From contig JABMPE010000216.1 in the NCBI GenBank assembly GCA_013203845.1, forward strand, positions 1 to 56,064: a stretch of 56,064 bases of DNA, given 5' to 3'. The translations under genes were made by a program, and so were the position numbers. Shown in pieces: positions 1-56,064 of this stretch (positions within the stretch are counted from its first letter, which is position 1; each line of letters opens with the position of its first letter). A model generated the notes under the pieces. That model was not told the DNA's origin and did not search any database. It worked only from the letters and a program-made list of their open reading frames with translations. Source of the DNA: Rhodopirellula sp. Its GTDB lineage: Bacteria; Planctomycetota; Planctomycetia; Planctomycetales; Planctomycetaceae.

Positions 1-61
1 ACCGAAGAGTGTTGGAATACGTGGTAAAAGTATCGCAGCAATGTGACCGGCAGAGCCGGTC

Positions 62-3000
62 CTACGGGTGATTCTTTGGTTTGGAGACAGCTGGCTTTGA
101 AAACGCACGCCAGAAGGCGGCGCGGGGTTGCTGGCGGGTTTGGGCGGCGAAGGGTTTTTGTTTGACTGGTTCGTTGGGGTCGGGGTAGCCGGTCATGCCG
201 CCGAAGGGCAATGGATCGACGGACTGGCCGAAGACTGTGTTGAGGTCGGCGTCCTTGTCCCAGCCGACGTTGTGCAGGATGAAGTCGCGTTTCCAGCCGG
301 AAGGAAGTTCGGTCGCTGTTGCGTGGAAACGGAGCTCCATTTCGTCGCCGGCTCCGAGTAATGCCTGACGGTTGTCGGTCTGGCTGACGAGTTCCGTGAC
401 ATCGCCATACGTCGTCAGTCGGCCTTCCATCGGTGGCCACTGCAATCGCGTGTCGAGCTGCTGGTAATCGTAGCTGTCCGGTCCGAGTCCCGGATGCGGA
501 ATCTTTGTTGAGAAGCCTCGGTAATGCAGATCAGCGGCGATCAGCGGCATCTCTGTAGAACGGATTTCGACAGGCGTTTCATCCACGGTGAAGAACGCGT
601 GGTCCCAGTAGATCTCCATCGTCGTCGCGATGCGGACTCGATAGTCGTCGGTGAGGAATGCATCGGACAGATCGATCGCGATCGTCTTTGTTTTGCCGCC
701 GGGGAAGCCCATGTAAGGTCGTACGTTGATCCATTTGCCATCGGCGTTGGGGACCTGCACAGAAGGCGGTTGCGTCGATTCCAGATCCGGTCGTTGCGAG
801 ATCGCGACGTTCAGCGACGTGTCGGTTGGTCGAATCCAGCCCGTCAGGAAGAGTGTGATGTTCTCCGGTTTGTCGAGCTGTCCGAGATCAAGTTCCAGGA
901 AGTGCGCTTCGGTCAGGCCCTGTTTCAATCGACGATCGAAACACTGCACGAAATCCTCGTCGCGCGTCGCGATCTTTGGCAGGATGTCACGGCCTCGCTG
1001 ATCGACAGCGACGACAGGCGTGCGTGGATGTCGAACGGTGTGGACTTTGAATTCCGAAATTGATGGCGGCCCGACTTTCTCGTTCGAGTAGATGTCGACG
1101 TCCGCCGGATGATCGATCGCCAGCAGGCGAACGGAATCGAAGTAACCGATTTCCCAGAGTTCTTCGGTCAGCTGCATGACGTACTCGCCATCTTTGGCTT
1201 TCAGCCGATCGCCATCGATTTTGAGATATTCCCATTCACGCGGCGGCGCGAGCACTCCTTCGGCCAGTTGCAGTCCGATCGGAGCGGCCCACAGGCAATC
1301 GGTGTAGAACGCGAATTGTTCGCCGTCCCACGTGTAGAGATACGGGCACGAACCCTTCAGATGCTGCTGCAGGCAGATGGGTTCGCCGTGTTTCGGATGG
1401 ACGATGTGTTCGGGAATGCCGTTGGTCCAGAGCACTCGCACCGAGTCCACCTGCTTCAACTTTCCAAGTCCGAAGTGAGTCGATCGTCCCGTGACAACCT
1501 GCGGCTGATACGCCAGGCCGGAGCGCAGTTCGAGCAGACTGCCGACGCCGTGAATGTTGACTCGTTCGTTCGGTTTCTGCGCCTGCTTCGCATCTTCAGC
1601 GCGGATCGGGATATCGATCCAGTTGTTGGCATTGCCACCATCGTTGATGAGGACTTCAACCGAGTCCTTGCAGGCAATGATCAGGTCGATGTCGCCGTCA
1701 GAATCGAAGTCCGCCACTGAGCACTGTGTGGCGTCAGAAGGCAATGTTAGCGTCGAATTCGTGAACGGTTGAAACGCTGCCTGCGGGCCACCACGCGAGA
1801 GACTCAGGTCACGACCGTACCACGTAATCAGGTCGACAAATCCGTCGTTGTCCAGGTCTGCGGAAACGATGCCTGAGGCACCTTCGGACGAAAGCGGTTC
1901 TGACTTCAGAAACTGGACCACGCCGGCATCCGGGTTCGCTGTTGTCGACAGAGCTGGTCGCGTATCGGGAATCCTTCCGACAGAAGCTGGAACGGTCGCA
2001 ACGTCCCAGGAAAAATTAGAGTCGGCGTCAAGAATCGCCGCATCAACGATAGACTTCTGGAATGCCGTGTTCGAGGAAAGGCTCTTCCAGCGCAGTTGAC
2101 CATGAAGCAGATTCTCAAGAACGCCGGAGTCGTTACTTCCCAGGCAAAGAATGTCGATCGAAACATTCCGATCCCAGTCGACGGCGATCAGCTTGCGAAT
2201 CTGTGCATCACGATCCGGCAGGATTGAATACTGAGTGTGTTCGGCAAACGTTGAATCGTCGCGGTTCAGCCAGAGCGAGATGCCGGCTTCGGACGAGACA
2301 ACCAGATCGAGATCGCCGTCGTGATCAAAGTCAACTGGCAGTGCGGTGAAAACATCTTTTACGGCTTCAAAGGCTTCACTTTGCTTTACCGGAGTCAACG
2401 TTGTCGCACCAGCGTGATCGCCTTCTTTGATCAGGTCGTTTCGTAAGACGACGAGTCCATCTTTACCATAGGCAACGATGTCGAGATCCGCATCTGCGCA
2501 CATCAGCTTTTGGCCGTCACTCGCGTGCTCGACAACCGCCGCGTCCCGGTCGAGATCAAAGAGGCAGATACCTGCTAGATTCGATGGTAGCCCGTTGTCC
2601 GACATCTTTAATGAAAACCATTCGCACCAGGTCGGTTCCCCGTCGATTGTCTGACTCCAGATACTGATCTGGTCATTCTGGACAATGAAGGCATGTTTCA
2701 ACATCAAGAGCTCTATGCCGTTGTCAACGACATAGACCTGCTTAGCGTTCTGCAGCTTTTGAAATGGCGTTTCGATTGGCTCAAATGTGACGGGGATCGC
2801 TTCGGCAAACTTTGGCTGCGGAAGCGTGTTGTGCGTGTAGAATTCTTTGCTGAAGTCGTGGACGATGAATTCCAGCAGGTGCGGCGTTACTTTCTTCGCA
2901 TCGTTCTGAGTGGCGACTTCCGGACGCAGCATGTTGCCGGTGATGCTGACGTTGCGGATGACGGTGTTCCAGTCGTCCTTCTGCAGAGCGGCGGTGGCCT

Positions 3001-3769
3001 GATCAAGCAGCTCGTCAAGGTCCACTCGTCCGAACGTCCGAATGCGATCCACAAACGGAGCGACCAGTTTCTTTGTCTGCGCCAGCGTATCGCCGATGCC
3101 GGGGTCTTTGGCGCGAGCCTGGACGGTCAGCCATTCCCGCATGACATACAGATTGTCGGGAGCCAGTTCCCACACCCTGGCGAGTGCTTTGTCGGCTTCG
3201 GCCATCAGTTCATCGTTGCGCGAATACCTGCCTGCGTCGAAGAGACCGTACCAGATGGCGGCGTTATCCGGACTCAGTTCAGCCGCTCGCCGCAACCGCT
3301 CGATCGCTTTTCCATGATCACCGGCAGTCAGTTCAAGCCGGGCAGCGATGACGTGAGTCTGTGGATCGACGGGGAAACGTTCGAGCAACTCAGTGATGGC
3401 TTGGGAAGCTTTCGAGAATTCCGCGTCGAAACGTGCCTGATCATCGGCGCGGTTGAGATTCTCCGGGGCGATCTTCAGAAGCAGCGTGATCGCCAGATTC
3501 TGTTGACCGAATTGTTCGTCGGGAAGCAGCTGGACCAGCTCGGCAAATGCCGACTCGGCTTCCGCCAGGTCATTGTTTTCCAGATGGGCGATGCCGACGT
3601 TCTTCAGCTCCGCGATTCGGGCGAGATTCGCCGAATCCGTTTCAACCTCATTCAGAACAGTTTCATTTCTGAAACGGGGAATAATCGCCGCTCCGACAAT
3701 GACCGCGACGATCACAAGAACAAACAACGTGATTTTCAGGAACAATGATGACTGACTGGATTCGCTCAT
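62..3769 (-). CDS. Membrane-anchored TPR / FG-GAP / ASPIC-UnbV repeat protein
   Basis: A 1235-residue protein. Residues about 8-30 form one hydrophobic segment after a short polar N-terminus, so it is probably anchored in the membrane with the rest outside the cytoplasm. Residues about 50-230 look like tetratricopeptide repeats (alternating helices, AIWYGLFDAGRYSRNDELM). Residues about 430-720 contain FG-GAP/VCBS-type calcium-binding loops of the D-x-D-x-D-G-D-x-D kind (DFDHDGDLDLVVSS, DLDNDGFVDLITW, DFDSDGDIDLIIA). An ASPIC/UnbV (CRTAC1-like) module follows at about 735-790 (GRSTHFGLGKLKQVDSVRVLW). The C-terminal 430 residues are not recognised. The family is abundant in planctomycetes; its substrate is unknown. 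The frame ends in TAG at 64-62. A start at the ATG at 3769 is chosen because the membrane segment follows directly. It is divergent from the RND permease gene. Confidence 0.85.
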   Translation of the reverse strand: MSESSQSSLFLKITLFVLVIVAVIVGAAIIPRFRNETVLNEVETDSANLARIAELKNVGIAHLENNDLAEAESAFAELVQLLPDEQFGQQNLAITLLLKIAPENLNRADDQARFDAEFSKASQAITELLERFPVDPQTHVIAARLELTAGDHGKAIERLRRAAELSPDNAAIWYGLFDAGRYSRNDELMAEADKALARVWELAPDNLYVMREWLTVQARAKDPGIGDTLAQTKKLVAPFVDRIRTFGRVDLDELLDQATAALQKDDWNTVIRNVSITGNMLRPEVATQNDAKKVTPHLLEFIVHDFSKEFYTHNTLPQPKFAEAIPVTFEPIETPFQKLQNAKQVYVVDNGIELLMLKHAFIVQNDQISIWSQTIDGEPTWCEWFSLKMSDNGLPSNLAGICLFDLDRDAAVVEHASDGQKLMCADADLDIVAYGKDGLVVLRNDLIKEGDHAGATTLTPVKQSEAFEAVKDVFTALPVDFDHDGDLDLVVSSEAGISLWLNRDDSTFAEHTQYSILPDRDAQIRKLIAVDWDRNVSIDILCLGSNDSGVLENLLHGQLRWKSLSSNTAFQKSIVDAAILDADSNFSWDVATVPASVGRIPDTRPALSTTANPDAGVVQFLKSEPLSSEGASGIVSADLDNDGFVDLITWYGRDLSLSRGGPQAAFQPFTNSTLTLPSDATQCSVADFDSDGDIDLIIACKDSVEVLINDGGNANNWIDIPIRAEDAKQAQKPNERVNIHGVGSLLELRSGLAYQPQVVTGRSTHFGLGKLKQVDSVRVLWTNGIPEHIVHPKHGEPICLQQHLKGSCPYLYTWDGEQFAFYTDCLWAAPIGLQLAEGVLAPPREWEYLKIDGDRLKAKDGEYVMQLTEELWEIGYFDSVRLLAIDHPADVDIYSNEKVGPPSISEFKVHTVRHPRTPVVAVDQRGRDILPKIATRDEDFVQCFDRRLKQGLTEAHFLELDLGQLDKPENITLFLTGWIRPTDTSLNVAISQRPDLESTQPPSVQVPNADGKWINVRPYMGFPGGKTKTIAIDLSDAFLTDDYRVRIATTMEIYWDHAFFTVDETPVEIRSTEMPLIAADLHYRGFSTKIPHPGLGPDSYDYQQLDTRLQWPPMEGRLTTYGDVTELVSQTDNRQALLGAGDEMELRFHATATELPSGWKRDFILHNVGWDKDADLNTVFGQSVDPLPFGGMTGYPDPNEPVKQKPFAAQTRQQPRAAFWRAFSKPAVSKPKNHP

Positions 3770-4091
3770 GGGTGACTCATCAGGAAAATACAGGACAAAC
3801 AGCGATGATGAATTATCTCACGCTAAAACGCGAAGTTCAGGATGACGGTCTGTCGCTACTTTTTCTTAGTGTCTGTGCGACTTCGCGTGAGCCTGCGACG
3901 GAAACATTCAGAACGAACGATTGCGATAATCAGGCACGTGCGGCATGATCGAGGTTCTGGATTCTGTGGACGATACGAAACAGTGTCAAACTGTGGATTT
4001 CCAGAGGCTTGCGTCTCTCCCGCCGGGGTCTGCCTGAAACGCAGAAACGCCCGGCGATCCGTCCTTCCTGCCCCCCTTCCCGCGCGACGTC
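3770..4091. other. Divergent intergenic region
   Basis: This 322-base gap separates the divergent TPR/FG-GAP and RND genes and must hold both promoters. I see no convincing -35/-10 pair, no -24/-12 element and no RNA gene. There is no clear Shine-Dalgarno sequence directly before the RND start. Confidence 0.5.
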
Positions 4092-7000
4092 ATGTTCCTC
4101 ACACGATTCGCCGTCCACAGACCTGTCACCACGTCCATGGCGTGCCTGATCGTCGTCCTGCTTGGCTGGATGTCGGTTAAGAGTCTGCGCGTCGACCTGA
4201 TGCCAGACATGACCTTCCCGATTATTACGGTCACTACTTTGTATCCCGGTGCAGGCCCGGAAGAAGTCGAAACGCTGATCACTCGCCCGATGGAACAGGC
4301 CATCGGATCGGTTCAGGGAGTCGAGCGACTTTCCAGTTCGAGTTTCGAAGGTTCCAGCAGCGTGCGCGTGCAGTTTTCCTGGGGCACGAATCTGGACCCG
4401 GCCATCGGCGATATCCGTGCTCGACTGGAGCGTTTGCGAAACGACATGCCTCCCGGAGTCGATCCGCCTTACATCCGGCGCTACGACTCGGCTGACTCGC
4501 CGATCATCTATCTGGGGCTCCGAACGGATCTGCCGCCGGTTCAAGCGACGCAGCTGGCTGAGAACTCGATCGCTCCTCGGTTGGAACAGGCAGCTGGCGT
4601 CGCTCGGATTCGTATCCGAGGCGGAACGCGACGTGAGATTCAGGTGGACCTCGACCGGCAGAAGATCGAGTCGCTCGACATGACCGTTAAGGAAGTGCTC
4701 GACGCGCTCGGTCGCGACAACATCAACCAGCCGGCCGGAGACCTCGACGAAGGGCACTTGCGGATGCTGGTTCGCAGCCGCGGTGAGTTCACCAGTCTCG
4801 ATCAGATTTCCGACACCGTGATCCGACAGCGTCAGGGAGCTGTCGTCAGAATTCGCGACGTGGGGCGTGTCATCGACGGCGAAGAGGAACGTACCGAGGA
4901 GACTCGGATTAACGGCGAGAAGGGGCTGCTGATTTATGTCTACATGCAGTCCGGAGCGAACACGGTCGACGTCAGCGAGGCGATTCGAAAAAAGATCGAC
5001 GAGATCAATGAATCAACTCCGGATGGAGAACTGAGCATTCGCGTCGACAAGTCGGACTATATTCGACAGGCCATCGCCAACGTGCGTGACTCGGCGATGT
5101 ACGGCTCCGGCCTGGCGATCATCGTGCTGATTATCTTCCTACGGAGTTTTCGCAGCACGCTGGTCATTGCCGCGACGATGCCGTTGTCTGTGCTGGCGAC
5201 GTTTGTGCTGATCTACTTTTACGGGCTGTCACTGAACATGATTTCGTTCGGCGGACTGGCCCTGGGCATCGGCCTGCTGGTTGACAATTCGATCGTCGTG
5301 CTGGAAAGCATCTTTCGCAAACGCGAAGAAGGTTTTGAACGCATCGAGGCAGCCATCGAAGGCACGCAGGAAGTCGCGTCGGCAATTGTGGCCAGCACAC
5401 TGACGACGCTGGTGGTCTTTGTCCCGTTGCTTTTCATCGGCGAGCAGACCGGCATCATGCTGCGGGAACTGGCGATCGTCGTGTCGTTCTCACTGGTGTG
5501 CTCGCTGTTCGCCAGCCTGACGCTGACACCAATGCTGACGACGCAGCTGATGTCCGATTCGGAGGAAACGAGGTTCCGCTGGCTGACGGCAATTGTCGGC
5601 CTGTTTCACGGAGTCAACGCTCGCGCATTCGGTGCGGTGGAATGGGGCTACGGAAAGTTGCTCGGTGTCAGCTTGAGATTTCCGCTCGGTGTCGCGGTAC
5701 TGTTGATTCTGTGCCTGGCCATTGTGGCTGGCCTCAGCCCACGCGTCGGAACAGAGTTTCTGCCGAAGACCGACGAAGGCCGCATCATCGTCAATACAGA
5801 GATGGCTCCCGGCATTCGGCTGGAGCGATTGTCTGAGAAGGCCAGGCTGGTCGAGCAGATCATTCGCGAGGCCACTCCGGAATCGCAGACGACGGCATCG
5901 TTCATCGGCGACGATTCGGATGACGCTTCCGACTGGAACGAGGCGTGGTTCAGTCTGCATCTTGAGTCACGCGACGAGCGGACGCGGACCGTCGAAGAGA
6001 TTCGTAAAGATCTTGCCGAAAAGATCGGCAAGGTTGCCGGAATGTCGATCAACGTCCGAGTACGCAACGACCTGTTCGGCAGCCGAATGTTCAGCTCGAA
6101 TGGCGATGGCATTGCGGTCGAAATTCGAGGGCACGATCAGGCAACAGCAGAAGAACTCTCGCGGCGAGTTGTCGCTGCCATGGAGATCGTTCCCGGTTTG
6201 ATCAACATCGAAGCTTACCAGGCCGACCGTCAACCGGAAGTTTCTGTCGAGATTGACCGGGCTCGCTCAAGCGCACTCGGTATCAGCGTGAGCGAGATCA
6301 CACAGACGCTGGAAACGGCGATTCAAGGCAGCCGCACCACCGTCTTTCGCGAGAATGGCAACGAGTACAACGTCGTCGTGCGGCTTCGTGAAAGCGACCG
6401 GGCCAGCGTTGACGATATTGGCCAGATCGGCGTCGTCGCCCCCGGCGGCAAGGTCATTGCGATGAAAAACCTGGTGACGCTGAAACCTGGCGAGTCGGCG
6501 GTGGGAATTACACGAATGGATCGGCAGCGAGTCCAGTTTGTCGGTGGCAACATCGAGGACCGCGACCTGGGCAGCGTCGTTCGTGATCTGCAGCGCGAGC
6601 TGCGAAAAATTCCGCCCGTCGATGGCTTCACCGTCAGTGTTGCCGGTGACTGGGAAGACCAGCAGAAGAGTTTCAAGGCGCTCACCAACGGCTTCATTCT
6701 GGCTGTAATTCTGATGTACATGGTGATGGCGTCGCAGTTCGAATCGGTGAGTGCTCCGTTGCTGATTCTACTGAGCCTGCCGCTGGCCGCGATCGGTGTA
6801 ATCGCGATTCTTCTCACAACAGAGACCACGCTGAACGTGCAGTCGTTTATCGGTCTGGTGATGCTGGCTGGAATTGTTGTCAACAACGCCATTGTCCTGA
6901 TTGACTACATGATTCAGTTGAAACACCGGGATCCGGAACGCTCTGGAATTGAGATTGTAAAACAGGCGTCACTGCGGCGATTCCGACCGATTCTGATGAC

Positions 7001-7238
7001 GACGTTGACCACCGTGCTGGCCATGCTGCCGATCGCGATGGGTATTGGAGACGGCGGAGAACTGCAGGCTCCGATGGCGCGAGTCGTGATCGGTGGCTTA
7101 ACGTCAGGCACGTTGATCACGCTGATCGCAATCCCACTCGCCTGGTACGCAGTCTTCGGTCGTCGATCGCCAGTAGCAAAAAACTCTCGGGTTGAAAGCA
7201 AGTCGGACACACCAGTTCTGGTTGGGAGCGAAATGTGA
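4092..7238 (+). CDS. RND-family efflux permease (HAE1/AcrB-like)
   Basis: A 1048-residue inner-membrane transporter of the resistance-nodulation-division superfamily, normal length for the family. TM1 sits at about residues 10-30. It is followed by a large periplasmic porter domain (YPGAGPEEVETLITRPMEQ, typical of the family), TM2-TM6 at about 335-480, a second periplasmic domain and TM8-TM12 near the C-terminus. The TM4 proton-relay motif reads GLLVDNSIVVLES: the first Asp is kept and the second is Asn. TM10 reads VVNNAIVLIDY, the MdtBC-like form without the AcrB lysine. These residues fit a drug/lipid-type pump rather than a CzcA metal pump, but the substrate cannot be told. No membrane-fusion or outer-membrane partner gene is adjacent. 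Its stop codon overlaps the start of the next gene. Confidence 0.92.
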   Translation: MFLTRFAVHRPVTTSMACLIVVLLGWMSVKSLRVDLMPDMTFPIITVTTLYPGAGPEEVETLITRPMEQAIGSVQGVERLSSSSFEGSSSVRVQFSWGTNLDPAIGDIRARLERLRNDMPPGVDPPYIRRYDSADSPIIYLGLRTDLPPVQATQLAENSIAPRLEQAAGVARIRIRGGTRREIQVDLDRQKIESLDMTVKEVLDALGRDNINQPAGDLDEGHLRMLVRSRGEFTSLDQISDTVIRQRQGAVVRIRDVGRVIDGEEERTEETRINGEKGLLIYVYMQSGANTVDVSEAIRKKIDEINESTPDGELSIRVDKSDYIRQAIANVRDSAMYGSGLAIIVLIIFLRSFRSTLVIAATMPLSVLATFVLIYFYGLSLNMISFGGLALGIGLLVDNSIVVLESIFRKREEGFERIEAAIEGTQEVASAIVASTLTTLVVFVPLLFIGEQTGIMLRELAIVVSFSLVCSLFASLTLTPMLTTQLMSDSEETRFRWLTAIVGLFHGVNARAFGAVEWGYGKLLGVSLRFPLGVAVLLILCLAIVAGLSPRVGTEFLPKTDEGRIIVNTEMAPGIRLERLSEKARLVEQIIREATPESQTTASFIGDDSDDASDWNEAWFSLHLESRDERTRTVEEIRKDLAEKIGKVAGMSINVRVRNDLFGSRMFSSNGDGIAVEIRGHDQATAEELSRRVVAAMEIVPGLINIEAYQADRQPEVSVEIDRARSSALGISVSEITQTLETAIQGSRTTVFRENGNEYNVVVRLRESDRASVDDIGQIGVVAPGGKVIAMKNLVTLKPGESAVGITRMDRQRVQFVGGNIEDRDLGSVVRDLQRELRKIPPVDGFTVSVAGDWEDQQKSFKALTNGFILAVILMYMVMASQFESVSAPLLILLSLPLAAIGVIAILLTTETTLNVQSFIGLVMLAGIVVNNAIVLIDYMIQLKHRDPERSGIEIVKQASLRRFRPILMTTLTTVLAMLPIAMGIGDGGELQAPMARVVIGGLTSGTLITLIAIPLAWYAVFGRRSPVAKNSRVESKSDTPVLVGSEM

Positions 7239-7930
7239 CGGACGCCTTGTTGCGTGAAATTCTTGAACAGACTCTGGATGACCATCGCCTGTCTCGAAGC
7301 GAGCGGCGGGCACTGAGAAGCACTCTTGAGGATTTCATCCGGGACGAGGCGTCGCAACGGAAGTGTCATCAGACGGCTTTCGAGCTGGCACGCAACACGA
7401 TCGACCAGGTGAATTCGTCAGCGGTGCTGGAATGGCTCGAAGACGTTTCGCAGGTCATCCGACAGGCGGCAGCGCCCGCTAACCCGAACACCGATGCTGA
7501 GGTCATCTTCAGTCCCGGAGACCATTGCTGGCAGCGGATCGCAGGTCTGCTGAAGACGTCGCGGCAGTCCGTCGACATCTGCGTCTTCACGATTACCGAC
7601 GACCGGATTACCTCGGCGATTCTGGACGCTCACGGTCGCAAAGTGGCGGTGCGAATTATCACCGATAATGAAAAAGCGTTCGACAAAGGATCTGATATCG
7701 AACGTCTCGCTCGGGCCGGCGTTGATGTCTGCGTCGATCAAACGCAGCATCATATGCACCACAAGTTTGCGATCTTTGACCGCAGGCGACTGCTGACTGG
7801 CAGCTACAACTGGACTCGATCCGCAGCTGTGAACAACGAAGAGAACTTCATCATTGTCGACGACGTACGATTGAGAACGTCGTTTCAAAATGAATTCGAC
7901 CGCCTGTGGAAAGAGTATTCCACGTTCTGA
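7235..7930 (+). CDS. Phospholipase D-like (single HKD motif) protein
   Basis: A 231-residue protein with a helical N-terminal part (about 1-85) and a C-terminal phospholipase D-like domain (about 88-228). One HKD motif is complete: HHKFAIFDRRRLLTGSYNW (HxK-x4-D-x6-GS-x-N) near residues 172-190. Single-HKD proteins of this size act as dimers and include the Nuc nuclease and mitochondrial PLD/Zucchini families, so a nuclease or a phospholipid hydrolase is possible. There is no signal peptide, so it is probably cytoplasmic, which argues mildly for nucleic acid as substrate. The start is GTG at 7235 in the sequence GTGA, overlapping the RND stop by four bases; translation is therefore probably coupled to the pump gene. 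I know of no functional reason for that pairing. Confidence 0.88.
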   Translation: MTDALLREILEQTLDDHRLSRSERRALRSTLEDFIRDEASQRKCHQTAFELARNTIDQVNSSAVLEWLEDVSQVIRQAAAPANPNTDAEVIFSPGDHCWQRIAGLLKTSRQSVDICVFTITDDRITSAILDAHGRKVAVRIITDNEKAFDKGSDIERLARAGVDVCVDQTQHHMHHKFAIFDRRRLLTGSYNWTRSAAVNNEENFIIVDDVRLRTSFQNEFDRLWKEYSTF

Positions 7931-7988
7931 GCGACAATGCGTGTCAGTGCCAGTGGGTATCGATAAACAGGCTGGACCAGCCTGCGGG

Positions 7989-9161
7989 TCAGGCTTTCTT
8001 CAGCAGCCGTTTCATTCGCTTCAGTTGGATCATCGCGTTGGCGGCGAGTGTTCCGGTTCTGGTCGTGGTGAAGACTCCGGTGGTTAACGGTCGTTTCCAC
8101 GGCCATACGTCTTCAACGTACGAACCGGGCTTTGCACAGCTGTCTGCCAGTCGAACGTCTGAAAGGTTCTGTCGACAGGTTTGCAGGAAGTTGAGTTCGT
8201 TGAGGACGCCGGGAGAACCACTGGCAAATGCTGGATTCCAGCCGATCTTGAAGCAGAAGAGGTCGTTGGCGGATCTCATGTTCAGAGCCGATGCAACGGC
8301 AACACCATCGACAGAAAGTTGATAGAGCACAAGCCGTTCGTCATCGGCGAATCGCGCCGCCATCTCCCGGCAGAAACGTTCGTGGCCGGGCAAGGAAAGC
8401 AGAGCGGTGCCTTCGTCGCTCTTCCAGCCCAGAGCTTCAAGATCCAGAAACGTCTGAACGTGATCGGCAGCTGAGTTTCCACCGGCAAGGAACGAGAACG
8501 TCACCTCGCCGAGTGTGGCCAGTTGTTTTTCAGCTCGTTTGAAGTTTCGGCGGCGGTTCTTTGAATACAGCGTCTGCAGGCAGTCGTCTGGAACTTCGTC
8601 GATCGGAATGACCGCGCGTTCGCGCGTCCAGTCTTCGAACCAGGTCGCTCCTGTTTCGGCAGCGGCGTTGTCGAGCATCTGGTGAAGCTCGCCGTCGGCG
8701 CTGCGATCAGTAAACGCGACTCCTTGCCACCGTCGTCCCTGCCGCTTCAGCCATTCGAACAGTGTGACCAACGCGGCTGTTCCAGGCTGGCTGTCAACCA
8801 GCAGACCATCGAAAAGAGTGTGTTCGCACCGCCAGCTTCGCAGATGAGTGAGCGGTAACAGTCGGCTGTTGCGGGAGACTTCGAACAGACCAAGAGCGAG
8901 CAACTTGCCGTTGTTTTCAGACTCGACAGCAAGGACCAGCGGCTTCTGGTTGTACGCGTCTTCGAGATGTTCAACCGCCGGAAGCACGAAGTGCGGAGAG
9001 AGGAACGCGTTGCCTTCGACCGAACGTGATTCAAGCTGAGCCCAGCGTTCAACGAAGTCATCGGTCAGGTCGTCAAAGGAAAGCTCGATAACACGAAGTC
9101 CGGATGCCGTCGTGCGATCAGATCTGGATTCGGTCGTCAGAACAGACATCAATACATCCAT
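7989..9161 (-). CDS. GNAT/FemAB-type acyltransferase (BcsL/CelD-like)
   Basis: A 390-residue protein matching the acetyltransferase family found in exopolysaccharide and cellulose loci (BcsL/CelD-like, Acetyltransf_6). Recognisable segments are the N-terminal WAQLESRSVEGNAFLSPHFV, the central SKNRRRNFKRAEKQL (the basic stretch before the second GNAT-like half) and LYQLSVDGVAVASALNMRS in the acyl-CoA-binding half. The family transfers acyl or amino-acyl groups to polysaccharide or peptide acceptors in the cytoplasm; the acceptor here is unknown. An ATG at 9161 is preferred over a GTG one codon upstream; no strong ribosome binding site decides it. It is a single gene, convergent with the PLD-like gene and followed 236 bases upstream by the RlmM-like gene on the same strand. 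Confidence 0.75.
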   Translation of the reverse strand: MDVLMSVLTTESRSDRTTASGLRVIELSFDDLTDDFVERWAQLESRSVEGNAFLSPHFVLPAVEHLEDAYNQKPLVLAVESENNGKLLALGLFEVSRNSRLLPLTHLRSWRCEHTLFDGLLVDSQPGTAALVTLFEWLKRQGRRWQGVAFTDRSADGELHQMLDNAAAETGATWFEDWTRERAVIPIDEVPDDCLQTLYSKNRRRNFKRAEKQLATLGEVTFSFLAGGNSAADHVQTFLDLEALGWKSDEGTALLSLPGHERFCREMAARFADDERLVLYQLSVDGVAVASALNMRSANDLFCFKIGWNPAFASGSPGVLNELNFLQTCRQNLSDVRLADSCAKPGSYVEDVWPWKRPLTTGVFTTTRTGTLAANAMIQLKRMKRLLKKA

Positions 9162-9397
9162 CACGAAAACGTCGAGTCACGGTAAGTCAGAGGCAGATAT
9201 TTCCTTTGCCAAAGGTAGCTCGGAAGTGTTCGGTCGGAGCGGGTTGCCAGAGCGGTCGCTGCATTCGTGACGCGGAATAATCGCCAGGGTTGGAACAACC
9301 GCGTCAATCCGAAGCGCGTGGCCATGCTGCGAATTGCGAGACCTCGTTCCAGCCTGCCCGTTCACTCACATAGATTTCGCCGGGGCATCGGTGAGAA

Positions 9398-10459
9398 TCA
9401 GTCTTTCGTCGCCGCAACGCAGATTTCACGACGGTTGAAGGCCAGTTGCCGCGAACGTACGTTCTGATAGCCCCAGGACCGGATGCGTTTGTGGTAGAGC
9501 GGGATTTCGTCGGCCAGTTTCCAGTCAGTAAATTTGAGCGTCAGTAGTAATCCTTCGATCTTGACCGAAGGGTGAGTCACGATCGCCTCGATGGTGTCGA
9601 GCGAGTAGTTCGGCACGGCAGACGCATCGCTGGCCAGCCAGCGAAAGTTGGAGAACAGCCGACGGGGCAGGTCTTTCGCGCGGCCTCGAACGTGCGTGAA
9701 CTTCTCTTCTTTAAGCAGGGCCTCGTCCATTTCCGCGGGATCAATGCCGGTCACCGTCAAGCCGAGTCCCAGCAATGCCTGACACGAACCTCCGGGAGAG
9801 CTGCCGATTTCAGCGACCGCATCGCCGGGTTTAACCGGCAGCCCGGACCACATCAGGCCTTCCACCATTTTCAGCCAGGTTCTGGAAACCGCTTCTTCTG
9901 GAAGTTCGATCTGCGGAACGCCACCAGGCCAGCACGATGGTCCCTGTTCTGCGATATGCCACCCGATCCACCACTCGCCGGGTTCCACCAGTACGCAGTC
10001 GATGATCATGGAATTCGGCTCAGGGATTGCATTGACGATCAACTGCCGCTCTGCGTTGAACTCTGAGGCTTCCAGAATTCGACCGACTTCCGCCGCCAGT
10101 ACCGAGACGCCCGGTTCGAAATCCCGCGAGCCCGGCATAAATCGATCGCGTTCCCAGACATGCAGGTGCCCGCACGTGGCGAGTTGTTCTGCGGTGAATT
10201 TTGCGGTGAGAAGTTCGCCGACCTGACGGGCCATTTCGTTGCCGTCGGTACCGACAACTTTACCGACCGAGTGTCCCCAGCTGCGGGCAAACACGGATTT
10301 CAGCTGGAACTGTTCCGTGAATCCTCGCGAGTCGGGAGTCTTGAGCGTTACGAAGCCGGGGCGGGAGAAGGCCAGCCGCAGCTCAGGGTGTCGCCGACTG
10401 ACCTCGTTCTTCAGCGCGGCTTCAGCGCCGGCCTGGCAAACGGCAAAAACGAACGACAT
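9398..10459 (-). CDS. rlmM: RlmM-like 23S rRNA 2'-O-ribose methyltransferase
   Basis: A 353-residue protein. The N-terminal ~170 residues resemble the THUMP-like RNA-binding part of RlmM (MSFVFAVCQAGAEAALKNEV). The C-terminal half is an FtsJ/RrmJ-type Rossmann methyltransferase: the S-adenosylmethionine loop EIGSSPGGSCQALLGLG (about 215-231) corresponds to the DLGAxPGGxT motif, GIDPAEM gives the acidic end of strand 2, and WLASDAS the catalytic-side Asp. E. coli RlmM methylates C2498 of 23S rRNA; that target is inferred. A GGAAC sequence precedes the ATG at 10459. The symbol is given by family resemblance and the exact base modified is not proven. Confidence 0.75.
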   Translation of the reverse strand: MSFVFAVCQAGAEAALKNEVSRRHPELRLAFSRPGFVTLKTPDSRGFTEQFQLKSVFARSWGHSVGKVVGTDGNEMARQVGELLTAKFTAEQLATCGHLHVWERDRFMPGSRDFEPGVSVLAAEVGRILEASEFNAERQLIVNAIPEPNSMIIDCVLVEPGEWWIGWHIAEQGPSCWPGGVPQIELPEEAVSRTWLKMVEGLMWSGLPVKPGDAVAEIGSSPGGSCQALLGLGLTVTGIDPAEMDEALLKEEKFTHVRGRAKDLPRRLFSNFRWLASDASAVPNYSLDTIEAIVTHPSVKIEGLLLTLKFTDWKLADEIPLYHKRIRSWGYQNVRSRQLAFNRREICVAATKD

Positions 10460-10781
10460 GAATTTAGTTCCGGCGCGAGTGTGAGGTATAGCTTTCGTAA
10501 GAACGTCAACGGGAGATTACCCGGCGTTCGTGATGCGGCAAGCGACCTGGTCCTGGATGATGCCTTGAATGTTTCGGAAAGGCATCATGTTGCCGTCATG
10601 CAACGCCTCAATCGTAGAAGCTGGCTTGCAGGACGCCGTGAATCGGAAGTTGCAAAGTGCTGCAGACAAGTGGTTTGCGGAAAACTGTACAACTCTGTTT
10701 CGTTCTCTGAGCGCTCTGGCATTGGATTTGTTTCTAAGACATTCATCTGTCGAAATGAAACCCGAGCGTCTGGGAATTCTT
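10460..10781. other. Divergent intergenic region
   Basis: This stretch lies between the RlmM-like gene and the NtrC-like regulator. The regulator frame stays open back to 10569, but that extension is not like the family. I see no confident promoter. A weak TGGCAT-N5-TTGT sequence at 10727-10741 resembles a sigma-54 element but lacks the essential GC at -12. Confidence 0.4.
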
Positions 10782-12275
10782 ATGAGCAAACCACTGATTA
10801 TCATACTGAGTCAACGAGCCCGCTGGACGAACGAGTTACCCGTCAGCGGAAGTGACGGCTTTGACTTCGTGACGTGCTCCGACGTCGAAGCTCTTCCCCT
10901 GGTGGCTGCCAAACATAACGCGGCCGGTGTCTTCGCTGACCTGGCCAACGTTTCGGGCGGTGGGCATCTGCAGGAGCGGATGCTTGAGCAGCTCTGCGAT
11001 CGAATGACCGATCTGCCTGTTGCGATGGTGACCGACGAAGAATGTCCGGAACCGTTGGAGCGACGGGCACTCTACAGCGGCATCACGCATCTGCGTGGCG
11101 AAGTCACTGTCGATCGCGTGCTGGACTGGCTGACCGAACGTCTGCCTGCCAACAAATCAAACACGACCGCTGACGATACTGCGTCTGACAATGTCGAGAA
11201 TCGCGACGATGATGATGACACAAAAGACCAGCTGATCGCCATCGCTCCCACATCTCCGTCGGTGCATTCCGGCCGCGACTCGTCGACAGCATTGTCAGGC
11301 ATCACGCGACGATTCGAAACGTACTCGCCTGAAATGAAGCGAATGCTCGAAGAGGTCGCAATCGCGGCAGACAAGGATGTCACGATGCTGCTGATTGGTG
11401 AAACTGGTTCCGGCAAGACTTACCTGTCCAACCTGATTCACGAAGTCTCACCCAGACGCGATGAACCGTTCATCACGGTTGCGTGCGGTTCGTTGCCGGG
11501 CGACCTGATCGAGAGTGAAATGTTCGGCCACATGAAGGGGTCGTTTACGAGCGCTCACGTCGACAAAGAGGGCAAGTTCATCGCCGCTAAGAAAGGCACG
11601 ATACTGCTCGACGAAATCGACGTTCTCGGTCTGGAGCAGCAGGTCAAGTTGCTGCGTGTTATCGAAACCGGTCAGTTCGAACCTGTCGGCTCGAATCAGA
11701 CAATGACGTCACAGGCCCGCTTGGTGGTGGCGAGCAATCTGCCGTTGGAGCCGCTGGTCGAGAAAGGCCTGTTCCGTCCAGACCTTTATTATCGACTCAG
11801 CATGTTGAAGTTCGAGCTGGCACCGCTTCGCAAACGAAAGCCGGATATCAAGACGCTGGCTAAACGGTTTATCCAGGACAAGTCTCTGAAGCACGAGATG
11901 GGCATCGTCCGGATTGAACAGGAATTTTTTGACACGCTGGTGGCTTACCCGTGGCCGGGCAACGTCCGCGAACTTGAGTACGCGATTCAGCGGGCCGTTA
12001 TCTACTGCCGGGACGGAGTTCTGCGAGCGGAGCACCTCCCCAGCCATATCCTGGCCGGAATCGCCGGGCCGACCAACGACCCGACCGTCAAGCTGGAATC
12101 CATGAAGCCCAAAGAACACTCGAAGGAACTCGGGAGTCAGATTGCGACCACGGAGCGCGACATCATCGAGCAGGCGTTAATTCGAAATAACTACAACCGA
12201 ACCAGAAGCGCCAAAGAACTGGGAGTCAGCCGCGTGACGCTTTACAACAAAATGAAACGATACGATCTGAGTTAG
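10782..12275 (+). CDS. Sigma-54-type AAA+ response regulator (NtrC family), atypical
   Basis: A 497-residue regulator from the ATG at 10782, where the conserved fold begins. Residues about 1-120 resemble a receiver domain that lacks the usual N-terminal acidic pair. An acidic linker (ENRDDDDDTKD) follows, then the AAA+ domain: Walker A GETGSGKT (about 206-213), Walker B ILLDEID (about 274-280) and the sensor region RPDLYYRLSMLKFELAPLRKR. The C-terminus has a Fis-type helix-turn-helix (NRTRSAKELGVSRVTLYNKM). Family members are ATPases that remodel RNA polymerase bound to sigma-54 at distant enhancers. The sigma-contacting GAFTGA loop is here GSFTSA (about 253-258), so sigma-54 activation is uncertain. 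The histidine kinase gene that follows in the opposite direction is a plausible partner. Confidence 0.88.
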   Translation: MSKPLIIILSQRARWTNELPVSGSDGFDFVTCSDVEALPLVAAKHNAAGVFADLANVSGGGHLQERMLEQLCDRMTDLPVAMVTDEECPEPLERRALYSGITHLRGEVTVDRVLDWLTERLPANKSNTTADDTASDNVENRDDDDDTKDQLIAIAPTSPSVHSGRDSSTALSGITRRFETYSPEMKRMLEEVAIAADKDVTMLLIGETGSGKTYLSNLIHEVSPRRDEPFITVACGSLPGDLIESEMFGHMKGSFTSAHVDKEGKFIAAKKGTILLDEIDVLGLEQQVKLLRVIETGQFEPVGSNQTMTSQARLVVASNLPLEPLVEKGLFRPDLYYRLSMLKFELAPLRKRKPDIKTLAKRFIQDKSLKHEMGIVRIEQEFFDTLVAYPWPGNVRELEYAIQRAVIYCRDGVLRAEHLPSHILAGIAGPTNDPTVKLESMKPKEHSKELGSQIATTERDIIEQALIRNNYNRTRSAKELGVSRVTLYNKMKRYDLS

Positions 12276-12391
12276 CCGACCTGACCTCGCTGTGCTCCCG
12301 CAAAGGGCGGCGAGTCGTTCCCACCGTTCAACTGGAACCGGCCTTACGACGATCCCGAAGCGTGTGGAACCCTGTTCTTGAGGGCGTCTGG

Positions 12392-13126
12392 CTACGCGGG
12401 CGGAAGCGCGATGGAGAAGCGAGTCCCGCGGCCTGGGTCACTTTCGCAGGTGATGGTTCCGTTGTGAGCCTCGACAATTTTGCGGACGGTTGGCAGTCCC
12501 AGCCCGCTGCCGTTGGGCTTGGTCGAGAAGAAGATTTGAAACAGTTTCGACCGGGTTTTTTCGTTCATCCCCTGCCCGGTGTCGATGAACTCAAGACGGA
12601 CAAACCCATCGCGAACAAACGTCTGAAGTTCCAGTAACCCACCATCGGGCATCGCCTGTTGCGCGTTCCTGGCAAGGTTGAGAAGAACCTGTCGAAACAG
12701 TGAACCATCCAGTCGGACCGGCGGCAGATTGGATTCCAGATGCGGGCTCACATCGATGCCCGATTCGTCTGCGGTCGGCTTGTAAAAGTCGACGAACTCA
12801 CGGATCGCCGCGTTGAGGTCCGACTCGACCAGTTCCAGTTCGCCCACTCGCGCGAACTGCAGGAAAGCGTTGAGGATGTCGTCCAGGTGACCACATTCCT
12901 GCTGCACTCGCTGAAGCTTGGTGAGCATTCTCTGATCGCGAGCCGTGTCGCTTTCCTGCAACTCTTCAACCAGCAGTTCGAGGTTCAGACTGATCGTCGA
13001 AAGTGGATTGCGGATCTCATGGGCCAGACCGCCAGCGAGCGAGGCGATCTCTGAATACTGAGCCAGTAATCGTTGTCTTTCCTGATCTTCCACTGGCGAT
13101 CTTCCGCTGGCTGGCGAAGAACTCAT
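12392..13126 (-). CDS. Soluble sensor histidine kinase (NtrB-like core)
   Basis: A 244-residue kinase consisting of the catalytic core only. The dimerisation/phosphoacceptor helix carries LAHEIRNPLSTISLNLELL (H-box, about 30-50). The HATPase domain shows the N-box (NLARNAQQA), G1 (DTGQGM), F (FQIFFSTK) and G2 (GSGLGLPTVRKIV). There is no membrane segment and only about 20 residues before the H-box, so the input must come from a partner protein or from a very short N-terminal region. The sequence is NtrB/AtoS-like, the class that phosphorylates NtrC-type regulators. Its 3' end faces that of the NtrC-like gene, 116 bases away, which suggests a two-component pair without co-transcription. Confidence 0.88.
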   Translation of the reverse strand: MSSSPASGRSPVEDQERQRLLAQYSEIASLAGGLAHEIRNPLSTISLNLELLVEELQESDTARDQRMLTKLQRVQQECGHLDDILNAFLQFARVGELELVESDLNAAIREFVDFYKPTADESGIDVSPHLESNLPPVRLDGSLFRQVLLNLARNAQQAMPDGGLLELQTFVRDGFVRLEFIDTGQGMNEKTRSKLFQIFFSTKPNGSGLGLPTVRKIVEAHNGTITCESDPGRGTRFSIALPPA

Positions 13127-13252
13127 TTACGCAGAACAAAAGTGAGCGGCTTTTAGCAAAGGCTCTCTTTTATGGAAACTGCGATTCGGCGCCCACGAAT
13201 CGGTAGACACTTCCAGAATAAGGAACCCGGTCACAGCCAGTGAAATCAGTGG

Positions 13253-14950
13253 TTAGTGATTCACGTAAAACTCGACTGAAGTCAGCAGCGCCCATGCCGC
13301 GTCGCGTACGACGGCTTCTCTATTGGTGCCCGCTGCGTTCAGGAAGTCCGTCATGACCGCCGTTTCGTCTGGTGACGCGTGCCGCGAAAGCACCGCAAGG
13401 TATAGCTCATCGATCAGCGGCGAAGGTTGCTCTATTTTCATCAGGCGGTCGACCAGATTTCCTGGCCGCCGCTGAAGTAACTTCTGAACCTCGTCCGAAT
13501 TTCTCCAGAACAACGCGCCTTTGACGGTCGCCTTGAACTCACCTTCGGGCTCTCTGGCCTCGTTGGCAAAAGCGCCGGCAAAAGCAGTTTTCAGTTCGGC
13601 GATAGTTGGAAGTTTCGATTCGTCGTCGGTCGCCGCTTCGGTTGTCGCTGCTGGATCAGTGTTCGCTTCAGTTTTTGCGGACGAGTGAGCAGCAGCTTCG
13701 AGCAGCTCTGTACTTTCTGTGGCCTGAATCACGCTGGCCAGTAACTGTTCGGCCATCAGCGGTCGTTCTATCGCCACGGCGAAGCGATCCGGTTTCGGAG
13801 GCTCGACGGCGACTGCTAATCGACTCGTTCGCTGCCAGGCTTTCGAAAGCACGATCTCTCGAATCAGCCATTTCAGATCGTAGTGATGGGCAATGAACTC
13901 GTCAGTCAGAAGTTCGAGTAATTGCGGCTGCGACGGAGGGTTGCCGGAATGATCAAGATCGACCGGGTGGATCAGGCCTCGCCCCAGCAGGACATACCAG
14001 ACGCGGTTGACAGTCGTTCGCGCGAACTGCCGATTCTCTGGCCGTGTTAGCTCGCGTGCGAGTAGCTCAACAGCACTCCACTCAGGTCGAGGTGGCTCCG
14101 GCTGTTTCTTTTTCGGTGCCGGAGATTCGGCAGGTTTCGGTTCCGGAATTTCAAACTCCGAACCGCCGGGAATTCTCGGTCCAGTTTTACGCTGGGTCGG
14201 ATCGAAGACGGAAACAAACTCGACCGGCGCAGTCATGGCCTTTTCGCCGACCGCCGGAAACTTCACGTCGCGGCGGACGAACGTGTTCTTGTAAACCGCG
14301 AACAGTCCCTGGAAATCGAGCTGTTTGTAGTCGTCGATAAAAAGATGATTGTGGCATTCTGCGCATTGCAGATCCTGACCAAGAAACATCCGGCCGATGT
14401 CACGCACCAGGCCTGGGTAGTCGACCGGGTTTTGTCCGTACTTTTCCAGCCGCTTTGACATGAAGTACGCGGCAGCGCGATTCTCCTCGTCATCAGCGTC
14501 CGCATTGAGCACCTGGAAAACCAACAGGTTCCAGGGCTTGTTGGTGGCGAAGGATTTTTCCAGCCACACCTGCCAGTCTGCGTCGTCACCTCGCCGCTCC
14601 ATCAGAATGACGTGAAACAGATCCGCCATTCGGCGAGACCAATCCGGTGAGGCCAACAGGTCATCGATGATTTGTGTTCGCTTGCTGGCGGTCCTGTCAG
14701 CAATGAATGTCCGTGCGAAGTCTGCGTCAGGAATCTTTCCGGCAAGATCGAGCGATACTCGGCGAAGGAACTCGGCGTCATCGCTGATTGCCGCAAAGTT
14801 CGTCGTTCCAGCATCCGCTTCAAGAATTGAATCGATTCTTGAGTGAAGAGGAACATCAGCCGGCTCCGCAGCGGTCACGAGAAGGCCATTCGTCAATGCA
14901 GCCAAAATGAAAAGCAGCGACCGATTTAACGGCTGGATCAGACTGGCCAT
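13253..14950 (-). CDS. DUF1549/DUF1553 secreted protein with CxxCH motif
   Basis: A 565-residue planctomycete-type protein. A signal peptide covers about the first 28 residues (hydrophobic LFILAALTNGLLVTAAEP). DUF1549 follows at about 35-250, with DAEFLRRVSLDLAGKIPDA and the haem-c-like motif CAECHNH (about 197-203). A Pro/Lys-rich linker leads to DUF1553 at about 290-560 (ENRQFARTTVNRVWYVLLGRGL). The family is often called planctomycete cytochrome-associated (PSD1) and is periplasmic; no substrate is established. It usually sits beside a DUF1501 gene, but here the only DUF1501 gene is about 32 kb away. The start is the ATG at 14950, since GGAG in TTGGAGTGTTGGATG is correctly spaced for it; an in-frame TTG four codons upstream is less likely. 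Confidence 0.85.
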   Translation of the reverse strand: MASLIQPLNRSLLFILAALTNGLLVTAAEPADVPLHSRIDSILEADAGTTNFAAISDDAEFLRRVSLDLAGKIPDADFARTFIADRTASKRTQIIDDLLASPDWSRRMADLFHVILMERRGDDADWQVWLEKSFATNKPWNLLVFQVLNADADDEENRAAAYFMSKRLEKYGQNPVDYPGLVRDIGRMFLGQDLQCAECHNHLFIDDYKQLDFQGLFAVYKNTFVRRDVKFPAVGEKAMTAPVEFVSVFDPTQRKTGPRIPGGSEFEIPEPKPAESPAPKKKQPEPPRPEWSAVELLARELTRPENRQFARTTVNRVWYVLLGRGLIHPVDLDHSGNPPSQPQLLELLTDEFIAHHYDLKWLIREIVLSKAWQRTSRLAVAVEPPKPDRFAVAIERPLMAEQLLASVIQATESTELLEAAAHSSAKTEANTDPAATTEAATDDESKLPTIAELKTAFAGAFANEAREPEGEFKATVKGALFWRNSDEVQKLLQRRPGNLVDRLMKIEQPSPLIDELYLAVLSRHASPDETAVMTDFLNAAGTNREAVVRDAAWALLTSVEFYVNH

Positions 14951-15201
14951 CCAACACTCCAACTGCGAGCGAGACGTGGAATCAAACGTTTCGAAAAGTT
15001 TTGCGACACTTCGCCGGGAATGATCGAAACGACGAGATTAAGGCAGCGTCAATTGTGCTAAATCCCAACCGAAACATGAAGCATCAATCAGGATTGATCC
15101 TGAAAGCAGGTCGATAATGGCAAAAAGTGTTTCGGTGAGGTGATACGGCGGCAGTGGCGATCGCCACACTCCGCGGCCATGTTTGCCGCCGGTCAGTACG
15201 C
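14951..15201. other. Intergenic region, nothing identified
   Basis: About 250 bases between the DUF1549 gene and the terminator of the lipoprotein gene, both on the - strand. It probably includes the DUF1549 promoter. A 62-codon frame here has no family resemblance and overlaps the terminator, so I do not call it. Confidence 0.4.
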
Positions 15202-15243
15202 AAAAGAAAACGGGATCGAAGCTCATTGAGCCTCAATCCCGTT
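15202..15243 (-). terminator. Rho-independent terminator of the lipoprotein gene
   Basis: Read on the - strand, AACGGGATTGAGGCT pairs with AGCTTCGATCCCGTT across a five-base loop with two wobble pairs, followed by TTCTTTTG. It lies about 60 bases after the lipoprotein stop codon. Confidence 0.8.
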
Positions 15244-15305
15244 CTGATTCGTTGTTTCAATTCGTCTCGAAGAACGGCTCCGATCGAAGAAACTCACCAC
15301 TAAGA

Positions 15306-15584
15306 TTACTCAGCAGCTTTTTCAGCTTCGGCAGGAGCAGCAGCTTCAGCTGGGGCTTCGCCTTCTGCAGGTGCAGCAGCTTCGCCTTCGGCGGGAGCGG
15401 CGGCTTCTGCACCTTCAGCTGGAGTGGTGGCTTCTGCACCTTCTTCAGCATGAGCGGCAGGTTCAGCATGCACATCAGCGGCTGGTTCCGTGGTGGCACC
15501 GGCATCAGGAGTAGTTTTTGCACCACAGCCAACCAGGAACAGAGCGATAGCCAAAGCACTCAGACTCGATACGAAAGATTTCAT
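15306..15584 (-). CDS. Ala/Glu/Pro-rich small lipoprotein
   Basis: A 92-residue protein with a lipoprotein signal peptide: a basic start (MKSF), a hydrophobic core and lipobox LVGC, so the Cys at about residue 20 should be lipidated. The rest is almost entirely Ala, Glu, Pro, Gly and Thr, in imperfect repeats of the form PAEGEAAA. Such segments are unstructured and acidic and may act as a spacer or surface tail; no function is known. The start is the ATG at 15584, preceded by GAGGAG at good spacing. The frame is open 14 codons further upstream, but that part would put residues before the signal peptide. It has its own terminator. Confidence 0.8.
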   Translation of the reverse strand: MKSFVSSLSALAIALFLVGCGAKTTPDAGATTEPAADVHAEPAAHAEEGAEATTPAEGAEAAAPAEGEAAAPAEGEAPAEAAAPAEAEKAAE

Positions 15585-15784
15585 CACGGACTCCTCTTTG
15601 TTGCATTTTCTGTCAGAAATTGACAATCGGGTTTCTCACTCGGGAATACCCGCTTAGACGCTGCCCAGCAGGATGCGCGGCGACGTCGACATATTCCCGA
15701 CCGGTCAAGTTTTCTGAAACTTTGCCGAAAAGCTGGATGGCATCTTTTGCAGCGACCTGCAGAAGCTGGATAGCTCAGGCAAGT

Positions 15785-16237
15785 TCAGCCGAGCTTCCGT
15801 TCCAGCATGTCGCCACCGGAATCCGGGATCCGGACAAAACTGAACGTCCCCGACCCCATCGCAACGCGTAATCCGTCGTCGGTTTTCATGTCCGCGCGAG
15901 CGACTGCTGTCGTTGCCCCGCTGTGTGTCACCTCTGCGGAAATCAGCAGCCGCTCACCATTCCAGCCCGGGCGTACGAAATGAACGTTCAACTGACAGGT
16001 AACTGCGAAACAGCCGTCAGGCGTCTGAGTCGACACGGCCACTCCCATGGCTGTATCCAGCAGCGTCGCGATGACGCCACCGTGAGCGATTCCCCGAGTT
16101 CGCAAATGCATCTCAGAGATGTTCAGCGCCAGCGTCGCTGAGCCCTCACCACGCTCGATTAACTCGGCACCAATCATCGCCAGAAACGGCGACTCCTCGA
16201 ATGGTTTCCGACGTTCCGCTTCGTCTATCGCCGTCAT
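15785..16237 (-). CDS. PaaI-type hotdog thioesterase
   Basis: A 150-residue acyl-CoA thioesterase of the hotdog fold (PaaI/YdiI-like). Family marks are MHLRTRGIAHGGVIATLLDTAMGV, in which the HGG turn and the following Asp sit at the head of the long central helix and form the active site, and the later LNVHFVRPG strand. It hydrolyses acyl- or aroyl-CoA thioesters in the cytoplasm; the substrate cannot be read from sequence. The start is ATG at 16237 with GGAAG upstream, although the frame is open 44 codons further. It is a single gene, divergent from hisC. Confidence 0.87.
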   Translation of the reverse strand: MTAIDEAERRKPFEESPFLAMIGAELIERGEGSATLALNISEMHLRTRGIAHGGVIATLLDTAMGVAVSTQTPDGCFAVTCQLNVHFVRPGWNGERLLISAEVTHSGATTAVARADMKTDDGLRVAMGSGTFSFVRIPDSGGDMLERKLG

Positions 16238-16450
16238 CGTTACTTCCTTGCGATTGTCCAGAAAGCTTTTGAACCGGCAAATTGCATCCGCCATGACTCC
16301 CCGAAACGAACGTTGATCCGGCTTTTCGGGAGAACAAGGCAGGTTCGCGAAGTGTCCAGCCAAACGCAATAATCCGTCACTGTTCCGAATGAGCCAATGG
16401 ATCGGATTTGCTGGCTCCGGCTAGCCAAACACTTTTATGCAGGATTTTCG

Positions 16451-17524
16451 ATGAGTCTGTTTCGACCTGATGTCGATCGAATTCACGGTTACGTTCCCGG
16501 TGAGCAGCCGCAGGACACCGGCTGGATCAAGCTGAACACGAACGAGAATCCGTATCCGCCGTCACCGCGAGTCGCGGCGGCTGTGACAGCAGCCTGTGCC
16601 GGGCGGCTGAATATCTACCCGGATCCGTTGTCCAGTCGCTTCCGGAAGGCGGCGGCGGCATTGTTTAATGTCGATCCAGATTGGATCCTTCCGGCCAATG
16701 GCAGCGACGAAAACCTGACGATTCTGAATCGTTCCTTCGTCGACCCCGGTGAACTGGTCACGTTTCCGTACCCGAGTTACATCCTGTACGAAACGCTCGC
16801 CGACATTCAGGGAGCCGCGCACGAACGACTGCAGCTCGAACCCGACTGGACATGGAACATCGACCGCGTGCGGCCTCAGATTGAACGCAGCAAACTGGTT
16901 GTCGTTCCGAATCCGAACTCGCCGTCCGGAAACTGCTGGGCTGACGAGACCATTCGCGAACTCGTTCCTCCGAACGGAGTCTTCGTTCTGGACGAGGCGT
17001 ACGGCGACTTCCGAGACGCACCTCATCGAGGCGAGATCCTGCACACCGATGTCGGACGCCGGATCGTCATTACCAGAACGCTCAGCAAGTCATACTCGCT
17101 CGCCGGCATCCGCTTTGGATTCGCAGTCGCTCACCCGGATCTGATTTCCGGCATGAGAAAAGTCAAAGACAGCTACAACTGCAACACGCTGTCTCTGGCC
17201 GCCGCAACGGCTGCCATCGAAGACCAGGACTGGATGCTGGAGAGCCGTCGAAAAATCATTGCTACCCGGTCGAGACTGACCGTTGTTTTGCGCGGACTTG
17301 GTTTTAACGTCGTCGACAGCCAGGCGAACTTCGTCTGGGCAACGCATCCTGAGGTCAGTCACCAGCGAATCTACGAAGCGCTGAAAGCTCGCAAGGTGCT
17401 GGTTCGATTCATGAAGTTTCCCGAGTCGCTTGATCACGCTGAAATAACCGGTCTGCGAATCACAGTCGGAACAGACGACGAGACCGATGGGTTCCTGACG
17501 ATCCTCGGCGACATCCTGAAGTGA
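16451..17524 (+). CDS. hisC: Histidinol-phosphate aminotransferase
   Basis: A 357-residue PLP-dependent fold-type I aminotransferase of the HisC group, normal length. Visible marks are IKLNTNENPYPPSP at the N-terminus (substrate and PLP contacts), PNPNSPSG before the PLP-binding Asn region, DEAYGDF with the Asp that contacts the pyridine nitrogen, and TRTLSKSYSLAGIRFGF with the Schiff-base lysine. It converts imidazole-acetol phosphate to histidinol phosphate in histidine synthesis; some HisC homologues act on aromatic substrates. The start is the ATG at 16451. It is followed by vsr after 28 bases and no other his gene is nearby. Confidence 0.85.
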   Translation: MSLFRPDVDRIHGYVPGEQPQDTGWIKLNTNENPYPPSPRVAAAVTAACAGRLNIYPDPLSSRFRKAAAALFNVDPDWILPANGSDENLTILNRSFVDPGELVTFPYPSYILYETLADIQGAAHERLQLEPDWTWNIDRVRPQIERSKLVVVPNPNSPSGNCWADETIRELVPPNGVFVLDEAYGDFRDAPHRGEILHTDVGRRIVITRTLSKSYSLAGIRFGFAVAHPDLISGMRKVKDSYNCNTLSLAAATAAIEDQDWMLESRRKIIATRSRLTVVLRGLGFNVVDSQANFVWATHPEVSHQRIYEALKARKVLVRFMKFPESLDHAEITGLRITVGTDDETDGFLTILGDILK

Positions 17525-17552
17525 GACGTCGAGCCCGCTCGGAGACTACTCA

Positions 17553-17957
17553 GTGGATCGTCTGACGAAGCAGCACCGCAGCTGGAACATGTCCCGGATT
17601 CGTGGAGCCAATACGAAGCCGGAGATCCGGGTGCGGTCGATGCTTCATCAAATGGGATACCGGTTTCGTCTGCACCGCAAAGACCTGCCCGGTAAACCGG
17701 ACATCGTTCTGCCAAAATATGAAACGGTGGTCTTTGTCCATGGCTGCTTCTGGCATCGACACCCAGGCTGCCAGTTTGCCTACACTCCGAAAAGTCGCGT
17801 CGAGTTCTGGTCAAATAAGTTCGCCCGCAACGTGGAACGTCACCACGAAGTCGAAGCCGAACTGACAGCTCAGGGCTGGCGAGTCGTCGTTGTCTGGGAA
17901 TGCGAAACCAAAGACGAAGAAACACTCTACCAGGTACTGACCAAAGGTCTGGAATAA
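17553..17957 (+). CDS. vsr: Very short patch repair endonuclease (Vsr)
   Basis: A 134-residue protein of the Vsr family. It shows NMSRIRGANTKPEIRVRSML, then GKPDIVLPKYETVVFVHGCFWHRH. The Asp in PDIV matches the catalytic metal ligand, and HGCFWHRHPGC holds the conserved His and Cys residues around the structural zinc site. Vsr nicks DNA 5' of the T in T:G mismatches made by deamination of 5-methylcytosine, and normally works with a cytosine methyltransferase (Dcm type). No such gene lies in this window. It starts with GTG at 17553, with GGAG upstream, 28 bases after hisC, and ends 3 bases before the isochorismatase gene, so it seems part of a housekeeping operon. Confidence 0.93.
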   Translation: MDRLTKQHRSWNMSRIRGANTKPEIRVRSMLHQMGYRFRLHRKDLPGKPDIVLPKYETVVFVHGCFWHRHPGCQFAYTPKSRVEFWSNKFARNVERHHEVEAELTAQGWRVVVVWECETKDEETLYQVLTKGLE

Positions 17958-17960
17958 GTC

Positions 17961-18527
17961 ATGTCAGAATTGCCGCACAGTCACGAACTGTTGTCTCGAT
18001 CCGAAAGCCGCCTTTTGATCGTCGACATGCAGGAAAAAATCCTGCCAGTCATCAATGGTCACGAAGCAATCACCGCCAACTGTCTGAAGTTGATCGACGC
18101 CGCGAAGATTCTGAACGTTCCAACGACTGCCACCGAGCAGTATCCGAAGGGGCTTGGGTCAACGATCGCAGCCATCGCCGAACAGTTGCCTGATCGACCC
18201 GAGAAGATCGAATTCAGTTGCCTCAACTGCCTCGACTGGAGCGCGTCGGCAGGCGATCCCGAAGGCCGTTTCAAGATCGTTGTGGCGGGAATTGAGTCTC
18301 ACGTTTGTGTTCTGCAAACCGTGCTCGATCTGTTGTCTCAGGGATTCCGGGTGTTCGTCGTCGCTGATGCCGTCGGCAGTCGCAAACTGTTGGACCGCGA
18401 AATCGCACTGCAAAGAATGACTTCATCGGGAGCCGTCATTACCACGACAGAGTCCGTACTTTTTGAGTGGTGTGAGCGAGCGGGAACTCCCGAGTTCAAG
18501 GAAATCAGCCGGCTGGTCAGAGACTGA
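17961..18527 (+). CDS. Isochorismatase-family hydrolase
   Basis: A 188-residue cysteine hydrolase of the isochorismatase-like fold. The expected Asp-Lys-Cys triad is visible: D in LLIVDMQEK (about residue 20), K in PEKIEFSC (about 74) and C in GIESHVCV (about 113). The cis-peptide region before the Cys (AGIESHVC) is canonical. Members hydrolyse isochorismate, nicotinamide or N-carbamoyl compounds; the sequence resembles the YcaC-like/ribonuclease-named group without assigned substrate. The start ATG lies 3 bases after the vsr stop, with GGAATAAG as ribosome binding site, so the genes are co-translated or tightly coupled. Confidence 0.88.
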   Translation: MSELPHSHELLSRSESRLLIVDMQEKILPVINGHEAITANCLKLIDAAKILNVPTTATEQYPKGLGSTIAAIAEQLPDRPEKIEFSCLNCLDWSASAGDPEGRFKIVVAGIESHVCVLQTVLDLLSQGFRVFVVADAVGSRKLLDREIALQRMTSSGAVITTTESVLFEWCERAGTPEFKEISRLVRD

Positions 18528-18615
18528 TCAGCGGCCTATGCTCCGCCGCAGATTTCGTGGTCAACTGTTCGAGACTATCAAGTATTCGAGAATCGCTCGC
18601 AGAGAGAAATAACTC

Positions 18616-19602
18616 ATGTCGGGATACAACGTTTTTGGAGTAGGTAACGCTCTGGTCGATGTTCAAACGCAGGTTTCAGATGAGACTTTGATCGAACTTG
18701 ATTTTGCGAAAGGCATCATGACGCTGGTCGACGAGCAGACTCAGCAACGCGTGCTGACTCGGCTCGAAGGATCGAACCTGAATCGTTGCGCGGGTGGCTC
18801 AGCGGCGAACACGATTATTGGAATCGCAGAATTCGGCGGCACCGCCGCTTACGCCGGCAAGGTCGCGAATGATGAAATCGGTGAATTCTTTCTGAAGGAT
18901 CTGCGGGAGCTGGGTGTCACGATCGAGGTTCCGCAAAGTAGCGGACAAAGCGGAACCTGTGTCGTCCTGATTTCCGAAGACGCTCAGCGAACGATGCTCA
19001 CCAACCTGGCTGTGTCGGGGACGCTTTCTCCCGAAGACATCGATGAAAACGAAATCCGCAAAGCCGAATGGATCTATATCGAAGGCTACCTCTTCGCCGG
19101 TGATTCATCGAAGGCCGCCGCCCGGAAAGCGATCGACATTGCGGTCAAACACGGAGTTAAAGTTTCGTTAACCGTTTCCGATCCATTCCTGATTCAGATG
19201 TGCCGCGATGAATTCTGGGAACTGATTGAAGGTCCAGTCGACCTTCTGTTCTGCAATCTGGAAGAAGCTCGCAGTCTGACGAAGAAGCATGACCCCGCTG
19301 ACTGCGCTCAGGAAATTCATCAGCACGCCGCTGCCGTCGCCTTGACGCTGGGTGAAGACGGCTCGCTGTTGATGGAAGGCAACCGGCTGATTCCGATCGA
19401 AGGAATTCCTATCAAAGCCGTTGACACGACCGGAGCGGGAGACATGTATGCTGCGGGGATCCTCTACGGAATTACCAACGGACTGTCGTGGAAGCAGGCC
19501 GGGCACCTGGCGTCACACGCCGCTGCACGAGTTGTCAGTCAGCTCGGCGCTCGGCTGGAAAAACCGTTCACGCCAGAGGAAATTCAGTCGTTGATTTCAT
19601 AG
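18616..19602 (+). CDS. PfkB-family sugar/nucleoside kinase (adenosine-kinase-like)
   Basis: A 328-residue kinase of the PfkB/ribokinase family. The N-terminal signature [18 protein letters not shown] (about 56-73) and the C-terminal [16 protein letters not shown] (about 272-287), containing the catalytic Asp and the anion hole, are both intact. The [17 protein letters not shown] start is typical of the bacterial adenosine kinase-like branch (COG0524), which phosphorylates adenosine or a sugar with ATP. AGAGAGAAATAA precedes the ATG. It is the last gene of the hisC-vsr-isochorismatase run and is followed by a strong terminator. Confidence 0.88.
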
Positions 19603-19766
19603 GCCGATTGTTTCTTCAGATATCCGCAATTTCTGAAAGTTTGAGTGAGAGACTGCAACTCGGCACGTAATTCAGTAATACTGCGTCCGCAGCCGGTCGC
19701 TTGTGCCGTTTTAAGCGTTGGCCCGCGCGCGAAGTGGCATTGGCCGGCTGCATCCTCAATTGACGT

Positions 19767-19802
19767 AAAAAGCCCGACCTGTACAGGTCGGGCTTTCTTC
19801 TT
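19767..19802 (+). terminator. Strong Rho-independent terminator, probably bidirectional
   Basis: A perfect 24-base palindrome centred on GTAC (AGCCCGACCTGTACAGGTCG plus GGCT, 19771-19794) is flanked by AAAA on the left and TTTCTTCTTT on the right. It lies between the convergent kinase gene and the NHL gene and could serve both. Confidence 0.9.
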
Positions 19803-19864
19803 TGAATAGCGATGAACGGTCGAGCGTTGCATCGTACCTGATTCAACGCCGACTCGACTTTGCC

Positions 19865-21010
19865 CTACTCGGCAAGCAATCGTCGAACACGGTGTGCCTC
19901 GCTGTCGCCTATGTAGACGTTGCCGCTTCGATCAACGTAAACACCATGTGGTCGCGCCATGCGACATTTCAGCGGGTCACCGTCCGGACCATCGCCGCGT
20001 TTTCCGTCACCGACAATTACATCGAGTGTTCCACTGGCCGCACGAATGACCCGAATGGAATGGCTCTCCGTGTCGGCCAGGTAAACATCGCCGTTTGGTC
20101 CGATGGCGATTCCTTTCGGTCCCGAGAGGGTAGCCAGTTTTGCGGGACCGCCGTTTCCCGTGAATCCATTCTTCCCCGTTCCTGCGAGATGGTGCAGCGT
20201 CTTCTTCTGGAGATCGATTCGATACACCGCGTTGCCTTCGCGCAGGGCCAGATACAGGCTGTGCTTTCCGTCAAAATCCAAAGCACGAGGTCCGTTCAGC
20301 GGCGTTCCTATTAATGGCGCACCATCAGGAGTTGGCTTTCGGGCTCCCGTTCCACTGAAGGTGTCGATGACTCCTGACTTGAGATTCACGATTCGGATCC
20401 GGTGATTGCCGATATCGCAGATGTAGAGGTTTCCCTCATTATCGAGAGTGATGGAATGTGGTCGGTTCAATGTTGCTTTCGTGGCGGCACCACCATCGCC
20501 TGAGAAGCCCGTTTCACCGGTTCCGGCGACAGTTGAAATGATTCCCGACTTTGCATCGACTCGCCGAACGACGTTGTTTTTCATTTCGACGAAAAACATG
20601 TTTCCTGCGCTGTCAAACCGAACCTCGTAAGGCTCGTTCAATTCCGCTTCCGTTGCCGACCCTCCATCGCCGGAGTAACCCTTGTTGCCATTGCCGGCGA
20701 CGATGGTGATCCTGCCCGTTACTTCGTCGAGTCGTCTCACCACATGCGTCGCGATCTCGCAAATATAGAGCGCTCCATCCGGTCCCTTCGCGAGGCCATA
20801 CGGTTCCCCGACCGGCGTTTCTTTTGCAATTTGTTCGCCGCGTTCGAGTCCAGACACGCCGGTTCCGGCGATCGTTACGACATCGCCCGCCGATACGGAA
20901 TCAGCGTCGAATCCGAAGCCAACGCAACCAGCGACAACCATGCTGGCCATGATCGGAAATCGTCGAAGAATGGTTCGACACGCGAAGAACGAAGCAAGCG
21001 AGTGTGACAT
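19865..21010 (-). CDS. Secreted NHL-repeat beta-propeller protein
   Basis: A 381-residue exported protein. The N-terminus has a long signal sequence (basic MSHSLASFFACRTILRRF, then hydrophobic MASMVVAGCVGFGF). Six or so NHL repeats follow, each of the form GPDGALYICEIATHVVRRLD / DNEGNLYICDIGNHRIRIV / GPNGDVYLADTESHSIRVI, with GTG-x-x-G-x-S/T-GDGG loops between them (VAGTGETGFSGDGG). NHL propellers bind proteins, RNA or small ligands; none can be named here. A Cys in the signal region (VVAGC) might act as a lipobox, but it lies rather deep. The start ATG at 21010 has AAGGAAAAGG upstream; a longer frame begins 9 codons earlier. Confidence 0.85.
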   Translation of the reverse strand: MSHSLASFFACRTILRRFPIMASMVVAGCVGFGFDADSVSAGDVVTIAGTGVSGLERGEQIAKETPVGEPYGLAKGPDGALYICEIATHVVRRLDEVTGRITIVAGNGNKGYSGDGGSATEAELNEPYEVRFDSAGNMFFVEMKNNVVRRVDAKSGIISTVAGTGETGFSGDGGAATKATLNRPHSITLDNEGNLYICDIGNHRIRIVNLKSGVIDTFSGTGARKPTPDGAPLIGTPLNGPRALDFDGKHSLYLALREGNAVYRIDLQKKTLHHLAGTGKNGFTGNGGPAKLATLSGPKGIAIGPNGDVYLADTESHSIRVIRAASGTLDVIVGDGKRGDGPDGDPLKCRMARPHGVYVDRSGNVYIGDSEAHRVRRLLAE

Positions 21011-21370
21011 CAACCTTTTCCTTTGTTGAGGACTCAACGACAGACTTTAGATCACAAAACACGGGACCGCCGCGATCACACACTTTAGCAGCGAGTGTTT
21101 CCGCAGGGCACCTTCGAGAGTTCCGCATCGCCAGGAGCGGGAGAACTTGCGAACTCCCACGCGTCACTGACCGGCGTGCTCGCCAACAGAGATCAGTTTT
21201 TCCGAACTCGCATCTTCCCGACTTGTTTCTTTTCAACGAACTTGCCCGCAGACCAGGTTCGTGATAATCCATGAATCCCGTGTGGTCGTGGTGTTGAGAA
21301 ACCGCTGAAACCCGATCATGGCAACTCGCAAAAGCAACTGGTCAACTGCCGGCTGGAGTCTCTTGAGCAA
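21011..21370. other. Divergent intergenic region
   Basis: About 360 bases between the NHL gene and pgpA, holding both promoters. Frames here show no family resemblance, and I found no hairpin or RNA gene. Confidence 0.4.
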
Positions 21371-21877
21371 ATGGGCGAGACAGATCGTCATCCTCTGGTT
21401 GATCGTTTCTCGATCGCGTTGGGAACGGGTCTGGGCATCGGCTTTGCGTCATTCGCTCCAGGAACGTTTGGCAGTTTACTGGGTCCGCCTCTCGTGTGGG
21501 GAGTTCTCCAGGCCGGACTGCCAACTCTCGCCGTACTGAGTATTGCCGTCGTCTTTATCGCGATTGGAATTCCCGTCTGTACGGCGGCCTCTGCCGCTCT
21601 GGGAACGCACGATCCCGGACAGGTCGTGTACGACGAGATTGCCGCGTTCTGGATCGTTTTCCTTCCGCACATCCTCCTGGGAAGGCCGATCGGCTGGCTC
21701 GCGGCGATTGCCGGCTTCGCCTTCTTCCGAGTCTTCGACATTGCAAAGCCGTGGCCCGTCAACCGGCTGGAGAAGCTGCCTGATGGTTTGGGGATTATGA
21801 CAGACGATCTGGCCGCCGGACTTTATGCCGCAGCTGGCCTGTTTATTCTGGAAGAAGCCATCGCCCGGTATCTTTAA
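21371..21877 (+). CDS. pgpA: Phosphatidylglycerophosphatase A
   Basis: A 168-residue integral membrane enzyme that removes phosphate from phosphatidylglycerophosphate to give phosphatidylglycerol. The family signature is complete: FGSLLGPPLVWG after the start, DPGQVVYDEIAAFW (the DPxxVVxDExxG-type acidic motif) and FRVFDIAKPWPVNRLEKLPDGLGIMTDDLAAGLYA near the end. The acidic residues are the presumed metal ligands. Three to four hydrophobic segments fit the family. The start codon has GGAG about ten bases upstream. The next gene follows after about 97 bases on the same strand. Confidence 0.93.
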   Translation: MGETDRHPLVDRFSIALGTGLGIGFASFAPGTFGSLLGPPLVWGVLQAGLPTLAVLSIAVVFIAIGIPVCTAASAALGTHDPGQVVYDEIAAFWIVFLPHILLGRPIGWLAAIAGFAFFRVFDIAKPWPVNRLEKLPDGLGIMTDDLAAGLYAAAGLFILEEAIARYL

Positions 21878-21974
21878 CTGGTTTTTACGGTCGATTCGGT
21901 CCGTCGTCGCGGTACCATGCCAATCGCGGTTTTCGATCTTCGATCGGAACATGCCCGACCGGAGGCTGATGACA

Positions 21975-23285
21975 ATGCAGACGAGACAGACATACTGGCG
22001 ATCGACGGCTCGAATAGCCGCCACTCTCTGCGCGGCGTGCGTGATGTTGTGGTCTCGTGTGGCGAGTGCTGACATCGTCTATCTGAAAACCGGCGGTGTC
22101 CTGCGCGGCGTCATCGAGTCCGCAGAAAATACGGACGACTCCGTAACGATCACTCTGCTTTCCGGCGCAGAAGTCGAGTTGCCCGTCGAGCACGTTTCCA
22201 ACCAGCAGCGTCGCCCCTTGAAATTCGAAGAGTATGAAGTTCGCGCGGAGTCGCTACCTGACACGCTGGAGGCGCATTGGGAACTCGCAGAATGGTGCCG
22301 CGAGCAGAAGCTGGACGAGCAACGGGAGATCCACCTGGAGATTGTCCTCGCGATTGACCCCGAGCATCGACAGGCTCATTACGGACTGCGTCACACGTTC
22401 TATCGCGAAAAGTGGATGACTCGCGATGAGTACGAAGAGGCACGAGTTGCCGAGGGCTTTGTTAAGTACAACGGAAAGTGGATTTCGGCAGAGAAACTCG
22501 AAGCCGTCAGGAACGACGACGCTGCTTCGCAGGCCGAACGCGAGTGGTACGCCAAAGTTCGAGTCTGGCTGAACTGGGCCACGGGAAATCATGCTCAACG
22601 CGCGGCCGATGGACTCAGCAATCTGCGAGGAATTAACGATCCCACTGCGATTTCCGCGCTCGTTCAGTTTCTCGGAAAGAATTCACGAGCTGATATCCGT
22701 CGCGCGTTTATCGAAATCGTCGGAAAGATCGAAGGGCCAGGTCCGATCGTGCCGCTGGCCACGTTGTCTGTGCGAGAGGACGTTCGCGAACTTCGCGAGC
22801 TGGCTCTGTCGATGATCGCCGAGCCTTATTATGAGCAGGCTCGGCTGATCGTGATCGACGAACTTCGTGACCGAAACAATATCGTCGTTCGCCGCGCTGG
22901 AACGGTGCTGGCAAAAATCGGCAACGAAACGTCCGTGCCCGCGCTGATGCGAGCACTCGTCACGACCCACAGTTACAAAGTTCGAGTACCCGTGCAGGGC
23001 TACAGTTTCGGTGTTGATGGATCGATTCCCAGCGGAACGGGACTGCCACCAGAGATCGCGGCTGGGCTGCGAACGGGAGTCTACGACAGTGTTCAGGTCG
23101 TGCCACTGCTCGGCGCAGCGCGAGCGACAAAACTGATTTCGGTGGCCGTCAGCCGGGAAAACGCGGAAGTGCTGATGGCTCTGCGCGAGATCACCGGACG
23201 CAATTTCGGTTTCGACGAGAACGCCTGGGAACGCTGGTGGAACGTTGACCGCAACCAGACGACGCTTGCTCCTGATTTGCCGTAG
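21975..23285 (+). CDS. Secreted HEAT-repeat protein
   Basis: A 436-residue protein with a signal peptide (RIAATLCAACVMLWSRVASA, cleavage probably after VASA). It begins with a short SH3/Sm-like beta module seen often in planctomycetes (DIVYLKTGGVLRGVIES ... VELPVEHV), then a helical region with TPR/HEAT character (ISALVQFLGKNSRADIRRAF, DRNNIVVRRAGTVLAKIGNE). The C-terminus (FDENAWERWW) recurs in related proteins. No enzyme motif was seen; it is probably a periplasmic binding or scaffold protein. The start at 21975 is fixed by GGAGG nine bases upstream (21961-21965); ATGs at 21951 and 21969 fit worse. Confidence 0.8.
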   Translation: MQTRQTYWRSTARIAATLCAACVMLWSRVASADIVYLKTGGVLRGVIESAENTDDSVTITLLSGAEVELPVEHVSNQQRRPLKFEEYEVRAESLPDTLEAHWELAEWCREQKLDEQREIHLEIVLAIDPEHRQAHYGLRHTFYREKWMTRDEYEEARVAEGFVKYNGKWISAEKLEAVRNDDAASQAEREWYAKVRVWLNWATGNHAQRAADGLSNLRGINDPTAISALVQFLGKNSRADIRRAFIEIVGKIEGPGPIVPLATLSVREDVRELRELALSMIAEPYYEQARLIVIDELRDRNNIVVRRAGTVLAKIGNETSVPALMRALVTTHSYKVRVPVQGYSFGVDGSIPSGTGLPPEIAAGLRTGVYDSVQVVPLLGAARATKLISVAVSRENAEVLMALREITGRNFGFDENAWERWWNVDRNQTTLAPDLP

Positions 23286-23365
23286 GGTATGACAAGCGAA
23301 GCGCAGGTGTACCATTTGTGGCAGACATTCCGAGTGGTGTGCTTGCCCTGCGCTTGTCAATACCC
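23285..23365. repeat. Dispersed palindromic repeat, copy 1
   Basis: An 81-base imperfect palindrome: GGGTATGACAAGCGAAGCGC at the left end is matched by CCTGCGCTTGTCAATACCC at the right. The left arm carries an extra AAGCG. The loop side begins GTACCATT. A second copy lies at 31936-32015. It fills the gap between convergent genes. Confidence 0.75.
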
Positions 23366-23378
23366 TTCAAAAGAGCGA

Positions 23379-25361
23379 TTAACTGTCGGTGATCACTCGG
23401 CATTCAGGCAGGCTGGATAGAAACAGCCGACCGTAAGGTTTGGTGCGGACTCGCGGGTCGAGAATCACGACCTGGCCGGTGTCCTGACTGGAGCGGATCA
23501 AACGGCCAAAGCCCTGCTTGAGTTTGATGATCGCTTCGGGAACCTGGTACTCCATGAATGGATTTCCGCCGCGGGCACGGATCGACTCCACGCGAGCTTC
23601 CAGCAGCGGCTGATCGGGCACGCTGAAGGGCAGCTTTGTGATGATCACGTTTTGAAGCGCGTCGCCCGGCACGTCGACTCCCTGCCAGAAACTGTCCGCG
23701 CCGAACAGAACCGCCGCGGGTTCATTGCGAAACTTCTCCAGCATCTGCGATCTCGGAAGTCCGTCGCCCTGGCAGTAAAGTGCAATGTTCTGTTCGGCAA
23801 ACCACGAACTGAGTCTTGCCGCACAGTTTTTGAGCGTTCGATAACTGGTGAATAAGACAAACGCGCGACCGGCAGTTTCCAGAACGTGCCGCTTGATGGC
23901 TTCACAAAGCGCTGATTCGAATTCAGCAGGCTTCGTTGTCGGGTCGGGCATGCGGTCGCGAATGATCAGTTTCACCTGACGCTGGTAGTCGAATGGGCTG
24001 CCAAGTTTTTTTTCAATCGCCTTTGTCAGTCCCAATCGACTCTTGAAGAAATCGAAGTTTTCCTCGCCGATGGCGAGCGTGGCACTGGCCAGCACAACCG
24101 TTTTTTTAACGTTGAACAGTTCGTCACGAAGAACAGGTCCGACTTCAATCGGGCAGGAGACCAGGCGGGTTGATTCGCGACGGCCGGACGTGGTTTCGAT
24201 CCAGAAAACGGAATCGTCTTCAGTCTGTGAAATCCACGAATCGACCGACATGGCCAGCATGCTGCAACGTTCGGATGCCGCTTTCAGCTCGACACGTTTT
24301 TCCTCCGCCTCGATGGCTTCGGACTCCTGCGCAAGCCGAATGCCCAGCTGACGAAGCGCGGGTGTGAGTTCGTTGGGAATCTCAACGGGGCCTCGAACTC
24401 GCCCATTCGTCGGGCACTTTGATTGACGCCAGTTTCGCAACGCGACGAAGAAATCCGAGTGGTACTCGCGAAGCCGGATCACCGCCTTCTGGCAGTCTGT
24501 CAGGTGGTGCGCGACAAGCAGCCCTTTGTTGGTTCGGTCGTTGTAAAGTCGGTTCAACAGGTATTCGACCTGTCCGCTGGATGCGGAGATGCCGAGATGG
24601 TCTCCGGCAACACCTTCGATTGTGTGCGCTTCGTCGAGAATTGCGATGTCGTAGTCAGGAAGGATCGCGGCTCCATCGCGACGCAGAGCGAGATCCGAGA
24701 AAAACAGAGCATGATTGACAACCAGAATGTCCGCATTCCAGATTCGTCGACGAGCCTGGAAGTAGTAGCAATCCTGGTAAAAATCGCAGTGCTTGCCGAG
24801 ACAGTTACCGTGTTCGCTTTGCACCTCTTCCCACACCGAGGGCATCGGTCGAAAGTCCAGGTCAGAACGGCTTCCGTCCTTTGTTGTTTTCGACCACTCA
24901 ACGACATCCTCAAGCTGGCGCATTTCTTCGGGGCGGGCGTACAGCGAATCGGAACGCTCGATTGCGCCGAACATGCGGCGGAGACTGATGTAATTGGATC
25001 GGCCCTTGACGAGGACCGACGAGAACTCGACCGGCAGCACGGAATTCAGAAACGGCAGATCGCGATGAAACAGTTGCTCCTGCAGGCTGATTGTGTGAGT
25101 GGAAATCACGATTCGTTTGCGTGGCTGTTTATCGTCTTTCTTCTCGCCCTGATCACGAGTCGCGTGCAGAATGGCGGGAACCAGATACGCGAAACTTTTG
25201 CCGACTCCGGTTCCAGCTTCGACGATCAGATGCGACTCTTCGGCAATCGCCTGCTCCACGGCCGCGGCCATCTCCAGCTGTTGAGGGCGACTCTCGTAAC
25301 GTTCCAGCCGTTGCGCAATGCGACCGTCGTCTCCAAGAATCGATTGCGCATCGAGTTCCAT
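23379..25361 (-). CDS. DinG/Rad3-type ATP-dependent DNA helicase
   Basis: A 660-residue superfamily 2 helicase of the XPD/DinG group. Walker A is EAGTGVGKSFAYLVPAIL (about 47-64) and the DEAH box is IAILDEAHTIEG. Between them lie four Cys residues of the iron-sulphur cluster type (HGNCLGKHCDFYQDCYYFQ plus neighbours). The C-terminal motor half has FGADSFWQGVDVPGDAL and QGFGRLIRSSQDTGQVVILDPR (motifs V-VI). Members unwind 5'-3' and resolve R-loops, D-loops or quadruplexes. The start at ATG 25361 is two bases after the stop of the upstream FHA-GAF-PP2C gene, so the two are co-transcribed. A symbol is withheld because DinG and YoaA cannot be told apart by eye. Confidence 0.9.
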   Translation of the reverse strand: MELDAQSILGDDGRIAQRLERYESRPQQLEMAAAVEQAIAEESHLIVEAGTGVGKSFAYLVPAILHATRDQGEKKDDKQPRKRIVISTHTISLQEQLFHRDLPFLNSVLPVEFSSVLVKGRSNYISLRRMFGAIERSDSLYARPEEMRQLEDVVEWSKTTKDGSRSDLDFRPMPSVWEEVQSEHGNCLGKHCDFYQDCYYFQARRRIWNADILVVNHALFFSDLALRRDGAAILPDYDIAILDEAHTIEGVAGDHLGISASSGQVEYLLNRLYNDRTNKGLLVAHHLTDCQKAVIRLREYHSDFFVALRNWRQSKCPTNGRVRGPVEIPNELTPALRQLGIRLAQESEAIEAEEKRVELKAASERCSMLAMSVDSWISQTEDDSVFWIETTSGRRESTRLVSCPIEVGPVLRDELFNVKKTVVLASATLAIGEENFDFFKSRLGLTKAIEKKLGSPFDYQRQVKLIIRDRMPDPTTKPAEFESALCEAIKRHVLETAGRAFVLFTSYRTLKNCAARLSSWFAEQNIALYCQGDGLPRSQMLEKFRNEPAAVLFGADSFWQGVDVPGDALQNVIITKLPFSVPDQPLLEARVESIRARGGNPFMEYQVPEAIIKLKQGFGRLIRSSQDTGQVVILDPRVRTKPYGRLFLSSLPECRVITDS

Positions 25362-25363
25362 TA

Positions 25364-27082
25364 TCAGGGAACTCGCTGAAACGCAACGATGCACAGGTCG
25401 TCGCTTTGTGCCTGCCCGGCGGCGAACTTGTTGACATCTTCGACCGTCGCTTTGACCAGAGCGTCGACTTCCAGCGGGCCACTTTTGATGAAGGCCTGCA
25501 GTCGTTTGCTGCCGTAGATCTCGCGATTCAACTTCATGGCCTCTGTCACGCCGTCCGTGTACATCACCCAGGTATCACCCTTCTTGAGCGGGTGAACAGA
25601 CTGCACGAAAGCCTGATCCGGAATAATGCCGAGCGGCAAGCCGGTATCGTCGCCGTCAATCTGCTCGACATTTCCTTCCAGATCACGCGCGATGGGCGGA
25701 AGGTGCCCGGCACTCACCAGCACAATCTCGTGCTTTTTCGGATCCAGGACGGCCATCGCGCAGGTGATGAATCGATGTCCTAAACCGCTGGTGGCAATCT
25801 CAGAATTCAAACCCGACATCGCTTCGGCCGGAGACTTCTTCGTTAACAGATGATATCTCGCGGCCGAGTAAAGCCGTGCCATCAGAAGGGCCGCCGGAAC
25901 ACCTTTGCCGGCAACGTCCGCGACAGTAATCGCGATGCGTCCATCTGTCAGTTCGATGTAATCGTAGTAGTCTCCGCCAACATGCTGAGCGGCTTCGTAG
26001 AAATCGGCAAAGTCATAATCTTTGACGTCGGGCGGTTTGTTCGGCAGAAAGCCGATCTGCACCTGCATCGCGATTTCCAGGTCGCGCTCCAGATTCTGTT
26101 GATTAATGAGTGTCTGGTGCATGTTCGCGTTTTCGATGGCGAGCGTGCACTGGGTCGCAATGTTCACCAGAAGGTCGAGGTCGTCTTCTGTGAACTTGGA
26201 CCGCAGATCGAACGTTGTGATCTGTATGACACCGAGTCGCTGTCCTGATTGCGTAATCAGTGGAGCACACATCATCGATCGGATTTGCAGGCCAGCCAGA
26301 CTTTCGCTGCTGACAAACCGGCTGTCTTCACTGGCATCGGCACTGAGAATCGCTTCTCCTGCCCGCATCGCACGATTTACGATCGTCCGACTGACGGACA
26401 TCGAATCATCGTCTTTTCGACGGTTTCGACAGGCACGTATTTGCGGCTCGTCGTCATGCTCTTCCTTCAGCAGGACGAACGCCTGATCGGCCTGCGGAAA
26501 GATTTGAAACAACGCGTCAAGAATCGATGGCAGCACGTCGTCTATATTCAGCACGTTGCTGAGGTGCTTGCCGATTTCCAGAATCGCTCGCAGCTTGACT
26601 TCCGGTTTCACGCTCAGCCGAACGCCTGAACCCGATCGAGCGTCAATTCGAGAAATGATTGACGAACGCTCCTCAGAATCGTCTGCATCAGGATTAATGG
26701 GAACGTCGATATTGGCGGTCGCCGTGATCGCATTCCTGTTGATCTTTTTTGGCTTAACGTACGCGGTGTCGTCGCTGAGTTCCGCATTACTGCTGTCATC
26801 GTGAAACGAGTAGGTGTATTCACAGACGCGAACGATGTCGCTTTCCTTCAGCAGAGTGGGCTCAGTGACGTCAGATTCGTTGACCTGAGTTCCGTTTCGA
26901 CTCCGCAGGTCCTTGACGTAGTAGCTACCGTGCAACTGCACGATCTGAGCGTGCTGACGGCTGACGGCTCCATCTTCAAGAATCACCGCGCAGCTGGGGT
27001 GTCGACCGAAAACGATGCGATCACCTTCCAGCGGGATGACCTTTCCCGCATCTTCGCCGGTTAGAACCTTCAGATGTGCCAC
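25364..27082 (-). CDS. FHA-GAF-PP2C (SpoIIE-type) serine/threonine phosphatase
   Basis: A 572-residue signalling protein with three domains. The FHA domain (about 1-95) has GRHPSCAVILEDGAVSRQHA and DLRSRNGTQVN, so it should bind phosphothreonine peptides. The GAF domain (about 165-325) runs through LAGLQIRSMMCAPLI. The SpoIIE/RsbU PP2C domain (about 350-565) has GGDYYDYIEL, VADVAGKGVPAALLMAR and DTWVMYTDGVTEAMK, including the metal-binding Asps. Family members dephosphorylate anti-anti-sigma factors or similar proteins. There is no membrane segment. The start is GTG at 27082 after AGCAGGGG; the frame is open 38 codons further, but that part is low-complexity and unlike the family. It is the first gene of a pair with the DinG helicase. 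Confidence 0.9.
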   Translation of the reverse strand: MAHLKVLTGEDAGKVIPLEGDRIVFGRHPSCAVILEDGAVSRQHAQIVQLHGSYYVKDLRSRNGTQVNESDVTEPTLLKESDIVRVCEYTYSFHDDSSNAELSDDTAYVKPKKINRNAITATANIDVPINPDADDSEERSSIISRIDARSGSGVRLSVKPEVKLRAILEIGKHLSNVLNIDDVLPSILDALFQIFPQADQAFVLLKEEHDDEPQIRACRNRRKDDDSMSVSRTIVNRAMRAGEAILSADASEDSRFVSSESLAGLQIRSMMCAPLITQSGQRLGVIQITTFDLRSKFTEDDLDLLVNIATQCTLAIENANMHQTLINQQNLERDLEIAMQVQIGFLPNKPPDVKDYDFADFYEAAQHVGGDYYDYIELTDGRIAITVADVAGKGVPAALLMARLYSAARYHLLTKKSPAEAMSGLNSEIATSGLGHRFITCAMAVLDPKKHEIVLVSAGHLPPIARDLEGNVEQIDGDDTGLPLGIIPDQAFVQSVHPLKKGDTWVMYTDGVTEAMKLNREIYGSKRLQAFIKSGPLEVDALVKATVEDVNKFAAGQAQSDDLCIVAFQRVP

Positions 27083-27277
27083 ATTGGCCCCTGCTAAGCA
27101 CTTGGGAAACGGACTGCCACGGTCTCGCGACTTAGAGAGCGGCGACGATTCTAGTAATGTGGCGGCAGTCCGGCAACGTGCGGCCCCTGTCGCCACTGCC
27201 TGTCAGGAGTAATGCCCTGCTCTTGGCGACGTTCTGTTTATTTTCAGAACAGACGGACAGATTCGCCGTCGAGCAGG

Positions 27278-28342
27278 CTATTCCTGCGGCTGGACTTTCC
27301 GAGGAACTCGCATCTCAAACGTCAGCAGCTGATCGTCGCGACGAACAACGAGCCGTAGCGTATCCCCGGCTTCGAGTCGACCAAAGGCTGCTGAGAGATC
27401 CCGCACCGACTGAACAAGGTCGTCATTCACGAACAACACCAGATCATCCGGCTGAAGCTTCGTGTTCTGAGCGGCTGACCCTTCGACAAGAGCATTCACG
27501 TAGGCGGGTGTTCGAAACAGAACGTCCGAAACCATGACGATGCCGAAATCGACCGGCGAATACCGCAGTTCGGCTTCTGGTTCGTCAAGTGGCTGCCGTT
27601 GAGATCGGAAATTGCCGGAGATGATTTCCTCGATCGCCGTCGTCAGCTCGGCAATCGGAATCGAATAGTTCAACCAGGTATTAGTTTCGGCGTTGCGAAC
27701 TTCGCGACCGATCATGCCGAGCAGCTTTCCTTCGCGAGTTGCCAGCAAGCCTCCCGCTGCGCCTGAGTTGTTAGTAATGGCATCGACGACGTACACCGCG
27801 CCGTCATAAGGGATCTCGAAAGTACCGCGGCGGGTTTTCAGTTTCGTCTTTGCGGCGACAACTCCGTGGAGCACTGAAACGGCTTCGTCACCGGTCGCGA
27901 CTTTGAACATATTGCTGAATCCGAGCACACGCGTGCCTTCACTCGCCGAGCCGATACCTGTGGTCAGGTCGAAATACGGCAGGTCTAACTCCTGGTCGTT
28001 GGCAACGATTTTCAGGACCGCCAACTCAAGCTGAGGCTCGGCCCCCAGCACCGTTGCGGTGAATCGTCGGCCGTCGTTCAGCACGACGATTACTTCGTTG
28101 GCGTCGAGCACGTGACTCCAGACCGTGACGATATGCCCTTGTTTCGAAACCAGAAAGCCGCTGCCGAACGCGGCGAGACCCTGCAGGCCGCCCGCTCCGA
28201 AGATCTTCACCATGCGCGGAAGAACGAAGTCGATCGTCTGAGCGCTGGAGCGAGTTCCAGCGGCGACGGCAGACTCGGGCATTGCCCCTGCGATGGCAGC
28301 GACAACGGCGAGATTCATCGCAAACTTCTTGACGTGAAACAT
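27278..28342 (-). CDS. HtrA-like trypsin/PDZ protein with altered catalytic residues
   Basis: A 354-residue exported protein from ATG 28342: a signal peptide (MNLAVVAAIAGAMPESAVAA), then a trypsin-like domain and a C-terminal PDZ domain (ALVEGSAAQNTKLQPDDLVL). The catalytic His is present (TVWSHVLD, about residue 77). Where HtrA proteins have the catalytic Asp (DLAVLKI), this one has Glu (QLELAVLKI). The nucleophile motif GNSGGP is changed to NNSGAAGG; the Ser is kept. It may be a weak protease or a pseudo-protease that binds peptides. It lies 71 bases downstream of the 1108-residue protease gene on the same strand, so the two are probably an operon. A GTG three codons upstream is an alternative start. 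Confidence 0.8.
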   Translation of the reverse strand: MFHVKKFAMNLAVVAAIAGAMPESAVAAGTRSSAQTIDFVLPRMVKIFGAGGLQGLAAFGSGFLVSKQGHIVTVWSHVLDANEVIVVLNDGRRFTATVLGAEPQLELAVLKIVANDQELDLPYFDLTTGIGSASEGTRVLGFSNMFKVATGDEAVSVLHGVVAAKTKLKTRRGTFEIPYDGAVYVVDAITNNSGAAGGLLATREGKLLGMIGREVRNAETNTWLNYSIPIAELTTAIEEIISGNFRSQRQPLDEPEAELRYSPVDFGIVMVSDVLFRTPAYVNALVEGSAAQNTKLQPDDLVLFVNDDLVQSVRDLSAAFGRLEAGDTLRLVVRRDDQLLTFEMRVPRKVQPQE

Positions 28343-28413
28343 GGCGATCACTTTTAACGAGGCAGGCTTCCGTTCGCAGCAGGCGACAATCGGAACGGTT
28401 TCGAACCTTCACG

Positions 28414-31400
28414 TCAACTGCTGATGGACAGGCCCGCCCGCAGCCGGATTCTCGCAGCTGCACGAGCGGCCCCATATTGAACAGTCGTTGCCTGCGAGAC
28501 GCTCGACAGTTGATCGAGAACTGCCAGACTTTCCGGCGAACCGATTTCCGTCAGCAGGTCGATGATAGCCTTCTGGATCTTTCGATCGGATTTCGCCAGC
28601 TGTTCAACGAGCTGATGCTCGCCGTCCGGTCCAACACCGATTTTCTGCAGCGTTTGAGCGGCCATGAACTGCAACTTTGACTCCGGGTCAAAAAACAGCT
28701 TCAGCATTCGCGGGATACTTCGCTCAGTCGCTCGCTTCTGCAGAGCCATCATGCCCTGATGCTGAACGGCGAAGTTGGGATCATCGAGCGTCTTCAGCAA
28801 TGCGTCTTCCAGGGCGTCGCGTTTGTAGTCGGACGACTCTCCGAGTTTCATCAGCGCGCTTGTCCGGGCATAACCACTTTGATCCGGCGCGGCAGCCATC
28901 GCTTTCAAGACAGCCTCGACATTGACTGCCGCCGGGTCTGTTGCCGATGTGTTTCCGCCTGCCGTGGCGACAGCTTTTTCCGCCGCGACGCGAGCTTTCA
29001 CACTGTCCAGCGAACGTGTTGCGTAACTCCTGCGGAAGAAGTCCTTGCCACTCACGATGGATTCCAGCGGCTCTACGGACTTTTCGCCGCCAATTTCCTT
29101 CAGAATTTCGCAAGCCGCCTGGAACTGCTGCTGATCTTTTTCGAAGAGCAGAGCGATGACGGGTTCTTCAGCGACTTTTCCGAATTTGCCTAACGCACTC
29201 TTTACATAATGTGCCGCAGACCGATTGCTGCGAAGAGTATCCAGCAGTGGTCCGATCGCCTGCTCGTCGTGCAAGGCTCCCAGAGTCTGAATCGCACTTT
29301 GCACGACCGGAAACATCGAATGTTTCAGCTGGGCAATGACAGCCGGCACGCAGTTCGGCGTCCCCCACTTTTCGAGAGCCCCCAGCGCGCCCCGCACGGT
29401 GAGGTACTGTTTCGAATCCAGCAGGTCGACCAGCAGTGCTTCCACTTCCGATTGCCGCTCAGGCAGCACGACCAACTTTGCCAGCGAATTGAGTTGCGAC
29501 GACGGATAGCCACCCTTGACGTTCTCTTCCCTGATCTTCTGCAGGAGAGCGTCGAGTTGTTCGCCCACCGGCACTTCAGTTTTGTTGGCAGCCTTGATGG
29601 CATTGTCGTGTTCGACTTTCGCTTGAGCGATCGCCAACTCACGTTTTCGTTTTGCGACAACAGCGGATTCCTGACGCTTCACGGAGATCCTGACCGGAAT
29701 GCGAACGGTCTCTTTCTCTTCGTTTTTCTCAAAGTGATGGTCGAACTCGAACGACTCAACCAGGCCCACGCGGCGGCTGAAAACGACTTCGCCCTTACCG
29801 CTAATACGAAAATAGGGAGCATCGTCATTGTCGAGCGTGGTCAGCGTGAATGTCTTCTCAAGGACAACCCGGTCGTCGCTGTCGGAAACGATGCGGTACT
29901 GGTGAACTTCCTGGGCATCAAATTCTTTGACCGTCTTCGGAGCAAACGGATCGGCTACCCGTCCGCCAAAGCGAGGAAGTCGCGGAAGAGGAATTCGCCT
30001 TCGCCCGAACGGAGAGTCGTTCTGCTGAATGGTCACCTTAATACTGTTTCGAACCGTCCAGCTACTGCGGCCCAACTGGTCGAACTGATGAATCGTCAGC
30101 AACGACATCGGTCCTGCGAGAAACGGCAATTGATTCGGGGCCGAGAATGACTCGACATCTCCGTGCAGATCAACGTTCAGTGAGCCCGAGTTAAACGTCA
30201 TGTTCGGAAACGAAAACATGAGACGTTGCTGGCTGCTGGTTTCGTTCTTCGTCTGAAAGCTGCCGCTGGTCCGAATGTTGACCAGTTCGCCCGACACCTT
30301 TTGGGGATCGATCGTCACCGTGATCAACGCCACCGCTGGCGAGACGGCTTCGACGAGACTCGGGCCATCGAGCTCTTTCTCTGGAATACTGTCGAGCGGC
30401 GAAACATTTTTCGCTTTCAGCAGTGCCAGTACCCGCTCCGCCGGAATGCAAAACCCGACCCGGGTCAGCTCCAGTCCGACCAGCTTGGAACTGGCGACGC
30501 CGAGCACGTGCCCGCGACCGTTAAAAACGGGGCCGCCGCTGTTTCCTGGATTGACCGCCGCATCGATCTGAAACCGTTTCCCTTCCGCGCGTTCCACGAC
30601 GCCAGCGACGATTCCACGAGTTACCTTGATGCCGTTTCCGAGCACCGTCGACAGCGGAAACCCGATCGCTCGCACTTCTTCTCCAATGCGCACCTTGGCA
30701 GAATCTGCCAGCGACAGACTTTGAAGCTTGTCAGCGTCGATTTTCAGTAGCGCGAGATCGTCGTTCGGTTCGACGGCCACGACTTCCGCGGCATACGTTT
30801 TGCCGTGAAGTTGAACGTCGATCCGGTCTGCCCCCTGGATGACATGAGCACAAGTCATCAGGTAACCGTCGGCGCTGACGACAAAGCCGGTTCCGGTTCC
30901 TGTTTCCGGCTTCTTTGGTTTCGAGCTGGCCGCCGAGTCGGATTTCGCTGGCTGTTCATCACAGGTCAGCTCGACCGTGCCCGAGACCGTTTGCTTTTGA
31001 TCATTCACCGTTGCTGTCATGCTCACGGTGTATCCTTGAATCTCGCCAGGATTCCACCGGTAAATCAGCGGCCTTCCGCGTGTCGAGGTTTTCACCTGAG
31101 GAACCGTCTGCTCGGCGTCAGGTTTTTCTTCAGGAGCAGAAACGGGAGTCGCGGCAGCGACCGGTGTCACCGCCGCCGGCTCTGTTTCAGCTGCCGTTTC
31201 TGTTGCAGGCATCGGCTCTGTTGCAGGCCTCGGCTTGCGCTCCGGTGAAATAACTGGAGGCTGCGGCTCGGGTTTCTCTCCCGGAACCAGAGTCGGCGGC
31301 GAAGCCGGTGCGGCAATTATTGGAACGCTTTCCGTTGGTGGTGTTGCGGCGGCAGATGGTTCCGGTGTGACGGCAGCAACCTCGGTGACATCAGGTTCGG

Positions 31401-31740
31401 AATCGACAATCGCTGAAGCAGGATCCTCGTCTGGTCGTTCCTCGCCGGTCGGCTCCGGTGCTGAACTTGCCTGTTCAAGCACGGGTGGGGTCGCGATGGC
31501 AGGAGTGACGACCGGCGCCGCGTCGGATTGATCGTCCAACGCAAGTTTGGCATCAGTTGTGTTCAAAGCGACGACGTCGGGTGTCGGGGTGTCAAAGATG
31601 AGTCCAAAGACGAAGAAACCTGTCGCCACAACCAGGCTGCAAATCACCGCAGCGCTGGCGGCCAGCAGAATCATGGTTCGTCCGTCGTGGTTTTCTTCGA
31701 GTTCTTCGTAGTCAGGCCGTGATTCGCTTCTCTCGCGCAT
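28414..31740 (-). CDS. Membrane-anchored HtrA-type serine protease with HEAT repeats
   Basis: An 1108-residue protein. After a 22-residue cytoplasmic start there is one membrane helix (about 23-48). A long Pro/Ala/Glu-rich linker (about 50-225) follows, then a trypsin-like domain with an intact triad: H299 in TCAHVIQG, D328 in NDDLALLKI and S401 in NPGNSGGPV. Residues about 450-760 are unrecognised beta-rich sequence. About 770-1100 are HEAT-type helical repeats (AIGPLLDTLRSNRSAAHYVK, SIPRMLKLFFDPESKL). There is no PDZ domain. It is probably a periplasmic protease whose HEAT part selects substrates or partners. The following gene is a smaller, altered HtrA-like protein. Confidence 0.88.
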   Translation of the reverse strand: MRERSESRPDYEELEENHDGRTMILLAASAAVICSLVVATGFFVFGLIFDTPTPDVVALNTTDAKLALDDQSDAAPVVTPAIATPPVLEQASSAPEPTGEERPDEDPASAIVDSEPDVTEVAAVTPEPSAAATPPTESVPIIAAPASPPTLVPGEKPEPQPPVISPERKPRPATEPMPATETAAETEPAAVTPVAAATPVSAPEEKPDAEQTVPQVKTSTRGRPLIYRWNPGEIQGYTVSMTATVNDQKQTVSGTVELTCDEQPAKSDSAASSKPKKPETGTGTGFVVSADGYLMTCAHVIQGADRIDVQLHGKTYAAEVVAVEPNDDLALLKIDADKLQSLSLADSAKVRIGEEVRAIGFPLSTVLGNGIKVTRGIVAGVVERAEGKRFQIDAAVNPGNSGGPVFNGRGHVLGVASSKLVGLELTRVGFCIPAERVLALLKAKNVSPLDSIPEKELDGPSLVEAVSPAVALITVTIDPQKVSGELVNIRTSGSFQTKNETSSQQRLMFSFPNMTFNSGSLNVDLHGDVESFSAPNQLPFLAGPMSLLTIHQFDQLGRSSWTVRNSIKVTIQQNDSPFGRRRIPLPRLPRFGGRVADPFAPKTVKEFDAQEVHQYRIVSDSDDRVVLEKTFTLTTLDNDDAPYFRISGKGEVVFSRRVGLVESFEFDHHFEKNEEKETVRIPVRISVKRQESAVVAKRKRELAIAQAKVEHDNAIKAANKTEVPVGEQLDALLQKIREENVKGGYPSSQLNSLAKLVVLPERQSEVEALLVDLLDSKQYLTVRGALGALEKWGTPNCVPAVIAQLKHSMFPVVQSAIQTLGALHDEQAIGPLLDTLRSNRSAAHYVKSALGKFGKVAEEPVIALLFEKDQQQFQAACEILKEIGGEKSVEPLESIVSGKDFFRRSYATRSLDSVKARVAAEKAVATAGGNTSATDPAAVNVEAVLKAMAAAPDQSGYARTSALMKLGESSDYKRDALEDALLKTLDDPNFAVQHQGMMALQKRATERSIPRMLKLFFDPESKLQFMAAQTLQKIGVGPDGEHQLVEQLAKSDRKIQKAIIDLLTEIGSPESLAVLDQLSSVSQATTVQYGAARAAARIRLRAGLSISS

Positions 31741-32055
31741 GTTTGAAACTCCTCATGCTTCGAAGAAGGTGCTTGCTGAATCTTCACCAGTTGAGACTGC
31801 CGTCAAAACCAGTTACCGGATGGGCACATGCTAACGTTCAGATTCAGTCGACGTCTCGCAAAAGTCAGAAGTTTCAGAAAGATGGCCGTGCCGCCCCGAT
31901 CGCAAAAACCGGGCGTGCCGTGCCATGAACCGACTGTAGGGAACGACAAGCGAAGCGCAGGCGTGCCATTCCATTTCCTGTTATGCCTGCGCTTGTCATA
32001 ACCTACCGCTGCCGCACATGTCGAAGATCGAACGCCCTTCGCGCAGTTGCCGCAT
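31741..32055. other. Intergenic region containing a dispersed repeat
   Basis: About 315 bases upstream of the large protease gene and downstream of the 69-residue protein gene. It holds palindromic repeat copy 2 (31936-32015) and, next to it, GC-rich GTGCCG/GTGCCATG motifs. No gene is supported. Confidence 0.5.
31936..32015. repeat. Dispersed palindromic repeat, copy 2
   Basis: TAGGGAACGACAAGCGAAGC at the left is mirrored by GCCTGCGCTTGTCATAACCTA's core at the right. It shares GACAAGCGAAGCGCAGG and the following GTRCCATT with copy 1 at 23285-23365. Outer ends and loop differ between copies, as in REP-like families. Confidence 0.75.
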
Positions 32056-32265
32056 TCAACGCCCGACGAAAAAGCGGTCTGTCGAGCCGCCTTCTTCCAC
32101 GATCGGAATGCGAACCGGAGCGCAGCAGCGAGGGCACCAGCCAACGAATGCGTCTTTCGAGGCGTTGGCGTAAGCGCGGATGTAAACGTTGCAGCATTTC
32201 ATATGAATGCCGACAAACGGTCGCGCGTTGCTGGAATCAGATGGCTCGTCTGACTGCGAAGACAC
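32056..32265 (-). CDS. Small zinc-ribbon-like conserved protein
   Basis: A 69-residue protein with the pattern RPFVGIHMKCCNVYIRAY then GWCPRCCAPVRIPI and a closing GGSTDRFF. The KCC and CPRC pairs, about 20 residues apart, look like a small zinc-binding fold. I recognise it as a short conserved family of planctomycetes (RPFVGIHxxCCxVYxR ... CPRC ... RFF) with no known function. The start is a GTG at 32265; an ATG inside the conserved block would remove the RPFVGIH motif. It lies between the ketosynthase-like gene and repeat copy 2. Confidence 0.75.
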   Translation of the reverse strand: MSSQSDEPSDSSNARPFVGIHMKCCNVYIRAYANASKDAFVGWCPRCCAPVRIPIVEEGGSTDRFFVGR

Positions 32266-32338
32266 TCAGAACCCTCCAGGTTCGCTTCCGCATCTCCAAC
32301 GTCGTAATCGTTTCGCTCGTCGAGAATTTATCTGCCGT

Positions 32339-33637
32339 CTAAACACCACAGGCTACCAGGGCAGCGGCCTGACCGAAGGCGGTAACATTGACGGTCAGGA
32401 AGAGTTTGTTGTCGATCTTCAACGGCTCACCATGCACAACGTTCAGTTGGCACGCATCGTCGGGGGTTGAGTAGTTGAGCGTTGCGGGGACGACTCCGTG
32501 CTGAAGCCCGATCAGTGATGCTGCCAGTTCGAGTGTTCCACAAGCAGCGCCCGAGTTACCGATCGCGCTCTTGAAAGCAGTCACCGGAACCGTTGACGCT
32601 GACGCACCGAAGACCTGATGAATAGCCTTGGCTTCGTCGATGTCCGTCTGGCGGCTGCCGAGTCCGTGCGCGTTGATGTGTCCGATGTCCGACGGCGAGA
32701 CACCCGCTCGTGCGAGTGCTTTGCTGATCGCTCCGACCAGCGCGTCCTGTGTTCTGGGCGCACCATTAATGTCGATCACACAGCATGAAGCCGCGCCGAG
32801 AATTGAACCGAAAATGGCGGCACCGCGAGCTTTGGCGTGTTCCTCTTCTTCAAAGATGAACGTGCAGGCTCCTTCACCAGCGATCTGTCCGCGTCGCGAA
32901 GCGTCGAACGGTCGCGACCAGGTGGCGGGATCCGCATCGTCGTACTGAGCCATCTCGTCCCACAATGCGGCGTGCAGACACTTTGTCGGCTGAATGCGCG
33001 AACCGGTCGAACCGGCCAGCATCATATCCGCTCGGCCCGTCGAGATGATGGCGAATGCTTCGCCCATCGCGCTGTTGCCAGAAGCTTCGGCGAGAGTCAA
33101 CGAGTTATTGGGGCCTCGCGCGTCGGCGTGAATTCCGATGTGGCAGGCCGGCATGTTTGGCAGGTACTTCAGTAACCAGAGTGGTTCCATTCCGGCCAGG
33201 CCTTCTTCGCCCCAGCGATCGAAATTGAACTTGTGATTCTCGTCGCAACGGAAGACGCCTTCGCTGAGAACGTCCGGCGTGCTGAACATTTGATTGGCAC
33301 CAAAGTCGACTCCCAGACGCTCGTGGTTGATCGCAGCGATGTCGAGTTCGCTGTTGGCCAGCGCGAGATGAGCCGACGCAACACCCAGCTGAATCTCGCG
33401 GCACATCACTTTGATGCTCTTGCGTTGAGCCTGCAGGTACTCTTTCTTCGCGGTCTTCTCGGTGAAATCTTTGACTTCACCAGCGACGTGCCCTGGCAGC
33501 GCCGATGCCTCCAGCAATTCGATTTTCGAGACGCCCGACTTCTGAGTGGCGATTCCGTTCCAGAATTCATCCCGACCGATACCAATCGGAGAAATAATAC
33601 CGGCACCAGTGACGACGACGCGTTTTGCTTCAGACAT
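32339..33637 (-). CDS. Ketosynthase (FabF-like) homologue lacking the catalytic Cys
   Basis: A 432-residue protein of the KAS I/II thiolase fold, full length (MSEAKRVVVTGAGIISPIGI at the start, GQAAALVACGV at the end). The nucleophile motif TACxSG is here LAEASG, putting Glu184 in the place of the active-site Cys. The first active-site His is present (H324 in NAHGLGSRQTD), as is Lys355, but the second His of GHxxGAAG is Asn361 (IGNSGAACG). The family normally condenses acyl-ACP with malonyl-ACP; without Cys it cannot load an acyl chain. Chain-length-factor subunits of type II polyketide synthases also lack the Cys (Gln there) and work as partners of an active ketosynthase. No such partner or acyl carrier protein is adjacent. 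Confidence 0.85.
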   Translation of the reverse strand: MSEAKRVVVTGAGIISPIGIGRDEFWNGIATQKSGVSKIELLEASALPGHVAGEVKDFTEKTAKKEYLQAQRKSIKVMCREIQLGVASAHLALANSELDIAAINHERLGVDFGANQMFSTPDVLSEGVFRCDENHKFNFDRWGEEGLAGMEPLWLLKYLPNMPACHIGIHADARGPNNSLTLAEASGNSAMGEAFAIISTGRADMMLAGSTGSRIQPTKCLHAALWDEMAQYDDADPATWSRPFDASRRGQIAGEGACTFIFEEEEHAKARGAAIFGSILGAASCCVIDINGAPRTQDALVGAISKALARAGVSPSDIGHINAHGLGSRQTDIDEAKAIHQVFGASASTVPVTAFKSAIGNSGAACGTLELAASLIGLQHGVVPATLNYSTPDDACQLNVVHGEPLKIDNKLFLTVNVTAFGQAAALVACGV

Positions 33638-33868
33638 AGCTGTAACACTCGACCCAGAAAAGAGTTACAGGCCTTGGAAGGCCATTGTAATGGGGTTGTC
33701 CCCTGAATACAGGCCGCCATTGCATCTGTTGATCGGACACGAGACTCCGTGTGTGTTCGATTTGACCCAACTTGCGAATGGTACCCGGTTTTCGGCAGGG
33801 GGCTTTTGAGGTGGGAAGCATAGCAAACCCAAACTCCGCACAAAATTCAAGAGCCGAACGGGAAGTCA

Positions 33869-34255
33869 TCAGGACTCTGAGACAAATCGCTTCCGGATTG
33901 ACTCGACGCGTCGTCGATTGACTCCGAGATCAGAGTGGCCAACTTTCGACGCTGATCGTACCTGGATCTTCCCGGTCGAACGTTCCAGGCGGAATTCGAG
34001 CACGTCCTCAAAACGGAAAAGCAGCGTTCGAACCCGGGCGTGAAGATAACTTTCATTCTGACTGACGATCGTCGTCCGAGGGTGAGACTTCACAATATCA
34101 ACCAGCCGAGCCCAGGCGGCGTCCGGTGATCCGGTAATGGCTAGCGGCTCGATCGAGTGCTGGCTGCCTGGAAATTCGCTGCAGACGCAGTTCGGTGAGT
34201 TCGGGCAGGGACGCAGCTTGCCATTGTCCAACCGGACTTGATCGTGATCTGTCAT
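33869..34255 (-). CDS. DUF1499 protein
   Basis: A 128-residue protein of the DUF1499 family: LRPCPNSPNCVCSEFPGSQHSIEPL at the N-terminus is the family signature, with the conserved CPxSPNCVxS, and YLHARVRTLLFRFEDVLEFRLE / IQVRSASKVGHSDLGVNRRRVESIR form the rest. Function is unknown. There is no signal peptide here, though many family members are exported. It is a single gene; 231 bases separate it from the ketosynthase-like gene downstream, and that gap shows nothing recognisable. Confidence 0.85.
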   Translation of the reverse strand: MTDHDQVRLDNGKLRPCPNSPNCVCSEFPGSQHSIEPLAITGSPDAAWARLVDIVKSHPRTTIVSQNESYLHARVRTLLFRFEDVLEFRLERSTGKIQVRSASKVGHSDLGVNRRRVESIRKRFVSES

Positions 34256-34283
34256 GTCGCTGAGTGATCCGGATAAATTCTAT

Positions 34284-34383
34284 TTTGCCACAGAGAGCAC
34301 TTCGTCACAGAGGCCTCTGAGGACGAATCAGTTCAACAGCTTTTCAAGAACGACTCCGTGGCTTCTGTGTTCTTTGTGGCAAT
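34284..34383. repeat. Imperfect inverted repeat (CACAGAG-type)
   Basis: TTTTGCCACAGAGAGCAC with a following TCACAGAGG at the left is mirrored by CTTCTGTGTTCTTTGTGGCAA at the right. The whole element is about 100 bases in the gap between the DUF1499 gene and the ceramidase gene. It resembles a common class of planctomycete intergenic repeats. Confidence 0.5.
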
Positions 34384-34421
34384 ACAACTCCTGAAGAATT
34401 CTCAGGAAGCGTTTGGCTCGC

Positions 34422-34449
34422 CATTCGCTATTTTGCATTCGCTATTTTG
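34422..34449. repeat. 14-base tandem duplication across a stop codon
   Basis: CATTCGCTATTTTG occurs twice head to tail and a third partial copy (CATTCGCGTT) continues into the ceramidase gene, whose stop codon lies in the second unit. It appears to be a recent slippage or duplication. Confidence 0.7.
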
Positions 34450-35809
34450 CATTCGCGTTCTGTTTCGCGAGTCGATGGACAGTCGACACGATCTGGTCTT
34501 CCAGGCCGGCCTTCCACTTCGACGGCAACTGATAAACGATCATCGACGAGTCGCCTTCGTAGCCACCTTCTTCCAGAACTCTTTCGGACGGAATGTAGGC
34601 CATGACGTCGTTGGCGTAGCCGGTCACCCAGGTCGAGTTCTCACCGAGTTCGTGTTTCAGCCGGAGCTGATACTCGACGACGAGTTCGCCGCCGAGTGCC
34701 ACCCAGTTGACTTCTTTCCCGAGCTTCCAGACCTGAACCGGGTACGGCCACGACTTCGGCAGCGAGCCGTCGCGTTCCAGTTCGCTAAGCAGCAGCTTCG
34801 CGCGGCCACTGGTGTAGCGGCTGGAATTTTTGAGGTCCGTCTGGAGTTCCTCTTGCGTGGGGAGCCGGTGGAATTCCAATTCGATTTCCTCGAACGAAGA
34901 TGCCAGTTCGCCAGTGACCGGCTGCATTGGTTCATCGAGAACGTCGTTCACCGACACGGCGAGCATTCTCCCGTACTTCTCAGCGAGTTCGATTTTCCGC
35001 CGCGGCAGTGGATTCTGATCAGCTCCTCCGCCGGTGAAGAACATCGCAACGGAATCCGGATGTCGATCTTCCAGGTAAAGCTGAGCGAAGCCCGCGTAGT
35101 CCCCGCACCATTCGTAAAAGCCGAGCGTCGTGTTGTGGCAGGCGTATCCGAAGACGACGCCTCGCAGTTTCGAGCCATCCGGCGTTTCGATCTTCAGAAC
35201 CGGCACCTGATGGTCGTACGGGCCGATGCCTTTGGGTGTTCGGCGGTTCGCGGCGAAGTGACAGACTCCGCTGCCGGTCGAAAGTCTGGCCGGTTTGAGA
35301 TCTGCAATGGCGGCGTCGACCGCCTCGATCACTTTCTGGTTGAGCCAGACCTGGTATTCGCGGACCTGTTTCCAGTCGGCGTCCTGCATGTCGAGCATGT
35401 AGCTCAGCCTGTCGTCGAGCGCGGGTCCGCAGTGCGTGTGCGAGCACGCGATCATCAGGCCGCTTCGAGGCAGGCCGTGTTTTTTTTCGGCAGCCGCCGA
35501 GACGGTTGTCGCCATGTTCTTCGGGACTCCCACCAGGTCGGTGGCGACAAACACGACAGTCTCGCCGTCAGCATCCCGAAGGGCCGTCGCCCGAGCGTAC
35601 AGGTCGTGAACCTTGCCTTCGGCAGGGTGAGCTCGACCGCCGTAGCCAGACATCCATATGAACTGGGGCGGCGTGATGACCACTCGGGAAACGCCGGCCT
35701 GCCAGGCACCGTTGCCGTTGATGCCTTTGGATGCGTCGGCAGAATGAGCTGACAAATCGAACGTCGTCGGAATCAGAAGCAGCAAGGTCGTGAGCAGAGC
35801 CTGTCGCAT
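34442..35809 (-). CDS. Neutral/alkaline ceramidase-like secreted hydrolase
   Basis: A 455-residue exported protein (signal peptide MRQALLTTLLLLIPTTFDLSAHSA). The catalytic part resembles the neutral/alkaline non-lysosomal ceramidase N-terminal domain: WQAGVSRVVITPPQFIWMSGYG at the start, DLYARATALRD, then the zinc-ligand region CSHTHCGPALDD and later GYACHNTTLGFYEWCGDYAGF and FFTGGGADQNPLPR. Real ceramidases hydrolyse N-acyl sphingosine at a zinc site. Many planctomycete members of this family have unknown substrates, and the usual C-terminal immunoglobulin-like domain is reduced. The start is ATG 35809 with GGAG upstream. It is divergent from the GT39 gene. Confidence 0.85.
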   Translation of the reverse strand: MRQALLTTLLLLIPTTFDLSAHSADASKGINGNGAWQAGVSRVVITPPQFIWMSGYGGRAHPAEGKVHDLYARATALRDADGETVVFVATDLVGVPKNMATTVSAAAEKKHGLPRSGLMIACSHTHCGPALDDRLSYMLDMQDADWKQVREYQVWLNQKVIEAVDAAIADLKPARLSTGSGVCHFAANRRTPKGIGPYDHQVPVLKIETPDGSKLRGVVFGYACHNTTLGFYEWCGDYAGFAQLYLEDRHPDSVAMFFTGGGADQNPLPRRKIELAEKYGRMLAVSVNDVLDEPMQPVTGELASSFEEIELEFHRLPTQEELQTDLKNSSRYTSGRAKLLLSELERDGSLPKSWPYPVQVWKLGKEVNWVALGGELVVEYQLRLKHELGENSTWVTGYANDVMAYIPSERVLEEGGYEGDSSMIVYQLPSKWKAGLEDQIVSTVHRLAKQNANAK

Positions 35810-35897
35810 GGTGAGTTCTCCATTGCAGGGAGGGACAGCGTGGCTCAGCATAGCGATTCCCTCTCAAGTCCAAAGTGACTCAGGCGAATTCTGCACC

Positions 35898-38075
35898 GTG
35901 CGTCCCTACGAAAGTTTTGACAGCGTGACCGTCTCTCGAACCGAACTGGTCGTCATCCTGGCAATCACCCTGACCGGCGTTGCTGCGCGGTTCGCTTTCC
36001 TGGACGAACTGGCAATCGAGCATTTCGATGAAGGTGTCTACGCGTCGAACCTGTTGATCGAGGGCGGATCTTATCCCGACCGCTTTCTGTACGCGCCGCC
36101 GCTGGTACCGTTCCTGATCGAGTGGTCGATGATCATTTTCGGACCGGCACGCTGGGCACCGTTTCTGCCGTCGCTGATCCTGGGCAGCCTGACGGTCCCG
36201 CTTGCCTGGTGGTCGGTGCGGCGCTGGGCGAACGGTCCGGCAGGCATTGCGGCGGCGGCTCTCATTTCGCTCAGCGACTTCCACGTCGCGATGAGCCGGT
36301 CGGCACTGACCGACACACCCATGGTGTTCTTCCTGCTGCTCGCCGTATGGCTGACGGTGGAAGCTCTGTCGGATCGCAACGGCCGACTAGCTGTCGTCGC
36401 TGGCTTTGTGACAGGCCTGGCATGGGCGACCAAATACAACGGCTGGTTGCCCATCGCTGTTGCGATCAGCGGAGCGGGCGCGGCCTGGGTCTTCTGGCCG
36501 CGCAGTAAGCCAGGTGAAAAGCCCGAGGCAGACGGCATGCCGCTTTCGTCGATCGTCGCGTGCCTCGCCGTACTGGTTGTCACGGCAGTTACCACGTGGT
36601 TTCCAGTCTGGTGGGAACTGCAACCATTCGGCGGCTACGCGCGAGTTGCCGACAACCACAGCAATTACGTGACCGGGTTTTCTGAATGGTGGCCGGCAGC
36701 GGTCAGACATGAGGCCGTGCAACGTCATTACGCTGGCTGGCCGACGTTGATTTCCGGCTGGCTGGCAGTGGTCGCCGCGGCAGTCGTCCTGCGTGTGGAA
36801 CGTTCCACGTGGAACGAGTTGCTGTCGTGCCATGACTTGGAAGCGGCTACCTCCGATGCGGTTTCAGGTGGTGGATCAATCGAGGTTTCACGCACGGTGA
36901 AACAAGACGTGAAACGTTCCACGTGGAACGACGAAAACGACGCGGTGAAGCGGGTCACTAAACCAGGTTCCACGGTCGTTACTCTTCCTGTGGAACGTTC
37001 CACGTGGAACGAGTCGGCGTTCATTTTCACGGTTGTCATCGCCGCCGCATTGACGGGTGCGATCATGCTGAGTCCGGTGGTAGCGCTCGGCGTCTGGTCA
37101 CTCACCGAGCTGGTTGCCACTGCGCTGACTTTACGCCGAAACCAGAAGCGGAGCCTGCGCGACTCACCGGGCAAAGCCGTTGGTAAAAAACGCGGTGCAA
37201 AAGTTGGATCGAAAGACGCGACCGAAGCCACGGAGTCGTCGTCAAATAACCGCACTCAACGACGCTGGTTCGGCGTGTGGTTACACCTCGCCTGGCTGTG
37301 CGGACTGATTCTGGCGACGCCGCTCTATCAACCTTATCCACGACTTGCGCTTCCACTGCTCTGCGTCGGTTACGTCGGCACCGGAATCGCCGTCGTTCGA
37401 TTGTTGTGTGGAAAACGGACAGCGAATCTTGCTGGCCTGGAAAGCCAGACGTCGGCAACGGGTCCGCCGCCCTCCGATCAATCACATTCCGATGAGACAC
37501 TCAACGACGGTGCTTCAGCCCGTCCGCACACAGCCAGCGAATCTCCAGAATCAGCCGTCGCGGCTGGACCATCGCGTCTGAGGTTCATCTGGCTGGCCGC
37601 CATCGTTTTTCTCTGCGTCCGGCAGGCCATCAGTTTTCCAGGAGGAGCCTGGCAGGATCGATCCGCGCTGGCTGACATCGCTTCACAAGCCATTGCCGCA
37701 GCCGCTGTCGACTGCAAGGATGCACGACCTTTAAAGGGCAACTTCACCTTCGTCATGTATGCCTATGGCGAGCCCGGCCTGGTCTTTCACGTGTCCAGCC
37801 ACGGAGCGCCCATCCTGCCGATTATGGACTTGAGCTTCGCGATGCCTGGATCGAGCCACTCAAAGATTCCCACGTACGTTCTGGCTGGACCTCATGCCTG
37901 GCAGAGTTCGCAGTTCGGTGACCAGCTTCGAGAATTGCCCGACGGTTCGCTCGTCGAAATCGACGAGTTTCCCTATCAGGTCAGCGACTTTGTCCTGCTC
38001 GACGATCAACCGCCGCGGCTGCTTTCAAAATTCCGCCATGACGTGGTGAAGCTGTACCGGGTGCAGTTTCAGTGA
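35898..38075 (+). CDS. GT39-type membrane glycosyltransferase carrying embedded parS sites
   Basis: A 725-residue polytopic membrane protein of the ArnT/PMT (GT39) type. After TM1 the catalytic-loop motif HFDEGVYASNLLIEGG is seen, with YAPPLVPFLIEW and multiple hydrophobic helices; a soluble tail follows the last helix. Such enzymes move sugars from polyprenyl-phosphate donors to lipids or proteins on the outer face of the membrane. Residues about 298-373 form a polar loop between helices in which the peptide VERSTWNE or VKRSTWND occurs three times (about 300, 338 and 365). Each copy is encoded by DNA containing GTTCCACGTGGAAC, a parS core. A GTG start at 35898 is chosen, but a GTG at 35925 is possible; the true start is uncertain. 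Confidence 0.82.
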   Translation: MRPYESFDSVTVSRTELVVILAITLTGVAARFAFLDELAIEHFDEGVYASNLLIEGGSYPDRFLYAPPLVPFLIEWSMIIFGPARWAPFLPSLILGSLTVPLAWWSVRRWANGPAGIAAAALISLSDFHVAMSRSALTDTPMVFFLLLAVWLTVEALSDRNGRLAVVAGFVTGLAWATKYNGWLPIAVAISGAGAAWVFWPRSKPGEKPEADGMPLSSIVACLAVLVVTAVTTWFPVWWELQPFGGYARVADNHSNYVTGFSEWWPAAVRHEAVQRHYAGWPTLISGWLAVVAAAVVLRVERSTWNELLSCHDLEAATSDAVSGGGSIEVSRTVKQDVKRSTWNDENDAVKRVTKPGSTVVTLPVERSTWNESAFIFTVVIAAALTGAIMLSPVVALGVWSLTELVATALTLRRNQKRSLRDSPGKAVGKKRGAKVGSKDATEATESSSNNRTQRRWFGVWLHLAWLCGLILATPLYQPYPRLALPLLCVGYVGTGIAVVRLLCGKRTANLAGLESQTSATGPPPSDQSHSDETLNDGASARPHTASESPESAVAAGPSRLRFIWLAAIVFLCVRQAISFPGGAWQDRSALADIASQAIAAAAVDCKDARPLKGNFTFVMYAYGEPGLVFHVSSHGAPILPIMDLSFAMPGSSHSKIPTYVLAGPHAWQSSQFGDQLRELPDGSLVEIDEFPYQVSDFVLLDDQPPRLLSKFRHDVVKLYRVQFQ
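36801..36816. promoter_or_regulatory. parS: parS-like ParB binding site 1
   Basis: CGTTCCACGTGGAACG, a perfect palindrome matching the bacterial parS core (GTTNCACGTGNAAC). The overlapping palindrome GTGGAACGTTCCAC begins at 36795. It lies inside the GT39 gene. Confidence 0.85.
36885..36903. promoter_or_regulatory. Split parS-like half sites
   Basis: GTTTCAC and GTGAAAC, the arms of the other common parS form, separated by five bases instead of joined. It lies between sites 1 and 2 and may be a degenerate site. Confidence 0.4.
36915..36930. promoter_or_regulatory. parS: parS-like ParB binding site 2
   Basis: CGTTCCACGTGGAACG, identical to site 1, 114 bases from it and in the same reading frame. 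Confidence 0.85.
36996..37011. promoter_or_regulatory. parS: parS-like ParB binding site 3
   Basis: CGTTCCACGTGGAACG, identical to sites 1 and 2, 81 bases from site 2. A half site GTTCCACG at 36967-36974 precedes it. Confidence 0.85.
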
Positions 38076-38563
38076 GTAACGCGATTCATCGAGTCAACAC
38101 GGATGATTCACGCAGACCGGACCCGGGTCACGCCACTCGTTTCCGGAACGGCGCCAACGCATTGCGATGCCGACTTTGTTTTCTCACACCTTGAAACTGA
38201 CTTCGCCACCGAAGCTCCGGCAGCTTTGTCGTTGGCTCGTTCCCGCCTGCTCCTGATGGATCGCGTGCCCCAGGAAACGACCTCGGCGACAGGTGCGAAT
38301 TTACGGACTCTGGGAAGAATCGGGATAGCTGCCTGCCTTTTGACGCGACATCATGGCCTCGCACGGCGATGTGCAGCGGACTTGGATGCTCACTTGGACC
38401 GAAATAGGAAGCAGGTTCTCAGAGGCGGAAGGACTCCGCCAGAGAAACGATTCGCAAGTACACCGATCAGGACATGTCTTTGTCCAGAACGGATCAGGAA
38501 ATAGAATCCCGCTCGCATCAGGGAATGACTACCACTGACGAATGTCCAGGGAAGGATTAGCTC
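38076..38563. other. Intergenic region upstream of parB
   Basis: 488 bases between the GT39 gene and parB. A 133-codon frame here has no family resemblance and no good start signal. No parA, RNA gene or further full parS motif was seen. AGGGAAGG just before parB is its ribosome binding site. Confidence 0.5.
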
Positions 38564-39508
38564 ATGTCGCAGGATGGCGCACCAAAACGCCGCCTCGGTC
38601 GAGGTCTCGACGCACTGCTGGGAGGTAAGTCTCAGCAGGCTCCAACAGCCGCACCAGTTGCCATCGCGCACCCGGTGGCTGCTACTGAGCCGACTTCACA
38701 GCCGGTAACGATTCTGAAGGTTGACGAGATCCGCAGAAATCCGTTTCAGCCGAGATCGGAGTTCGACGAGGAATCGTTAAACGAACTTGCGAAGAGCATC
38801 GGCTTGCACGGAGTGTTGCAGCCGGTTCTGGTTCGAAAGACGGAACACGGTTATCAGCTGATCGCTGGTGAGCGTCGCTGGCTGGCGGCCCAACGGGCAG
38901 GTCTGAAAGAAGTTCCCTGCCGCGTCATGAATTTGGCCGATCGCGAAGTCAGCGAAGCGGCAATGGAAGAGAACCTGAAGCGGAAGGACCTCAACGTTCT
39001 CGAAAAAGCGCAGGCCTTCCAGGACTACGTCGACCGGTTTGCCTGCACGATCGAGGAACTCGGCAAACGGCTTTCGATGGACCGTTCGACCGTGTCGAAC
39101 ATGCTGCGTTTGCTCGAACTTCCCGAGCCAATCCGTCGTCTGCTTCACGAAGAAAAAATCACCGGCGGTCACGCCAAAGCCATGCTGCCGCTTGAGGAAG
39201 TCGATCAGCTCGCGATCTGTGAACGAATTCAAACCGAGTCACTTTCTGTTCGAAAAACTGAACAAGCGGTTCGTACAATTCTTCGCGGAGAGAAACCGGA
39301 CACCATTTCGATCGAAACGGCGAAACAGCCGAAGGCTCCGATCGAACGGACGGCTCACATTGACTCGCTGGAGAAGCAACTCCGCGATATTCTCGGCCTG
39401 AAGGTTCAGATCAAGCTGAAATCCAGCGACGCCGGTCAGGTCACCATCGATTTCAATTCGAACGACGACTTCGACCGCATCACTCGACTCCTGCGAAAAG
39501 CAGCCTGA
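38564..39508 (+). CDS. parB: Chromosome partition protein ParB
   Basis: A 314-residue ParB/Spo0J-family protein. The basic N-terminus (KRRLGRGLDALLGG) is the usual ParA-contact region. The CTPase domain (about 45-135) has NPFQPRSEF, SIGLHGVLQPVLVR and the GERRWLAAQRAG phosphate-binding motif. The parS-reading helix-turn-helix follows (TIEELGKRLSMDRSTVSNMLRLL, about 165-190). The C-terminal ~50 residues (SLEKQLRDILGLKVQIKL) form the dimerisation domain. ParB loads onto parS, spreads as a CTP clamp and recruits SMC and ParA. Three parS cores lie about 1.5 kb upstream in the GT39 gene. parA is not adjacent. AGGGAAGG precedes the ATG. Confidence 0.95.
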   Translation: MSQDGAPKRRLGRGLDALLGGKSQQAPTAAPVAIAHPVAATEPTSQPVTILKVDEIRRNPFQPRSEFDEESLNELAKSIGLHGVLQPVLVRKTEHGYQLIAGERRWLAAQRAGLKEVPCRVMNLADREVSEAAMEENLKRKDLNVLEKAQAFQDYVDRFACTIEELGKRLSMDRSTVSNMLRLLELPEPIRRLLHEEKITGGHAKAMLPLEEVDQLAICERIQTESLSVRKTEQAVRTILRGEKPDTISIETAKQPKAPIERTAHIDSLEKQLRDILGLKVQIKLKSSDAGQVTIDFNSNDDFDRITRLLRKAA

Positions 39509-39811
39509 GAGAACTGCTTCCAGGCCGGAGTGTTTCCGGCACGGGCGACGTTGACTCTGTCTGTTACCAGGGTGTGTATCGCGGCCTAAGGCTGCAGGAC
39601 TGGTGCAGGACCAGCAGGGTGACACCGATCAACGCGAACGAGTGGTCTTACTCCAGCCACTGCGATTGCGCAACGCCCAGCTTTGTTTTCTGCAAAGAAC
39701 GCGTCTCTGAGCTTGCGGCACCAGATTCGACGGAGCCAAGTTCCCAATGAATGGTGACGATTGCGACGTTGCAATGCAGCCTGATGGTGAACCGGTCGTG
39801 TCCTGACTCGT
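39509..39811. other. Intergenic region downstream of parB
   Basis: About 300 bases between parB and the bidirectional terminator. A GCAGGACTGGTGCAGGACC direct repetition at about 39594-39612 is the only visible structure. No gene or RNA is supported. Confidence 0.4.
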
Positions 39812-39857
39812 AAAAAAAGCCAGTCGGGAAATGATCCCGACTGGCTTTGTCTTTTTT
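39812..39857. terminator. Bidirectional Rho-independent terminator
   Basis: AAAGCCAGTCGGGA and TCCCGACTGGCTTT form a perfect 14-pair stem around a five-base loop, with TGTCTTTTTT to the right and AAAAAA to the left, so it should stop both parB-side transcription and the Cys-rich protein gene on the - strand. Confidence 0.92.
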
Positions 39858-39877
39858 ACCGAAGTCCGTCCGGCGAA

Positions 39878-40381
39878 TTAGTTGTCGTAATCAACAACGA
39901 CCCAGCCATTCTTGACGCGAATTTCGACACGGTATTTACCGTAGTCGTACTTCGTGTAGGCACCGTTGTGTTTGCAGGTAACCTTAGGACCGTGATCCTT
40001 GTGGCAGCCACAGGCTGGTGCCGGTGCACAGCAGCTCGGCTTCGGTGCACAGCATGGAGTCTGCTTAGGGACGCAGATTTGCACGTAGACGCAACGAGGC
40101 GTCTGGCAGCAGGCACACGGATCCGGTTTCCAGCATGGATCGAGAACCTTGACGATCTTCACTTCGGCACACGGAGCAATGTGATCAAGATCTTCGTACT
40201 TGACACAATCAAACAACTGAATCGCATGGCTTTCAGCGACGGGTTCCGGAGGAGCTTCCTTGTGGTGGTCGAAGCTTCCAACGAACGCGCTTGGGAACAA
40301 AGGGCTGAACTCTGCTGCCGAAGCAACATTTGCAGCAGCCACGATGGCAACCGCACAAAACACACTGGTAAGTTTTCTCAT
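39878..40381 (-). CDS. Cys-rich secreted protein
   Basis: A 167-residue exported protein with a clear signal peptide (MRKLTSVFCAVAIVAAANVASA). The mature part is rich in Cys and Pro: DPCWKPDPCACCQTPRC, then KQTPCCAPKPSCCAPAPACG, then a short beta-like C-terminus (YRVEIRVKNGWVVVDYDN). The many paired Cys suggest disulphide cross-linking or metal binding. It is reminiscent of Cys-rich cell-wall-like proteins of planctomycetes, including the YTV protein at 48975, but no function is known. AGGAGAGAT precedes the ATG at 40381; the frame is open 43 codons further upstream without a signal-peptide character. Confidence 0.8.
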   Translation of the reverse strand: MRKLTSVFCAVAIVAAANVASAAEFSPLFPSAFVGSFDHHKEAPPEPVAESHAIQLFDCVKYEDLDHIAPCAEVKIVKVLDPCWKPDPCACCQTPRCVYVQICVPKQTPCCAPKPSCCAPAPACGCHKDHGPKVTCKHNGAYTKYDYGKYRVEIRVKNGWVVVDYDN

Positions 40382-40997
40382 GGCAATCTCTCCTGATGGC
40401 TGCCGCCCGATTCTTAATTCGGGCACTGGACAGAAACTGAAACTCATCAACCGCAGGACATCCGAGCCCCCCGGCTCGCCCTGCTTTTGAAACATACTAC
40501 ACAAGATCAAATACGGAAGCTGTTGCCGTCACGATCTTTGAGGTTTTCAGGGCATACTGTGATAGCTGTATCGAGTACGAATAGTGGGTAAACCTCTCTG
40601 CGACAAGCAATCCGCTTACCATTTTCAGATTATTGACGCAGATCCCTCAAAACACCTGGCCGGGCAATCTCCCCTCACCCCTCAGTCAGTAGCACCAAGC
40701 ACGAATTGTGCCACACAGGCGATGCCAAAACGGCAGTTACATGATTGGTGCCTTTTGTGGTTATCTGGAATGCCAATCCGGCAGTGCCATAATGACTCTT
40801 GCTCGTGCGTCAATGGTCTTTATAAAGTCATAACTAACTATCAATAAGCAGTTTGCAGCTTGCCGAGAATGTCTTGGAGAACATTTGGCACACTGGATGC
40901 TATGAGTAAACACGCCCGGCAGGATTCGGGACAGCAGGCCTGAAACGACAAAGTTACCGTTCTTAAAGTCTCAACCATTCTGAACGAGGAGTGTGCC
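40382..40997. other. Long divergent intergenic region
   Basis: 616 bases between the divergent Cys-rich and Hsp20 genes, noticeably AT-richer than its surroundings in places. It holds a sigma-54-like element (40886-40901) and several TGCCA/TGGCA repeats between 40700 and 40800. An 87-codon frame at 40584 shows no family resemblance and is not called. Confidence 0.5.
40886..40901 (+). promoter_or_regulatory. Candidate sigma-54 promoter for the Hsp20 gene
   Basis: TGGCACACTGGATGCT places GG and GC exactly ten bases apart, as in the TGGCACG-N4-TTGCW consensus, with one mismatch in each half. It lies about 85 bases upstream of the expected start of translation. A sequence match only. Confidence 0.45.
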
Positions 40998-41492
40998 ATG
41001 TCGCCCAGGACCCCTTCATTTTCGCGCATCTGGAATGTTTCACCGGCTACTTTGGACGAACTTCGACGCGAGTTCGAAAATGCGGTCGGTTCAGTAAGTG
41101 GTGCCGTCTCACGGACGTGTTCCAGTCACCCCCCGGTCTCCGTCTGGGAAAGTGACCAACGTCTGGTGATAGAACTCGACGTTCCTGGAGTACGCCAATC
41201 GGATATCCAGGTTTCAGTTGAAGACGGAGTACTTACGATCGTCGGGAGCCGAAAGCCGTCCCAACATGCTGGCGAACAAAAACACGCAGACTATCGATGT
41301 GGCGAATTCAGTCGCTCGGTCAAACTTCACGAGTCGCTCGACCCGACTTCGATTGACGCGGAGCTGGACAACGGAGTACTCACACTTTCGATCGGACGCC
41401 GGGCCGAAGCTCAGCCAAGATCGATTCCGGTCGCTGTTCGAAGCCGAGTGACCGATCCCACGCCGACACTGGCAACTGAAAATCCGGAGTAG
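40998..41492 (+). CDS. Small heat-shock protein, Hsp20/alpha-crystallin
   Basis: A 164-residue chaperone. The alpha-crystallin domain spans about residues 45-135: PVSVWESDQRLVIELDVPGV, then VSVEDGVLTIVGSRK, EFSRSVKLHESLD and the family's C-terminal DNGVLTLSIGRR (the A-x-x-x-n-GVL motif). The last residues include SIPV, the IxV-type tail that docks into neighbouring subunits. It holds unfolded proteins in large oligomers without ATP. A sigma-54-like element lies upstream. Its 3' end faces the enolase-superfamily gene. Confidence 0.92.
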   Translation: MSPRTPSFSRIWNVSPATLDELRREFENAVGSVSGAVSRTCSSHPPVSVWESDQRLVIELDVPGVRQSDIQVSVEDGVLTIVGSRKPSQHAGEQKHADYRCGEFSRSVKLHESLDPTSIDAELDNGVLTLSIGRRAEAQPRSIPVAVRSRVTDPTPTLATENPE

Positions 41493-41622
41493 TGCCGGTA
41501 GCCGAGATCTCTCACTGACTTGTTTGCCAGACCGTTCAATTGCGAGAGCTGATTTTTCAGGCTGTGGAGACACGGTCGAGGCAAAGAATGTGACAGTTCA
41601 TGACTGGTAATCGAGAGCCTTG

Positions 41623-41649
41623 GCGAGCCCCTCGTTCAGAGGGGCTCGC
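41623..41649. terminator. Strong hairpin between convergent genes
   Basis: GCGAGCCCCTC and GAGGGGCTCGC form a perfect 11-pair stem around GTTCA. There is no run of T on either side, so it is only a possible terminator or processing site for the Hsp20 and enolase-superfamily transcripts. Confidence 0.4.
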
Positions 41650-41738
41650 TGAAGCTCGTCCACCAGCCACCCGGAATTCCGATCCCTGATTCGCGGATCA
41701 ACCCTGAGACTGAACCCGTCGTCGAACTCGTCGACGCG

Positions 41739-43094
41739 TTACACGAATCCAAGGCCGATATCGTCGAGACAACCGGTTCCGACGGTTCCGTCAGTGATGT
41801 TAAACATTGACGGAAGGTGGCGAAGGTAAGGACGGTTGGGGCCGGGGCAGTACTGACGACCGTTGCCTTCGATTGCCGTCACGGTGGGAATGCGGGCGGC
41901 AAGGCTCGCTGAGTGCAGGAATGAAAAGCCGGGGCAGGTCAAATCCTGCACGCACAGAAACATGCCGAACTTCTGAGCGGCGGCTCCCAGACACAGCGAT
42001 TCCGAGTGCCCTTTGCAGGCTTTCAACGCGACGCCGGTGTAACCCTGATCGCGAGCCAGCAACAGCGATTCGTAATCGATCAGTGCTTCGTCGACGACAA
42101 CTGGCTTCAACCTGGCCGCTTCGTGCAGTTTGATTTCCGGATGAGCTTTCAGGTCGCGACTGGTCGGCTGCTCGATGTACTGAATCCGGTCGTAGGCTGC
42201 TGGCGATTGCTCCTGCACCTTCTTCAGAAACGCCAGAACGTACTCGACGTTCTCGCACTTCTCGTTGAAGTCGAGCGAGTAGAACCACTCCGAGCAGCCT
42301 CGCGCCGACTGTACTTCGCCCGCCAGCTTTTCGATCCCGACCACGCGGTCGACGTCCCAGTCAAAGTTGTCGCCGGACAGTTTGATTTTCAAATGAGTCA
42401 GGCCGTCGGCGTTAATCCACTCGCCGAGCGTAACCGGCAGTTTATCGTCCGGTCGGTCGGTGACGTCGGCATCAGTCAACGGATCAAGTGCTCCGACCAG
42501 GTGGTACAGCGGCAATCGATCTTTCGGAGTTCGCAGGGTGTACTGATCGAGATACTCGCCAGCGAACTGGTCGTCGAGATAGTCCGACAGGTCGTCGTTC
42601 ATGAACTCAGCAGACAGCGCATCGTAGGAGTTGATCTTGTGTACGCGACCGTAGGCATCGTGAACGGCGGCATCGATCGGGCTGGCGGCGACCAGCTGGG
42701 CCAGTGCTGGGAACTCCTCGCCAAATTGGTGGCTGGCGACGACCGTTTTGCCTGTGTGTGCATATTCGGCCGTCAGATCGAACATCAGTTCCAGCGGATG
42801 TCCATAGTGGGGAACATCCGACGCAATGACGGCAATGCGTTCCGAGAACTCCTTCATTGCCAGTTCCGTCTGGTCGCCGGTCAATTTTGACGTCGGCCAG
42901 GCCCAGATATTCCCCACGGGCATGCTGCCAAATCCCGTCGCATGTTTACCGCTATGGGTCTCGACCGTCACCTCGACGTTCATGAGAATTGTCTTGTCGA
43001 CAATTCTGCCGCCGAATTTCAGGGGGGCTCTGAAGGAAACTGGTTCGAAGGTACAGACAGCGTCAAGAATTCTGACGTCCGTTGCGTTTGGCAT
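41739..43094 (-). CDS. Enolase-superfamily (mandelate racemase/MLE-like) enzyme
   Basis: A 451-residue protein of the muconate-lactonising/mandelate-racemase group. The first metal ligand region is FYSLDFNEKC, the second YIEQPTSRDL and the third VVVDEALIDYES. The K-x-K catalytic pair of strand 2 is seen in HLKIKLSGDN, and a further Lys in ALKACKGHSES. The enzymes abstract a proton alpha to a carboxylate with Mg2+; possible reactions are dehydration, racemisation or epimerisation, and the substrate cannot be read from sequence. The ATG at 43094 is chosen because the conserved N-terminal domain begins just after it; an in-frame start exists 28 codons upstream. Confidence 0.82.
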   Translation of the reverse strand: MPNATDVRILDAVCTFEPVSFRAPLKFGGRIVDKTILMNVEVTVETHSGKHATGFGSMPVGNIWAWPTSKLTGDQTELAMKEFSERIAVIASDVPHYGHPLELMFDLTAEYAHTGKTVVASHQFGEEFPALAQLVAASPIDAAVHDAYGRVHKINSYDALSAEFMNDDLSDYLDDQFAGEYLDQYTLRTPKDRLPLYHLVGALDPLTDADVTDRPDDKLPVTLGEWINADGLTHLKIKLSGDNFDWDVDRVVGIEKLAGEVQSARGCSEWFYSLDFNEKCENVEYVLAFLKKVQEQSPAAYDRIQYIEQPTSRDLKAHPEIKLHEAARLKPVVVDEALIDYESLLLARDQGYTGVALKACKGHSESLCLGAAAQKFGMFLCVQDLTCPGFSFLHSASLAARIPTVTAIEGNGRQYCPGPNRPYLRHLPSMFNITDGTVGTGCLDDIGLGFV

Positions 43095-43337
43095 GACTCT
43101 ATGCGGCTCGCGAGAAAGAGTGGAAACGATGTCACCCTGCAGAACTGCCGTGCCTGACGGACTTGTGATCCTTCCCACTCAGATCAAGCCGGCAGGTCAC
43201 GCCTGTTCCGCAGTCTGGCAAAACTGATGGACACATCAGCGTTGCAACATGTTAGGCATCGTGCGCCAGAGCTTCAATCGACGTTTACACGTTCTGGTCT
43301 CATTCTGCCGTGACGGAAGTTTCACCGAAAACGCAGT

Positions 43338-43940
43338 CTAAGCGGCAGACCGCTCTTCTGCCTCCGGTCGCTCGTCACCGAACCTGCTGAGGATCATCCT
43401 GCCGCTCGATGACAGCTGGTAAACCATCCCATCGGATCGGCCAGCGAGGTCACACTTCAGCAGGTCGTAAGCAATCAGGCAGCCATGAATCTTCGATAAT
43501 TCGGCGGATTCGATTCCCGACAAGCCAGTGATTCTTTGCACCCAGCGGCTGGCACGTTTCTTTGCTCCTGTGGCGTCGTTGTCGACTCCGTCGGCAGCAT
43601 CGTCACTGTCGCCCTCGACGGAGCCATTCGCGTGCGATTCAGCCGCTGCACGGTTGGCGTTCGCGCCTTCCACAGCGGTCGACGGTTCGCTGTCCAGGAG
43701 TGACTTTTCCAACTTTGCTGATTGCGCCACCGCCGCAGCCTGCAGGAGAGCAAGTTCTTCCTGAGCCTGCTGGTAAGCCTTGAGAACGGCAATCCAGGAC
43801 GGATTTTCTGTCACGAGTTCCAGTTCGAGGTCGATCATGCCTGGTCTATCGACCCGACGAACCGGCACATTCAACTGCTGCGGGGACTCCGACACAAACT
43901 GAAAATTGCCGCCTGGTTTTTCAGGAATTTTTCCTGACAC
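43338..43940 (-). CDS. Hypothetical protein with acidic linker
   Basis: A 200-residue protein that I do not recognise. The N-terminal half (residues 1-80) is mixed, with a helical stretch rich in Ala/Gln (YQQAQEELALLQAAAVAQSAKL) that may coil. An acidic, Ala-rich linker (about 90-125) follows, then a C-terminal block (about 128-200) of winged-helix-like character, with KIHGCLIAYDLLKCDLAGRS and VYQLSSSGRMILSR. The latter looks like a DNA-binding wing plus strand. The start is a GTG at 43940 and is uncertain. It is on the - strand, 164 bases downstream of a two-helix membrane protein gene. Confidence 0.6.
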   Translation of the reverse strand: MSGKIPEKPGGNFQFVSESPQQLNVPVRRVDRPGMIDLELELVTENPSWIAVLKAYQQAQEELALLQAAAVAQSAKLEKSLLDSEPSTAVEGANANRAAAESHANGSVEGDSDDAADGVDNDATGAKKRASRWVQRITGLSGIESAELSKIHGCLIAYDLLKCDLAGRSDGMVYQLSSSGRMILSRFGDERPEAEERSAA

Positions 43941-44104
43941 ACACGATCGACTGAAGTTGATCCCTGGTTCGACACGTCGTCATTACGGAAGTCCGGGGAT
44001 CTGGCCATCAAGCTGGCGAGCCCGCAGTTCTCTTAAGTTCATGTCTTCTGGGGGCTTGTCGCTCATACCTCGCTCTTCGACCCCGGCAACCGGACCATCT
44101 ATCC

Positions 44105-44416
44105 TCATGCAGAGGGACGATTACCAGAACTGCCGTCGCGCGATTCTTCTTCTGCAGCTTCCGCGACGGTTTCACGCGGTTGCCCGGCATTTGTCTGTTT
44201 TCCGTCAAGCCACATCGCGGCAAACGCGAACACAAGAAGCAGTGCCACTTCGACTCCGATCAATTTCAGGCCGTACTCGTTGAAGAATCGGACCAGCGGG
44301 TTTTCGATGGACGAAAAGGCGGTCACGATCATCAGCAGGATCGTCAATACAAAGGCAGCACTGACGACGACGACGAGCTTGAAAAGAGGATTCGGGGGGA
44401 CGTTTTCGGGGGGCAT
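44105..44416 (-). CDS. Small two-helix membrane protein
   Basis: A 103-residue protein from ATG 44416 (MPPENVPPNPLF). Two hydrophobic helices are visible, FKLVVVVSAAFVLTILLMIV and GLKLIGVEVALLLVFAFAAM, separated by a short polar loop with FFNEYG. The C-terminal 30 residues are polar and acidic (ETVAEAAEEESRDG). No family recognised. The start has GGAA upstream; a longer frame begins 31 codons earlier and looks non-coding. It faces the PDZ protein gene. Confidence 0.65.
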   Translation of the reverse strand: MPPENVPPNPLFKLVVVVSAAFVLTILLMIVTAFSSIENPLVRFFNEYGLKLIGVEVALLLVFAFAAMWLDGKQTNAGQPRETVAEAAEEESRDGSSGNRPSA

Positions 44417-44685
44417 GACAATTCCGGAAGCTGGCTGATCAGAACTCGATCGGTGATTCTGAGAATGATTGCACGTCGATGCCAACCTCGCCACAGACCA
44501 CGCTTTCACTTACTGAAGTGGTGATGTTTTTGGAACGGCACGCTGAATAATTAAGGACGCTACCGATTGAGAACCTGCTGGCGGGAGTGCCTCTTCGGAA
44601 AAGTCACTCTGGCCACTGCGCCTGGATTGTGGCACGATGAGCTGACTTCTGACCAGCATCTGAAATTCGCGAAAGCAGAAATCCC

Positions 44686-45723
44686 ATGACACACTCCAGA
44701 ACCTGCCGAACTCTGACAACATTGTTTCTGATAATGGTCTCTGCTTTGCCGCTGGCTGCCGACGAGACCGACTCGTCGGTCGCAGAAGCCAGAAAGCTGG
44801 CGTCTGATTTGAAACATCAGGATTTTGCTGTTCGAGAATCTGCGACCCGTACGCTGTCGTCGCTCGGTGCGTCGGCCATTGCCCCGGTGACTGAGATAGC
44901 ACTTCAGGACAATCTCGAAGCCGCTCTGCGAGCAGTCTCGGTGCTCGAAAAACTGTACCTGTCCGAGGACGCGGTGGCATTTGATCAGGCGGAAGTCAGT
45001 CTGAATCGACTGTTGTCTGAATCGAAACTCCCGGCGGTCGCGCAGCAGGCGGCGCAGACTCTTGAGGATAATCAATTCACCGTGACGCAGCGGCGAGCCA
45101 TTGCCGAGGTGCGTCGGCTCGGCGGCCAGATTCAGACAGAACGAGAATACCCGTTGCTTGTGAACGGCGAGCAGATCAGACCAGAGCAGGGCTGGGCTCG
45201 CGCCGCCGCAATCAGCCGGCACTGGAAAGGCGGCGACGAAGGCCTCAAACATCTCGCACGTTTGAAGTCTCTGCAGACGCTTTACCTCGTGGAAGGTCAC
45301 CCACTTTCAACAGCAGCCATCGAACAACTTCAGAACGAAATGCCCGACACGGTCTTCCAGACTCGCGGCAGAGCGATGCTGGGAGTAGGCACGGGGCCGC
45401 AAGGCCTGTTCGGATGCATGATCAGTCAGGTGAGAGAAGGGACCGCTGCCAGCAAAGCAGGAATGATGGTGGGCGATATCGTCGTTGAAATTTCCGGCAA
45501 ACCTGTGCGCCAGCCCGAGGACCTGATTTCAATCGTTGGAGAGCACGACGAAGACGAAAGCATCGAGATCATCGTACTGCGAGGGGACCCGATTCTTCGC
45601 GACCAGCTTGTGGAAATGATGACACAGCCCGAACAGTTTTCGCCGGTCCTGGCGATCGCCATTATCAGCCAGATGAGGACGAAGTTTACGGTGGTACTCG
45701 GCGAGTGGAGCATCGACAGCTGA
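44686..45723 (+). CDS. Secreted HEAT-like/PDZ protein
   Basis: A 345-residue exported protein. The signal peptide is MTHSRTCRTLTTLFLIMVSALPLAA. Residues about 35-130 are HEAT-like helices (FAVRESATRTLSSLGASAIA), and about 170-215 show a short leucine-rich-repeat-like stretch (LKHLARLKSLQTLYLVEGHPLS). A PDZ domain follows at about 235-310 (GCMISQVREGTAASKAGMMVGDIVVEISGKPV). The PDZ would bind C-termini of periplasmic proteins. There is no protease domain, so it may be an adaptor. The C-terminal segment (QMRTKFTVVLGEW) is unrecognised. It is followed by the GspF-like gene after 144 bases on the same strand. Confidence 0.82.
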   Translation: MTHSRTCRTLTTLFLIMVSALPLAADETDSSVAEARKLASDLKHQDFAVRESATRTLSSLGASAIAPVTEIALQDNLEAALRAVSVLEKLYLSEDAVAFDQAEVSLNRLLSESKLPAVAQQAAQTLEDNQFTVTQRRAIAEVRRLGGQIQTEREYPLLVNGEQIRPEQGWARAAAISRHWKGGDEGLKHLARLKSLQTLYLVEGHPLSTAAIEQLQNEMPDTVFQTRGRAMLGVGTGPQGLFGCMISQVREGTAASKAGMMVGDIVVEISGKPVRQPEDLISIVGEHDEDESIEIIVLRGDPILRDQLVEMMTQPEQFSPVLAIAIISQMRTKFTVVLGEWSIDS

Positions 45724-45867
45724 CACGGTTGTGCAAAACTGCACAGAACCGTCTTTCGCAGTTCCCCTTCGCCACCAGATTAAACTCGCCGCCGCAACAA
45801 CCAGTTTCCCGTCAACACTGAGGCTCTGAAACCGGTCGCTTCCGAATCGCTCTGGAAAGACATCGCC

Positions 45868-46914
45868 ATGCTGTTTGCGTCTCGAGTTCCGCCGAAGACT
45901 CTGGCGATCGTGTCACGCTCGCTGGCGACAATGCTGGAGTCCGGCATTCAGATTCGCAAGGCGATCGATATTGCTTCAAGAAAGGCGATGCACGCTCCGA
46001 CAAAAGTGGTGCTGCGGCAGGTTTCCGATGCCATTCAGGGCGGTGCGGATATTTCGCAAGCATTGAAGGAACACGGGAAATTCTTTCCGACGCTGTTTGT
46101 CGAAATGGTCACGATGGCCGAAGAGTCCGGCTCGCTGCCCGAAGTGCTCAAGCACCTGGCCGAGCACTACGAAGCCAACATGCGGATGAAGAAAGAGTTC
46201 ATCGGGTCGATCATCTGGCCAGCATTTCAGCTGGTCGCCGCCATCTTTGTTATCGCACTGCTGATTCTGATTCTTGGCTTCATCGCCGAATCCACCGGAA
46301 ACAACGACATGTCGTTCCTCGTGTTCGGCCTGTCCGGCACCACGGGAGCCATGATCTGGCTGACGGGAACCTTCGGAACTTTCGCCGCCATGTACGTCGC
46401 CTGGCGGATGATTCAGAAAGCGGCCCAGGCCAAAGCGATTGTCGATCCGCTTTTGCTGGTCGTCCCGGTGCTGGGACGTTGCATGAGATCGTTTGCGATC
46501 GCGAGATTTTCGTGGTCGTATTATCTGACACAGCAGACGGGGATGCCCGTTACGCGGAGTCTGCAGGGAAGTCTCAAAGCAACCGGCAACGGAGCGTTCA
46601 TTGCGCAAACGCCGTTCATCACCTCAGCCGTGATGGAAGGTTCCAGCCTGACGGAAAGTCTCGCAGAGAGTCGGCTCTTCCCGGAAGAGTACATTGAAAT
46701 GGTTTCGGTCGCCGAAGAATCCGGCACCGTCCCGGAAGCGCTGCACCGAATGAGCCCTCAGTTCGAAGAAGACGCCCGCCGAGCCATGAAAACGCTGACT
46801 CGCATGATCAGCGTCGTCGTCTGGCTGTTCGTCGCCAGCTTCATCATCTTCTTCGTATTCCGCTTCATGCTGTGGTACGTTGGTCAGATCAACCAGGCTC
46901 TTGAGGGAACGTAA
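45868..46914 (+). CDS. Type II secretion/type IV pilus inner-membrane protein (GspF/PilC family)
   Basis: A 348-residue integral membrane protein with two T2SF domains. Each has the signature SLATMLESGIQIRKAID...AEESGSLPEVLKHLAEHYE and YYLTQQTGMPVTRSLQGS...VAEESGTVPEALHRM. Hydrophobic helices lie at about 105-135, 155-185 and 310-340 (VVVWLFVASFIIFFVFRFML). GspF proteins sit at the base of the secretion or pilus machine and contact the GspE ATPase. No other secretion gene is adjacent. It is followed by a DUF1501 gene after 68 bases. Confidence 0.9.
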   Translation: MLFASRVPPKTLAIVSRSLATMLESGIQIRKAIDIASRKAMHAPTKVVLRQVSDAIQGGADISQALKEHGKFFPTLFVEMVTMAEESGSLPEVLKHLAEHYEANMRMKKEFIGSIIWPAFQLVAAIFVIALLILILGFIAESTGNNDMSFLVFGLSGTTGAMIWLTGTFGTFAAMYVAWRMIQKAAQAKAIVDPLLLVVPVLGRCMRSFAIARFSWSYYLTQQTGMPVTRSLQGSLKATGNGAFIAQTPFITSAVMEGSSLTESLAESRLFPEEYIEMVSVAEESGTVPEALHRMSPQFEEDARRAMKTLTRMISVVVWLFVASFIIFFVFRFMLWYVGQINQALEGT

Positions 46915-46982
46915 GAATGAGTTCCGCATCGACAGCCTCCTGAAAGACGTTACGGCCAGACACCCCATTGGACGACTGAGCG

Positions 46983-48443
46983 ATGAACACTCCAATCAAC
47001 CCGGTCATCGAGCAAACCCGTAGACACTTTTTCGGCAGCGCTGGTCTCTCGATCGGTAGCCTGGGACTCGCGTCGTTGCTGAACCAGCAGGGGCTGCTCG
47101 CCGCGAAGACGGATGGAGCGAATCTACGAGAAACAAACCCGCTGGCGCCGCAGGACGGTCATCATCCCCCGCGTGCAAAAAGCGTGATCTACCTCTTCAT
47201 GGCTGGTGGCCCCAGCCACCTGGAACTCTTCGATTACAAACCGAAACTGCAGGAGTTGAGCGGCCAGGTGATCCCGGAGTCGTACGTCGAGGGCAAACGG
47301 TTCGCGTTTATCAAGAAAGACGCGAAACTGCTCGGGACGAAGCGGAAGTTCGTGCGGTACGGCGAAAGCGGACTCGAACTTTCTGAACTGCTGCCGCACA
47401 TCGGTTCGATGGCGGACGACATCTGCCTGATCCGCAGCATGAAGACTGAAGTCTTCAACCACGGCCCGGCAAAGCTCTACATGAATACGGGGTTTCAACA
47501 GTTCATGGGGCGACCGAGCATGGGCTCGTGGGTGACCTACGGAATCGGCAGCGAAGCCGACGATCTGCCTGGTTTCCTCGTCCTGAATTCGGGACCGCGA
47601 GGACCGCGAGGCGGTACACCGTTGTGGTCCAGCGGTTTTCTGCCGACAACCTACCAGGGTGTGCCTTTGCTGAACGGTTCGGATCCGATTCTGAATCTCT
47701 CGTCGCCAAGAGGCTTCGACAACACGCGGCAGGGTGACTTTGTCGATGCGGTTAAAGATCTGAACCAAGCACGACTCGACCAGATCGGTGATCCGGAAAT
47801 TGCCACTCGCATCGCGGCGTACGAGATGGCTTACCGCATGCAGAGCAGCGCTCCGGAACTGATGGACCTGTCCGGCGAAACGAAAGAGACACTCGCCGAC
47901 TACGGCATCACTGACGTCGCCAAACCCAGCTTCGCGAGAAACTGCCTGCTGGCGCGACGGCTCGTTGAACGCGGCAGCCGCTTCGTTCAGCTTTATCACA
48001 CAGACTGGGATCACCACGGAAATCCAGGTACAGACCTGGGCAAAGCACTGGATGCCCGCTGCGGTGAGACCGACCAACCTTCCGCTGCACTGCTGCGTGA
48101 TCTCAAGCAGCGAGGTCTACTGGAAGACACGATCGTTGTGTGGGGCGGCGAATTCGGCCGCACACCTCAGGGCGAACCGCGCGACCTGATCGGTCGCGAC
48201 CACCATATCGATGGCTTTTCGATGTGGCTGGCCGGAGGCGGCGTGAAAGGCGGGCAGTCAATCGGAGCCACCGACGAACTCGGTTACAACGCCGTTGAAG
48301 ACGTCGTCCACGTCCACGATCTGCAGGCCACGCTGCTGCATCTGCTGGGGCTGGACCATCTCAAGCTGACGTTCCGCTTCCAGGGCCGCGACTATCGACT
48401 GACCGATGTCGGCGGCCACGTCGTCGAGAAAGTGTTCGCTTAG
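46983..48443 (+). CDS. DUF1501 exported protein
   Basis: A 486-residue protein of the DUF1501 family (sulphatase-like fold). A Tat-like N-terminus, QTRRHFFGSAGLSIGSLGLASLL, with the paired Arg, points to export after folding. Domain marks are SVIYLFMAGGPSHLELFD (first metal-site region), ELSELLPHIGSMADDICLIRSM, and IVVWGGEFGRTPQGE...GRDHHIDGFSMWLAGGG with the conserved Asp/His cluster. Planctomycetes have many copies, usually beside DUF1549/1553 genes; here that partner is not adjacent. Its catalytic function is not established. It is followed by the YTV gene on the same strand, but 530 bases away. Confidence 0.9.
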   Translation: MNTPINPVIEQTRRHFFGSAGLSIGSLGLASLLNQQGLLAAKTDGANLRETNPLAPQDGHHPPRAKSVIYLFMAGGPSHLELFDYKPKLQELSGQVIPESYVEGKRFAFIKKDAKLLGTKRKFVRYGESGLELSELLPHIGSMADDICLIRSMKTEVFNHGPAKLYMNTGFQQFMGRPSMGSWVTYGIGSEADDLPGFLVLNSGPRGPRGGTPLWSSGFLPTTYQGVPLLNGSDPILNLSSPRGFDNTRQGDFVDAVKDLNQARLDQIGDPEIATRIAAYEMAYRMQSSAPELMDLSGETKETLADYGITDVAKPSFARNCLLARRLVERGSRFVQLYHTDWDHHGNPGTDLGKALDARCGETDQPSAALLRDLKQRGLLEDTIVVWGGEFGRTPQGEPRDLIGRDHHIDGFSMWLAGGGVKGGQSIGATDELGYNAVEDVVHVHDLQATLLHLLGLDHLKLTFRFQGRDYRLTDVGGHVVEKVFA

Positions 48444-48974
48444 GAACGCGTCCGAAATCGCTTCCCGAGTGCGTTGAGAACGAGAATGACGCGATTGGAA
48501 TTCGGGAAATTATGGCGAACGCGATCCTCGGACGCGTGCCTGCTGGCTGGTCTGAATATGCCGAGCTCGTCAGCTTCGTCGTTTTCCAGACGACGCATTC
48601 AGTTTGCCCATTCTTTTTGATCGGCACGCTCCGCAAAGGTTGTGCAACCACTAAAGCCTGTCCTTTTTAATATCGCAAACTGGGCACCCTGTAACAGTTT
48701 TCCCGGCTGAGTAGGCGACGACAGCTTCCCGTTGACGGCGAGTCGTCCGACTGTGTCAGTTGCTTCAAGCAGGGAATCTGTTCTGTCGACCAAATACGTA
48801 CGGAGATTTTTCCGTTCAAAGGTCGACGCGTCATTTTCCGCTGGACTTTCCGCATGGAGGTTTTTCCCCGTGATCGGCAGGTTTAATGCGGAAACCCTGA
48901 CGCCAGCCCCGGCCTTCCGAACGGTGAATCTCTCTTGGATTGGATTCGCCTGGATTAGGGAAGGAGTGACTCAG
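48444..48974. other. Long intergenic region upstream of the YTV gene
   Basis: About 530 bases with no supported gene. It should hold the promoter of the YTV gene and possibly a long 5' leader. The frame of the YTV gene stays open to about 48732, but the signal peptide and GGAG decide the start at 48975. Confidence 0.5.
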
Positions 48975-50282
48975 ATGAGACTCGCCATGAAATTCGCCGT
49001 TCTGTCGGGCCTGCTTGTTGCAGGCTTTGGTCAGTCGGCACTGGCCGGCTACTGCGGGGCCGCCAGCTACAGTTGTTGTCCGACATCGGCTTGCACGCCA
49101 CGCGGGGACTATTGTGCCGCAAGCTCGTGTACGACGTGCTACAAGACCGTCCAGGAAGTCGTCTATGACAAGTGTCAGGTGACGAAATACCGCACAGTCT
49201 GCGACACCGTCTGCGAACAGCAGCCGATCACATGCACTCGAAATGTCTACGAAACCAAGTTTCGCGACGAGTGCTATACCGTTCAGAAGCCGGTCTCTCG
49301 GGTCTGTTACAGAATCGTACCGAAAACGGTCTGCAAGCCGGTTCAGAAGACCTGTTACCGCAACGAACAATACACGGTCAAAGTTCCATTCACGCAAACC
49401 TGCTACCGCGACGAGTGCTATACGGTCTGCGTGCCGCGTACTCAGACTTGCTACAGGTACGAGTGCTACGAAGTCTGCAAGCCGGTCTATAAGACCTGCT
49501 ATCGACAGGAGTGCTACACGACCTGCAAGCCATGCACCGAGACGCGATATCGCGACGTCTGCCACACGGTCTGCAAGCCGGTCGTTGAATGCAAACAGGT
49601 CGACGTCTGCGGCGGCTCTTTCCAGACCGTTGTCGATCAGTGCCCTGCCCCGTGTGGCGGATGCGGTCAGTCACCTGGCAGTATGACAGGCAGTTGCGGC
49701 AGTTGCAGTTCGGCGTGTGTGCCGAAAGTGCCGACCTGTCGTCAGGTCTGGGTACCCCGGATGGAAAAAAAGACGGTCATGTGTACGCGGATGGAACAAC
49801 AGGTAAAGCATTGCCGGGTTCCCTATACCGTCTGCAAGATGGTGCCTGTCACACGAACTCGCCAGGTTCCTTACACAGTCTGCAGCATGCAGAGAGAAAC
49901 TCGTCAGAAAAAAGTACCGTACACGGTCTGCACATCGACGACGGAAACACGGACTCGCCGAGTCCCTTACACTGTCTGCTCGATGCGGTGCGAAACCCGT
50001 TGCCGTCAGGTCCCGTACACGGTGACCGACTTTCAGCAGTACACGACCTGCGAAAAAGTCCCGTACACGACCTGCTCGTACGTGACAGAAACGAAAACCC
50101 GCAAGGTGCCCTATACGGTCTGCCGTCAGGTCTGCGAAACTCGCTACGTCACCAACACCCGCCAGGTACCACGGCAGGTGCCCTACACGGAAACAGTCTG
50201 TGTGCCACGAGTCGTGTGCCGTCAGGTTCCCGTTACGACGTGCTGCCCACAGCCGACATGCACGTCGGGGTGTACTAAATAG
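48975..50282 (+). CDS. Cys-rich secreted YTV-repeat protein
   Basis: A 435-residue secreted protein, with a signal peptide (MKFAVLSGLLVAGFGQSALA). The mature part is one of the Cys-rich YTV-type repeat proteins of planctomycetes. The N-terminal half repeats CYRxECYxVCxP units (TCYRDECYTVC, TCYRYECYEVC, TCYRQECYTTC), and the C-terminal half has about eight VPYT repeats spaced by about 20 residues (QVPYTVCSMQRETRQ, KVPYTVCTSTTETRT, RVPYTVCSMRCETRC). The many Cys and basic residues fit a disulphide-linked, high-copy cell-surface layer; this is inference. The start ATG at 48975 has GGAG at 48964-48967. It has its own terminator. Confidence 0.88.
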   Translation: MRLAMKFAVLSGLLVAGFGQSALAGYCGAASYSCCPTSACTPRGDYCAASSCTTCYKTVQEVVYDKCQVTKYRTVCDTVCEQQPITCTRNVYETKFRDECYTVQKPVSRVCYRIVPKTVCKPVQKTCYRNEQYTVKVPFTQTCYRDECYTVCVPRTQTCYRYECYEVCKPVYKTCYRQECYTTCKPCTETRYRDVCHTVCKPVVECKQVDVCGGSFQTVVDQCPAPCGGCGQSPGSMTGSCGSCSSACVPKVPTCRQVWVPRMEKKTVMCTRMEQQVKHCRVPYTVCKMVPVTRTRQVPYTVCSMQRETRQKKVPYTVCTSTTETRTRRVPYTVCSMRCETRCRQVPYTVTDFQQYTTCEKVPYTTCSYVTETKTRKVPYTVCRQVCETRYVTNTRQVPRQVPYTETVCVPRVVCRQVPVTTCCPQPTCTSGCTK

Positions 50283-50337
50283 GTCGGGTGTTTCCCGGTC
50301 ATAGATTCGCTGAGCCACGATCTAATCCAACCGTCAT

Positions 50338-50381
50338 CCGCGAGCCGGCTTCGAACATCGAAGTCGGCTCGCGGTGTTTTA
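50338..50381 (+). terminator. Rho-independent terminator of the YTV gene
   Basis: CCGCGAGCCGGCTTCGA pairs with TCGAAGTCGGCTCGCGG (one G/T step) around a three-base loop, followed by TGTTTTAT. Confidence 0.85.
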
Positions 50382-50615
50382 TGGGGGTGATTTTCAGCGA
50401 CGTCACGCCCGCCCGATAGGAAACGTTGAGAATCGATTCATGGTCACGAACCGGTGTCAATCCGCTGCGATTCGATGACTTTCAGAAATCACAAAGATTG
50501 AAATTCTTCATCTTTGCTTCACTCAATCCACGCATACAATCACGTACATATTACCGAGGCGTTTACTGCTGTCGCTGATCTGTCGACCCAACGGTCAAGG
50601 AAAGGAGCAGCCGGG
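50382..50615. other. Intergenic region, nothing identified
   Basis: About 230 bases between the YTV terminator and the next start codon. It is AT-rich around 50490-50560 (promoter likely); no gene or RNA was seen. Confidence 0.4.
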
Positions 50616-51458
50616 ATGAAGCCAGGTACATCACACGCAGAAGCGATTTTCGGCATCAATGGCGCTGTTGCCGAATGCTTTGAGGAGATCGCCGATTTGC
50701 TGGAAGGTCGTTGCTCGACAGACTTCCGCATTGCCGCCTATCGACGAGGGGCAGCCGTACTGCGCGAACTGCTCTGCCAGGTCGATGTTGTCTTTGATGA
50801 CGCTGGTCGTGAGGGTCTGGAAGACATCCCCGGCCTCGGACGCTCCCTCGCTTTATCCGTCGAGAAATATCTGCAGACCGGTTTGATGCCCACCCTTGAA
50901 CTGCTGCGCGGCAACGGGCTCTCGCCACGTTTCATGCGGACAGCTGAAAGTCCGCGCCGTCCGCGATTCATGCAGGCGCATCATCCGTCCAGAATTCAGA
51001 GAGCGACAACGATCCCGTCGCCACCGACTGATCCACTGCTTCCATCAATCGGTCAGTTGCTCAGTGTCGACGCCGAGTATCGCCAGAAATCAGCCAGCGG
51101 CGAACTGGTTCGCATTGCTCCGCGGCAGTTCAATCCAACTGGTGAGGAATGGTTGCCGATTCTTCACGCTCGCCGAAATCAATGGCATTATACAGCAGCG
51201 TTTTCCAACACCGCACACGCTCATGAGAAAGGTATGACGCGCGACTGGGTCATCATTCACTGGGACGCGGTCGGACATGCTGGCCACTGGACCGTGATCA
51301 CTTCGAAATTCGGAGAATTGAAGAAACGGCGGATCGTGCGAGGGCGTGAAGCCGAGTGCCTCGCTTTCTACCGACAGCACCCGCACGACGTTTCGGCCGG
51401 TGAAGTATTCGAAGAAGCCGCACGTTTTCGACAGAAACTGCTGTTCGAATTCGAATAA
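50616..51458 (+). CDS. Protein with PolX-type N-terminal domain and unknown C-terminal domain
   Basis: A 280-residue protein. The N-terminal domain (about 10-85) resembles the 8-kDa helix-hairpin-helix domain of family X DNA polymerases (AECFEEIADLLEGRCSTDFRIAAYRRGAAVLRELL, then EGLEDIPGLGRSLALSVEKYLQTG). That domain binds gapped DNA and 5'-phosphates. The polymerase palm is absent. The C-terminal part (about 155-270) has a compact block WLPILHARRNQWHYTAAFSNTAHAHEKG...WVIIHWDAVGHAGHWTVIT. I recognise this block as a recurrent companion of such domains but cannot name a function. The start at 50616 has GGAGCAGCCGGG before it. A single gene. Confidence 0.75.
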   Translation: MKPGTSHAEAIFGINGAVAECFEEIADLLEGRCSTDFRIAAYRRGAAVLRELLCQVDVVFDDAGREGLEDIPGLGRSLALSVEKYLQTGLMPTLELLRGNGLSPRFMRTAESPRRPRFMQAHHPSRIQRATTIPSPPTDPLLPSIGQLLSVDAEYRQKSASGELVRIAPRQFNPTGEEWLPILHARRNQWHYTAAFSNTAHAHEKGMTRDWVIIHWDAVGHAGHWTVITSKFGELKKRRIVRGREAECLAFYRQHPHDVSAGEVFEEAARFRQKLLFEFE

Positions 51459-51725
51459 GGATGAAGGGGGCTGAGGGGACGCTCTCCGGGCCGCAGTGAC
51501 TCCGGCCCGCCAGGCAGTATCGTTCGACTTCGAATTGGATAATCCTGGGGTCGACTTTCAGCAACGGATCAGAAGCTCGGTGGAAACGCCATCCACGTTC
51601 ACATCTCGGACCTCGCTGGCAAGGTCCGCAGTGATCTGCCGTTCGGTCGCGGCACCGAGGCCTGCTTTACGACAGATCAACTTCAGCACGAAGCTGGCCA
51701 GCGTGACTGGAGAAAACGTCGTCTT
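51459..51725 (+). other. Decayed coding stretch upstream of hsdR remnant
   Basis: A reading frame without start, from about 51545, runs on into the hsdR fragment and translates as DQKLGGNAIHVHISDLAGKV, then RSDLPFGRGTEACFTTDQL and HEAGQRDWRKRR. I do not recognise it. It may be a remnant of the gene preceding hsdR in the broken locus. A 77-codon frame in another phase is not supported. Confidence 0.3.
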
Positions 51726-52202
51726 GTGACGATTTCTGTCGCCTCACCATCTGCGAGGCCAGACGCTCTCGCTGTCCGCACCGCACGCTCCCCTGTCGCT
51801 TTCAGGTTTTGCCTGAACCAATTGAGGCGTGGAGCGTTCGCGGTGGATTCGCCGCTGGTGATTCAGCAGCTTGAAGCAATGCAGGACTACGACCTGTACG
51901 ATGTGCTGGCGGAAATCGGTTACGGGCTGGCTCCACGAACTCGGGAACAGCGTGCGGAAGCATTCGAGTACAAACACGCTGGCTGGCTTAGCGGGATGCC
52001 AGCCAAGTCAGCGGACGTGTTACGAGCGATCGTGGCGCAATTCGCGAAAGCTGGAACCGACGGCTTGGAAAATCAGAACATCTTCCAGACACCCGATGTT
52101 CGCAAAGCAGGTGGACAGTCCGGAGCAATCGACGCACTTCGCGAGCTGGGCAAGCCGACTGAGATTCTCACGGAAACGAAGTCGCGACTGTTCGCGGCGT
52201 AA
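51726..52202 (+). pseudogene. hsdR: C-terminal fragment of type I restriction subunit HsdR
   Basis: A 158-codon frame. From about codon 45 on it matches the last ~115 residues of HsdR of the EcoKI-like group: AMQDYDLYDVLAEIGYGLAPRTREQRAEAFEYK, then WLSGMPAKSADVLRAIVAQFAKAGTDGLENQNIFQTPDV and the ending ETKSRLFAA. The nuclease and helicase domains (normally about 900 residues upstream) are missing, so it is a remnant. Its end is followed by an operon on the other strand, not by hsdM or hsdS. Confidence 0.75.
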
Positions 52203-52220
52203 CGCGTGTCAGACGCCGCT

Positions 52221-53180
52221 TCAATACCACTGTTCGAGACGGAGAAGCACATACTCCCGACCGTCGTCCGAATCCAGCAGCGTGTCTGATAGCTTCCGTC
52301 GATTCGCTTTCCAGAAGTCCAGTTCAGCTTCATCCAGCGAAGAAAACCGGTGAGTTCGTTGACTGTAAGCGCCGACGAGTCCTTGAATTTTTCCTCGCGT
52401 TTTTGGGTCGTCTGGAAGAAGGATTGCTTCCAGTGCCTTTCGACGTTCCTCCCTCGTGATGTTGCTGACAAGCAAGGCTGGCAAGACCTGGACAAACAAC
52501 GTCGCTGAGTCAAAGCGGTCATTTTCAATTGTCGATGCGACAACCGTCGTTCCGTCCCCCTGATCGTGTCGAAACACTCCATGAGGTGCCTCGCGAGCCG
52601 CTTTCAGCAGACACCTTGCCGTCTTATCCGACATCGAAAGTGTGCGTGACCACTGCCACTTCACTCGTGAGCCGTCGAAATGCACAACAGAAGCATTTTC
52701 GAGTTTAAGCTCCTTTGCGAGATTGGCGACACGGAGAGCCGCCACAACTTCTGAAACACATGCGTTCTTCGCCAGCCGCTTGAGCACGGCTGCAACGACG
52801 GGTAGTTCAATGACGTACCACTCGACAACGCTGTGTGGTAGCAAAAGCTCCGCGGCGAGAGCATTGACGCGTTTCTCGTCTTCGTCATCAGAACTGAGCA
52901 TGTCGCTCAGCGTTTCTCCGAAGACAGAAGGAACTCCGAGGATGATGTGTCCCAACTCGTGAGCCAGTGTGAAGCGTTGCCTGGACGTTAGCTTTCCCGT
53001 TGGTTGATTTGGTGCTTCATTCAGAAAGATGGCAGCGCGGTCACCTTTGACAACACAGAATCCATCACACCCCCCAAGTGGTCGAAGTTGCACTTTGGCA
53101 CCAAGTCTCTTAGCGAGACTCTCCGGTCCATTGGGAAATTCACGGCGAGCGATTGCGAGTGCCGTCTTACGCGAGAGCAT
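52221..53180 (-). CDS. ImmA/IrrE-type metallopeptidase
   Basis: A 319-residue protein with a zinc peptidase domain (about 60-150): RFTLAHELGHIILG contains HExxH, and the later NALAAELLLPHSV carries the third-ligand Glu typical of ImmA/IrrE. The C-terminal 160 residues form an extra domain ending in FWKANRRKLSDTLLDSDDG. Such proteases cut repressors in phage, mobile-element and stress switches, often beside a helix-turn-helix gene; none is present here. It is the last gene of a three-gene run (GNAT, 84-residue protein, protease), 21 bases after the middle gene. The start ATG at 53180 lacks a strong ribosome binding site. Confidence 0.85.
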   Translation of the reverse strand: MLSRKTALAIARREFPNGPESLAKRLGAKVQLRPLGGCDGFCVVKGDRAAIFLNEAPNQPTGKLTSRQRFTLAHELGHIILGVPSVFGETLSDMLSSDDEDEKRVNALAAELLLPHSVVEWYVIELPVVAAVLKRLAKNACVSEVVAALRVANLAKELKLENASVVHFDGSRVKWQWSRTLSMSDKTARCLLKAAREAPHGVFRHDQGDGTTVVASTIENDRFDSATLFVQVLPALLVSNITREERRKALEAILLPDDPKTRGKIQGLVGAYSQRTHRFSSLDEAELDFWKANRRKLSDTLLDSDDGREYVLLRLEQWY

Positions 53181-53201
53181 TTCAGAAGCTCTGGACGGGG
53201 T

Positions 53202-53456
53202 TCAGGGCCGGATTCCGAGGACGTCGTTGATCCCGTCAAGAAGTGCCTGCTTCGCCTGATCGTCCATCTGGCCTAGATCCTGATTTCGAAAAGCGATCGA
53301 GACATCAGGATGCAGTGCCAGAAGTCGCGAGATATGCCGATCAAGGTCTGATGCGTCAGCAGACAGTACGGGCGCAACACAATCCGACCGCCGGTAGCGC
53401 GATGCGTCAACCGTCCCGATGACAGGTGCAAAGTCGTCGTCGAATTGAGTTGTCAT
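53202..53456 (-). CDS. Small protein between GNAT and ImmA/IrrE genes
   Basis: An 84-residue protein, MTTQFDDDFAPVIGTVDASRY at the start, mixed helix and coil, with DLDRHISRLLALHPDVSIAF and a C-terminal amphipathic stretch (QAKQALLDGINDVLGIRP). I do not recognise it. Its ATG overlaps the stop codon of the GNAT gene (ATGA), so it is translated with it. It could be an antitoxin, regulator or substrate of the adjacent protease; that is inference from position only. Confidence 0.7.
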   Translation of the reverse strand: MTTQFDDDFAPVIGTVDASRYRRSDCVAPVLSADASDLDRHISRLLALHPDVSIAFRNQDLGQMDDQAKQALLDGINDVLGIRP

Positions 53457-54049
53457 GGCAAACACCCTTGGTCTCTGAGCCAGCGTTCAGCAGCAGGCGG
53501 CTCAAGCTCGAATTCAATCATATCATCGTCAGTTTCGGAAATCAGCGTGAATGAACGTTTCTTATAGAATTTCCGTGTCTGTTCGGACGCTTTTGAAAGC
53601 AGCGTCACTCGTCCATTAAAACCCAGATCCCAACTGTGGCGTACGGCTTGAAACAGCAATGTTGAGCCCGCGCCACGGAATTTCGCGGGCTTGATGAGCC
53701 ACTCCCTATTCCACGGAGCGGTCGCGAGATACTGCACGAAAACGGACGGCTTTCCCGCTTCAATGATCGACTTGCCGTCAGTCAAAAGAATCATCGCTCC
53801 CTGAATTTCGCGGTCCATGGTCTGGATGGCAAGCGACTCGGCGAACGAATCGGTGCGGCACTTTCCGACGATCTTTGTCCAGCTCCTGTCTCCCTCGCCT
53901 TTGCGGAGCGGAAGGAATTTGCCAGCCTGCCACCAGCCGCCGTCGACCGCTGACTTGGCCAGTTGACGGTCAAGTCTGATGACCTCCGCATCGCAGTCGC
54001 AGTTATTTGCGACATCTTTCAATGTGACGCGCTCTGGAAGACCGAGCAT
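53453..54049 (-). CDS. GNAT-family acetyltransferase
   Basis: A 198-residue protein. Residues about 90-185 have the N-acetyltransferase fold: GAMILLTDGKSIIEAGKPSV, the central LATAPWNREWLIKPAKFRGAGSTLLFQAVRHSWDLG, in which RGAGS corresponds to the acetyl-CoA-binding motif A (R/Q-x-x-G-x-G/A), and the FYKKRSF motif B tail. Residues 1-85 are a separate part with a Cys-x-Cys (NNCDCDA) and WWQAGKF. GNAT toxins acetylate aminoacyl-tRNA or other targets; this one could be toxin-like or a modifying enzyme. It is the first gene of a - strand operon inserted among restriction-modification remnants. Confidence 0.75.
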   Translation of the reverse strand: MLGLPERVTLKDVANNCDCDAEVIRLDRQLAKSAVDGGWWQAGKFLPLRKGEGDRSWTKIVGKCRTDSFAESLAIQTMDREIQGAMILLTDGKSIIEAGKPSVFVQYLATAPWNREWLIKPAKFRGAGSTLLFQAVRHSWDLGFNGRVTLLSKASEQTRKFYKKRSFTLISETDDDMIEFELEPPAAERWLRDQGCLP

Positions 54050-54349
54050 TCCCTGTCTCTCTCGATTCCGAGTGAATGAATTCCGTTTTGGATCAAGAGT
54101 ATACTTCCCGTCGACAGAGTTGTCCCATCAGTCGCAATATGGCTACTCGCTCCTGGCCGGGGCTGTTGTACGGTGCTGTGAATGCCATTTCTGGCGTACG
54201 CTGGCTGAATGGTTCGGCAGTCTTCAGACTCTGCGGGACCGGTGTTTTCTGAGCCGGGGGGCGGAACGGCTCGGGGCCGGCGCGGTACTCCGCGAGACTC
54301 GACTCAACACGCGGATTCGCACGGAATACTCGGCAAGGTTGTTCGCAGC
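54050..54349 (+). pseudogene. Probable second HsdR tail remnant
   Basis: About 300 bases without an intact gene. In the + strand frame ending at 54353, GAGAVLRETR and then ARLFAA* resemble the end of HsdR (compare KSRLFAA* at 52202). This frame overlaps the hsdS start by ATGA. The match is short and interrupted, so the call is tentative. Confidence 0.35.
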
Positions 54350-55987
54350 ATGATGCCGGAAGAAATCTTCAGTTCGCTTGAGTGGCCAGTTGGACGCATC
54401 GGTGACGTTGCGAAAGTTCAATCGGGGTTCGCGTTCAAGAGCGACTGGTACACAACTGAGGGCGTGAGACTTCTCCGCAACGCGAACATCCACCAGAGCC
54501 GAATTGACTGGACTGAGGCCGTTCAACTACCAGCGGATCGCCGTAGCGAGTTTGCGGACTTTGAATTGCGCGAGGGCGATATTGTTCTCGCTCTGGATCG
54601 TCCGCTGGTCGCAGCGGGACTCAAGGTCGCGCAACTCACGAAGGGCGACTTGCCGGCCTTGCTGGTGCAGCGAGTCGGACTCTTCCGGCTGAATGGTGAA
54701 ATCGCTCCGGAGTTCCTGTTCGCCTTTCTGAATTCCCCATTCTTTATCAGTCAGATCACCGGGCACGACCAGAGTCTGGGTGTCCCACACGTTTCCCCGA
54801 AGCAGGTCGAGGCAGTGGCAATCCCGCTGCCGCCGTTGGGGGAGCAGAAGCGGATTGCGGGGATTCTGAAGGAGCAGATGGAGGCGGTGGAGCGGGCGAG
54901 AGTGGCCGCCGAGGCACAGCTCGAAGCCGCCAAAGCACTCCCCGCCGCTTTCCTCAGAGACGTCTTCAACGCTCAAGACGCAGGCCAGAACATGCGCCGG
55001 TCGAACTGTGCCGGGGCCATGCAGTACGTCCCGGAACTCACCTGGATTCTGTTCCTCAGAATTCTCGACGAACGCGAGACGCAGGAAGCCGAAGCCGCCG
55101 AGATTGTCGGGGCTGAGTTCTCCGCGTCGATCGATGCGCCGTACCGCTGGCAGGACTGGGCCGCTCCCGAGGGACCCAAGCGGACGGAACTCACCGGCGA
55201 CGGCAGCCGACTGGGCGACCTGTTCGCGTTCGTGAATGGCGAGCTGCTGCCGTACCTCAAGGGGCTGCGGAAGAAGGCGCACGCGACGCCCCAACAGAAA
55301 GTCATCAGCGAGATTCTGTCCGGTGTCGAACGGGTCCGCATCGACACAGAGAAGAACTCTCAGGACGTGCTCGACAAGGTGCATGAGCTGACCAGCGAGT
55401 CGATCGACGACACGCACGTCTTCACGCTGTCGCAGGTCTACGAAGGGCTGCTACTGAAGATGGGCGAGAAAGGCGGCGACGGCGGACAGTTCTTCACGCC
55501 GCGCGAAGTCATCCGATCCGTCGTGCAAGTGGTCGAGCCGATGATCGGCGAAACCGTCTACGACCCCGGCTGCGGGACGGGCGGCTTTCTGGCTCAGGCG
55601 TACGAGTTCATGGCCGGGAAAGACAACGCCAACATCGCCTCGCCCGACGACTTGGACACGCTGCGGCATGACACGTTCTTCGGTCGCGAGAAAGAGAATC
55701 TCATCTACCCGATCGCGCTCGCGAATCTGGTGCTGCATGGGATCGATCAGCCGAACCTGTGGCACGGCAACACGCTGACCAGGCAGGAAACGTACGACGG
55801 GCTGTTCCTGTCTGCTCCGCCGACGTTCTGGAGTCACTGCCGGGACTGCCGACTCGACAGGGTTCTGAGCCGACTCACAACGCTGCAACCGGAACTGACC
55901 CGAGTTTGGTTGCTACGTTGGTTGCAACGGAATCTGGTAATCTCGTTATCACAAGTTATCACGAAAAACGGCTGCCGCCGGAGGTGA
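54350..55987 (+). pseudogene. Broken hsdS'-hsdM' fusion of a type I restriction system
   Basis: One open frame of 545 codons joining two pieces. Residues about 1-210 are one target-recognition domain of HsdS plus its spacer helix: DVAKVQSGFAFKSDWYTTEG, then VSPKQVEAVAIPLPPLGEQKRIAGILKEQ and the coiled stretch VAAEAQLEAAKALPAAFLRDVF. At about 54985 it passes into HsdM without its first residues: NCAGAMQYVPELTWILFLRILDE, GQFFTPREVIRSVVQVVEPM and the SAM-binding YDPGCGTGGFL. The catalytic NPPF motif is missing: after NTLTRQETYDGLF the sequence reads LSAPPTFWSHC and then unrelated residues. HsdS lacks its second recognition domain. The methyltransferase should be inactive. A restart of HsdM at the ATG 54992 is possible. 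Confidence 0.8.
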
Positions 55988-56010
55988 CTCCAGCGACAGC
56001 CGTAATGTGA
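55819..56010 (+). pseudogene. Possible integrase C-terminal remnant
   Basis: In the frame one base out of the hsdM remnant, ADVLESLPGLPTRQGSEPTH, then TDPSLVATLVATESGNLVIT lead to a TGA at 56008. The VLESLPGL start and the polar, low-complexity tail resemble ends of planctomycete tyrosine recombinases after the catalytic Tyr. The catalytic domain is not there, so this is weak and inferential. Confidence 0.3.
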
Positions 56011-56064
56011 GTTCTCAAGAGAGTTTACGCGAAGAATTGACGTCTCCTGAGAAGTGGTGGGGGG

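Follow-up and report, generated by a model that had tools for sequence, protein, structure and literature searches.

Locus and protein fold

The window, meaning the whole stretch of 56,064 nucleotides of Rhodopirellula sp. DNA that was analysed, holds a single ketosynthase, a Cys-less homologue that we assign to class A of a lineage termed KSx (Table 1). The boundaries given by a first-pass annotation of the window were correct, and the gene is read on the minus strand. Outside the window, the source genome encodes five further full ketosynthases and one truncated at a contig end. A search for a promoter-like site at the window gene found none. As to the surroundings, members of the ceramidase-family cluster lie near the KSx orthologue in all four congeners fetched, and the order of the two trypsin-like proteases is conserved across the window genus.

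Table 1. Coordinates of the KSx gene, its active-site codons and its neighbours within the window
Feature	Position	Strand	Remarks
KSx class A CDS (Cys-less ketosynthase homologue)	32339..33637	-	432 aa; ATG at 33637, stop 32339-32341
Glu184 codon	33086..33088	-	Column of FabF nucleophile Cys163; structure alignments, MAFFT, codon check
His324 codon	32666..32668	-	Column of FabF His303; codon check
Lys356 codon	32570..32572	-	Column of FabF Lys335; codon check
Asn361 codon	32555..32557	-	Column of FabF His340; codon check
LWLLKY, residues 153-158	33164..33181	-	At FabF 132-137; KSx signature, proposed dimer-contact and channel segment; codon check
NVTAFGQ	32369..32389	-	In place of FabF GFGG gating loop; gate Phe and oxyanion-hole loop gone; codon check
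DUF1499 gene	33869..34255	-	Upstream of KSx, same strand, 231 bp gap; neighbour only, functional tie not implied
Ceramidase-family gene	34442..35851	-	Two genes upstream of KSx; neutral/alkaline ceramidase-family protein, PF04734, 46 bits
Two trypsin-like protease genes	27278..28351 and 28414..31740	-	Downstream of KSx; one with PDZ, one with HEAT repeats (1108 aa)

The Pfam ketoacyl-synt N and C domains span the full 432 amino acids, whereas the NCBIfam fabF equivalog TIGR03150 scored 272.5 bits against a cut-off of 493.75, and Pfam and NCBIfam searches assigned the protein to nothing finer than the ketosynthase superfamily. AlphaFold2 predicted the monomer with a mean pLDDT of 89.8 and a pTM of 0.88, and the top Foldseek matches of this model were FabF (TM 0.85-0.88). 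Identity to FabF (KAS II) is about 30%, with similar fold and length. A solved Cys-less wild-type relative was sought among known structures, where the nearest solved chains were ordinary FabF. The weakest stretch of the monomer model covers residues 110-170, with the lowest confidence at residues 153-157; reading from known structures, we take this stretch to correspond to the dimer interface and cap in FabF and KasA.

Comparison of the window gene with four congeners gave a dN/dS of about 0.06-0.08 at a dS of about 1. Since the ratio lies near 0.07 at such divergence, the protein is maintained by selection, and this value together with many invariant columns rules out a decaying pseudogene. 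The first-pass description of the fold as full length and undecayed thus holds. The protein is under strong purifying selection, yet not as an ordinary ketosynthase.

Loss of the catalytic residues

Alignment to solved FabF chains is collinear and places Glu184 under the nucleophilic Cys. A MAFFT alignment with E. coli FabF and the Cys-type paralogues of the same genome does the same, and the Cys, His, Lys and second His of its E. coli FabF row, like its GFGG, fall where expected. With the codons also in agreement, the first-pass assignments of Cys to Glu184, of the second His to Asn361 and of the retained first His to His324 were all borne out; the conserved Lys is likewise retained, but as residue 356 rather than the 355 given earlier. 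The protein is a Cys-less ketosynthase homologue. In place of the Cys-His-His triad and Lys of FabF, it has Glu184, His324, Asn361 and Lys356, and it also differs from the Cys-His-Asn triad of the KAS III fold (FabH), having KAS I/II Pfam domains and no Cys. The nucleophile, second His and GFGG gate of FabF, a loop that gates the pocket and supplies half of the oxyanion hole (PMC7138838), are all gone.

Scanning a single genome for each species yielded 441 encoded relatives; the top 80 of them and the window protein together make up the class A set of 81 sequences. Nearly all of these 80 come from Planctomycetota records, with a few titled 'bacterium', and many are Planctomycetaceae (Gimesia, Schlesneria, Planctomicrobium, Fuerstiella). 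One of them, the GTDB record L150, is titled Candidatus Kuenenia stuttgartiensis; its sequence is almost identical to the Planctomycetales records L148 and L149, and it seems to have been misbinned or misnamed.

Across these 81 sequences, the Cys column holds Glu (65/81) or Asp (16/81), the Lys column is invariant (81/81), and the second-His column holds Asn in 71 and Ser in 10, never His. The first His is kept in 65/81 and replaced by Asn, Cys, Gln or Ser in the other 16. The FabF Gly198 column is Lys in 72/81, the Phe400 and GFGG columns are altered throughout, and the Trp of LWLLKY is present in 81/81. On this alignment evidence, the acyl pocket and gate of class A itself are destroyed; of the active site, only an acidic residue and the Lys persist in every sequence, and these two could form a buried ion pair. 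The first-pass annotation had allowed that Glu184 might fall outside the Cys column or that the change might be unique to this genome; Glu184 sits in that column, and every class A sequence carries Glu or Asp there.

An active-looking sister group

In a first tree, from which the active-site columns were omitted, one branch separated all Cys-type from Cys-less rows, so that the Cys-less sequences form one supported clade; the first-pass annotation had suggested a tree to see whether Glu and Asn define a clade. An extended tree, with rows from other planctomycete families added and both the active-site columns and the LWLLK segment omitted, resolved three groups: FabF, KSg3 (motif ELEQE) and KSx (motif LWLLK). 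Even without motif and active-site columns, the window protein grouped with the LWLLK ketosynthases (SH-aLRT 99).

Four KSx rows (L179-L181, L162) retain Cys-His-Lys-His and GFGG and already carry LWLLK. The Cys-less rows together form their sister group (SH-aLRT 99, from a quick search without bootstrap); in it L182 and L184, whose Cys column holds Asn or Ser, branch first, followed by the Asp/Glu rows, among which L073 (Ser) and L055 (Gly) are exceptions. The extended tree was rooted on one chosen row, and its direction also leans on the presence of Cys in all other ketosynthases of the set. Because the Cys-His-Lys-His rows are sister to the Cys-less rows, we conclude from the tree that KSx already existed, with active-looking members, when the nucleophile was lost. 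The idea that LWLLK arose with catalytic loss as a channel plug was dropped, as active-looking KSx already have it. Natural fusions of KSx to a ketosynthase were also considered and rejected; the three long open reading frames checked each proved to be one ketosynthase with a stop-to-stop upstream extension, and one of the candidates, the 877-aa L180_7638, overlaps a neighbouring gene.

The window family has KSx as two paralogues, class A and a second type. In the source genome, the latter lies on contig C290 (L038:7123-8598), with Asp at the Cys column and His-Lys-His kept; this type forms a separate clade in the family, and no ketosynthase adjoins it. Separately, two KSx relatives on a long branch in another family (L186:7676-9733 and L187:7283-8668) carry Glu, Ser and Glu at the Cys, Lys and second-His columns, with no ketosynthase adjoining within the stretch fetched.

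Gene neighbourhood

In other planctomycete families, KSx is encoded in an operon of the order FabZ-(FabG)-ACP-FabZ-KSx-KSg3-hydrolase, in many cases joined by a GH3-type protein, and three of the four active-looking KSx rows sit directly before KSg3 in the same kind of operon. The window family has this operon without KSx, as FabZ-FabG-ACP-FabZ-KSg3-hydrolase (L166, L168, L169, L173, L174; likewise L171, without a hydrolase call). In the source genome, FabZ-FabG-ACP-FabZ lies on contig C718, where the contig end cuts KSg3 to a fragment 93% identical to the KSg3 of a congener; the primary FabF is on contig C338. L058 and L059, also of the window family, hold an additional pair of KSx-KSg3 type next to a gene for a 3-hydroxyacyl-CoA dehydrogenase-like protein. 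As a separate observation, the GH3-family protein that ends the FabZ-ACP-FabZ-KSx-KSg3 operon in other families (L061:5769-7505, minus strand; L060, L066, L070, L072) is distantly similar to OlsH, a lyso-ornithine lipid synthetase (110 bits, far below the cut-off), suggesting that the operon may make the acyl chain of an aminolipid.

Class A, as represented by the best 80 of the 441 relatives, provided 80 loci, 71 of them informative for neighbourhood. In 37/71, the gene immediately upstream, in the same orientation, encodes a Cys-type ketosynthase: 36 times FabF, preceded in most cases by an ACP gene, and once KSg3 (L117, with the KSg3 operon). No ketosynthase adjoins KSx in the other 34. Many Planctomycetaceae show the order PlsX-FabD-ACP-FabF-KSx-(NusA), which recurs more loosely in L064, from another family. 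In the window genus and its nearest kin, KSx stands apart from FabF and, in the genus, next to neither ketosynthase. The earlier statement that no partner ketosynthase is adjacent is therefore accurate for the locus and the genus but not for the family; the search for a Cys-containing partner that it recommended shows KSx often beside FabF or KSg3 in relatives. FabF linkage turns up in most subclades of class A, and 13 changes are needed to explain it on the tree, so adjacency by itself constrains the reading loosely; the pattern fits an old FabF-KSx linkage broken many times.

Comparison with known systems

In Rhodopirellula baltica, NP_866153 (RB4527) has Glu163, His298, Lys328 and Asn333, and NP_865682 (RB3714) has Asp at Cys163, both His and Ile in place of Lys (Rattray et al. 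2009, PMC2649909). The sections of that paper covered here place the R. baltica paralogues in a residue table and a tree, grouped with anammox non-canonical FabF, and give them no function, operon or lineage history. The residue change is thus already in print since 2009 and is not new. NP_866153 shares the Glu/His/Lys/Asn set of the window protein and, going by these published residues, is probably its orthologue; NP_865682 resembles the C290 paralogue (Asp, both His), but for the Ile that replaces Lys. A limited literature search found neither the KSx lineage nor its active-looking intermediates, operon history or FabF linkage.

Type II polyketide chain-length factors (CLF, KS-beta; for example actinorhodin 1tqy_B and aryl polyene ApeC) are dead ketosynthase paralogues encoded beside an active ketosynthase and ACP, KR and DH genes, as Cys-less KSx is at some of its loci, and the window protein shares their ketosynthase fold with the nucleophile lost. 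Classical CLFs, however, replaced Cys by Gln, whereas class A has Glu or Asp, and the adjacency typical of CLFs is absent in the window genus, present with FabF in part of class A and with KSg3 in other families. By sequence, the window protein scores higher against FabF (198 bits) than against 1tqy_B (102 bits), and in the trees, built from FabF, KSg3 and KSx rows, the Cys-less clade is sister to planctomycete ketosynthases that look active. The nucleophile loss therefore looks independent of KS-beta. A 2023 catalogue lists Planctomycetes among the phyla with KS-CLF pairs and contains many pairs of FAS-FAS type (PMC10132072).

The anammox proteins Kuste3606, Kuste2805 and Kuste3348, of candidate ladderane clusters, are also Cys-less and encoded near an active ketosynthase and ACP; their published residues set them apart: the Cys column holds Val, Phe or Ser, the first His is replaced by Asn or Ser, and the second by Glu or Asn. 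KSQ domains of modular polyketide synthases resemble the window protein in replacing Cys by a polar residue. KSQ uses Gln and keeps both His; the window protein has Glu184, and class A has lost the second His throughout.

Candidate functions

We consider it probable, at roughly 60%, that the protein is a non-catalytic, CLF-like subunit dimerising with an active ketosynthase, either KSg3 or FabF. Among the readings suggested by the first-pass annotation, this one is best supported by the single clade, the Cys-type neighbours and the loss of the acyl-binding and gating apparatus, features of fold, residues, neighbourhood and selection that are read from the sequences; the physical heterodimer, the identity of the partner, the shaping of its channel and the inability to catalyse are what we infer. 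The window protein would be a catalytically dead but ketosynthase-folded member of an ancient planctomycete lineage, itself unable to hold or condense an acyl chain. It would dimerise with an active Cys-His-His ketosynthase, and its LWLLKY segment would contact the partner and close or shape the end of the partner's acyl channel. Counting against such a role are the retention of His324 and Lys356, the position of window-genus KSx next to neither FabF nor KSg3, and the fact that the FabF linkage and the KSg3 interface argument point to different partners.

Between these partners, KSg3 is slightly favoured. Within one alignment segment, KSx has LWLLK and most KSg3 have E-x-E-Q-E, differing in charge, as if the halves of a heterodimer had become complementary; by analogy with FabF and KasA structures, the LWLLK and ELEQE segments may touch each other. 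The KasA acyl channel is built from helices of one subunit and one helix of the other (reviewed in PMC9519891), so altering this segment in one subunit could remodel the channel of the other. KSg3 also has the long-standing operon pairing with KSx and the L117 locus in its favour, and in the window genus (L173, L174) it keeps the E-x-E-Q-E segment although no KSx adjoins. The sub-case in which KSx instead regulates chain length or activity of the primary FabF in housekeeping fatty acid synthesis, overlapping with the main explanation, strikes us as rather unlikely. It draws on the gene order shared by many Planctomycetaceae and, more loosely, L064, on the 36/71 loci with FabF directly upstream, and on KSx distances that track those of FabF beyond PlsX and FabD (partial correlation 0.60 against 0.45 and 0.03, a weak signal from non-independent pairs). 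FabF, however, has an ordinary FabF-type segment (PFMIPKLMVN), unlike KSg3, KSx retains a segment dating from its pairing with KSg3, and the two genes are apart in the window genus.

A homodimer acting as scaffold or regulator, which would bind ACP or acyl-ACP and need no partner ketosynthase, would accord with the retained full-length fold and with the 34/71 informative loci where no ketosynthase adjoins, but we judge it improbable, as it leaves both the widespread pairing with active ketosynthases and the differing LWLLK and E-x-E-Q-E segments unexplained. New catalysis by the conserved acidic residue, such as acyl-ACP hydrolysis or dehydration, is a long shot: the invariance of this residue and Lys356 (81/81) is what a catalytic pair or a buried salt bridge would produce, yet Glu and Asp interchange, Asn, Ser or Gly stand at this position in relatives, and the acyl pocket has been lost. 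Slimmest are the chances of the decarboxylase proposed in the first-pass annotation. In KAS I/II, the His pair decarboxylates malonyl-ACP, and a KSQ-like enzyme, or one using the FabH-like pair of His324 and Asn361 with the retained Lys356, could supply an acetyl-ACP primer. Class A, however, lacks the second His in 81/81 and the first in 16/81, several members having neither, and the GFGG oxyanion loop is gone, the residue at the Cys column is acidic rather than an amide, and a Lys occupies the acyl pocket. As FabH was found above its curated cut-off in 15/15 genomes tested, among them the source genome, where true FabH genes occupy other loci, there is no gap in primer synthesis to be filled, and substitution for FabH was rejected.

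Evolutionary implications

Returning to the CLF-like subunit, we tentatively propose, at somewhat less than even odds, that a KSx-ketosynthase heterodimer evolved in Planctomycetota independently of polyketide CLFs. KSx would have lost its catalytic residues step by step (Cys to Asn/Ser or Asp/Glu, as well as the second His), KSg3 remaining active, and intermediates in which both ketosynthases look active would survive; in the window family, the disarmed KSx would have moved beside FabF and so tied a dedicated acyl pathway to the housekeeping synthesis of fatty acids. If true, KSx would be a second, independent CLF-like subunit whose active ancestor type survives in other planctomycete families, and the transition from a homodimeric ketosynthase to a KS-CLF heterodimer would become approachable through natural intermediates. 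It would also give a role to the 'non-canonical FabF' known since 2009 in Rhodopirellula and possibly to those of the anammox ladderane clusters.
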